This document shows, piece by piece, positions 1 to 36,959 of a stretch of 36,959 nt of DNA. The position numbers and the translations under genes are program-made. Each line of letters begins with the position of its first letter. The first letter of the stretch is position 1. The DNA is from Ignavibacteriales bacterium (GTDB lineage Bacteria; Bacteroidota; Ignavibacteria; Ignavibacteriales; Melioribacteraceae). The notes below the pieces were generated by a model. The model was given only the letters and a program-made list of their open reading frames with translations. It did no database searches and was not told the DNA's origin. The stretch covers positions 1 to 36,959 of the forward strand of contig JACOUS010000028.1 of NCBI GenBank assembly GCA_016177735.1, written 5' to 3'.

Positions 1-110
1 ATATCCTCCAATATATTGGGCTTTAGCCCAAATTGTCTTAAATGGTGGCTAAAGCCACTTTTTCTTTGTGATTATACTTCCACGACCTGAAGGTCGTGGC
101 AATGGAAAGT
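1..110. repeat. Dispersed palindromic repeat block, copy 1
   Basis: Three short perfect hairpins stand in a row: TTGGGCT-TT-AGCCCAA (16-31), GTGGCT-AA-AGCCAC (45-58) and CCACGACCT-GA-AGGTCGTGG (80-99). The same order of modules, including the linker 'aattgtcttaaat', is found in inverse orientation at about 21224-21350. No coding sequence is visible. The pattern resembles REP-type intergenic elements; no transposase that could mobilise them lies in the window. Confidence 0.75.
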
Positions 111-169
111 ATCCAAATATGAATTTTGCGTAACTCCAGTTAAGTAAGTACGCTCAAATTATTAATAAA

Positions 170-360
170 ATTGTGCATAGCTCAATAGCTGTGCCCAAAT
201 AATCAGAAAATTTGTGCATAGGTTATGGATATGCACAAAAATTCTTAAATTTTGTGCATATGGTTATACCAATGCACACCGGTTGTGCATTAAAAAGCGC
301 GTTCGCCCAAATAATCGAAAAACTTGTCCGCCGCTTATTTGGCGGATTTGTGCATTGAAT
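170..360. repeat. Imperfect tandem array of GTGCAT hairpins
   Basis: The motif TGTGCAT recurs five times, usually followed by its complement ATGCAC, giving stems such as GTGCATA...TATGCAC and GTGCAT...ATGCAC. The linker CCCAAATAATC(a)GAAAA(t/c)TTGT appears twice, near 193 and near 306. The last unit uses a different stem, TCCGCC...GGCGGA (327-346). The stems differ in sequence while the linkers are conserved, so this looks like a decayed array of stem-loops and not a simple tandem duplication. Unit boundaries are my estimate. I found no gene in it. Confidence 0.5.
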
Positions 361-540
361 GGGTTTTATGAGTCAACCGGACACATGACAGACTTTACGT
401 GCGTCATTTTTCAATAAAATGACCCATGTAATACTAACGTGGTTCCGTTTGATTCTGCAGCAAAAGATGTTTTTTCGCGCATTAAAAGTATTACGTAGAG
501 AAATAGAGCGCAGTGAAGTGTTAAATGAAAAATGTTGTTT

Positions 541-770
541 GAGTCCCGATGCAATTCAATTACTATCATCATCGGGACGAGTTCATTTTTCATAACGTAA
601 CGAAGCGATATTTCCATAATACTTTTTAAGCGCATGTTCTTTTGTTTCTTTTCTTGCGCCAAGAAAAGAAAAATATCTTATTTATTTGCAGTCTTGAACT
701 TTTGTTGATACTTGTCCCGCAGTCCTTTTGCGGGATTTTTTCAAGCCGTCCCGTGCTTTTTACGGGAAGA
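541..770. repeat. Hairpin cluster upstream of hsdR
   Basis: Several inverted repeats precede hsdR. GTCCCGATG and CATCGGGAC flank about 20 bases near 544-579. A perfect 12-bp stem with a CGC loop, TTTCTTTTCTTG / CAAGAAAAGAAA, spans 645-671. TCCCGCA...TGCGGGA followed by a run of T (715-740) resembles a rho-independent terminator on the plus strand. CCCGT...ACGGG lies at 750-766. The GTCCCG stems recur elsewhere (30706-30724), so they are probably dispersed elements; the 715-740 one could also stop transcription coming from the left. Confidence 0.6.
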
Positions 771-787
771 AAAGAAAAGGATATAGC

Positions 788-3700
788 ATGAAAAAACATA
801 CTGAAATCCGTTTCGAAGAAGCTATCGAACAAGACTTATTCAATGACGGTTATCTAAAAGGCGATCCTAAAGATTTCGATCGTGAATACGCTCTCTTCCC
901 CAGCGATGTAATTTCTTTTATCAAAGATTCTCAACCGAACTATTGGAAGAAGATAGAAGAATACCACGGAGCCAAATCATTTGAAGTTCTTATTCAAGCG
1001 CTCTCAAGAGAACTTGATTCCAAAGGTTCTCTTTATGTATTACGTCACGGCTTCAAATTTTTCGGTATCAATTTCAAACTTGCCTTTTATAAACCGAACA
1101 CAAATTTGAATCCTTCGGCATGGGAAGATTATAAAAAAAACATTGTAAAGATTTACCGTCAAGTTCATTTCAGCAACCAAAATCCAAATCTATCGCTTGA
1201 TATTGTAATTGCTGTAAACGGTATTCCCGTTGCAACACTCGAATTAAAAAATCCCCTTTCCGGTCAAACCGTTATAGATGCAAAAAAGCAATACATGAAA
1301 GACCGCGACCCGCGCGAACTGCTTTTCCAATTCAAGAAAAGAATCCTTGTGCATTTTGCCGTTGATACCGAAGAAGTTTATATGACAACTAAACTTGCCG
1401 GTGACGATACTTTCTTTCTTCCGTTTAACAAAGGTTTTAATTTCGGCGCGGGTAATCCTACTGCTGAAGGTATTGACTATAGAACTGGGTACTTATGGCA
1501 AGATGTATTGAACAAGGATAGTCTGCTCGATTTGATTGGTCGTTACCTCCATCTCGAAATTGTGGAGAAGAAAGTTTATACGGAGAAAGGTATCTTCAAA
1601 GAGAAAAAAGAAATGCTGATCTTCCCTCGCTTCCACCAGTTTGATTGCGTAAGAAAATTAACAACTCATTCTAAAGCCAATGACTCCGGTCATAATTATT
1701 TAATTCAGCATTCTGCCGGAAGTGGTAAATCAAATTCTATCGCTTGGCTTGCTTATCGTTTATCAAGCTTGCATAATGTGAATGACGAAAAGATTTTCAA
1801 TTCAGTGATAGTGATTACCGACCGTAGAATTTTAGACCAGCAATTGCAAGATACTATTTACCAGTTCGAGCATAAACAAGGTGTAGTTCAAAAGATTGAT
1901 GAAGACACAAAGCAGCTTGTTGAAGCTCTTGCTTCAGATGTTCCCATTATCATTTCAACTCTTCAAAAATTTCCTTTCATCACTGAGGCAATAGATAAAT
2001 TAGCGAAGGAAGGATTTGAATACCAGCTAAACACAAAGGGAAAACGATTCGCCGTAATTGTTGATGAAGCACATAGTTCGCAAAGTGGTGAAGCTGCATC
2101 TGAATTAAAGCGAATACTAAATAGAGATGGGATCGAATCAATTATTGCTGAACAAGTTCTTGATACAGAAGAAGAAAATCTAAGTGCGGATGCCAAACGT
2201 GAACTGAAAAGAAAAATGTTGGCTCGTGGTAAACAGCCCAACCTTAGTTTCTTTGCATTTACCGCTACTCCTAAATTCAAGACTAAATGTGTTTTTGATG
2301 AAGCCGGTCCCACTGGTGAATCTCCATTCCATCATTACAGTATGCGCCAAGCAATTGAAGAAGGATTTATTCTCGATGTACTTGATAATTATACAACGTA
2401 TAAATCATACTATAGATTGATCAAATCTATCGAAGAAGATCCAAACGTTCCGCGCCGTAAAACCGCGAAAGCTCTTGCCCGTTTTGTAAGTTTCCATCCT
2501 CATAATCTTCGTCAAAAAGTTGAAGTTATGGTAGAGCATTTTAGAAACTTTACAAAACAAAAAATCGGCGGTCGTGCAAAAGCTATGATTGTTACTTCGT
2601 CTCGATTACATGCTGTCCGTTACAAACAGACCATTGATGAATACATCAAAGAGAAAAAATATACAGACATAAGAGCGTTAGTTGCTTTTTCGGGTATTGT
2701 TGAAGATGATGAAATCCCCGATGTTACTTACACCGAAGTAGGCATGAATAACGGTATAAGAGAATCTGAACTCCCTGAGAAATTCGAGTCTTACGAATAC
2801 CAAGTATTAATTGTTGCTGAAAAATACCAGACCGGCTTTGACCAGCCGCTATTACATACTATGTATGTTGATAAACGTCTTGCCGGTGTTCAAGCCGTTC
2901 AAACATTATCGCGCTTAAATAGAACCGCTCCCGGTAAAGTTGATACATTCGTTTTAGACTTCGTGAATGATCGTCAAGAAATATTTGACTCCTTCAAACC
3001 TTATTACGAAGCAACCCCATTCGATGAATTAACCGATCCGCAATTATTATATGAATTGGAACATACTATTCGTGAATGGCAGATATTCGATCAAAACCAA
3101 GTCGATGAATTCTGTAATGTTTGGTTCAGTACAAAAGAAGAATTACGTTCTTCGGAACATAAAAAACTAAATGCAATTCTCGATCCCGCAGTAGAACGCT
3201 TCAAAAATAGAACCGAAGAAGAACAGCAAACTATAAAGAAACAGTTTTATGAATTCAAAAACCTTTACAATTTTTTATCTCAGATAATTCCTTACAACGA
3301 ATCCGACCTTGAAAAACTATACATTTATTTAAGAAATCTTTTAAGAAAACTACCGCGCCGCGATTCGCAAGGTTATGAACTTGGTGAAGATGTTGCGTTA
3401 AAATATTACCGTTTGCAAAAGATTGTTGAAGGCGCAATCTCGTTAAAGATCGGTGAACCACCTGTAATTTACGGTCCAAAAGATGTTGGAACCGGAATGG
3501 TAGATGAAGAAATCCCGCTCTCCTCTCTTATCCATGTTCTTAATGATAGATTTGGAACAGATTTCGCAATTGCCGATCAATTATTTTTTGACCAAGTAAA
3601 AGAAACTGCAATCGCAAACGAAGAACTTCAAGAAGCCGCAAAAGTAAATTCGTTGGAAAACTTTAGTTACGTTTTCGATAAATTGTTGGTAAATCTTTTT

Positions 3701-3853
3701 GTAGAACGGATAGACGGCAATGAAGAAATATTTGTTAAACTTATGAATGACGATCAGTTCAAAGAAATTGCATCCAAACATTTGGTAAAAGAAGTTTATG
3801 AAGGAATACTGAATAGAATAAATAATATTCGTAATAATAATATGAAGAACTAA
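788..3853 (+). CDS. hsdR: Type I restriction enzyme R subunit (HsdR), orphan
   Basis: This is the motor/nuclease subunit that, in complex with HsdM and HsdS, translocates and cuts unmodified DNA. The protein is 1021 aa, normal for HsdR. Residues 138-154 give the PD-(D/E)XK nuclease (D138 ... E152-L-K154). The SF2 helicase core follows: Walker A AGSGKS near 310-315, DEAH at 426-429, TATP at 492-495, motif V EKYQTGFDQP near 678 and motif VI QTLSRLNR near 705. I chose the ATG at 788 because AAAAGG sits 7 bases upstream and the N-terminal MKKHTEIRFEEAIEQDL matches the family; the open frame reaches 728 but that part is hairpin sequence. No hsdM or hsdS is seen in the 787 bases upstream or downstream. 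They may lie outside the window, or the gene is an orphan. The next gene starts 2 bases after the stop. Confidence 0.93.
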   Translation: MKKHTEIRFEEAIEQDLFNDGYLKGDPKDFDREYALFPSDVISFIKDSQPNYWKKIEEYHGAKSFEVLIQALSRELDSKGSLYVLRHGFKFFGINFKLAFYKPNTNLNPSAWEDYKKNIVKIYRQVHFSNQNPNLSLDIVIAVNGIPVATLELKNPLSGQTVIDAKKQYMKDRDPRELLFQFKKRILVHFAVDTEEVYMTTKLAGDDTFFLPFNKGFNFGAGNPTAEGIDYRTGYLWQDVLNKDSLLDLIGRYLHLEIVEKKVYTEKGIFKEKKEMLIFPRFHQFDCVRKLTTHSKANDSGHNYLIQHSAGSGKSNSIAWLAYRLSSLHNVNDEKIFNSVIVITDRRILDQQLQDTIYQFEHKQGVVQKIDEDTKQLVEALASDVPIIISTLQKFPFITEAIDKLAKEGFEYQLNTKGKRFAVIVDEAHSSQSGEAASELKRILNRDGIESIIAEQVLDTEEENLSADAKRELKRKMLARGKQPNLSFFAFTATPKFKTKCVFDEAGPTGESPFHHYSMRQAIEEGFILDVLDNYTTYKSYYRLIKSIEEDPNVPRRKTAKALARFVSFHPHNLRQKVEVMVEHFRNFTKQKIGGRAKAMIVTSSRLHAVRYKQTIDEYIKEKKYTDIRALVAFSGIVEDDEIPDVTYTEVGMNNGIRESELPEKFESYEYQVLIVAEKYQTGFDQPLLHTMYVDKRLAGVQAVQTLSRLNRTAPGKVDTFVLDFVNDRQEIFDSFKPYYEATPFDELTDPQLLYELEHTIREWQIFDQNQVDEFCNVWFSTKEELRSSEHKKLNAILDPAVERFKNRTEEEQQTIKKQFYEFKNLYNFLSQIIPYNESDLEKLYIYLRNLLRKLPRRDSQGYELGEDVALKYYRLQKIVEGAISLKIGEPPVIYGPKDVGTGMVDEEIPLSSLIHVLNDRFGTDFAIADQLFFDQVKETAIANEELQEAAKVNSLENFSYVFDKLLVNLFVERIDGNEEIFVKLMNDDQFKEIASKHLVKEVYEGILNRINNIRNNNMKN

Positions 3854-3855
3854 TC

Positions 3856-4755
3856 ATGTCAGACATCAAACTATTTCATATCGCTAAAAACAAAATAACG
3901 GAACTTGAAGGCAAATCTGTTTCAGTTGAAAAATCTCTGCAGATATTAATAGAAAATCATCTTGAAGATTTTCTCGGCATCAAGTTTCTTGTGACTGAGT
4001 ATTCAACCGGTGTAAAACACGGAGGTCGAATAGATACACTTGGTGTTGATGAAAATAACTGCCCGGTAATTATAGAATATAAAAGGGCTACTAATGAAAA
4101 TGTTATAAACCAAGGTCTTTATTATCTCGATTGGCTCCTCGATCACAAAGCAGAATTTCAGCTCTTGGTTATGCACAAATTGGACAAGAAGATTTCAGAA
4201 TCAATCGAATGGGAAAATGCCCGCCTAATCTGCATTGCCGGTGATTATACAAAATACGATTCCTATGCTGTTCAACAAATCAATAGAAACATAGAACTAA
4301 TTCGTTACAAAAAATTTGAGGACTTATTACTTTTTGAATTAGTAAATGCGGTTACCGGACAAACACTATCAGCAGAAAAACAAAAAAGGAAAATCAAATA
4401 TGCTACAGTTGCTGAATTGTTTAATAAATCATCCAAAGAGGTAAAAGATTTATTCGAAGCATTAAAAGCATTTATATTGAGTCTTGGTGACGATATTCAA
4501 TTAAAAGAGTTAAAGTTCTACTATGCCTTTAAAAAAATAAGAAATTTTGTTTCTGTAGAAATCCACCCTCAAAATAAAACTATTGTTCTTTATCTTGCCG
4601 TTGATCCAAGCAAAATTAAATTAGAAAAAGGATTTACTAGAGATGTGAGAAATGTAGGGCATTGGGGTACAGGCAATCTTGAAGTTACAATAAAAAATTT
4701 CGACGACTTTGAACAAGCTAAATTGTTGATAACAAAAAGTTATGAGTTGAACTAA
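3856..4755 (+). CDS. PD-(D/E)XK nuclease-like protein with C-terminal DUF5655
   Basis: A 299-aa soluble protein in two parts. Residues about 20-130 look like the DUF91/NucS-type PD-(D/E)XK fold: GGRIDTLGVD with D60, then VIIEYKR with E74 and K76, then a helix rich in tyrosine and tryptophan (GLYYLDWLLDHK). Residues about 185-297 match DUF5655 (LFEALKAFILSLGDD ... KNFDDFEQAKLLITKSY), a domain often found in such proteins. The start is 2 bases after the hsdR stop, so the two are probably one transcript and translationally coupled. The putative active-site residues are present, so it may cut or bind DNA; the actual activity is not known to me. Its position suggests an accessory role in restriction or defence. 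Confidence 0.75.
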   Translation: MSDIKLFHIAKNKITELEGKSVSVEKSLQILIENHLEDFLGIKFLVTEYSTGVKHGGRIDTLGVDENNCPVIIEYKRATNENVINQGLYYLDWLLDHKAEFQLLVMHKLDKKISESIEWENARLICIAGDYTKYDSYAVQQINRNIELIRYKKFEDLLLFELVNAVTGQTLSAEKQKRKIKYATVAELFNKSSKEVKDLFEALKAFILSLGDDIQLKELKFYYAFKKIRNFVSVEIHPQNKTIVLYLAVDPSKIKLEKGFTRDVRNVGHWGTGNLEVTIKNFDDFEQAKLLITKSYELN

Positions 4756-4982
4756 AGATAATAATAAACGCTCGAACAACGTAAAGTTCGTGTTTACGAA
4801 GAAACGGATACTTCAATAAAAAATTGGCGGATAAACTTTCGTTTCCATCTTGAAATGGGAAATCCCCTTCGCTTTTTTATTCTGACTTCTGTCTCCCGAC
4901 TCCTCCATAAGTTTTTCTTCCCCTTTGATTCCAACATACTATTTTATAATATTGAAAAAGCACTTATCAAAAAGGCATACAA
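4756..4982. other. Intergenic region with small dyads, possible promoter
   Basis: No gene is visible. A weak dyad CGTAAA...TTTACG follows the DUF5655 gene. A 'tgacttctgtctcccgact' phrase resembles the pyrimidine-rich repeat text seen again at 6159-6230. TATAAT at 4945-4950 could be the -10 box for the NHL gene, but I see no well-spaced -35 box (TTGATT at 4925-4930 is only 14 bases away). Confidence 0.35.
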
Positions 4983-6092
4983 ATGTTCGTCAAAAAATTT
5001 CTTTTGTTCTGCATTCTGAATTTTGCTCCGCCGAATGCGGACTTCGTTCTTTACTCGTCACTCTACGCTCAGCACACGGTTTCAAGTTTCGCCGGTACGG
5101 ATTCCGGCTACGTGAACGGAAAGTTATCGGAAGCAAAATTCAACACGGCATTCGGGATATGCATCGATAAAGAAGGGAACATTTACGCAGCGGATTCCGG
5201 CAACAACTGCATCAGAAAAATTGATGCGGACGGAATAGTTTCTACATTTGCCGGAACGGGGCAAACTGGAAACGATGACGGCACAGCAAACGCCGCAACA
5301 TTTAATTCGCCAACCGGAATTTGTTCCGACGACATGGGAAATTTTTATGTGGCAGATTTTATGAATCACACAATCCGTAAAATTGATAACGAAGGAAACG
5401 TTACAACACTCGCCGGTTCAGCCGGCAATCCCGGTTTTGCAGACGGATATGCAAACCAAGCACAGTTCAACTATCCGCGCGGAATTGCAGTTGATAACGA
5501 AGGCAATTTATTTGTTGGGGATAGCTGGAATCATCGTATAAGAAAAATTACTCCCGATGGAAATGTTACAACATACGCCGGCGGCGGAAATCAAATTGGA
5601 GTGGACAGCAAAGGAAGCTGGGTTGACGGACCGGATACAACTGCACGTTTCTTTACACCGTGCGGTGCTGCGGTTGATAATTTTGGAAATGTTTACGTTG
5701 CAGATGCACTGAACCACCGCATTCGAAAAATTGATACTTTCGGAAATGTTACCACAATTGCGGGCAACGGAAACAGCGGATGGAACAACGGCAGTTTTGC
5801 AGACGGCGCCAATTCTTCCGCAATTCTGAACACACCAACAGAATTATTTGTAACCCCCGATCAAGAAATTATTTTCAGCGATACTTTCGGAAACCGTGTA
5901 AGAATTATCAACATTGACGGAACAGTTTCAACAATTGCCGGAAACGGTACTGCCGGTTTTCATGACGGTGAAAGTTCGAACGCAATGTTTAATTATCCAC
6001 GTGGAATTGCGATGGACGCCGCCGAAGATAAAATTTTTGTAATCGATTCAAAAAATTTTAGAATAAGATTGATAACCAAAAAGGAAGATTGA
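4983..6092 (+). CDS. Secreted NHL-repeat beta-propeller protein
   Basis: A 369-aa protein almost wholly made of six NHL repeats, each of the form GI..D..GN.YVAD..NH.IRKID..GNVTT.AG, which fold as a six-bladed propeller. NHL proteins of this kind bind ligands or partners; no catalytic domain is visible. The N-terminus MFVKKFLLFCIL is a signal-peptide start and cleavage after LYAQ (near residue 30) is plausible, so export from the cytoplasm is likely. It lacks a T9SS C-terminal domain. Odd point: residues about 11-31 (ILNFAPPNADFVLYSSLYAQ) are encoded by a sequence nearly identical to an intergenic repeat at 6159-6230, making an unusually long signal peptide with charged and proline residues. 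No neighbour shares an obvious pathway. Confidence 0.85.
   Translation: MFVKKFLLFCILNFAPPNADFVLYSSLYAQHTVSSFAGTDSGYVNGKLSEAKFNTAFGICIDKEGNIYAADSGNNCIRKIDADGIVSTFAGTGQTGNDDGTANAATFNSPTGICSDDMGNFYVADFMNHTIRKIDNEGNVTTLAGSAGNPGFADGYANQAQFNYPRGIAVDNEGNLFVGDSWNHRIRKITPDGNVTTYAGGGNQIGVDSKGSWVDGPDTTARFFTPCGAAVDNFGNVYVADALNHRIRKIDTFGNVTTIAGNGNSGWNNGSFADGANSSAILNTPTELFVTPDQEIIFSDTFGNRVRIINIDGTVSTIAGNGTAGFHDGESSNAMFNYPRGIAMDAAEDKIFVIDSKNFRIRLITKKED
5012..5074 (+). repeat. Dispersed CCGCC...GCGG repeat, coding copy
   Basis: This stretch, with the core 'gctccgccgaatgcggactt' and then 'actctacgctcagcac', aligns closely with 6159-6230, where the core is a perfect dyad TCCGCC-GAA-GGCGGA. Here it is in frame and supplies part of the signal peptide of the NHL gene. 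Confidence 0.75.
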
Positions 6093-6158
6093 TTCCCCGC
6101 ATCTTCCTTTACCATTCTTTATATCACTCTCGTTTTAGCAAAAGCCATCATCGTTCGC

Positions 6159-6230
6159 TATTCTAATTTCTGCTCCGCCGAAGGCGGACTTCATTCTTCA
6201 CTCTCACTCTACGTTCAGAACTCAGCACTC
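6159..6230 (+). repeat. Dispersed CCGCC...GGCGG repeat, intergenic copy
   Basis: This intergenic copy lies between the NHL gene and blaI-like gene. It carries the perfect dyad TCCGCC-GAA-GGCGGA near 6174-6188 and shares flanks with the coding copy at 5012-5074 (attct-aatt-ctgctccgcc; ctctacg.tcagaactcagcac). Confidence 0.75.
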
Positions 6231-6241
6231 TCATTTTTCCC

Positions 6242-6289
6242 TTGCTTCTACGAAACTCTTCGTATAAATTTACTACGAAACTTTTCGTA
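6242..6289 (+). promoter_or_regulatory. Two tandem BlaI-type operator dyads with possible promoter
   Basis: Two perfect inverted repeats TACGAA-N4-TTCGTA lie at 6249-6264 and 6274-6289, centre to centre 25 bp. BlaI/MecI-family repressors bind paired short dyads as dimers, usually over their own promoter. TTGCTT (6242-6247) and TATAAA (6263-6268) could be the -35 and -10 boxes, although the 15-base spacing is short; the dyads would cover the promoter. The regulator gene starts 40 bases downstream of the second dyad. Confidence 0.65.
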
Positions 6290-6329
6290 AATGCTTTCGT
6301 CTCAATAACCAAAGAAACCGGAGAGCTTA

Positions 6330-6716
6330 ATGGCAAAGAAACAAATACCAAAACCTACGGACTCAGAACTGGAGATTCTGCAGATTTTATGGCGGAACGG
6401 CGCTTGCACGGTAAAAACTGTGAATGAGTCCCTCAACGAAAAAAAGGAAACCGGCTACACAACTACTTTGAAAATTATGCAGATCATGTTTGAAAAAGGA
6501 TTGGTACAACGAAACGAAAATGAAAGAAGTCATATTTACAGCGCGGTTATTAAAGAAACGGATATTCAAAAAGTGCTGGTGAATAAATTACTGGAAACCG
6601 CTTTCAGCGGTTCTGCGGCAAAACTTGTTATGCAAGCACTCGGCAATTCACATACATCAAAAGAAGAGTTGAAAAAAATCCGCGAATACCTGAATCAAAT
6701 TGAAAGGGGTGAATGA
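6330..6716 (+). CDS. BlaI/MecI/CopY-family transcriptional repressor
   Basis: A 128-aa protein of normal length for BlaI/MecI repressors. The winged helix-turn-helix occupies about residues 5-75 (PTDSELEILQILWRNGACTV ... TTLKIMQIMFEKGLVQR), and the C-terminal helices 80-128 form the dimerisation part. In the known system the repressor is inactivated by proteolysis when a BlaR1/MecR1-type sensor protease is triggered. The M56 protease gene overlaps it by 4 bases (ATGA), so the two are coupled. Two dyads at 6249-6289 are the likely operators, implying autoregulation. No beta-lactamase lies nearby, so the signal and the regulon are unknown. An upstream ATG in another frame at 6242 is not used. 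Confidence 0.9.
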   Translation: MAKKQIPKPTDSELEILQILWRNGACTVKTVNESLNEKKETGYTTTLKIMQIMFEKGLVQRNENERSHIYSAVIKETDIQKVLVNKLLETAFSGSAAKLVMQALGNSHTSKEELKKIREYLNQIERGE

Positions 6717-8779
6717 TGAACTTCATTTACGAATTGATTCCGCAAAATATTATTGATGCAATCGGCTGGACTATCTTTCACTCCTTGTGGCAAGGAGTAA
6801 TTATCTCGTTTGTACTTGCGGCTGTTCTGCTTCTTTCAAATCACCGCAGTGCAAATTTCAGATACAAGCTTTCCGTAAGTGCGCTGGCTCTGCTTGTTTT
6901 TTCCGCGATAGTTACTTTCACCAAAGTTTATCAACCGGGAAATGAATCCGTAAGTTTAACGGCATCAAACTTAATTACAATTATTGATGATACTTCCGCA
7001 AAAGAGATCGCCGCGAAAATTCAATCTTCCGATTCCTTAAAAAATTTTGTCTCACAATTCGAAAATTATTTCTCAAACAACATTCCGTTGATAGTAACAA
7101 TGTGGCTTGCCGGTATTTTGTTTTTCATTTTCAAATTTATCGGCGGATTAATTTACGTTGAACGTCTAAAGACACGACGCATTTATGAACTGCCGGCAGA
7201 TTGGCTGGATAAATTTGCAGTTCTTAAAAATAAAGCCGCAGTAAAAAGCGGTGTAAAAATTTTTGAATCGGCATTAACAAAAATGCCGGCTGCAATCGGT
7301 TACATCAAACCGGTAATTTTACTTCCGCTTGGAATGATAAGCGGGCTTCCGCAAAGTCAAGTTGAAGCAATTATCGTTCATGAACTCGCGCATATCAAAC
7401 GTTACGATTTCCTTGTTAACATTTTGCAGACTCTCGCAGAAACAATCATGTTTTATCATCCGGCAATTTGGTGGATTTCTTCGGTCATCCGATCCGAAAG
7501 AGAAAATTGCTGCGACGATATCACCGTAGAATTATGCGGCAGCACAATCACATATTCAAAAGCACTCTTCAACATTCAACAGATTAACTCCGGCAATTCA
7601 AATCTCGCGCTCGCCGCAGTTGGAAATGAAAGTCAATTATTTAGAAGGATAAAAAGAATGAACAGCAACAGTAAAAAACGGTTATCGTACGGAATAAAAT
7701 TCGCCGCGTTGTTTTTGTTGATTCTCGTTATTGCGGCAGCAGCGGTTTATTCACCCTCATCTTTTGCGTCAAAGAACAAAAATGTTTCGGAAGCATCATT
7801 TCTTAATCCGTTTACTTTCCTGAATTCCGAATCCGGAGATGACAACGCAAACTCAAAATCTATTGTTCAGGATACAACAAGCCTCCGCAAAGGAAGACGC
7901 ACAATAAAATTTTATGAAAGCGAAGGTGAAAACCGTAAAAAGTATAAAGCAAAACTGAACAACGGAAAAATTGAATTACTTTACATAGACGGCGAAAAAA
8001 TTCCTGATAATGAAGTAAGCAAATACGAAAACAAAGTTCAGCAGAAAGTTGATGAATACGATACTTTGTTAAAAGATTACAGAAGCAAAAAAGAAGAATA
8101 TCGTGAGCTTGCTGAAAAATATTCGGAAGAACTCAAAAACTACCGCGAGAAACTGCGCGAGTATAAAAACGAACGGAATAAATTGAATCGGGATAACGAT
8201 TTCGATTTCGACTTTGATTACAACGCACCGGATTTATCCGAACTCCGCGAATTAATGATAGAGTTGCGTGAAGATTTAAGTGATGAATTTGTTAACGGCT
8301 CTCTGCATATTCCGCCGGTAAATGTTCACATACCCGAAATTAATATCCCGGAAATCGACATACCGAATATTGATATTCCCGAAATAAATATTCCGCCAAT
8401 TCCTCCGGCAAATTTTGATGATGACTGGCATGAAGAGTTTGAAGAAAATATGGAAAAGTTTTCCGATGAAATGAGAGAACACAATTTGAACATGAGAGAA
8501 TTCAATAAGGGCATGAAAAAATTCGGCGAGAACATGAAAGAGTTTGGCGAAGAAATGAGAAAGTTCGGAGACTTCATTCATGAAATGAGAGATGAATTGA
8601 TCAGCGAAGGCGTTATTGAATCGGGCGATGATATCGATGATCTCTTGATTTCCGAAAATAAAATGACAGTTAACGGCAAGGAACTTTCGAAAGAACAACA
8701 TAAAAAATATTTAGACATGTACGAAAAACACACCGGTAAAAAATTAGAGGGTAAGCAAAGAATTAAAATTGACGACTAA
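6713..8779 (+). CDS. BlaR1-type M56 family membrane metalloprotease
   Basis: A 688-aa integral membrane protease partnered with the repressor upstream (ATGA overlap, AAAGGGG ribosome site at 6704-6709). Membrane segments: about 16-41, 51-70, 125-148 and 329-346. The zinc site HELAH is at 223-227 and a further acidic ligand is expected in RSEREN (260-265), as in M56. After the fourth segment, instead of a penicillin-binding sensor domain, there is an extracytoplasmic tail of about 340 residues: a charged coiled coil (437-493), an aspartate/phenylalanine stretch, a run of I-P-x-I-N/D repeats (532-565) and a second amphipathic helix with heptad-like FG/M repeats (572-630). The tail is presumably the sensor, but its ligand cannot be inferred. 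A strong terminator follows. Confidence 0.88.
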   Translation: MMNFIYELIPQNIIDAIGWTIFHSLWQGVIISFVLAAVLLLSNHRSANFRYKLSVSALALLVFSAIVTFTKVYQPGNESVSLTASNLITIIDDTSAKEIAAKIQSSDSLKNFVSQFENYFSNNIPLIVTMWLAGILFFIFKFIGGLIYVERLKTRRIYELPADWLDKFAVLKNKAAVKSGVKIFESALTKMPAAIGYIKPVILLPLGMISGLPQSQVEAIIVHELAHIKRYDFLVNILQTLAETIMFYHPAIWWISSVIRSERENCCDDITVELCGSTITYSKALFNIQQINSGNSNLALAAVGNESQLFRRIKRMNSNSKKRLSYGIKFAALFLLILVIAAAAVYSPSSFASKNKNVSEASFLNPFTFLNSESGDDNANSKSIVQDTTSLRKGRRTIKFYESEGENRKKYKAKLNNGKIELLYIDGEKIPDNEVSKYENKVQQKVDEYDTLLKDYRSKKEEYRELAEKYSEELKNYREKLREYKNERNKLNRDNDFDFDFDYNAPDLSELRELMIELREDLSDEFVNGSLHIPPVNVHIPEINIPEIDIPNIDIPEINIPPIPPANFDDDWHEEFEENMEKFSDEMREHNLNMREFNKGMKKFGENMKEFGEEMRKFGDFIHEMRDELISEGVIESGDDIDDLLISENKMTVNGKELSKEQHKKYLDMYEKHTGKKLEGKQRIKIDD

Positions 8780-8792
8780 CAGCCCATCCCTA

Positions 8793-8820
8793 AATCCCTT
8801 CCCTTCGGGAAGGGATTTTT
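8793..8820 (+). terminator. Rho-independent terminator after the M56 gene
   Basis: A perfect 11-bp stem AATCCCTTCCC / GGGAAGGGATT with a TTC loop (8793-8817) is followed by TTTTT. It ends the blaI-M56 operon 14 bases after the stop codon. Confidence 0.9.
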
Positions 8821-8877
8821 AAATTTGTACACAAATTATTTTTTATTTTGTCGTATAACTTTTCTTACTAAAATTTT

Positions 8878-10617
8878 ATGAGCTGGATTTACGGAATAAT
8901 TCACACAGACAGATCCCAAATTTCACTTCCTGAAGAAATTAAGAACCGCGCGCTAAAAACAATACACAGTAATGAAATAAGTATTTGCGCGGGCGGCAAT
9001 GAAAGAAATATTTTTTACGACAACACAGTTAATGATTCGCTTAACGGCTGGCTTGTCGTTGGTATCGGTTTGTTAAAATCTAACAACAGCTATAAAATTT
9101 TAGATAACTCCGCGTGGAAGAATTTATTAGACTGCACGAACATAGCAGCTCAACTTGAAGGGCATTACATTATTCTCAAATGGAACGAAAACAATTTTGA
9201 AATCATCACCGACCGGCTTGGCTTGAGGGATATTTATTTTTCACAAGTTAGCGGCAGTATAATATTTTCCACACGTATCGACTGGCTCGCAAAATCCGTT
9301 AACGCAGAAATTAATTTTGGTGAATTCGGAAGCAGATGGCTTTTGTTCAACCAAATTTCTACAAACTGCATTCTCAATAATATCACTCGCGTTACTGCCG
9401 GTTCAATTGTTAAAGTAAATCTGCATTCGCTCGAATACAAAATTGAAAAGAGTAATTTTAGTTTTGCGCACAACAATTCAATTCACGACATTTCTTCTTT
9501 TTCGGAAAAGCTCGAAGAATTTATTTCGGCACCGCCGGCAAATGATTTTAGAACTGCGCTGAGCCTTTCGGGCGGGATGGATTCGCGCGTAATTTTATCG
9601 TGCTTGCTAAATGACTCAAACAAAAAGATGTTTGAAACACATACATTTGGAAGCAGTGACCATCCCGATTATTTTGTCGCAAATAAAATCGCGAACGATT
9701 TTGGAATCGCGCATCATAATTTTAACAGACCGCTTCCTTCTGCACAAGATTGTATTGAAGAATTGACCAATTACACAAATGAAACAATTGTTAACGGCTC
9801 TGCTTCTGGAATACTTCAGCTAAATAATTACAAACTGCTGAAAGATTTTAAAAACACAATAATTATTGACGGCGGTTTCGGTGAAATATGGCGGAGGGAA
9901 TTTTTATACCGGCTTCTCTTTAGCGGGAGAAAATTTTTACACGAAAAAAATTACGACGAGGTTTTACCGCACATGATGGTTCACCGCGCAGATATTTTCG
10001 ATGAGGGTGTAAAAGAAAAAATGCTTGCCGGATGCAAAGAACAGCTTGCAAATATTTTTAACGAACTTCCGTCAATCGAAGAAATCGGAGTGGAAAACTG
10101 GCTCGATCTATTTGCAATCAAAACACGTCTTCCCAATTATTACGGGCACGAGCAGTCGCGCACGGATTTTTTTATAAATTCATTTATGCCGTTCGCACAA
10201 TTTTCGCTGCTGCAAATCCTTGCTTCAATTCCAATAAAATCAAGAAAGAATGCCGGACTGTTCAAAAAGATTATCCGCAATAACAACAACGGCTTATCCA
10301 GATATCAACTTGTGAAAGGTGCTTCTTCGCACCCGTATTTCTTGAACACGTTTCAAGCAAGATTGTGGAATTTTGCTTCGAACAAATTGAATGGACGGTA
10401 TGGTTATCAAAATCAATCTCAGATATTTCTTTCGCACATCAAAGAATTTGTTGATGATGTTGTGAATTCAAAATCCGTGAATGAATGTTTCTTCTATGAT
10501 TATAAAAAGATTAGTAAAATTTATGATGAGTACAATTCAGGTAATGTTAAAGCCGCAAAAGAACTTGATTGGTTTTTATCGTTCGAAATTTTTCGGAAGT
10601 CTATTTATTCAAATTAA
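8878..10617 (+). CDS. Asparagine synthase-related protein
   Basis: A 579-aa protein with the two-domain layout of class B asparagine synthases. The N-terminal half (about 1-210) is an Ntn-hydrolase-like glutaminase domain (YGII ... LEGHYIILKWNENNFEIITDRLG). The C-terminal half has the ATP-pyrophosphatase loop SLSGGMDSR near residue 230 and a GGFGE motif near residue 335. The nucleophile Cys2 of active glutaminases is absent (the protein starts MSWIYG), so it probably does not use glutamine; ammonia or another amine is a possible donor. Such homologues also serve in peptide or sugar-polymer amidation, so asparagine synthesis is not assured. No ribosome site is evident. Its 3' end overlaps the convergent ruvA by 17 bases. 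Confidence 0.85.
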   Translation: MSWIYGIIHTDRSQISLPEEIKNRALKTIHSNEISICAGGNERNIFYDNTVNDSLNGWLVVGIGLLKSNNSYKILDNSAWKNLLDCTNIAAQLEGHYIILKWNENNFEIITDRLGLRDIYFSQVSGSIIFSTRIDWLAKSVNAEINFGEFGSRWLLFNQISTNCILNNITRVTAGSIVKVNLHSLEYKIEKSNFSFAHNNSIHDISSFSEKLEEFISAPPANDFRTALSLSGGMDSRVILSCLLNDSNKKMFETHTFGSSDHPDYFVANKIANDFGIAHHNFNRPLPSAQDCIEELTNYTNETIVNGSASGILQLNNYKLLKDFKNTIIIDGGFGEIWRREFLYRLLFSGRKFLHEKNYDEVLPHMMVHRADIFDEGVKEKMLAGCKEQLANIFNELPSIEEIGVENWLDLFAIKTRLPNYYGHEQSRTDFFINSFMPFAQFSLLQILASIPIKSRKNAGLFKKIIRNNNNGLSRYQLVKGASSHPYFLNTFQARLWNFASNKLNGRYGYQNQSQIFLSHIKEFVDDVVNSKSVNECFFYDYKKISKIYDEYNSGNVKAAKELDWFLSFEIFRKSIYSN

Positions 10618-11188
10618 CGAGCGCCTCTTTGATCAAATCTTCGATTGATATCTCCGGACTTCTATCCGTAATTGCACGCACGGCACGTTCGGCAATTTTT
10701 TGATTGTAACCGAGATTGCCGAGTGCGGCAATTGCATCACTGCGAACGCTTGAAACGCCGAACGAAACTCCTTCGATACCTTCACCGAGCGATTCAACTT
10801 TATCGCGCAGCTCCACCATCATCCGCTCGGCAGTTTTTCTTCCGATGCCCGGTACGGAAATTATCCGTGCGATGTTGCCGGTTTTGAGTGCTACCTTCAA
10901 ATCATTTATTTGGATGCCGGACAAAATACTTTGTGCTGTCTTCGGTCCGATTCCGCTTACACTTATCAGCAGTTCAAACATTTCTTTTTCATTCATCGAA
11001 TAGAAACCGTACAAATCGAGTGCGTCATCTTTTACGGCAAGATATGTGAAGAGCGATACTTCTTCTTTATCGCCGATCTTCTCGAAAGTACTGATTGAAA
11101 TATTTATCAGGTAACCGACGCCGTTAACATCAACAATAACGCGCGTAGGTTTTTTTGAAATTATTTTTCCGCTAATGTAACCGATCAT
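10601..11188 (-). CDS. ruvA: Holliday junction branch migration protein RuvA
   Basis: A 195-aa protein of normal length for RuvA. It forms the tetramer that holds the four-way DNA junction and loads the RuvB motor. The N-terminal OB domain begins MIGYISGKIISKKPTRVIVDVNGVGYLINI. Two helix-hairpin-helix motifs follow: LLISVSGIGPKTAQSIL near 70-90 and IISVPGIGRKTAERMM near 108-125. The short C-terminal domain III that contacts RuvB is present (SDAIAALGNLGYNQKIAERAV). It is last in the minus-strand recJ-yebC-ruvC-ruvA group, but is separated from ruvC by an outer-membrane protein gene. No ruvB is in the window. Confidence 0.97.
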   Translation of the reverse strand: MIGYISGKIISKKPTRVIVDVNGVGYLINISISTFEKIGDKEEVSLFTYLAVKDDALDLYGFYSMNEKEMFELLISVSGIGPKTAQSILSGIQINDLKVALKTGNIARIISVPGIGRKTAERMMVELRDKVESLGEGIEGVSFGVSSVRSDAIAALGNLGYNQKIAERAVRAITDRSPEISIEDLIKEALVNLNK

Positions 11189-11201
11189 TTCTTATCCCAA
11201 C

Positions 11202-11260
11202 AATAGACCACAGATGATACTGATTTATTCTGTGGTGATCCGTGTTATCTGTGGTCTATT
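11202..11260. repeat. Long-arm inverted repeat, 'ccacagat' family
   Basis: AATAGACCACAGAT (11202-11215) and ATCTGTGGTCTATT (11247-11260) form a perfect 14-bp inverted repeat around a 31-base loop that itself contains 'ctgtggtgatccgtgtt'. A related phrase 'ccgtgaatatccgtggttta' stands at about 28302-28321 before another minus-strand gene. On the minus strand it lies directly upstream of ruvA. Confidence 0.65.
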
Positions 11261-11350
11261 TCTTTTCATATTTTTTAACTTAATTTGCTGGACAATACTT
11301 AACTGCTGTATTCAAAATACTCAAAAAGAAATTTCCATTTGTGAAAAATC

Positions 11351-12043
11351 TTAGAAACGGAAAGCTATTCCAAGCTTCACGCCTGATAAACCAGTTCCCC
11401 ATCTATTTCCATTACTTTCATGAGTATTATTATTAGTATAAGTCTCACTGCTAAATGAACCCGTTCCTTTGCTCTTAGTCCAGCCATAATAAGCATATAG
11501 TCCGTATTCGGCAAGCAGTGAAATTTTTTCAGCAATAGAACATTCTACACCTATAATTCCTTCAATACCGAGATTTAAATAATACCCCAAATTGCTACTC
11601 GTTGAATGGCCAATTCCATTTCCATTATCCGTATCAGAAGAATATCTTGAAAAATATCTCTGCAAAGATAAAAAAGGACCGCCGCCAACATACATCGTAA
11701 AGATTGATTCTCTTATAGGATAAATTAAATAAGCCGAATAAAAACCTATGGATTGATTATTGCTCTCTGAGTCGGATGAACTTTTTGTTTGAGCGCTCGT
11801 GTAGCTGCCCGAACTGGAATTACTTGTTGCGTCACCATCACTTCCACTTGCATTTAAATTAATATCAAGCATATACCTTATAGCAGCATTCTCCGAAATA
11901 AAATTTACGTATGACAATGAGTAACTGTTCACTATGTGAAACTGAAATTCATTCTTGTAACTGCTTGAATCTGTTTGTGAGTAAATTTTAGAAATGGAAA
12001 TTAGAAATAATGAAATCACGAATAACATTTTTTTGGTGTGCAT
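11351..12043 (-). CDS. Putative outer-membrane beta-barrel protein
   Basis: A 230-aa protein that I do not recognise by name. I start it at 12043 (MHTKKMLFVISLFLISISKIYSQ) because AGGAG lies 5 bases upstream and this gives a clean signal peptide with cleavage after YSQ; the open frame runs 16 codons further up without a ribosome site. After the signal the sequence alternates polar and hydrophobic residues in short strands, with a very Ser-rich loop (about residues 68-100, DATSNSSSGSYTSAQTKSSS) and ends in KLGIAFRF, a terminal Phe typical of barrels inserted by the BAM machinery. A small outer-membrane barrel is therefore likely. It interrupts the ruvC-ruvA neighbourhood and has no evident link to recombination. 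Confidence 0.7.
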   Translation of the reverse strand: MHTKKMLFVISLFLISISKIYSQTDSSSYKNEFQFHIVNSYSLSYVNFISENAAIRYMLDINLNASGSDGDATSNSSSGSYTSAQTKSSSDSESNNQSIGFYSAYLIYPIRESIFTMYVGGGPFLSLQRYFSRYSSDTDNGNGIGHSTSSNLGYYLNLGIEGIIGVECSIAEKISLLAEYGLYAYYGWTKSKGTGSFSSETYTNNNTHESNGNRWGTGLSGVKLGIAFRF

Positions 12044-12128
12044 TGCCGCTCCTAAATTTTGATGATTAAAATTGTGAATAATGCAACGCAAAATTAAAAT
12101 ATTTTATCGATGTGGGGAAGGGAAAAAA

Positions 12129-12674
12129 TTAGGGATGAACAACTCGATCCGGATTTGCTTCAACAAACTCTTTCCAGTTTCTGCTTTTCTTTACACCGGT
12201 TAACGAAGTGATTTTAAATGCATGACAGACAGCCACGGCAAGTGCGTCCGTTTCATCAAATTTTATTTTCTTCTTGTTGATGCTCGTTAATTTTTTGATC
12301 ATGTACTGCACTTGTTCTTTTGTCGAAGCGCCGCTGCCGGTGACAGCCTTTTTAATTTCTCGCGGAGAGTATTCTTTGATCGGCAAACCGTTGTGAGCGG
12401 CGGCAAGCAGAGAAACTCCGCGTGCGTAACCAATCTTTAATGCCGACTGTACATTCTTTCCGTAGAATGCGGTTTCAAGTGCGAACTCATCCGGCTTGTA
12501 TTTTTTTATTATCAAGTTTAGTTCATCATAAATTTTTTGTAAGCGCGGTGCAAAATCTTTAACGGCGGGTATGCTGATGATTCCCGAATGGATATGTTTT
12601 ATTTCGTTCCGGTCATATTCAATAATCCCGAAACCGGTTGTGATGGTTCCCGGGTCAATCCCGATTATCCGCAT
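12129..12674 (-). CDS. ruvC: Crossover junction endodeoxyribonuclease RuvC
   Basis: A 181-aa RNase H-fold nuclease that resolves Holliday junctions by symmetric nicks, working with RuvAB. The four catalytic acids are visible: D7 in IGIDPG, E67 in FALETAF, and D140 and D143 in KFDETDALAVA. Length and motif spacing fit the family. The start ATG at 12674 has no strong ribosome site. It lies downstream of yebC, the usual yebC-ruvC order, with a dispersed repeat in the 134-base gap. Confidence 0.97.
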   Translation of the reverse strand: MRIIGIDPGTITTGFGIIEYDRNEIKHIHSGIISIPAVKDFAPRLQKIYDELNLIIKKYKPDEFALETAFYGKNVQSALKIGYARGVSLLAAAHNGLPIKEYSPREIKKAVTGSGASTKEQVQYMIKKLTSINKKKIKFDETDALAVAVCHAFKITSLTGVKKSRNWKEFVEANPDRVVHP

Positions 12675-12703
12675 TCAAAACCCAAGTTTGCTGTATGGTA
12701 ACA

Positions 12704-12805
12704 TTTGCAAAACTCTCTGCGAACTCGGCGACTTCTCTGCGGACTCTGCGGTTTAAGGATTTTCACGCAAAGGTCACAAAGAATGCGCGAAGGACGCAAA
12801 GAAAA
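12704..12805. repeat. Composite dispersed repeat, copy A
   Basis: The sequence runs 'gcaaaactctctgcgaact' ... 'ggattttcacgcaaagg' ... 'aaggacgcaaagaaaa'. The outer parts recur in inverse orientation at 29226-29311, but the middle differs: here it is a direct series of 'ctctgcg(g)' words, there a perfect GC palindrome. It fills the yebC-ruvC gap. Confidence 0.75.
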
Positions 12806-12808
12806 AAA

Positions 12809-13534
12809 TCAATCGACAAAATCTGCATTGGAAAAAACATTTTGAACATCGTCACAGTCTTCAAATGCTTCGATAAGCTTCATTAATTTTTCCGCATTCT
12901 CGCCGTTCACGCTCACAAGATTTTTTGCAGTCCATTGAAGCGAAGCATTTTCGACAATAATTTTTTTTGCAAGAATTGCCTTCCGTACCGGTTCAAAAGT
13001 TTCCAGCGAAGTTTTTACTTCAAAAAAATCTTCTTCGGTTTGAAGATCATCCGCGCCGGCATCGAGAATAATTTCCATCATCTCATCTTCAGATTTTCCG
13101 TCACGTTTAACAGTAATGACACCTTTGCGTTCGAACATCCATGAAACCGAATTTGCTTCGCCGAGAGTTCCGCCGTTTTTTGAAAACGCATGCCTTATCT
13201 CTGCAATAGTTCTGTTTTTATTGTCCGTTGCTGCTTCAATGAGTAGTGCAATTCCGCCGGGTCCGTAGCCTTCGTACATAACTTCATGATATTGTGCGCC
13301 TTCGAGTTCGCCGGTTGCTTTTTTAACCGCGCGGTCAATATTATCCGCCGGCATGTTTGCAGATTTAGCGTTATCAATTGCAAGCCGCAGTCTCGGATTG
13401 CCGTCCGGGCCGCCGCCGCCGTGCCGTGCCGCAATTGTAATCTCTTTGATGAGGCGCGTAAACATCTTTCCTCTTTTTGCATCAATGGCAGCTTTCTTGC
13501 GTTTGATTGTTGCCCATTTTGAGTGACCGGACAT
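12809..13534 (-). CDS. yebC: YebC/PmpR-family protein (TACO1 homologue)
   Basis: A 241-aa protein with the family's invariant start MSGHSKWATIKRKKAAIDAKRGK and the GGGGPDGNPRLRLAIDNAK stretch near residues 38-57. Long annotated as a transcriptional regulator; more recent work links the family to translation, relieving ribosome stalling, as for mitochondrial TACO1. GAGGAAA lies 7-10 bases before the ATG. It sits 19 bases after recJ and before ruvC, so co-transcription of recJ-yebC is likely. Confidence 0.95.
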   Translation of the reverse strand: MSGHSKWATIKRKKAAIDAKRGKMFTRLIKEITIAARHGGGGPDGNPRLRLAIDNAKSANMPADNIDRAVKKATGELEGAQYHEVMYEGYGPGGIALLIEAATDNKNRTIAEIRHAFSKNGGTLGEANSVSWMFERKGVITVKRDGKSEDEMMEIILDAGADDLQTEEDFFEVKTSLETFEPVRKAILAKKIIVENASLQWTAKNLVSVNGENAEKLMKLIEAFEDCDDVQNVFSNADFVD

Positions 13535-13553
13535 TTTACATTTCCTCTATATT

Positions 13554-15287
13554 TCACTTAACGTTTGCAGTACCGTTTTCTTTAACATTGATATCTTTGA
13601 TTCTTATTTGCGGGAACGATCTTCCGTCTTTGTTTACCGTTTCGATTGTGTACACAATATCAACCAAATTTTTTTCTTTATCAATGCACTCCGCAAATGA
13701 ACCGAGATTGAATCCGATAGCATCGAAAATTTTATCGTTGCCGTTTTGCCTGAAACATGTAATCAAATGATTTGAGCCGACAATTTTAGGCGGGTAAACA
13801 ACCGAAACATTCTCGCTCAAAAAAACCGGGCGCATATTACCGGGACCGAACGGCGCAAATTGATCGAGTATCCGCAAAAACTTTGGCGATATTTCCGAAA
13901 AAGATAATTTAAAATCAATTTTTACCTCCGGGAGAATTTGTTCTTCTTTCATATCTCGTTTTAAAATTTCATTAAAACGAGTACGGAAATTTCCCAGTTT
14001 GTCGATTTCAACAGCAAGCCCGGCTGCGGCTTCATGACCTCCGAACTGAAGAAGTAGATCTTCACATTCTTGCAGTGCATCGTAAATATTGAAACCGGGA
14101 ATGCTTCGTGCGGAACCTTTTGCAACTCCGTCAATAGTTGTTAGCATAACAGTGGGCTTGTGGAATTTTTCGACCAGTCTTGAAGCAACAATTCCGATCA
14201 CACCGGGATGCCATCCGTCATCATGCAGTACAATGCCGAGATCATTTTCAAGATTGATTGTAGATTCAACGATATCAATAGCATGTGAAAAAGTTGCTTC
14301 ATCAATAGTTCTTCGTTTGGAGTTTTCATCCTCCAATACTTGCGCAAGCTGAACCGCTTTTTGAGGATCATCGGTTGTGAAAAGTTCTACAGCTCTGTTT
14401 GCATCGCCGAGTCTGCCCACAGCATTTATGCGCGGTGCAATTGTAAAGACAATTTGTCCGGCGGTTAAATTACCGGGTTCCATCCGCGCACTTTTAATAA
14501 GTGCGGCAATTCCGGGGCGAGGATTTGTATTAATAATTTCCAGACCTTCGCGAACAAGAATTCTATTTTCACTTACGAGCGGAACAATATCTGCCGCACC
14601 GGCAAGAGCAACAAGATCCAGATATTTCAATGCCATCTCTTTTTTGCCAATGCTTGAACCGACTGCAGATGCAAGTTTAAATGCAACCCCGGCGCCCGAA
14701 AGATATTTGAAAGGATAATTACAGCCGGGCTTCAATGGATCGAGCACGGCAACGGCTTTGGGGATTTGCTCTTTCGGCTGGTGATGATCGCACACAATAG
14801 TATCGATACCGAGCGAGTTTGCGTAATCGATTTCTTCAACAGCAGTAATTCCGCAGTCAACCGAAATCAATAATTTTGTTCCGCGCTCTTTTATAATATC
14901 GAGGCTCTGTATCGAAATTCCGTAACCTTCGGTTAAACGATTCGGAATGTATGTATCGACATTGGCGCCGAGTTCTTTCAGAAATAAATACATCAAAGCC
15001 GCAGAGCATGTGCCGTCAACATCATAATCTCCGTAAACACAAATTTTTTCATTCGATGTGAGTGCACTAATTACACGATGCGATGCTTCGTGCATTCCGT
15101 TCATTAGAAACGGATCGAATAAAGAATCGAGCGAGGGACGGAAAAAAGATTTGGCTTCGAAGAAGTTGTTTATTCCCCGATGTATTAATAAGCCGGCAAG
15201 AGAGTTCGTAATATTAAGACTATCTGCAAGAACAAGAACGGATTTTTCATCCGGCGTTTCTTTTAACTTCCAGCGGTGTTTTATCAT
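13554..15287 (-). CDS. recJ: Single-stranded-DNA-specific exonuclease RecJ
   Basis: A 577-aa DHH-family 5'-3' ssDNA exonuclease used in recombinational and mismatch repair. Metal-site motifs visible: DYDVDG at 87-92, SVDCGI near 142-147 and DHH at 167-169. The DHHA1 part carries HPGVIGIVASRL, KGSARS and FGGHEAAAGL; a C-terminal OB-like domain follows (FAPFGPGNMRPVF). Length matches bacterial RecJ. The stop is 19 bases before yebC. rnpB lies just upstream on the same strand. Confidence 0.97.
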   Translation of the reverse strand: MIKHRWKLKETPDEKSVLVLADSLNITNSLAGLLIHRGINNFFEAKSFFRPSLDSLFDPFLMNGMHEASHRVISALTSNEKICVYGDYDVDGTCSAALMYLFLKELGANVDTYIPNRLTEGYGISIQSLDIIKERGTKLLISVDCGITAVEEIDYANSLGIDTIVCDHHQPKEQIPKAVAVLDPLKPGCNYPFKYLSGAGVAFKLASAVGSSIGKKEMALKYLDLVALAGAADIVPLVSENRILVREGLEIINTNPRPGIAALIKSARMEPGNLTAGQIVFTIAPRINAVGRLGDANRAVELFTTDDPQKAVQLAQVLEDENSKRRTIDEATFSHAIDIVESTINLENDLGIVLHDDGWHPGVIGIVASRLVEKFHKPTVMLTTIDGVAKGSARSIPGFNIYDALQECEDLLLQFGGHEAAAGLAVEIDKLGNFRTRFNEILKRDMKEEQILPEVKIDFKLSFSEISPKFLRILDQFAPFGPGNMRPVFLSENVSVVYPPKIVGSNHLITCFRQNGNDKIFDAIGFNLGSFAECIDKEKNLVDIVYTIETVNKDGRSFPQIRIKDINVKENGTANVK

Positions 15288-15316
15288 GGTGTCAATTCAT
15301 AAAAGAACACTATAAT

Positions 15317-15735
15317 GATACGTGTTTATAAGCCGAATTCTGTTCCCCCGATTGAAATCAGGGGCGGCAGTTATTTATCTCGCCACAGCATTACTGCCAT
15401 GATCCAGCGGTCTACCCGAAAACAATGTCTGCTAAAAAAAAGCAGACAACCAAGACGAACAGCCTTGCCCCGATAAATCGGGATGCTTTCTGCTTGACCT
15501 TGCACCAGGTGTGGTTTGCCCAGCTTCCGATATTACTATCGGAACGGTGAGCTCTTACCTCGCCATTTCACCCTTACCCCGAATCAAATCGGAGCGGTAT
15601 TTTTTCTGTGGCACTTTCCGTAGCCTTGAACTTGCGTTACAACGCCCCCGGGCATTACCCGGCACCTTGTTCTGCGGAGTTCGGACTTTCCTCTATCCCT
15701 TCTAAATAGGGGGTAGCAACTGCCCAACACGTATC
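15317..15735 (-). ncRNA. rnpB: RNase P RNA, bacterial type A
   Basis: Reading the minus strand from 15735, the RNA starts GATACGTGTTGGGCAG and ends with AACACGTATC, which pair over 10 bp to close helix P1. The conserved core is present: GAGGAAAGTCCGAACTCC just inside the 5' end (CR I), GCCACAGAAA, the stretch GGTAAGGGTGAAATGGCG, AGAGCTCACCG, and near the 3' end GAATTCGGCTTATAAACACG, including the conserved purine-rich CR V partner of P4. The length, about 419 nt, is usual. This is the catalytic RNA that matures tRNA 5' ends. The exact ends are inferred from P1. Confidence 0.96.
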
Positions 15736-15762
15736 ATCAACTGTTCTTCTACTTACTCTTTT

Positions 15763-15786
15763 ATTATACATATTATTTTTTTTCAA
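15763..15786 (-). promoter_or_regulatory. Possible rnpB promoter
   Basis: On the minus strand TTGAAA (15786-15781) is followed by an AT-rich stretch with TATAAT (15768-15763), only 12 bases apart; a 17-base spacing would instead use TAAAAG (15763-15758). Either fits transcription towards rnpB, whose 5' end is about 25 bases further on. Confidence 0.3.
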
Positions 15787-15865
15787 CTGGGGCTAATATA
15801 ATAAAAATAGACTCTGTCCGCATTAGCAAAAATACCAGCGGTGATAAAGCATGAAATTTACGGTT

Positions 15866-17005
15866 TTAATTGCTCATCAAATTTGTAATGAAGCGCATGT
15901 TTTTTGAAGACGAATTCGATATGATAATTTTTATTACTGCCGTCAGCGGCACCGACAAAAACATTCCGATAATTCCCCACAAATAACCCCAAAGCATTAA
16001 TGAAAATAAAATAACGAGCGGATTCAAGCCGAGCCGGTTGCCGAAAATTTTTGGCTCGAGAATGTTTCCGATAATATTTTGTATCAGTATCAACGTTGCG
16101 GCAATCAAAAAAGTATATCCGAAAGATTCATATTGAATGAGCGACATTACCGAAATCAACAGAACGGCGATCACCGACCCGATGTTCGGAATGAAATTCA
16201 ACACAATTGAAAGAGTTGCCCAAATAACAAAGAACTCGATTCTGAACGACCACGTGACAAGTCCGATTACAACTCCAAGCAGAAGGCTTATAAAAAATTT
16301 TGTTACAATATATTTCTGCACTTGCTCGGTAATGTCTTTATAAGTTTTCTGTAATTTTATCTCACGTTGAATGGTCATTGTTGCCAAATCTTCGCCGGTC
16401 GAATGTTCTTCTTCTCCTTCATGTTTATCGCTCAGTTCTCTTTTCATTTTTTTTATTGTCGATTTAATGCCCTTCTCAACGAAACGAAGCCTGATCGCTT
16501 CGACTATTTTATCGTGACCGCCGCTGATGAAAATGAAAAAGAAGAGAATCAAAAAAATGTATGACAGTGCATCAATTGTAGATGCAAAGATTCCGCTTGC
16601 CAGACTGCTGTAATCAAAGTTTTCGAGTATGCCGGATATTTTGAAATCTGTAAACGCCGGTTCTTTTATTCCGAAAGAAACAGCGGTTGAACTTACAATG
16701 TGATTCAACTTGCCTTCGAACAAAGGAAGTTTTTTCCCGAACTGTACGAACGCATCTATAATAATTTGTGAAATTCCCCCGAGAACCGTTACAGTAACTA
16801 AAATATTTACGAAGATGATCAAGCCTAATGGGACTTTTAATTCCGTAAGTTTATTGTTGAGCGGTTCGAAGATGAAAAAAAGAAAATACGCGATAACAAA
16901 CGGAAGAAAAATATGCTGCAGTTCCTTCAGCACGAATAGGATTACGAACAAGCCCACAACCGACACAAAAAATTTAATTACCGGATCGCTTAAAGTTTTT
17001 TTCAT
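15866..17005 (-). CDS. AI-2E family transporter-like membrane protein
   Basis: A 379-aa polytopic membrane protein of the PerM/AI-2E family (UPF0118). Paired hydrophobic helices lie near the N-terminus (about 9-65), a long charged cytoplasmic insert is around residues 165-220 (KRELSDKHEGEEEHSTGED), and the family signature is at the C-terminus: NILEPKIFGNRLGLNPLVIL ... WGYLWGIIGMFLSVPL. Members export varied substrates, including autoinducer-2 in one case and sodium or protons in others, so the substrate here is unknown. Divergent from the GH13 gene with a 106-base shared upstream region. Confidence 0.88.
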   Translation of the reverse strand: MKKTLSDPVIKFFVSVVGLFVILFVLKELQHIFLPFVIAYFLFFIFEPLNNKLTELKVPLGLIIFVNILVTVTVLGGISQIIIDAFVQFGKKLPLFEGKLNHIVSSTAVSFGIKEPAFTDFKISGILENFDYSSLASGIFASTIDALSYIFLILFFFIFISGGHDKIVEAIRLRFVEKGIKSTIKKMKRELSDKHEGEEEHSTGEDLATMTIQREIKLQKTYKDITEQVQKYIVTKFFISLLLGVVIGLVTWSFRIEFFVIWATLSIVLNFIPNIGSVIAVLLISVMSLIQYESFGYTFLIAATLILIQNIIGNILEPKIFGNRLGLNPLVILFSLMLWGYLWGIIGMFLSVPLTAVIKIIISNSSSKNMRFITNLMSN

Positions 17006-17111
17006 AGAAAGTATTCCTTGGACACGGTTAAAAAATAGCCAAAAAAATTTTATTATAACGTTTAATTTTAGTTAAATTTGGTCGTTCACAATTCCAGACC
17101 ACTGAGGAGCT

Positions 17112-18494
17112 ATGTTGCACAAGTCATCACACCCCGGCATAATTATATTTTTAGTGCTCGCACTAATTTTAATCGGCTTTTCATTTATCATTCACGCAAG
17201 AACCCGCACCGGCGTTTCAATTAAATCCGTAAAGCATCCGGAGTGGAGCCGAAATGCAACTATTTACGAAGTTAACGTGCGTCAGTACACAACCGACGGA
17301 ACTTTTAACGCGTTCGCAGAACACTTGCCGCGCTTAAAAAAATTGGGAATAGATATCCTGTGGTTCATGCCGGTTAACCCGATCGGCATACAAAACAGAA
17401 AAGGAACTCTCGGAAGTTATTATTCTGTTAAAGATTACAAAGCAGTGAACCCTGAATTCGGGACAGCCGATGATTTCAAAAATGTTGTGCAGAAAGCACA
17501 TGATCTCGGCATGTACGTAATCATCGATTGGGTTGCAAATCATACTTCGTGGGATAATGTGTGGACGGAAAATCATCCCGAATTTTTTACAAAAGATAAA
17601 AAAGGAAATTTTGTTTCGCCTTTTGATTGGAGCGATGTAATCGATTTGAATTACGACAACAATGAAGTTTGGAATTACATGGCAGATGCAATGAAATTCT
17701 GGGTAAAAGAATTTGATATCGACGGATTCCGCTGTGATGTTGCCGCGATGGTTCCGCTCGATTATTGGAAATGGGTGAAACCGCAGCTCGATTCGATCAA
17801 ACACGTTTTTATGCTTGCCGAAGCGCACGAGCCGGAACTTCACGAAGCTTTTGATATGACTTACGGCTGGCAGTTGAAAGATATTTTTGTTGATATCGCA
17901 CAAGGAAAGAAAAAAGCAAGCGCACTTTTTAAATTATTCGAAACAGAAAAGAAAACATATCCCGAAGATGCTTACCGGATGGTGTTTACTACAAATCATG
18001 ATGAAAATTCATGGCACGGGACAGATCAGGAAAGATTCGGAAAATATGCCGAAGCGTTTACTGTAATTACCGGTTTGGTAAACGGAATGCCGCTTGTATA
18101 TTCCGGGATGGAAAACGGACTCGATAAAAAACTTCTATTCTTTGAAAAAGACCCGATTGAATGGAAGGAAAGCAAGTACGCCGATATTTATTCCAAACTT
18201 TTCGCATTGAAAAAAAACAACAAAGCTCTACGGAACGGAATTGAAGGCGGCGCTTTGAAAAAAATAAAATTGAACGACAAAAATATTTTTGCTTTCTCAA
18301 GGGAAAAGGAAAACGATAAAGTTGTTGCAGTGTTCAATTTATCTGCCGGGAAAAAGAAAATATCGTTCAACAAAACTAAAATAACGGGCGAATTTAAAAA
18401 TCTATTTTCAGATGCTGTTGTTACTGTTGATAACAAATACGAATTGAACATTGAACCGTATTCTTATATCGTACTAACTCGTAGTGCAGACTAA
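17112..18494 (+). CDS. Membrane-anchored GH13 alpha-amylase-family hydrolase
   Basis: A 460-aa glycoside hydrolase acting on alpha-glucans. Residues about 9-29 are a hydrophobic segment, either an uncleaved anchor or a signal peptide, so the enzyme is outside the cytoplasm. The GH13 (beta/alpha)8 barrel motifs are clear: DWVANHTS (D139-H144), nucleophile D209 in GFRCDVA, acid/base E237 in MLAEAHEPE, and the transition-state D297 in TNHDENS. A C-terminal beta-sandwich (about 375-458) ends the protein. GAGGAG lies just upstream of the ATG. The neighbours give no pathway. Exact specificity (amylase, maltogenic, or transglycosylase) cannot be told from these motifs. Confidence 0.92.
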   Translation: MLHKSSHPGIIIFLVLALILIGFSFIIHARTRTGVSIKSVKHPEWSRNATIYEVNVRQYTTDGTFNAFAEHLPRLKKLGIDILWFMPVNPIGIQNRKGTLGSYYSVKDYKAVNPEFGTADDFKNVVQKAHDLGMYVIIDWVANHTSWDNVWTENHPEFFTKDKKGNFVSPFDWSDVIDLNYDNNEVWNYMADAMKFWVKEFDIDGFRCDVAAMVPLDYWKWVKPQLDSIKHVFMLAEAHEPELHEAFDMTYGWQLKDIFVDIAQGKKKASALFKLFETEKKTYPEDAYRMVFTTNHDENSWHGTDQERFGKYAEAFTVITGLVNGMPLVYSGMENGLDKKLLFFEKDPIEWKESKYADIYSKLFALKKNNKALRNGIEGGALKKIKLNDKNIFAFSREKENDKVVAVFNLSAGKKKISFNKTKITGEFKNLFSDAVVTVDNKYELNIEPYSYIVLTRSAD

Positions 18495-18505
18495 TAATCC
18501 GTTAC

Positions 18506-18575
18506 ACTATTGCTGTTTATAGCAATAGTTCTGAAAAGAAGGAAGTAACTATTTTCTCTGTCAGCCGAGGAGAAA
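18506..18575 (+). other. Possible structured leader before the histidine kinase
   Basis: ACTATTGCT / AGCAATAGT with a 6-base loop (18506-18529) may act as a terminator for the GH13 gene, though no T-run follows. Then TTTCTC (18553-18558) pairs with GAGAAA (18570-18575) across 'tgtcagccgag'. The stretch does not match a riboswitch class I know. Confidence 0.35.
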
Positions 18576-18653
18576 TGGTAACGGTTTACGGATTTAGTAA
18601 TTCTAATAAGAATTATTTTTACAAAATACTTACACAAAGGGAAGTATTTTACC

Positions 18654-21212
18654 ATGAGTCATCGGCGAAAAATAACAACGGCTACATCTCTTTTTTATTA
18701 CTTAATTCTGCTTACCGGAATTTGTGTTGCTTTAACTGTTCTGTACAGTTTAATGATAGGCGGCAAAATAAATTTCATCTCCGGTAATCTGAAAGGAACC
18801 GCGCTAAAAGTTAAAACTTTTGTTGCTCTTGCCCACCAGGATTTTTTAAAGAGTAAAATTGACGGCTCAAACATAAGCATCCAATCGGCATGGCAGTATT
18901 TGGATATTGCGGAATATCATTCAACAAAACTGTTTGAGGAAAAAGATAAAGATGCTTTTTTAACATTATCTGTAGATGATGCCCAACTCAGAGAATCCTT
19001 ACAGCATTTACAAACTTTGTTGCTCGAATACCGCGGCGTATCAAGCCGGTTAATCAATAATAAATTTTTACTGTACGACAGCCTCCATGTTCAGTGGGAA
19101 AAGACTTTTGAAACTCTCAACACCCAAAGCGACCGGATTGATAACCACATTACAGAATTGCAAAAAGGTGAGATTACCTCTTTCAACATCTCGATTTTTT
19201 CGTTAGCGGCATTTTCGATGATCTTCTCGTTTATTTCGATTTACGTTTACTATAAATACAAAACGCAGAAGGATTCTTTCACAAGAAAAATAGAAAACGT
19301 GAATATTACACTCGAAAAAGGGCTGCGTAAAACCTCGATTACTCAGGATGCATTACAAGAGATTCAGCGTAAACTATCAACACTAATTCAAAATCTGCCC
19401 GGCATGGTTTACCGGTGCAAGAATAATACTTCGTGGACTATGGAGTTCGTAAGCGGAAAAAGTATTGATATAACCGGTTACAAACCGGACGACCTAATTA
19501 ACAATTACAGAGTTGCTTTCGGAGACATAATTCATAGAGATGACAGATTAAAAGTTTGGAATATAATCCAGAAAGCAGTTGAAGAAAGGAAACCGTATCA
19601 GCTTGTTTACAGAATTATTACTCAACCGGGAATTATCCGCTGGGTTTGGGAACAAGGCACCGGTGTTTATTCCGAAAAAGACGATGAGATTGTTGCACTC
19701 GAAGGATTTATAACCGATATCTCCGAACAAAAAGCCGCAGAAGATCAACTGCAATTGCAAAGCAACGCACTCGAAGCGGCTGCAAATGCAATTGTTATTA
19801 CCGATAAAGAAGGCAGCATTCTTTGGATAAATTCTGCGTTCACAAAATTAACCGGTTACTCCGCAAGAGAAGTTATCGGAAAAAATCCGCGCATCCTCAA
19901 TTCGGGTGTACACGATAAAATGTACTTCGAGTACTTGTGGAATACAATTTTATCCGGCGATACATGGCGCGGCGAAATTATCAACAAAAGAAAGGGCGGC
20001 TCGCTTTACAATGAAGAAATGTTGGTCACTCCGGTGAAAAATTCCGATGGCGCAATTGCAAACTTTGTTGCTATTAAATCGGATATTACCGAGCGGAAAA
20101 AAGCAGAAGATGCTCTGCGCGAAAGCGAACTTAGATTCAGAGGCTTATACGAAAATGCAACCATCGGCATCTACCGCACTACCCACGACGGCAAAGTATT
20201 AATGGCAAACCCGACTTTAATAAAAATTCTCGGCTACAATTCTTTTGAAGAAATAAAAAACATTAACGTAGAAGAAACTTATTTGGATTCGCAAACACGA
20301 AAAAGATTTAAGGAGGAACTCGATCTCAAAGGAAGAATATTCGGTTTCGAATCTTTGTGGAAGAAAAAAGACGGCGTACCTTTATACATTCGTGAAAGCG
20401 CGCGGCTCGTCCGCGATGATGAAGGAAATGCTCTTTACTACGAAGGCACTATTGAAGATATAACCGAAAAGAAAAAGGCTGAAGAAGAATTAATCAAAGC
20501 AAAGGAAAAAGCCGAGCAGTCCGATAAACTCAAATCCGAATTCTTATCGCAAATGTCCCACGAAATTAGAACGCCGTTGAATGTTATTCTTAGTTTTATC
20601 AACATGATGCAAGAAGAGCTTTCGGGAAAAGTGGACGAAGAATTGAATAACGGTTTTGACGTGATTACCGAAGAAGGCAAACGGATTATGAGGACAATCG
20701 AACTGATCATCAATATGTCCGAACTGCAGACCGGTCAATACAGCACAAAACCGAGAAGGATAGATATTCACAAAGAGGTTCTCGAAAAACTTCACCAAAG
20801 TTATTCTGCCGCAGCCAAACAAAAGAAAATCGAGTTCGATATAAAAAAATTGAACGAGCAGACTTCATTGCTTTTGGATGAATATTCTGCGAACCAAATT
20901 TTTAATCATCTTGTTGATAACGCGATAAAATATACTCCGAAAGGAAAAGTAGAAATAATAATCGACCGCGACCCGCGCAAAAAATTATATGTCGATATCA
21001 TTGATACCGGCATCGGTATATCGGAAGAATACATGAACATGCTTTACACTCCGTTCACCCGCGAAGAGAAAGGCTACACAAGAAATTTTGAAGGGAACGG
21101 TCTCGGTCTCGCACTTGCAAAAAGATACTGCGATATCAATCAAGCCGAAATAAAAGTTACGAGCGCAAAAGGCAAAGGAACAACTTTCCGCGTTACATTT
21201 TTAAATGAGTAA
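18654..21212 (+). CDS. Membrane sensor histidine kinase with three PAS domains
   Basis: An 852-aa transmembrane sensor kinase. Two membrane helices (about 13-34 and 176-200) bracket a helical periplasmic sensor region. Three PAS domains follow in the cytoplasm: near 240-360 (LPGMVYRCKNN ... DISEQKAAEDQ), 365-485 (ANAIVITDKEGSILWINSAF) and 490-615 (ENATIGIYRTTHDGKVLMAN). The HisKA box is FLSQMSHEIRTPLN with phospho-acceptor H636. The ATPase domain shows the N box HLVDNAIKYTP (N756), DTGIGIS (D784) and EGNGLGLALAKR. No receiver or output domain is fused and no response regulator lies next to it, so it is an orphan kinase. The ribosome site AAAGGGAAG is about 9 bases from the ATG. Confidence 0.94.
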   Translation: MSHRRKITTATSLFYYLILLTGICVALTVLYSLMIGGKINFISGNLKGTALKVKTFVALAHQDFLKSKIDGSNISIQSAWQYLDIAEYHSTKLFEEKDKDAFLTLSVDDAQLRESLQHLQTLLLEYRGVSSRLINNKFLLYDSLHVQWEKTFETLNTQSDRIDNHITELQKGEITSFNISIFSLAAFSMIFSFISIYVYYKYKTQKDSFTRKIENVNITLEKGLRKTSITQDALQEIQRKLSTLIQNLPGMVYRCKNNTSWTMEFVSGKSIDITGYKPDDLINNYRVAFGDIIHRDDRLKVWNIIQKAVEERKPYQLVYRIITQPGIIRWVWEQGTGVYSEKDDEIVALEGFITDISEQKAAEDQLQLQSNALEAAANAIVITDKEGSILWINSAFTKLTGYSAREVIGKNPRILNSGVHDKMYFEYLWNTILSGDTWRGEIINKRKGGSLYNEEMLVTPVKNSDGAIANFVAIKSDITERKKAEDALRESELRFRGLYENATIGIYRTTHDGKVLMANPTLIKILGYNSFEEIKNINVEETYLDSQTRKRFKEELDLKGRIFGFESLWKKKDGVPLYIRESARLVRDDEGNALYYEGTIEDITEKKKAEEELIKAKEKAEQSDKLKSEFLSQMSHEIRTPLNVILSFINMMQEELSGKVDEELNNGFDVITEEGKRIMRTIELIINMSELQTGQYSTKPRRIDIHKEVLEKLHQSYSAAAKQKKIEFDIKKLNEQTSLLLDEYSANQIFNHLVDNAIKYTPKGKVEIIIDRDPRKKLYVDIIDTGIGISEEYMNMLYTPFTREEKGYTRNFEGNGLGLALAKRYCDINQAEIKVTSAKGKGTTFRVTFLNE

Positions 21213-21360
21213 AACATAAACTGGGACTAAAGTCCAAAATTAATGGGTTTACACAATTGGCACGACCTTTAGGTCGTGCTACAATGTCTGTCTTATGCAA
21301 ATGGCTTTAGCCACTATTTAAGACAATTAGGCTAAAGCCCGAGTTATTGGGGGTATTCTT
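21213..21360. repeat. Dispersed palindromic repeat block, copy 2 (inverse)
   Basis: Hairpins in order: GGACT-AA-AGTCC (21224-21235), GCACGACCT-TT-AGGTCGTGC (21260-21279), TGGCT-TT-AGCCA (21302-21313) and GGCT-AA-AGCC (21330-21339), joined by 'atttaagacaatt'. The reverse complement follows the same order as 1-110. A further set of the same words is at 33253-33294. Confidence 0.75.
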
Positions 21361-21362
21361 TT

Positions 21363-21414
21363 CCCCGACATATCACCGCAAAGCGGAATTCCTTTTGCAC
21401 GGAAAATGCCGGGG
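21363..21414. repeat. 52-nt hairpin element, copy 1
   Basis: The outer stem is CCCCG (21363-21367) with CGGGG (21410-21414), followed inward by CAT/ATG, around a core with 'caccgcaaa' and 'tttgcacgg'. A 52-nt copy at 33317-33368 differs at five positions. Two of the differences, positions 3 and 50, compensate each other so the outer stem is kept (CCACG/CGTGG). Confidence 0.75.
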
Positions 21415-21446
21415 CAATTTAAAAAACAAAACTTGCGTAACTTATA

Positions 21447-22019
21447 ATGAGTAAACCAACCGTAATCAAATTCAAACCGCTGACAACAAAAACATGGAAT
21501 GATTTCGAAGAATTTTTCGGAAAGAACGGCGCTTGCGGCGGATGCTGGTGCATGTGGTGGCATCTTACAAGATCTGAGTTCAACAAAAACAAAGGCGAAG
21601 GCAACAAAAAGAAAATGAAAAAAATTGCTGCCTCGGGAAATGTGCCCGGTCTCCTTTTCTACATCAACAAAGAAGTAATTGCTTGGTGCTCACTTGCACC
21701 GCGTGAAAATTTTCCGACGCTCGAAAAATCACGGATACTAAAAAGAGTTGACGACAAAAAAGTTTGGTCGCTCAATTGTTTCTTCATCAAAAAAGGATTC
21801 AGACGAAATGGAATTTCTTTGGAAATGCTGAATAATGTAATCGAGTACGTTGGAAAGAAGAAAGGGAAAATAATTGAAGGCTATCCGGTAGAACCCAAAA
21901 AAGAAAATTACCCTTCCGTGTTTGCCTGGACAGGCTACGCATCTTCATTCCGCAAAGCCGGTTTCGAAGAAGTTATACGCCGCTCACCCACACGACCGAT
22001 TATGAGATATTATTTGTAA
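21447..22019 (+). CDS. GNAT-family N-acetyltransferase
   Basis: A 190-aa acetyltransferase-like protein. The acetyl-CoA-binding part is seen in VWSLNCFFIKKGFRRNGISLEMLNNVIEY (about 108-136), the GNAT motif A with R/Q-x-x-G-x-G/A written here as RRNGIS. The N-terminal portion carries the Cys/Trp-rich stretch GACGGCWCMWWHLTR (residues 28-42), which marks a particular GNAT subgroup often called just 'GNAT family'. The end (SSFRKAGFEEVIRRSPTRPIMRYYL) is the usual last strand of this subgroup. The substrate is not deducible. The gene stands alone between a repeat cluster and a T9SS cargo gene. Confidence 0.85.
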   Translation: MSKPTVIKFKPLTTKTWNDFEEFFGKNGACGGCWCMWWHLTRSEFNKNKGEGNKKKMKKIAASGNVPGLLFYINKEVIAWCSLAPRENFPTLEKSRILKRVDDKKVWSLNCFFIKKGFRRNGISLEMLNNVIEYVGKKKGKIIEGYPVEPKKENYPSVFAWTGYASSFRKAGFEEVIRRSPTRPIMRYYL

Positions 22020-22182
22020 CAATTTTTTTTAAAAGATGCACTGCACGCGTCTTTACAACTAAGATGACTTCCAACAAAAAATTTTGATATTTAATTTCTG
22101 AAAATTTCTTACACAAAGCTGCACCGCTGACTTTTATTAACATGCGGAAACAAGACTCATTCTCTCAAAGAGAAAAAAATTA

Positions 22183-22224
22183 CTCTTGTAAATAAAAGAA
22201 CAATTTGTTAAAATTTAACAAGAG
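22183..22224. promoter_or_regulatory. Nested dyads upstream of the T9SS cargo pair
   Basis: A perfect dyad TTGTTAAA-A-TTTAACAA (22205-22221) is nested with CTCTTGT (22183-22189) / ACAAGAG (22218-22224). It lies about 80-120 bases before the start at 22304 and could be an operator or an alternative hairpin pair. The rest of 22020-22303 is AT-rich and I see no gene in it. Confidence 0.35.
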
Positions 22225-22303
22225 GGCTGAAAAAATTATGAAACTTACTCTTCTACCAGTTAGAAACAAATTTATATATATCACAAAAATTTAGGACGAA
22301 AAA

Positions 22304-23482
22304 ATGAAACGTGTAATGATATTTTTCTTATTTCCAACTCTACTTTATGCACAAAAGTATCCACAAGCTACTGAGATATGGAGTAAACCCGAAGAAATAA
22401 AAGCAATAAGCAATTGGGCTGGTAGTGTCGATAACATATCAACGAGTGCGGATGGAAAAACTTTGTACATTTCAGTATCGGGAGTAGCTGTGACTCATTT
22501 AAGTGATAGTGGCTGGACAACACCATACAAATTAGGAAGCCACATTAATAGAGATTACTATGTACGGGCACAAGCGATAACGCCAAGTGACAAAAGATTA
22601 TTTTATACTTGGCTGGTCGGTGATTTATGGTATCTGTTTTACAGTGATTGGGACAACGTTAAAAATGATTGGGGACAGCCTATTAACTGCGGACCAGAAG
22701 TAAACCAGCCTTATGGGATAGGTGGTGTTACAGCGCCGGATGACACCACAATAATATTTACGAGATATGAACCTGCATATATTGCATGTTACAACAAAGA
22801 AACAAGACAATATGATAATGTAAAAAATTTTCCTAGCGAAGGATTAAACTTTGTTTCTGCTTATGGTATTTTTACTACTCAAGACTTATCTAAAATATAT
22901 TATCTAACAACACAGACCGATACGACGCTTGACGGTAAATATTATGTGAAAGAGGATTTAATTGTCAGGTATAAGAAAGCAAATTCAACTGATTATAGTC
23001 GCGCATATGTACTTAATATCAGTTATCTAGCAGATACACTTTACTTTAATGGTGAATATATTGAAAGGGGGCAAGCATATCCAACAATAACTGCTGATGG
23101 AAAAACACTCTTTTTCGTTGCTACCTATCACGGTCAACAAACTGTTTACATTTCTCATATGCTTATTGATGAGAATGGCAATCCAGTCTCTGTAAACAAT
23201 GTATCACCTGAACTGCCTTCTAATTTTTATCTCTATTCTCCTTATCCAAATCCTTTTAATCCGTCAACAACAATCGAATATGAACTTAATAAAGAAAGTA
23301 AAATAAGCATCGCTGTTTATGATACGCTCGGAAGAAAAGTAAAAGAATTATTTAACGGTATAAAACAAGCCGGTAAATACAAAACAACTTTCAATGCTTC
23401 GGGACTATCAAGCGGAATATATTTTGTAGTATTAAATACTTCTTCCGGTTTCTCTGTTCAAAAAACAACTTATTTAAAGTAA
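22304..23482 (+). CDS. Secreted PD40-propeller protein with T9SS sorting domain
   Basis: A 392-aa exported protein. The signal peptide is MKRVMIFFLFPTLLYAQ. The body (about 25-290) contains repeated S.DGKTLYIS-like units (TSADGKTLYISVSG, ITPSDKRLFYTWLV, TAPDDTTIIFTRYE, TITADGKTLFFVAT), the PD40/WD40-like beta-propeller seen in TolB-type proteins. The last 85 residues are a type A T9SS C-terminal domain: YSPYPNPFNPSTTIEYEL ... ASGLSSGIYFVVL ... KTTYLK. It should therefore cross the outer membrane by the type IX system and be released or surface-bound. Ligand unknown. The next gene, 18 bases on, is also a T9SS substrate; the pair may be one transcript. Confidence 0.88.
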   Translation: MKRVMIFFLFPTLLYAQKYPQATEIWSKPEEIKAISNWAGSVDNISTSADGKTLYISVSGVAVTHLSDSGWTTPYKLGSHINRDYYVRAQAITPSDKRLFYTWLVGDLWYLFYSDWDNVKNDWGQPINCGPEVNQPYGIGGVTAPDDTTIIFTRYEPAYIACYNKETRQYDNVKNFPSEGLNFVSAYGIFTTQDLSKIYYLTTQTDTTLDGKYYVKEDLIVRYKKANSTDYSRAYVLNISYLADTLYFNGEYIERGQAYPTITADGKTLFFVATYHGQQTVYISHMLIDENGNPVSVNNVSPELPSNFYLYSPYPNPFNPSTTIEYELNKESKISIAVYDTLGRKVKELFNGIKQAGKYKTTFNASGLSSGIYFVVLNTSSGFSVQKTTYLK

Positions 23483-23500
23483 CTAATCACGAGGTGTTTT

Positions 23501-26500
23501 ATGAAACTCAAAAAATGTGTAATGCTAATATTTCTGATTCCGTTTTTCGTTATTTACGGGCAATCCGGTTACGAAGAATTCCATTGTTATGTAAGCGATC
23601 AAGGAATGCAGCTCCAAAAAATTAATTCCATAGCTGTGACTACTACGGGGACTACAAATCTCGCAATCGTACTTTGTGTAGAGCAAGGGCAGAATAGGAT
23701 AATTTCAATCGTTGATTTTGTAAACAAACTTAGAGATCAAATTCCTGATTTCTTTTTGAAAACAACCAACAACAATTATGATGTTAATGTAATAAATATT
23801 TTGGTTGATAGTATGGATACAGCAAATGATCGTGCGTTTGCTTATGAACTGCCGGGTATGCTTGTGCCAAAACCGCCAATCGATACAAACTTTGTTGCCG
23901 CCCCATGGATGGTTAAAAATGTTTTGGCAAAAGCGGACCGCGATTATAATTTTGCAGATTATGATTCTAACAATGACGGTATAGTTGATTTTCTTGCTTT
24001 TTTTGTAATTAAGTTTGCATCCGGCTGGGCAAATGGAACTACCGGTCTTAGTATTAATTCCTATTATACAACAAACGATACAACTTCCATCGGGACTTAT
24101 ATTAAGATAGACGGGAATGGTTACCTTTCATATTCTGGCAAGCGTGCTATAATACAAAGAAATACTAACGCAGATGCAAACAGAGTTATAGCAGTTAGTG
24201 TACATGAACTTGGCCATGCTCTTTTTGGTCTTCCGGACATGGATCATATCGGTGGTTATACGTATGATCATTACAGTCTCGGGCATTTCTGCGCAATGTC
24301 TTCATCAATAGGTTTTAGCGGTCGTCCGTCTCCATACAATCCGTTATTTAGAATACAGAACGGCTGGTTGACTACTACAACGTTAGCTTCGGGCACTCAA
24401 CTGTTTTCCGATCTCCAAACCACTGGCCAAATTTATCAATACAGTTTACCCTACTACACTTCAGCAGCATCAAACCAAAAATTCTATTTAACTTATCATA
24501 CTCCCTCTGTCAACAATTACTGGGAAGGCGCGTGGCCATTACCGCAAGATGCACAGAATAATAAAAGAGGAGTAATGATTTGGCATAATTCACCCAACGG
24601 AAGTTACAGTAACAAATATCACATGCCAATTGATATTGTTTCAGCACATGGTAAATGGCAGTGGGATTTGTCTCGCGCTAAGTTAGATAGCGTAAATATT
24701 TCATTAAGTGAAGCTGTAAATACCAGTATCCCTGATCCAATAAAAGGATTGGATAGTTTGGAAACTCGTTATTCCTACATAAAATTTAGATGGACACCTT
24801 CAATCCATTGGTGGACAGCAGAAGGGGTTTACTCTGATTATAGAGTTGGAAGTGCTTCATGTTTTTATAATCCATCAAGCCCAAAAACATTGGCTTTCTA
24901 CACAAATCCAAATAGTAATGGTGCTTTAAATAACAGTAGTGAAAATTATAGTCGTACAATCGGATCGGATCTTAAAATGATAAACTTACGGGTCGAAAGC
25001 GGTACTGTGAAAGCAGATTTCAGTATCGGTGCTAACGCCAACATAATATCTGAAAGTGCTACATTGAAAAAAGGGAACTGGTATTTCGATCTGGATATTA
25101 CCGTTAATTCAGGTATAACATTAACAATAGAACCAGGGGCGATATTAAAATTTGCTTCCGGTAAAAAATTAATTGTTAATGGAAGTTTATCAGCAGTTGG
25201 CAATTCAACAAGCAGAATAACTTTTACTATCGATGGTTCAGGTAACTGGGGTGGTATTCAATTCAATTCCGGCAGCGGCGGTACGCTTGATTATTGCGAT
25301 GTAACTTATGCAGCAACCGGTATTAATATGTACAACTCTTCGCCAACTATTAAACATAGTTCGATTGATAACTGCAGCGGCGTTGGTGTTTATTGCGATT
25401 ACTATTCCAGTCCGGTTTTAGTAGGTAATAATATTAGATACAATACATCATACGGGCTGCGGTGTAATGTTTATAGTTCGCCAAATCTAACCGATAACGG
25501 TTATCCCGGTTCCAACGTAATTAGAAATAATCTGAATGGAGTTTACACGGCGTACAATTGTAATCCAAACCTCAATGGTTACATGACATACGGCAACAGC
25601 GTTTTCGATAACACAAATCAGGAAGTTGTTGCTTATTACAGTTCGACAGTAAATGCAAATAAAGTGTATTGGGGTGTCTTCCCTCCACCGGATGCAGAAT
25701 TTTATGCCAGCAGTTCAACAATTAACCGAAATGATCCTTTGCAGACAAACCCGAACCCAAACAGAAGTATGCTTCCTTCCGAAAACAATTATAAAGCGCC
25801 AATGTTCTCAATCGTGAGCACAGTGGGAGATGATCTTAATTCAGCCGAAGAAAAACAAAAAGAAGGCAAGTATGACGAAGCTATAAATTTGTTTCTCGAA
25901 GTGTTCAAAAAAGAAAAAGAGAACTCGAAAGGAAGATATGCCTTAATCAAAATTGAAGAATGTTTTACTCAAGCCGGGAAGAAAAACTTTCTTGATTTTT
26001 CTAAAAAAGAATTGAAGCCGTTAATCAAAGAAGAAAAGGAATTGTATGTTGTACTGCTGGAATTGGAGACACATCAATTGTACAATGTGGGTTATAAAGA
26101 TTATGCGATGAATAATTTGAAGACAATCTTGAAGAAATATAATTACAACACTGAAATCGAAAAACAGACATTGTACAGAATAGGCGCGTTTTACCTTGAT
26201 TTATTTAACGACACTTTGAACGCAGTGAAAACATTTGATGGCCTTGCAGAGAAATATCCTGATGATGAGTTGTTGACTTACGCGAACATGTTGTTAAATG
26301 AAGAACGATACAACAAACCAAATGCGAAAAAGGTTGAGCGATTAACCGAAACCGCCGAAACGGGGAAAGAACTTTTATCTAACAATCCCAACCCGTTCAA
26401 CCCAGCAACAATAATAAATTACCGCGTACCGGAAAATTCTAGGGTAATAATAAAAGTTTACGATGTGCTTGGAAAAGAAGTAACTGAGTTAGTAAACGAA

Positions 26501-26623
26501 GAAAAGATATCCGGCAGTTATTCAGTAACATTTAATGCATCGAATTTATCGAGTGGAATTTATTTTTACACAATTAATGCCGGCAAATATTCTGCTGTGA
26601 AAAAGATGCTGCTGCTCAAATAA
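23501..26623 (+). CDS. Secreted M6-type metalloprotease with beta-helix, TPR and T9SS domain
   Basis: A 1040-aa multidomain exported protein. The signal peptide MKLKKCVMLIFLIPFFVIYGQ is followed by an M6 (immune inhibitor A-like) metalloprotease region to about residue 480, with zinc motif HELGH at 235-239 followed by LFGLPDMD, and a calcium-like DSNNDGIVD stretch near 150. Residues about 515-745 form a right-handed parallel beta-helix of repeated short coils (SSPTIKHSSIDNCSG, SSPVLVGNNIRYN, SSPNLTDNGYPG). Residues about 780-950 look like TPR helices (AEEKQKEGKYDEAINLFLEV). The end is a T9SS domain (NPNPFNPATIINYRVPENS ... NLSSGIYFYTINAGKYSAVKKMLLLK). It probably degrades extracellular protein; the substrate is unknown. 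Confidence 0.9.
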   Translation: MKLKKCVMLIFLIPFFVIYGQSGYEEFHCYVSDQGMQLQKINSIAVTTTGTTNLAIVLCVEQGQNRIISIVDFVNKLRDQIPDFFLKTTNNNYDVNVINILVDSMDTANDRAFAYELPGMLVPKPPIDTNFVAAPWMVKNVLAKADRDYNFADYDSNNDGIVDFLAFFVIKFASGWANGTTGLSINSYYTTNDTTSIGTYIKIDGNGYLSYSGKRAIIQRNTNADANRVIAVSVHELGHALFGLPDMDHIGGYTYDHYSLGHFCAMSSSIGFSGRPSPYNPLFRIQNGWLTTTTLASGTQLFSDLQTTGQIYQYSLPYYTSAASNQKFYLTYHTPSVNNYWEGAWPLPQDAQNNKRGVMIWHNSPNGSYSNKYHMPIDIVSAHGKWQWDLSRAKLDSVNISLSEAVNTSIPDPIKGLDSLETRYSYIKFRWTPSIHWWTAEGVYSDYRVGSASCFYNPSSPKTLAFYTNPNSNGALNNSSENYSRTIGSDLKMINLRVESGTVKADFSIGANANIISESATLKKGNWYFDLDITVNSGITLTIEPGAILKFASGKKLIVNGSLSAVGNSTSRITFTIDGSGNWGGIQFNSGSGGTLDYCDVTYAATGINMYNSSPTIKHSSIDNCSGVGVYCDYYSSPVLVGNNIRYNTSYGLRCNVYSSPNLTDNGYPGSNVIRNNLNGVYTAYNCNPNLNGYMTYGNSVFDNTNQEVVAYYSSTVNANKVYWGVFPPPDAEFYASSSTINRNDPLQTNPNPNRSMLPSENNYKAPMFSIVSTVGDDLNSAEEKQKEGKYDEAINLFLEVFKKEKENSKGRYALIKIEECFTQAGKKNFLDFSKKELKPLIKEEKELYVVLLELETHQLYNVGYKDYAMNNLKTILKKYNYNTEIEKQTLYRIGAFYLDLFNDTLNAVKTFDGLAEKYPDDELLTYANMLLNEERYNKPNAKKVERLTETAETGKELLSNNPNPFNPATIINYRVPENSRVIIKVYDVLGKEVTELVNEEKISGSYSVTFNASNLSSGIYFYTINAGKYSAVKKMLLLK

Positions 26624-26640
26624 GAAATCAAATCTCAAAG

Positions 26641-26669
26641 GTAGAGACGACTCGCCGAGTCGTCTCTAC
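26641..26669. repeat. Near-perfect palindrome between convergent genes
   Basis: GTAGAGACGACTCG and CGAGTCGTCTCTAC flank one C: a 14-bp stem, so tight that the RNA hairpin would be strained. It lies between the converging T9SS protease and radical SAM genes. Lookalikes are GGAGACGC...GCGTCTCC at 36506-36528 and a decayed GAGAC...GTCTC at 33137-33159. No T-run follows on the plus strand, so a role as terminator is only possible. Confidence 0.7.
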
Positions 26670-26678
26670 AAAAAAATT

Positions 26679-27890
26679 TTAGTCCTTCTGCACGGATCTC
26701 AAAAATGTTCCGAATTGTTTCTGCTCTTCAAGTCTGCACGACCAAACAAGTTCATCATTCCAAACTGTAATATCGGGGCATCCGTCGCACATGCTCTGTC
26801 TTCCGTCTTCCATAAAGTCCACCGGCTGTATAAACATGATTGTTTGGAAATATGCTTTCTTAAAAAGTCTGAATGGATTTTTCAACATGTTGGCGGCGGC
26901 TTTTCTCAATCCTTTATCGAACGGAAAAAGTAACAGCATTGCCGATATTCCCATCCGCGAAGTTTTCGGCGAAGCATACGAAAGATACGTTCCGTTAAAG
27001 AAATGATGCGCAGTCATAACGAGTTCCAAAAATTTCGGGCCGAGATAGCCGTACAATTTATTTTTTGTCCCCACTCTCTCCGTCAAAAGCCATTTGAACG
27101 AATCAACTTTTTCCGTTCCGTTTAAATAAGCAGCCGGAATGAAATCCGGGAATTTTTCTTTCACAACTTTTAATACATCAGTAGAAAGTATATCAACTTT
27201 TCTATCTTTATCGGAATGATAAGTGATCGTCTGCCAGTCAACTTTTTGTCCGCCTGAATACCAATCGAACGGCATCGAAGGAACGACGTAACGGAAGCAG
27301 ATAAAAACCATCGTGTTGACGATATTAATATTTTTCTGTGCCCACTCAATCATTGCCGGTGCATATTGAATTGTATCATCATAGACAGTCGAGTTGAACG
27401 AGCATGCAATTCCTCCGGCATCGGCAAGCATGCGTGCGTAATGATAGCGCAGTTTGTTCAATTCAATTTCATTTTTTCCTTTCCATTCGCCGCCGCGCCC
27501 TTGTTTGCTGTCCACATGAAAAGTAAATCCGAACACGCCGGCTTTTTTTAATTCATTGAGAAAAGCCGGATTGAGTGCGGCTCCGTTTGTGTTGAGTATT
27601 GGTTTTAATCCGCGCGATTTAATATCTGCAACGATATCAACAATTTGCGGATGGAGTAACGGGTCGCCGCCGGCAATAGAAATGCAATCGGAATTTCTAT
27701 TTTTTTGAAATACATCGAGTTCGTGCTTTACTTGTTCCAAAGTTTTGTGAGAGTTTTTTGTATTCTTGCGGTAACAGCCGTCGCATGCAAGGTTACACAT
27801 TGCAGTCGGTTCAAGCCATGAGATTGCATTATCGGGCAGTGTCCACGGTAAGCGGTAAAGTTTGCGGTGATCAAGAATTTTTTCGGGCAT
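26679..27890 (-). CDS. Radical SAM protein
   Basis: A 403-aa radical SAM enzyme. The 4Fe-4S site is C32-x3-C36-x2-C39 in MCNLACDGCYRKN, followed by the SAM-binding GGDP motif (SIAGGDPLLHPQ, near residues 72-83). The C-terminal part (residues about 300-403) has an AT-poor, Phe-rich segment and then CDGCPD and VWSCRLEE, which could bind a second cluster or be structural; I do not see a clear SPASM pattern. GAGGATGAAC precedes the ATG. It is oriented with a lipoprotein and a methyltransferase further upstream on the same strand, 433 bases apart. The reaction cannot be told; a cofactor, lipid or peptide modification is possible. Confidence 0.82.
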   Translation of the reverse strand: MPEKILDHRKLYRLPWTLPDNAISWLEPTAMCNLACDGCYRKNTKNSHKTLEQVKHELDVFQKNRNSDCISIAGGDPLLHPQIVDIVADIKSRGLKPILNTNGAALNPAFLNELKKAGVFGFTFHVDSKQGRGGEWKGKNEIELNKLRYHYARMLADAGGIACSFNSTVYDDTIQYAPAMIEWAQKNINIVNTMVFICFRYVVPSMPFDWYSGGQKVDWQTITYHSDKDRKVDILSTDVLKVVKEKFPDFIPAAYLNGTEKVDSFKWLLTERVGTKNKLYGYLGPKFLELVMTAHHFFNGTYLSYASPKTSRMGISAMLLLFPFDKGLRKAAANMLKNPFRLFKKAYFQTIMFIQPVDFMEDGRQSMCDGCPDITVWNDELVWSCRLEEQKQFGTFLRSVQKD

Positions 27891-28323
27891 AGTTCATCCT
27901 CATTTATTTTTGTGTTAATGAAAGCGCAGCAGTAACTCTAGAATTATATATATAAAAGCCGATGCCCCGGCTAAAATATCATGAGGATAAACTTCAGTCT
28001 AAATGTATAAAAATCTTACGAATCAATAAATCCAATTTCTGGTTTTTACAAAAAAATTATTTAACCCGTAGTGTGAATCGGAAAACAAAAATTAAAAACT
28101 GTTGAAACAGTTTTAAAAAGAGAATCCGTTTTCATTAACACACGGCTTTAGCTGTGTGTTAATGGATAAAAAATAAAAAACAAATCCGTTTTACCTGTCC
28201 GGTGTTTTTTTTGACGGAAGGTTTACAAATCAATTCACACAACCAGTTAATTTATCAAAAAATTTATAGCTTGCGGATGAGGCGGATTTTCGCAGATAAA
28301 ATCCGTGAATATCCGTGGTTTAT
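27891..28323. repeat. Intergenic region with hairpin repeats, no gene
   Basis: Between two minus-strand genes. AAAACTGTT-GA-AACAGTTTT (28095-28114) is a perfect 9-bp stem. CATTAACACAC...GTGTGTTAATG (28133-28164) continues inward (one G-T pair, GC) to a TTTA loop, a 14-bp stem. The text 'aaatccgtgaatatccgtgg' near 28302 resembles the 11202-11260 element. No open frame here looks real. Confidence 0.6.
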
Positions 28324-29163
28324 TTATTTAATAAATTTTCTCTGCTTCAAAATCTCAACCGCATCTTTGCATGCAAATTGGTAAATCCAAACGAACCATT
28401 CACGGAAAGAGACTTTGTCTTTGTACGGTGAGTTGAGAAAATTTTTAACGAAAAGCGGACGGTTTATTTCAAGCTGGTTTAAAATGTCTTCCGAAGTTAT
28501 CGAGGTCATCTCCTCTATTTTTTTTTCATCGGCTTTGCTCGCCTCAAAAATTTTTTCGTTGCTGGAGAAATAATTTTTCCGTTGAAGCAAAAAATAATAG
28601 CGCCGGGCGCCGTGTTTCGGCGGATCGGCTTTTACAAATTTTTCGTTTATGTTTTTCGTCTGCAAACCGTTCAACACAGCATTATTTATAATGAGCCCGG
28701 CGGAACTATCGAATGGAATATTTTTAAACGAAGGAATTTTTGAATAAGCCGCTTTTATTTGGGAATACCGGTCAACTATAATTTCCGCAAAGATTCGTGA
28801 GACATTTTTTACTTCATTTTTGATTTGTGCACCGTTCTGCCCGTCAACAATCATGCAAGCCGGAACGAATTTATTTTCTTCGTCTTTTTTGATAAGCCCT
28901 TCGCCGTAGAGTTCGTTGATTACCTCTTTATACTTTACATCGGTTAGATTGAAGTATTCTTTTATTACTTCCTCGTCAATTCCGTTATTCAACAGAACCA
29001 AAATTTCTTTGTGATGATTTTTATCTACGTTCAACACAGAATCTTTCTGTGGCTGGGGAATGTAACTTGCTTGATATTCATCTTTGAGTAATTCATGAAT
29101 CTCTTTTTTATTGCTGCACGAAACAATTGCGAGAACCGCTAACAAAATCAGAAATTTTTTCAT
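28324..29163 (-). CDS. Hypothetical lipoprotein
   Basis: A 279-aa protein that I do not recognise. MKKFLILLAVLAIVSC is a lipoprotein signal with the lipobox IVSC (Cys16), so the mature protein is anchored to a membrane. The rest is largely helical and charged, with no catalytic signature that I can see; a pair of Trp/Phe residues near the end (SFREWFVWIYQFACKDAVEIL) suggests a hydrophobic packing or interaction face. AAAGGAAAAC lies just upstream of the ATG. It is on the same strand as the methyltransferase upstream, with a composite repeat in the 148-base gap. Confidence 0.65.
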   Translation of the reverse strand: MKKFLILLAVLAIVSCSNKKEIHELLKDEYQASYIPQPQKDSVLNVDKNHHKEILVLLNNGIDEEVIKEYFNLTDVKYKEVINELYGEGLIKKDEENKFVPACMIVDGQNGAQIKNEVKNVSRIFAEIIVDRYSQIKAAYSKIPSFKNIPFDSSAGLIINNAVLNGLQTKNINEKFVKADPPKHGARRYYFLLQRKNYFSSNEKIFEASKADEKKIEEMTSITSEDILNQLEINRPLFVKNFLNSPYKDKVSFREWFVWIYQFACKDAVEILKQRKFIK

Positions 29164-29225
29164 TCGTTTTCCTTTATTATTTGGCTACACTATCTAAAGA
29201 GAGTCACATAACTTGAAATCTTGTC

Positions 29226-29311
29226 TTTTCTTTGCGTCCTTAGCGCCTCCCTTGCGGTCTTTGCGTGAAATCCGCCGCGGCGGATTCTAACTGCAGAGAG
29301 TTTTGCACGAA
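29226..29311. repeat. Composite dispersed repeat, copy B (inverse)
   Basis: Read on the minus strand this is 'gtgcaaaactctctgcag', then a perfect 18-bp palindrome AATCCGCCGCGGCGGATT (plus-strand 29269-29286), then 'tcacgcaaag' and 'aaggacgcaaagaaaag'. It is homologous to 12704-12805 outside the palindrome. Confidence 0.75.
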
Positions 29312-30301
29312 TTATTTTTTCCCAATAATCAAATCCGAGCCGTAGCTTGTATTTTTTCTTGTGATCTTTTTTATACCGGCTTTTTCAAACCATTCTTTCA
29401 TTTCTTTTTCGGTGAAGGTATCGCCGCATTCTGTTGCTACAAGCATATTCAACGCAAATAGAGCACCGATTGCCGGCGAGGTTCTATCTTCGTTCATCAC
29501 AAAATCTTTTATGATTATTTGTCCGCCATTGCTGAGTGCATCGGCACATTTCTTTATCAAAAATTTATTCTGTTCGTAATTGTTGATGTGAACGATTTGC
29601 GAAAGCAAAATAAGATCGCAGCCCGTTCCGAAACCATCTTTCAAATAATCGCCTTCGATGTAATCTATTTTTTCTTCGAGCGAATATTTTTCCGCGTAAC
29701 GTTTGGTGAGTTTAATTACTTCGGGAAGATCAAACACAACGCTGATCATGCCGGGATTTTTACTAACAAACTCAAACGAGAAAGCGCCGGAGCCGCCGCC
29801 GACATCAAGCATTTTTTTTACGCCGGTAAAATCGATCATCAAAGAAATTATTTTTGCTTCACGTTCTGCACGGTAATGCATTGCATCGATAAAAGTTTCG
29901 AGCCAATTCCCGCTGCTTAGATTTTCGAATTCATGAACAGATGTTCCTTTGTGCACAGCTTCCGTTAATGTACTCCACGAATTCCACATATTGTTTGTGT
30001 GGAGAAGATTCCCCATAAACTCTGCACTGCCTCTCACAAGATAATTTGCCGCTGTTTCAGTGTTGTAAAATTTTCCGTGAACCTTTCTCAAAAATCCGAG
30101 TGCAACAAGTGCGTTCATCAATCTATCGGTTGCGTGTTCGTCTGTTCCAAGTTTGTTCGCAGCTTCGGACGAGGTTAGTAATTGTCTGCCGAGCTGTGTA
30201 AACAAATCGAGTTCAACTGCGGTCAGCAGAACGCGGCTTTGCTGAAATGACGCTGCAAGTGATCGTATTTGGTCGGGTGTAAAAATTCCTTCGTCGGGCA
30301 T
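29312..30301 (-). CDS. SAM-dependent methyltransferase (O-methyltransferase family 2)
   Basis: A 329-aa enzyme with the two-part layout of family-2 methyltransferases. An N-terminal winged-helix dimerisation domain (about 1-90: LLTAVELDLFTQLG ... TDRLMNALVALGFLRKV) is followed by a Rossmann domain with the SAM site MLDVGGGSGAFSFEF (near 164-178), DLPEVIKLTKRYAEK (acidic loop) and LILLSQIVHIN. This is the fold of BchU/CrtF and hydroxyneurosporene or plant-type O-methyltransferases. No bacteriochlorophyll or carotenoid gene is nearby, so the acceptor is unknown. It is on the same strand as the radical SAM and lipoprotein genes. Confidence 0.86.
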   Translation of the reverse strand: MPDEGIFTPDQIRSLAASFQQSRVLLTAVELDLFTQLGRQLLTSSEAANKLGTDEHATDRLMNALVALGFLRKVHGKFYNTETAANYLVRGSAEFMGNLLHTNNMWNSWSTLTEAVHKGTSVHEFENLSSGNWLETFIDAMHYRAEREAKIISLMIDFTGVKKMLDVGGGSGAFSFEFVSKNPGMISVVFDLPEVIKLTKRYAEKYSLEEKIDYIEGDYLKDGFGTGCDLILLSQIVHINNYEQNKFLIKKCADALSNGGQIIIKDFVMNEDRTSPAIGALFALNMLVATECGDTFTEKEMKEWFEKAGIKKITRKNTSYGSDLIIGKK

Positions 30302-30370
30302 CTGTTACTCTCTTAAAATTTACACACGGAAAATAAATAATAAGAAATGCTCTTGCAGAAAGTTTTCGTG

Positions 30371-30688
30371 TTATAACTTCCCTTCGCGGTATAAAATCTG
30401 TGTTTTGATTCTTTGCAATTGTCTCTCGATAATAAGGTCGGCAAGTTGTGATGGGATGGAAAGTTTATCCTTCGAATGAAGAACTTCGTGCACGTTTGCT
30501 TCGCTCAAATCGATCCGGTAGAGGCTGTTCAAAAATCTTTCGTAATTGCGGGACATCAATTCTTTTATTCGCTCGATCAAATGTTCGCGGATTAAATTCA
30601 TATCGGCTTCAACAGGCAAAGAATTTTCCTCGAGAGAAAAATCTTGCGAGAGTTTTTGAAGCAGTGCTGTGTAGAGTTGGTTTTCCAT
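30371..30688 (-). CDS. Small helical hypothetical protein
   Basis: A 105-aa protein that I do not recognise. It is charged and predicted helical throughout (IREHLIERIKELMSRNYERFLNSLYRID), with no membrane segment, Cys cluster or known motif. AAGGGGCGG precedes the ATG closely. A GTCCCGAT-AAA-ATCGGGAC hairpin (30706-30724) and an 11-bp inverted repeat AAGAATCTCCT/AGGAGATTCTT (30726-30807) separate it from the ABC permease upstream, so it may not share that transcript. Confidence 0.65.
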   Translation of the reverse strand: MENQLYTALLQKLSQDFSLEENSLPVEADMNLIREHLIERIKELMSRNYERFLNSLYRIDLSEANVHEVLHSKDKLSIPSQLADLIIERQLQRIKTQILYREGKL

Positions 30689-30705
30689 CCGCCCCTTAAT
30701 TCTGG

Positions 30706-30807
30706 GTCCCGATAAAATCGGGACAAAGAATCTCCTGCCTTTTCATGTTAAAAATCTTTTTATAAACAAGAGCCGAATTTACGAACTCGTATTGTTAGGA
30801 GATTCTT
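30706..30807. repeat. GTCCCGAT hairpin and flanking inverted repeat
   Basis: The 8-bp stem GTCCCGAT-AAA-ATCGGGAC at 30706-30724 repeats the GTCCCG words near 544-579. AAGAATCTCCT (30726-30736) pairs with AGGAGATTCTT (30797-30807) around 60 bases. This lies between the ABC permease and the small helical gene. Confidence 0.6.
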
Positions 30808-30821
30808 CGCCGCTTCGCTCA

Positions 30822-32087
30822 TCAGAATTTATACTTAACCCACTTAACTACTTCCGACCATTTTGGTTTTTTGCCGGTGCGTAAAATTCCAACGCGATAA
30901 ATTTTTCCGGCAAGCGGAAAGATTGCAAACAATGTAGCAAGACTGATTCCGAGCGAAACAATTAACTGCCACATCGGTACTTCTAAAATCGTCATACGCG
31001 CCGGCATAACAATTATGTTTGCAAACGGAATGAATGCAGCAATCTTTGCAATGTCGCTGTTCGGATTCTGTATCATCGACATCGCAATAAAGAACGGAAT
31101 CAACACAAGCATCATCACGGGCCACAAACCCGACTGTGCATCTTGCGGATTATCGAATATCGCTCCAACAGTTGCAAACAATCCGAGGAACACGAGCAGT
31201 CCGAGGAAAAAGTTTACGAGATAAAAAACAATTTGCAGTGTACTCACCTGGAACATCACATCCGCCGGAAGAACAAACCATGCAGTCGAAACAATCATCA
31301 CAACCGGCGTTAACCAGATTGCCATCTGCAATAAACCGGTAACTGCAGAACCCAAAATTTTTCCAGCCATTAATTCACGCGCATTTACGGAAGATAAAAT
31401 CACTTCAACAATTCTGCTGCTCTTTTCTTCAATCACCGATTGCATTATCATCTGTCCCATCATAAGCAGACTTATATAAAGCAAGAAAGTAAACAGATAT
31501 GAAAGCACAAGGCTTCCGTAACCTTCTTCTTCAAAGCCGGCTTCTTTTGTTACTTTGAATCCGGTGAAATCTATCCCCTGTCGTGCAAATTCAAGTTCGT
31601 CGGGCGTAAGTTCGCGGTTGCTGAAATACTGATCGATCAAAACTTTGTTGACGAATCTTTCCAGTCTCTGCGATAACTGCATGTTTTTCGGTGTCTTCGA
31701 GTAGTATTCAATTTTTTTATCTTTCAGCGCAGTAACCGGAATGTAAATTACGCCGGTTATTTTTTCATCGAGAAGCTCTTGTTTTTTCTTGTTCAAAAAT
31801 TCTTTGAATTCTTCTTTGCTCATCGTATAAAATTGGAAATGATAATTCCCTTCTTTCATCAAATCCGAAGTTCTCAATTCTTTTTCGATCCGCGCGCCGA
31901 GTTCTTCCGATTCAGCCGCAACATCAATGTTGAATTTTGTTGTGCCTTCGCTCATCAACAACATTTGGATTCCGATTATTCCGAACATGAAAAGAGGCAG
32001 AAGAATCGTCATCAGAATGAATCCCTTCGAGATGATTCTTTCCCTAACTTCCCTTTTGAAAACAGCGATAACTCTTTTATTAAACAT
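30822..32087 (-). CDS. ABC-2 type export permease (NatB-like)
   Basis: A 421-aa membrane permease of the ABC-2 type. It has an N-terminal membrane helix near 22-42, a large extracytoplasmic domain (about 45-170) and a cluster of membrane helices from about 180 to 400 (GYGSLVLSYLFTFLLYISLLMMGQMIMQSV, SSRIVEVILSSVNARELMAGKILG is the conserved coupling segment). The layout matches the sodium-efflux permease NatB and related exporters. The start overlaps the stop of the ATPase gene by 8 bases. Substrate unknown: Na+, an antibiotic or a lipid are all possible. Confidence 0.88.
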   Translation of the reverse strand: MFNKRVIAVFKREVRERIISKGFILMTILLPLFMFGIIGIQMLLMSEGTTKFNIDVAAESEELGARIEKELRTSDLMKEGNYHFQFYTMSKEEFKEFLNKKKQELLDEKITGVIYIPVTALKDKKIEYYSKTPKNMQLSQRLERFVNKVLIDQYFSNRELTPDELEFARQGIDFTGFKVTKEAGFEEEGYGSLVLSYLFTFLLYISLLMMGQMIMQSVIEEKSSRIVEVILSSVNARELMAGKILGSAVTGLLQMAIWLTPVVMIVSTAWFVLPADVMFQVSTLQIVFYLVNFFLGLLVFLGLFATVGAIFDNPQDAQSGLWPVMMLVLIPFFIAMSMIQNPNSDIAKIAAFIPFANIIVMPARMTILEVPMWQLIVSLGISLATLFAIFPLAGKIYRVGILRTGKKPKWSEVVKWVKYKF

Positions 32088-33006
32088 GGTGCGCCTCCGT
32101 ATTCACGCCGTCGGTTCCGGCAAGTTCAATAAAAATTTCCTGAAGCGATATATCGTTTGCGTTAAACTTCTTTACGTTCACTTCTTTTTCAACAAGAAGT
32201 TTTAACAACTCTTGTGCTTGGTTCGATTCTCTCAACCGTATCCCGGTTGTGTTGCCGAAGTTTTCTATCTTTTCGACTATCGGGTGATTTTTCAGAAATG
32301 AAATATCTCCGTTGTAAGTTAGGCTCACATTTTTTTGTGCATGCCTTGCTTTTATTTCGCTCAACGATCCTTTCAAAATTATTTTTCCGTGATCGATCAT
32401 CGCAAGGTGGTCGCAAAGTTTCTCCGCAAAATCCATCAAGTGGGTTGAAAAAATTATGACCTTTCCTCTCTCTTTCATTTCAAGAATAATATCTTTTAAA
32501 AGATTTGTGTTAACCGGATCGAGACCGGCAAACGGTTCATCGAGAATTATGAAATCTGGATCGTGAAGAATTGTTGTAATGAATTGAAGCTTCTGCTGAT
32601 TCCCTTTTGATAAATCTTCCACTTTGGATAAGCGGCGGTCGTAGAGATCAAATCTTTTTAAATACTCGTTAGCTTTTTTGTGAATCTCTCTTCCGCTTTT
32701 GCCTTTGAGCTCCGCAAAGTATTGAAGCGTTTCGATCACTTTCATTTTTTTGTAGAGACCGCGTTCTTCGGGAAGGTAACCGACTTTGTTCTTAAATTCT
32801 TGTCCGACTTTAACGCCGCGCAGAACAACCTCGCCGTCATCGGGCAGATAAATTCCCATCATCATTCGTATTGTAGTAGTCTTGCCCGCTCCGTTGCGGC
32901 CTATGAGTCCGAAGATCGATCCTTCGGGTACTTCGAACGAAGCATTATCAACGGCAGTAAGTGAATTGAATCGTTTGGTTAGATTTTTTACTTCGAGTGC
33001 ATGCAT
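32080..33006 (-). CDS. ABC transporter ATP-binding protein (NatA-like)
   Basis: A 308-aa ATPase that powers the permease downstream. Walker A GRNGAGKT (36-43), signature LSKGNQQKL, Walker B FIILDEPFAGLD and the H-loop IIFSTHLMDFAE are all present. The C-terminal 80 residues (KNVSLTYNGDISFLKNHPIVEKIEN ...) match the DUF4162-type extension common in NatA/CcmA-like exporters. GAGGGAA lies upstream of the ATG. Together with the following gene it forms a two-gene export unit. Confidence 0.93.
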   Translation of the reverse strand: MHALEVKNLTKRFNSLTAVDNASFEVPEGSIFGLIGRNGAGKTTTIRMMMGIYLPDDGEVVLRGVKVGQEFKNKVGYLPEERGLYKKMKVIETLQYFAELKGKSGREIHKKANEYLKRFDLYDRRLSKVEDLSKGNQQKLQFITTILHDPDFIILDEPFAGLDPVNTNLLKDIILEMKERGKVIIFSTHLMDFAEKLCDHLAMIDHGKIILKGSLSEIKARHAQKNVSLTYNGDISFLKNHPIVEKIENFGNTTGIRLRESNQAQELLKLLVEKEVNVKKFNANDISLQEIFIELAGTDGVNTEAHHV

Positions 33007-33872
33007 CTATTCCCTCAAATATGTGTGCATATTTTGACGTGCAATATAACGAAAGTGTTTTTAAATGATGATGAACCGTCCGATTGAAAAATTTGCGGAC
33101 TATCAATCTTAATACGAAAACACAACGCCAATAGCAGAGACTACCCGGCGAGTCGTCTCAACAGCAACTACGCAACATTGAACTCATGTCAACATCTTAA
33201 CAAGATTAAGGTGAGAATAGTCCCGGCTTTTAAGTCGGGGCACAACACTTTAGGGCTTTAGCCCAAATTAAAAATTAATTTTGGACTAAAGTCCGGTATC
33301 CGGATGTTATTCATTTCCACGACATATCACCGCAAAACGGGATTCCGTTTGCACGGAAAATGCCGTGGCTATTTATTCTCTACTAGCTATCCCCACAAGA
33401 AAACCAATTGACAAAAAACCGAACTTGAATTAAATTGATTTCAAATTTTTGAAGCACTTTCACGGATGCCGTGAGCAGCATTCACGACAGAAGAAAAATT
33501 GATGAGGGCATTAATGATTTCTTCTTCCGTCGAACTGACCGTTTGCATTCCGCTGAAACACAAAACCAAAACACGAAAAAAATTTTTTGGAATAGATTTA
33601 ACAACTTGCTGCACGCATGTTTTGAAAACAGTTATGGGGGTAAAAAGTCCAACTGTATTTTATCCGAAATTGAGGCATTGAGACAATGCCCCCAATATGC
33701 CGATTATAATCTTACGTGCGAGAACTGTTATTTATTTTTTTGTCTCAACCCTGCTTGCAGCAGGCAAGTTCGGATAAAACACTTAACGTTAGCTTGCTTC
33801 TTTTTTAATGTACATTCCGGTTGAATAATTGATTAAATTTAGGACAAAGAATTATTATTTGAAGAAAATATT
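33007..33872. repeat. Large intergenic region with dispersed repeats
   Basis: This 866-base region holds CCCGGCTT-TT-AAGTCGGG (33222-33239, one G-T pair), GGGCT-TT-AGCCC (33253-33264) and GGACT-AA-AGTCC (33283-33294), which belong to the family at 1-110, then the second 52-nt hairpin element. From about 33470 to 33830 two overlapping open frames exist (the longest 117 aa, 33471-33824) but neither resembles a known protein. I do not call a gene. It forms the left border of the restriction-modification pair. Confidence 0.6.
33317..33368. repeat. 52-nt hairpin element, copy 2
   Basis: The same element as 21363-21414 with outer stem CCACG (33317-33321) and CGTGG (33364-33368). The inner part here pairs better: CAAA-(A)-CGG with CCGTTTG. 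Five substitutions separate the two copies and two of these keep the outer stem. Confidence 0.75.
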
Positions 33873-35258
33873 GTGACAAAAGCTGAAATATCTGAAATAA
33901 AAAATGGTAACAATGGTGAACTTGGTAAGTATCTGAATCCAACTAATGATACCAAAACACTATTTTTTACTTTAGATAAATTGGGAAGATTACCCGAAAA
34001 TTTTGATGGCAAATATTTCATTCCCCTTTGTAATCATCCAATTGAAAAGATCAGATTATTGGCAGTTAAAAACATAGGTAAATTATGTGATGAAAAATAT
34101 TTAAATCAATTAGAAAATATTTCTATTTCCGATGAGAGCACTATGGTTAGACGGGAAGCTATTTCTTCTATCGGGAGAATGCGAAATAAAAAGGCAATTC
34201 CTATTCTGATCAAAAGTTTGAAAGATCCTGACCCTAAAATTGTATTACAAGCAATTAGAGGTTTGTTAGTTTTTAATGAAGATGAAATGGTTATTTCAGA
34301 ATTAAAAAAATTAATTGATCATCCAAATGAAGTAATTAAAAACGTAATTGAAAAAGAATATTTTGACGAATCAAAATCAGAATACAATGGTGACCATTGT
34401 AAATCTCCAAATTATCTTAAAAACGTTGTTGTGAATGGTGATGTGCTTGAAATATTGAAGATCGTTCCTAATGAATCAATTCACCTTACTTTTACATCTC
34501 CACCTTATTATAATGCAAGAGATTATTCAATTTATCAAAGCTATGATGAATATTTAGAATTTTTGAGAGATGTTTTCAAAGAAGTTCATCGCATAACTAA
34601 AGAAGGAAGATTTTTTATATTAAATACTTCTCCAATAATTATTCCACGAGTTAGTCGTCAACATTCAAGCAAAAGATACCCAATACCATTTGACATACAT
34701 CCTTTTTTAATTGAAATGGGCTGGGAATTTATCGACGATATTGTTTGGGTAAAACCAGAATTCAGTGCAAAAGATCGCAATTCCAGTTTTCGTCAACACA
34801 GAAAACCATTAGCTTACAAACCCACGGCTGTAACAGAATATTTAATGGTATACCGCAAAAAGACACATAAATTAATTGATTGGAATATTAGGCAATACGA
34901 TTATAAAACTGTTCAAGAAAGTAAAGTTCTTGGTGAAGTTGACCAAATAAACACTTGGAATATTGACCCGACATTTGATAAAACGCATACAGCCGTTTTT
35001 CCAATGGAATTATGCCTACGAGTTTTAAAATATTATTCCTTCAAAAACGATTTAGTATTCGACCCGTTTGGTGGTAGCGGAACTTTTAGCAAAGCGGCTC
35101 AATCCCTTAACAGATACTTCTTCACAACCGAAATATCAAACAAATATTTTGAACGAATAAAAGAAAACATTGGTCAAAATGTTTTGTTTAATACTGAGTT
35201 TCCAAATAAATATTTTTCATTTCAAGAATTCTACAAAATTATTGAGGCTAACAAATGA
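33873..35258 (+). CDS. HEAT-repeat/DNA methyltransferase fusion (type II modification)
   Basis: A 461-aa protein. Residues about 48-165 are three to four HEAT repeats (NHPIEKIRLLAVKNIG, STMVRREAISSIGRMRNKKA, DPKIVLQAIRGLLVFN). Residues about 183-450 form a beta-class DNA amino-methyltransferase: catalytic SPPY at 209-212, then the SAM site FDPFGGSGTF at 396-405, with TAVFPMEL between. SPPY suits N4-cytosine methylation, though adenine is possible. The frame has no ATG before the core; the start at 33873 is GTG, without a strong ribosome site. The endonuclease gene overlaps it by 4 bases. The HEAT extension is unusual for a methylase and may bind DNA or the partner. AT-rich codons mark it as foreign compared with recJ. 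Confidence 0.85.
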   Translation: MTKAEISEIKNGNNGELGKYLNPTNDTKTLFFTLDKLGRLPENFDGKYFIPLCNHPIEKIRLLAVKNIGKLCDEKYLNQLENISISDESTMVRREAISSIGRMRNKKAIPILIKSLKDPDPKIVLQAIRGLLVFNEDEMVISELKKLIDHPNEVIKNVIEKEYFDESKSEYNGDHCKSPNYLKNVVVNGDVLEILKIVPNESIHLTFTSPPYYNARDYSIYQSYDEYLEFLRDVFKEVHRITKEGRFFILNTSPIIIPRVSRQHSSKRYPIPFDIHPFLIEMGWEFIDDIVWVKPEFSAKDRNSSFRQHRKPLAYKPTAVTEYLMVYRKKTHKLIDWNIRQYDYKTVQESKVLGEVDQINTWNIDPTFDKTHTAVFPMELCLRVLKYYSFKNDLVFDPFGGSGTFSKAAQSLNRYFFTTEISNKYFERIKENIGQNVLFNTEFPNKYFSFQEFYKIIEANK

Positions 35259-36181
35259 CGCTTACTGAACAAGTCGCAAAAAATATTATCAAAAAACTTT
35301 TGAAAGGTGAGGACTATCGTATTGAAATTGTAGCACTTATTAATGCTGATTTTCTGCAATATGCAATTGATTTCTTTAAAAAAATTGTTGAGGCAAAACT
35401 TAATAACCAAGACATTAATATTGATTGGTATAAAAAAGAATTCTTATCGAAAAGTTTACCAAAAGAAGAAATAGCTATACATTCTGGTTTAAACCAAAAA
35501 ACGATCAAGAATATGTATAATTCCGAAACTAGGGAAATTGTAATTGACGCATCTTATCAACATTACGAACAACTGTATGAAGCTATTAAAAGTTTAGTAG
35601 ATAGTGAAAACGAATTTAATTTGAAACTTACAATTAAAATTAAAGCTGTCAGCGTAGAGCTTAATATTGGAGAAAGTCTGATTGTTATAAATACACTTGC
35701 TGTCAAACGTGCAGCCTTGCGAGGGGGCTATTGGAGCACAGCCGGAAAACGTGTAGAGAAACCTTTGATGCAAACTTTATGCAAGTTATATGGTGTACCA
35801 CAATCAAATTATTTACTTAAGCTTAAAAGTAAAAAGAAAAAAGTGGAATTTGATTTCGAAAGAGAAATAGATTTCTACTTAGTGGACGATTCAAAGAATT
35901 ATAAATGTGAAGTCAAGTTGATGGGGATTGGTAATCCCGAAAGTGCTGATGCAGTTATTGCTAGAGCCAGTGAAGTTTTTGTTGCGGATAAACTTTCAGA
36001 AACTAATAAAAATCAATTGAACAGTCTTAATGTTAACTGGGTAGAGCTTAGAAGCGAAAATGGTTATAAAAGATTTAAAACTATTCTTGAAAGTTTAAAT
36101 ATCCCATTCGATAAAGATGGAGATTATACAGAAGAGTCATTGAATGAAATATTTAATGAAGTTTTCCAAAACGCAAGCTAA
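35255..36181 (+). CDS. CfrBI-like type II restriction endonuclease
   Basis: A 308-aa protein starting at the ATGA overlap with the methyltransferase, the typical layout of a restriction-modification pair. The probable catalytic site is FEREIDFYLVDDSKNYKCEVK with D206 and E219-V-K221, a PD-(D/E)XK core, followed by GNPESADAVIARASEVFVADKL. I recognise this as like the CfrBI family, whose prototype cuts CCWWGG next to an N4-cytosine methylase; that assignment is from memory of the family and needs a profile search. The N-terminal 200 residues are helical and rich in Lys. Composition is AT-rich like its partner. Confidence 0.7.
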   Translation: MTLTEQVAKNIIKKLLKGEDYRIEIVALINADFLQYAIDFFKKIVEAKLNNQDINIDWYKKEFLSKSLPKEEIAIHSGLNQKTIKNMYNSETREIVIDASYQHYEQLYEAIKSLVDSENEFNLKLTIKIKAVSVELNIGESLIVINTLAVKRAALRGGYWSTAGKRVEKPLMQTLCKLYGVPQSNYLLKLKSKKKKVEFDFEREIDFYLVDDSKNYKCEVKLMGIGNPESADAVIARASEVFVADKLSETNKNQLNSLNVNWVELRSENGYKRFKTILESLNIPFDKDGDYTEESLNEIFNEVFQNAS

Positions 36182-36356
36182 CCTCTTTAATCCGTCAAAA
36201 TAACGCCGGACATGTAAGTAAAAATTCCGTCAATAAACCGCCGGGCAAGCAAGAGGATAAAAAAAATTTTTGCCCGCTCTGCAAAAGCAGATGCTAAAAA
36301 AATTCATTCGGCGTTTATCTATTTTCAAATAAACACAAAACCATCGCGGAGGAAAA

Positions 36357-36497
36357 ATGACGGGCATAATTGGGCTACTATCCGGTTTATATTTTATAAT
36401 TACTATCAGTGTGGTTGGATTTATTCTTTACATGATGTACCGCATCGTTAAAGCCTTGGAAAAAATTGCTGAGACTTATTCTAAAAAGAACAACTAA
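36357..36497 (+). CDS. Small single-TM protein
   Basis: A 46-aa ORF with a strong ribosome site, GGAGG at 36348-36352, 4 bases before the ATG. It has a short N-terminus, one hydrophobic helix (residues about 3-27, FIITISVVGFILYMMY) and then a Lys-rich tail (KALEKIAETYSKKNN). I do not recognise it. It lies 175 bases after the restriction gene and ahead of a GGAGACGC hairpin (36506-36528). Confidence 0.65.
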   Translation: MTGIIGLLSGLYFIITISVVGFILYMMYRIVKALEKIAETYSKKNN

Positions 36498-36505
36498 TTG
36501 TTTTC

Positions 36506-36528
36506 GGAGACGCGCGCGGTGCGTCTCC
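36506..36528. repeat. GGAGACGC hairpin
   Basis: GGAGACGC (36506-36513) and GCGTCTCC (36521-36528) form an 8-bp stem with a 7-base loop, a relative of the 26641-26669 palindrome. It lies between the small TM protein and the antitoxin remnant. Confidence 0.6.
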
Positions 36529-36589
36529 ACATTTGCTGCAATAATTTGAAAAACAAAAGTGAATATTATCTCCGCAGAAAAGAGTTCAA

Positions 36590-36757
36590 ATGAAAGACGA
36601 GTTATTTTATGATCTGCAAAAAAGTATAAAAGAAGGCGGCAAGATATTGAAAGGTCAAAAGAAACCGAGTCGTAAATTTATTAGTAAAGTCACATCTTCC
36701 CGCGATAAAGATGGAGCTGCGTTCCCCCCGCTGATAAATAGGAGAATAACCGAATGA
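36590..36757 (+). pseudogene. Truncated HigA/XRE-type antitoxin remnant
   Basis: A 55-codon ORF beginning MKDELFYDLQKSIKEGG and KGQKKPSRKF. This is the conserved N-terminus of many HigA-type antitoxins, which continue into an XRE helix-turn-helix. Here, after residue 33, the sequence changes to an unrelated tail (VTSSRDKDGAAFPPLINRR) and stops, so the DNA-binding domain is missing. No toxin gene is next to it. Its stop overlaps the start of the following gene (ATGA at 36754-36757). The match rests on my memory of the family. Confidence 0.55.
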
Positions 36758-36959
36758 ACATTAATCAAAATATTCTACATGCAATCGGCAACACATCGAT
36801 GGTAAAACTGTGCAAGGTTGTGCCGAAGTGTTTGTAAAACTTGAGTGGGAAAATCCAACCGGCAGTATGAAAGACCGCGCTGCACAGGCAATGATTTCAA
36901 GAGCCGAAGAAGACGGAAGATTAAAACCGGGCAATACAATTGTTGAATACACCGGCGGA
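36754..36959 (+). pseudogene. Cysteine synthase-family gene, frame broken, runs off the window
   Basis: From 36754 the frame reads [19 protein letters not shown], the standard start of PLP-dependent cysteine synthases, then KVVPKCL and stop at 36838-36840 region. From 36819 another frame continues [20 protein letters not shown] with the Schiff-base lysine in GSMKDR, then [13 protein letters not shown] and IVEYTGG. Both halves fit the family, so the shift (into a frame two bases on) breaks a real gene. A deletion between copies of GGTTGTGCCG would explain it, because KVVP and CAEV both arise from the single 'ggttgtgccgaagtg'. Assembly or sequencing error is the alternative. The 3' part lies outside the window. 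Confidence 0.7.

Follow-up and report, generated by a model that had tools for sequence, protein, structure and literature searches.

The 52-nt element found twice in the window (the whole stretch of DNA that was analysed, 36,959 nt of contig JACOUS010000028.1 from an Ignavibacteriales bacterium) is best explained, with a probability of about 0.6, as an elaborated, three-armed version of a small mobile DNA hairpin, probably spread by a single-strand transposase, rather than as a functional RNA. A simple hairpin with the tag AATTG and a stem of the type CCnCGAnnT, of the kind that flanks a transposase gene in this genome, would have had its TTTA tip swapped for an insert of ∼36 nt that forms two hairpins. 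The element would be one arm of a miniature non-autonomous REPIN-like unit. A solo HUH/Y1 transposase of the IS200/IS605 kind from the same genome would act on such units in trans, cutting them out and inserting them in the form of single-stranded DNA. As in IS200/IS605 and REP systems, TnpA would be expected to bind the single-stranded hairpin and to make its cut next to the tag (PMC6006769, PMC8266576). The branched form probably arose and multiplied in the lineage of this species. The window features are as follows (S1 is the branched fold described below).

21213-21446, no strand: intergenic array of 234 nt, flanked by genes for a histidine kinase and a GNAT protein
21224-21235, minus strand: small hairpin GGACTTTAGTCC (read on the minus strand)
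21255-21279, plus strand: simple REP-like hairpin, tag AATTG followed by GCACGACC-TTTA-GGTCGTGC
21302-21313, plus strand: small hairpin TGGCTTTAGCCA of the neighbouring pair
21330-21339, plus strand: small hairpin GGCTAAAGCC, partner of copy 1 and other REPIN-like arm
21363-21414, minus strand (tag strand): element copy 1, outer 9-bp stem of 21363-21371 with 21406-21414
21376-21386, minus strand: mini-hairpin 1 of copy 1 in the S1 fold
21389-21404, minus strand: mini-hairpin 2 of copy 1, with one mismatch in this copy
21415-21419, minus strand: tag CAATT of copy 1 (AATTG on the minus strand), the same tag as on simple forms
33222-33239, plus strand: REP-like hairpin CCCGGCT-TTTA-AGTCGGG with one G/T mismatch, identified by eye
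33253-33264, plus strand: small hairpin GGGCTTTAGCCC near copy 2
33283-33294, minus strand: small hairpin GGACTTTAGTCC (read on the minus strand), partner of copy 2
33317-33368, minus strand: element copy 2, then GCTATT (minus-strand foot AATAG)

The preliminary description had reported a hairpin in two copies of equal length with a compensatory change in the outer stem. The coordinates and the equal lengths are right, and the copies do differ at five sites (copy 1/copy 2): 3 (C/A), 21 (G/A), 25 (A/G), 31 (T/G), and 50 (G/T). Position 3 pairs with position 50 in the outer stem, where C-G becomes A-T, so the compensatory change is real. G21A in copy 2 breaks a pair in the first inner mini-hairpin, T31G gains a pair in the second, and position 25 is unpaired in the branched fold. 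The element is not a plain hairpin, and its copies are far more than two (at least 62). To call the exchanged pair direct evidence of selection for structure was an overstatement, because one compensatory pair in two related copies may be inherited or template-switched; template switching between palindrome arms can create compensatory pairs. Since such a pair is weak evidence alone, further copies were gathered.

In the 3.87-Mb genome of the window (G000, 44 contigs), a 72-nt query retrieved the second copy at E 4.3e-20 and 31 places at E ≤ 0.001, so the likeness of the two window copies is not due to chance. A sequence-only profile (R1), built from 30 copies without structure so that pairing was not favoured, gave at least 62 places at E ≤ 0.01, a minimum because scoring covered 150 of the 2129 first-look candidates. 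With a 29-nt core pattern that tolerated 3 mismatches at most, 58 copies were matched, and with the reversed pattern none. The copies are dispersed singly, in either orientation, across many contigs. According to mechanical ORF calls, 48 of the 62 lie clear of any kept ORF of at least 70 aa, one overlaps partially and 13 lie inside one; twelve of these 13 ORFs are shorter than 120 aa and were judged spurious, and one (at L010) is longer.

The profile search covered 58 genomes, and none of the 57 relatives carried a convincing copy. The sole match among them, at 23.7 bits in a congener (L096), was dismissed as chance; by eye, we infer that it is the start of an open frame resembling a HIT-family protein. 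Outside G000 no match was found in 164 genomes of the order or in 395 genomes sampled from the phylum, under stricter filters with fewer candidates scored that cut the count of G000 itself to 34 and 14, respectively, so that weak copies elsewhere could escape. Exact-pattern scans of genome-contig and viral-contig collections, from which records near the genome of the window may be absent, gave none. Matches to long-loop forms elsewhere (6, in 5 of the 57 relatives, vs. 10 for reversed-pattern controls) were as a set attributable to chance; one or two of the matches in G037 resemble hairpin inserts.

The branched structure S1 consists of an outer 9-bp stem, mini-hairpin 1 (CCGC-NNN-GCGG), and mini-hairpin 2 (TYCCG-TTTACA-CGGRA). 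The first 30 copies served to draw it; in them 92.0% of cells are paired and 18 cells are two-sided vs. 8.6 after shuffling. On 31 of the 32 later copies (27 distinct; L091, with a 3-nt insertion, was left out here and is included in the 62), 93.6% of cells are paired, with 29 two-sided cells vs. 12.1 in shuffles (0 of 500) and a covariation of 0.204 vs. 0.106 (0 of 500); slid versions of S1 pair at most 49% in these copies. Over all 62 copies (58 distinct), 92.8% of cells are paired, covariation is 0.229 vs. 0.111, and two-sided cells number 73 vs. 30.3 (0 of 500), although subfamily relatedness inflates such counts and cells are not independent events. The outer stem, which the preliminary description had seen preserved between its two copies, holds in the further ones, with 90.2% of its cells paired in the 58 distinct copies. 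The 3/50 pair (alignment columns 4/54) is C-G in 25, A-T in 17, G-T in 4, T-G in 2, G-C in 1, and unpaired in 9. The number of pairs with a two-sided change did not exceed that in shuffles, either in all 62 copies (6 vs. 6.2; 375 of 500) or in the 31 later ones (5 vs. 4.2; 158 of 500), nor did the number of pair types (23 vs. 22.0, 171 of 500, in all 62; 68 of 500 in the later copies). Mini-hairpin 1 had no two-sided change.

One long inner hairpin is an alternative fold that we retain as the less supported one (90.4% paired, 58 two-sided cells vs. 24.3, covariation 0.204). Because the outer stem is common to both folds, the inner pairs decide between them: pairs specific to the branched fold have 16 two-sided and 24 unpaired cells, compared with 1 and 49 for those specific to the long hairpin. 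An RNAalifold consensus of the first 30 copies chose the long-hairpin kind, with a covariation term of almost nil (-0.05). We concluded that the three-way junction is the better fold. The outer stems occur as sets (CCCCGACAT/ATGTCGGGG, CCACGAGAT/ATCTCGTGG, CCACGACTT/AAGTCGTGG, and CTCCGGCAT/ATGCCGGAG), and the inner sequence hardly varies outside two places, the first triloop and the pair of mini-hairpin 2 that changes with compensation. If the unaligned first column is disregarded, variability is highest in the columns of the co-changing pairs and of the first triloop. The structure is thus conserved well beyond the single pair noted at first. With 62 copies the case for selection on it is good yet partly confounded by subfamilies, and such selection is probable only, as arm-to-arm template switching or stem swapping between types could also alter stems.

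Read on its other strand, the element is AATTGCC-stem-insert-stem, the build of a REP-like hairpin (AATTGCC-stem-TTTA-stem) with ∼36 nt that form two mini-hairpins in place of the TTTA tip. Simple hairpins AATTGCCACNNNN-TTTA-NNNNGTGG (form AATTGCCACNNNNTTTANNNNGTGG) number 19 in G000, and the form occurs in 9 of the 58 genomes including G000, with no control matches in all 58. The simple hairpin AATTGCCACGAGATTTATCTCGTGG is present in G000 and the congener, and its exact tag and arms enclose the insert in 8 of 13 listed element copies. Given this shared build and the AATTGCCACGAGATTTATCTCGTGG tag and arms around the insert, the element reads as a simple hairpin whose TTTA tip was replaced. TTTA and its complement TAAA are the commonest loops of hairpins of at least 5 bp in the window (6 each vs. 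a mean of 0.53 per tetranucleotide). The outer stem is followed by CA in 50 of the 62 copies, CT in 7, and others in 5, which corresponds to a 5′ foot of TG or AG when the other strand is read, and the 5′-foot tag is conserved, AATTG being found on the simple forms too. The foot is AATTG or AATAG and does not match the canonical GT[AG]G tetranucleotide; we therefore use the term REP-like and not canonical GTAG REP. Foot and stem are linked within the element: a GCT end is found in 4 of the 7 copies with CTCC-type stems vs. 3 of the other 55 (p = 0.002).

The element is one arm of a REPIN-like inverted pair. A partner hairpin GGCTAAAGCC (1 mismatch allowed) lies within 60 nt of 45 of the 62 copies vs. 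1 of 241 control windows, at a median spacer of 22 nt. The layout is AATTGCC-element, ∼22 nt, and GGCTTTAGCC, often then a second AATT, and it repeats that around the tnpA gene of this genome (AATTGCC-hairpin ... small hairpin-GCAATT). Within two subfamilies (22 and 17 of the 45 copies with a partner), hairpin similarity was 0.842 vs. 0.545 for spacers, and 0.918 vs. 0.661; since shuffled spacers reached 0.49 and 0.582, real spacers are barely more alike. Near-random spacers suggest that any movement of whole units took place long ago, or that the hairpins were homogenised separately.

The latter bears on the alternative that survives best, an unlikely one in our view: that compensation came about by mutation and not by selection, through template switching and through stem swaps by recombination or gene conversion, in a decaying or passively homogenised repeat without present fold-dependent use. 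The element has the same stem types as extant simple forms, and the hairpins are alike beside near-random spacers, both as this explanation predicts. G-T and A-C mismatches are equally frequent (41 vs. 37, p = 0.73), as expected without strand-specific selection. However, the junction strand ATCA and the stems of the mini-hairpins are near-constant across outer-stem types, for which correction of the outer stem from arm to arm does not account, and mini-hairpin 1 keeps its stem despite a freely variable triloop.

The array at copy 1 offers a look at an insertion site. The histidine kinase and GNAT genes are also adjacent in two relatives, the congener G001 and, from another genus, G002, where the gaps (by eye) are ∼13 nt and ∼5 nt, respectively, vs. 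234 nt here, so the array is most simply a gain in this lineage; it is the one clean empty site among those looked at. The site of copy 2 was uninformative in this respect, as the congener carries different repeats there, and near it has a unit with CAGTGTGAAAATTG...TTTTCACACAG ends.

Several further features were observed around the arrays. Modules TTGCGTAACT and AGTTACGCAA, some within TAACTnnAGTTA palindromes, stand at array ends, e.g., at 21432-21442 of the window; they appear in 21 of the 62 copy maps, often outermost and inverted, as in the terminal repeats of some larger unit. At the window start (16-58) there is a further pair of hairpins with TTTA loops, TTGGGCTTTAGCCCAA and GTGGCTTTAGCCAC (other strand). 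Beside copy 2, the stretch 33873-36178 has an N6/N4 DNA methylase gene with a HEAT-repeat region preceding the methylase domain, and the next gene encodes a CfrBI-type restriction endonuclease. RNase P RNA of bacterial class A maps to 15313-15735 on the minus strand. In some copies (L074, L092, and L008), other array hairpins near the element also have two-hairpin tips, such as a GCGGTTT...AAACCGC stem enclosing TGGC-TTT-GCCA and TCCC-AAT-GGGA at L074; these repeats may have a general tendency to branch.

G000 has four Y1 tnpA genes, and element copies were found within 14 kb of none of them. The product of the gene at L032, the likely source of the acting transposase, is a 147-aa IS200/IS605-type TnpA (NF033573, 66.1 bits, cut-off 55) that stays below the model for REP-associated tyrosine transposases (NF047646, 30.1 bits, cut-off 80); the fourth gene, L034, passes the latter (98.6). 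ISHp608 TnpA provides the nearest solved structures to the L032 protein (E 2.6e-10). The L032 gene carries simple hairpins AATTGCCAC on both sides, and no TnpB-like ORF was seen in L032 among ORFs of at least 90 aa. Simple REPs of this kind also flank solo IS200/IS605-type tnpA genes in some relatives. Seven named records hold a relative of the transposase, the closest three being Ignavibacteria assemblies and the other four differently named. An apparent MITE insertion occupies L032:2173-2270, where a REP-like hairpin holds in its TTTA loop a 98-nt unit with inverted ends GAGGCTGTGTGA...TCACACAGCCTC, bordered by TTTA at either end; the unit seems to have entered at the tip of the hairpin.

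We compared 39 tnpA loci (30 of the 111 matches of one homologue search, all 7 of another, and 2 more genes of G000), among which L102 and L126, whose flanking hairpins are identical, probably represent the same locus. Perfect hairpins (at least 8 bp, 4-nt loops) lie within 250 nt of tnpA in 32 of the 39, on both sides in 21; the 7 loci that lack them include L031 of G000. The 19,292 bases within 250 nt contain 78 such hairpins, compared with 16 for the 73,647 bases more than 500 nt away and 0.65 for shuffled near flanks; a TTYA loop, in either direction, is present in 71 of the 78 near hairpins. The AATTG foot is found mainly beside tnpA of the closest relatives, and more distant genes have hairpins with other stems. 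In relatives, the CTCCG hairpins next to tnpA have the ending CTATT in L128 and L130 and lack it in L131, L104, and L105, and some CCACG hairpins there also end in CTAT (L125 and L127), so the link of foot and stem is loose beside tnpA genes.

The closest known counterparts are the REP and REPIN sequences of TnpAREP (RAYT), which are likewise short, mainly extragenic palindromes in tens of copies with a 5′-foot tag (PMC3733652, PMC6006769) and form inverted pairs; here, too, the simple form flanks a Y1 tnpA gene. They differ in the foot (GT[AG]G vs. AATTG/AATAG here), in the transposase, which scores as IS200-type and not REP-type here, and in the tip, which is here a two-hairpin insert making a three-way junction. 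The sections on Marinomonas REPMb describe a perfect stem and a TTTA loop whose T and A may pair, as here, but with a GTAG tag and TnpAREP, and no branched form (PMC8266576). Cleavage of a Marinomonas REP, the one studied REP with a TTTA loop, needs that loop, and the E. coli REP loop has a structural role only, according to the same source (PMC8266576). As the branched form has lost the TTTA loop, it may not be a normal substrate. GTAG-14 and GTAG-3 REPs also vary in their loops, and in some of them the inner region is self-complementary over as much as 27 bp; as described, these are extensions of one hairpin, in contrast to the two mini-hairpins side by side here (PMC3733652).

For the transposase, the nearest match is TnpAY1 subclass 1.2 as outlined by Quentin et al. 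(2018), which has the signature Y---Q--HH, is closest to IS200 TnpA, generally lacks typical terminal IS200 structures, and is known mostly from Cyanobacteria and Bacteroidetes (PMC6006769). The signature is present in 38 of the 39 loci (YINNQEEHH in the own copy), and the likeness to the subclass as outlined there is one of signature, closeness to IS200, and absence of a visible TnpB-like ORF at L032; the subclass is further marked by a specific conserved C-terminal domain and a shorter core. The strong flanking hairpins in 32 of 39 loci set these genes apart from that outline, if they are counted as terminal IS200 structures. A search of the open-access literature gave nothing on point for later work on subclass 1.2, tyrosine transposases of Ignavibacteria, or branched REPs.

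The preliminary description left the working form as RNA or single-stranded DNA, and the evidence narrows this towards DNA. That the copies are a transcribed RNA element dispersed among intergenic regions, acting as a terminator, an attenuator, or a stabiliser of 3′ ends, is improbable. The gene context appears to suit it, with 50 of the 62 copies between co-directional genes, 5 between divergent and 3 between convergent ones, and 4 unclassified, i.e., 50 of the 58 classifiable (approximate counts from mechanical ORFs without a genome baseline). The RNA-fold z values of the window copies (-1.8 and -2.8 on the plus strand; -2.9 and -4.7 on the minus strand) are in its favor as well, and mRNA stabilisation has been tied to REPs elsewhere (PMC5317091). 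However, the orientation among the 50 co-directional copies is unbiased (23 the same as the genes, 27 opposite) and convergent pairs are just 3, which argues against a terminator or a directional RNA. Selection on a transcript from one strand should give more G-U than A-C mismatches there; wobble is equal on both strands and neither shows a G-U excess, making transcript selection unlikely. DNA energy parameters prefer the branched fold in 48 of 58 copies (plus strand) and 49 of 58 (minus strand), compared with 21 and 33 of 58 for RNA parameters; the latter pick the long hairpin in 37 (plus) and 25 (minus), whereas covariation favors the branched fold. Rfam 15 at gathering score covers neither window copy, RNase P being the sole family in the window; matches in five loci were weak, below that score, and were rejected. 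Wobble symmetry, lack of orientation bias, DNA energies, and the transposase-linked REP-like features point towards DNA, probably single-stranded, as the working form. An attC-like site, on which a tyrosine recombinase would act in folded single-stranded form, is similar in principle, such sites being branched, folded single-stranded DNA with conserved unpaired bases, but is highly improbable for copies that occur singly on many contigs, in both orientations, and mostly beside the same partner hairpin.

If the element is a mobile DNA hairpin, what looked like a two-copy curiosity becomes a system, a solo IS200-type transposase together with candidate simple and branched hairpin substrates in one genome. 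Should TnpA accept the branched tip, the loop contacts needed in some studied REP systems would not be general; should it reject the tip, the question would be how the 62 copies originated. Subclass 1.2 transposases gain likely partner hairpins. A wider reading, tentative and on balance doubtful, is that IS200-like HUH transposases of subclass 1.2 drive a REP system of their own in Ignavibacteria, with an AATTG tag and TTTA-loop hairpins, and that in one species a branched hairpin became the mobile unit, keeping its junction sequence while the recognition stem changes with compensation. If true, this would provide a branched single-stranded DNA substrate for a Y1 transposase.
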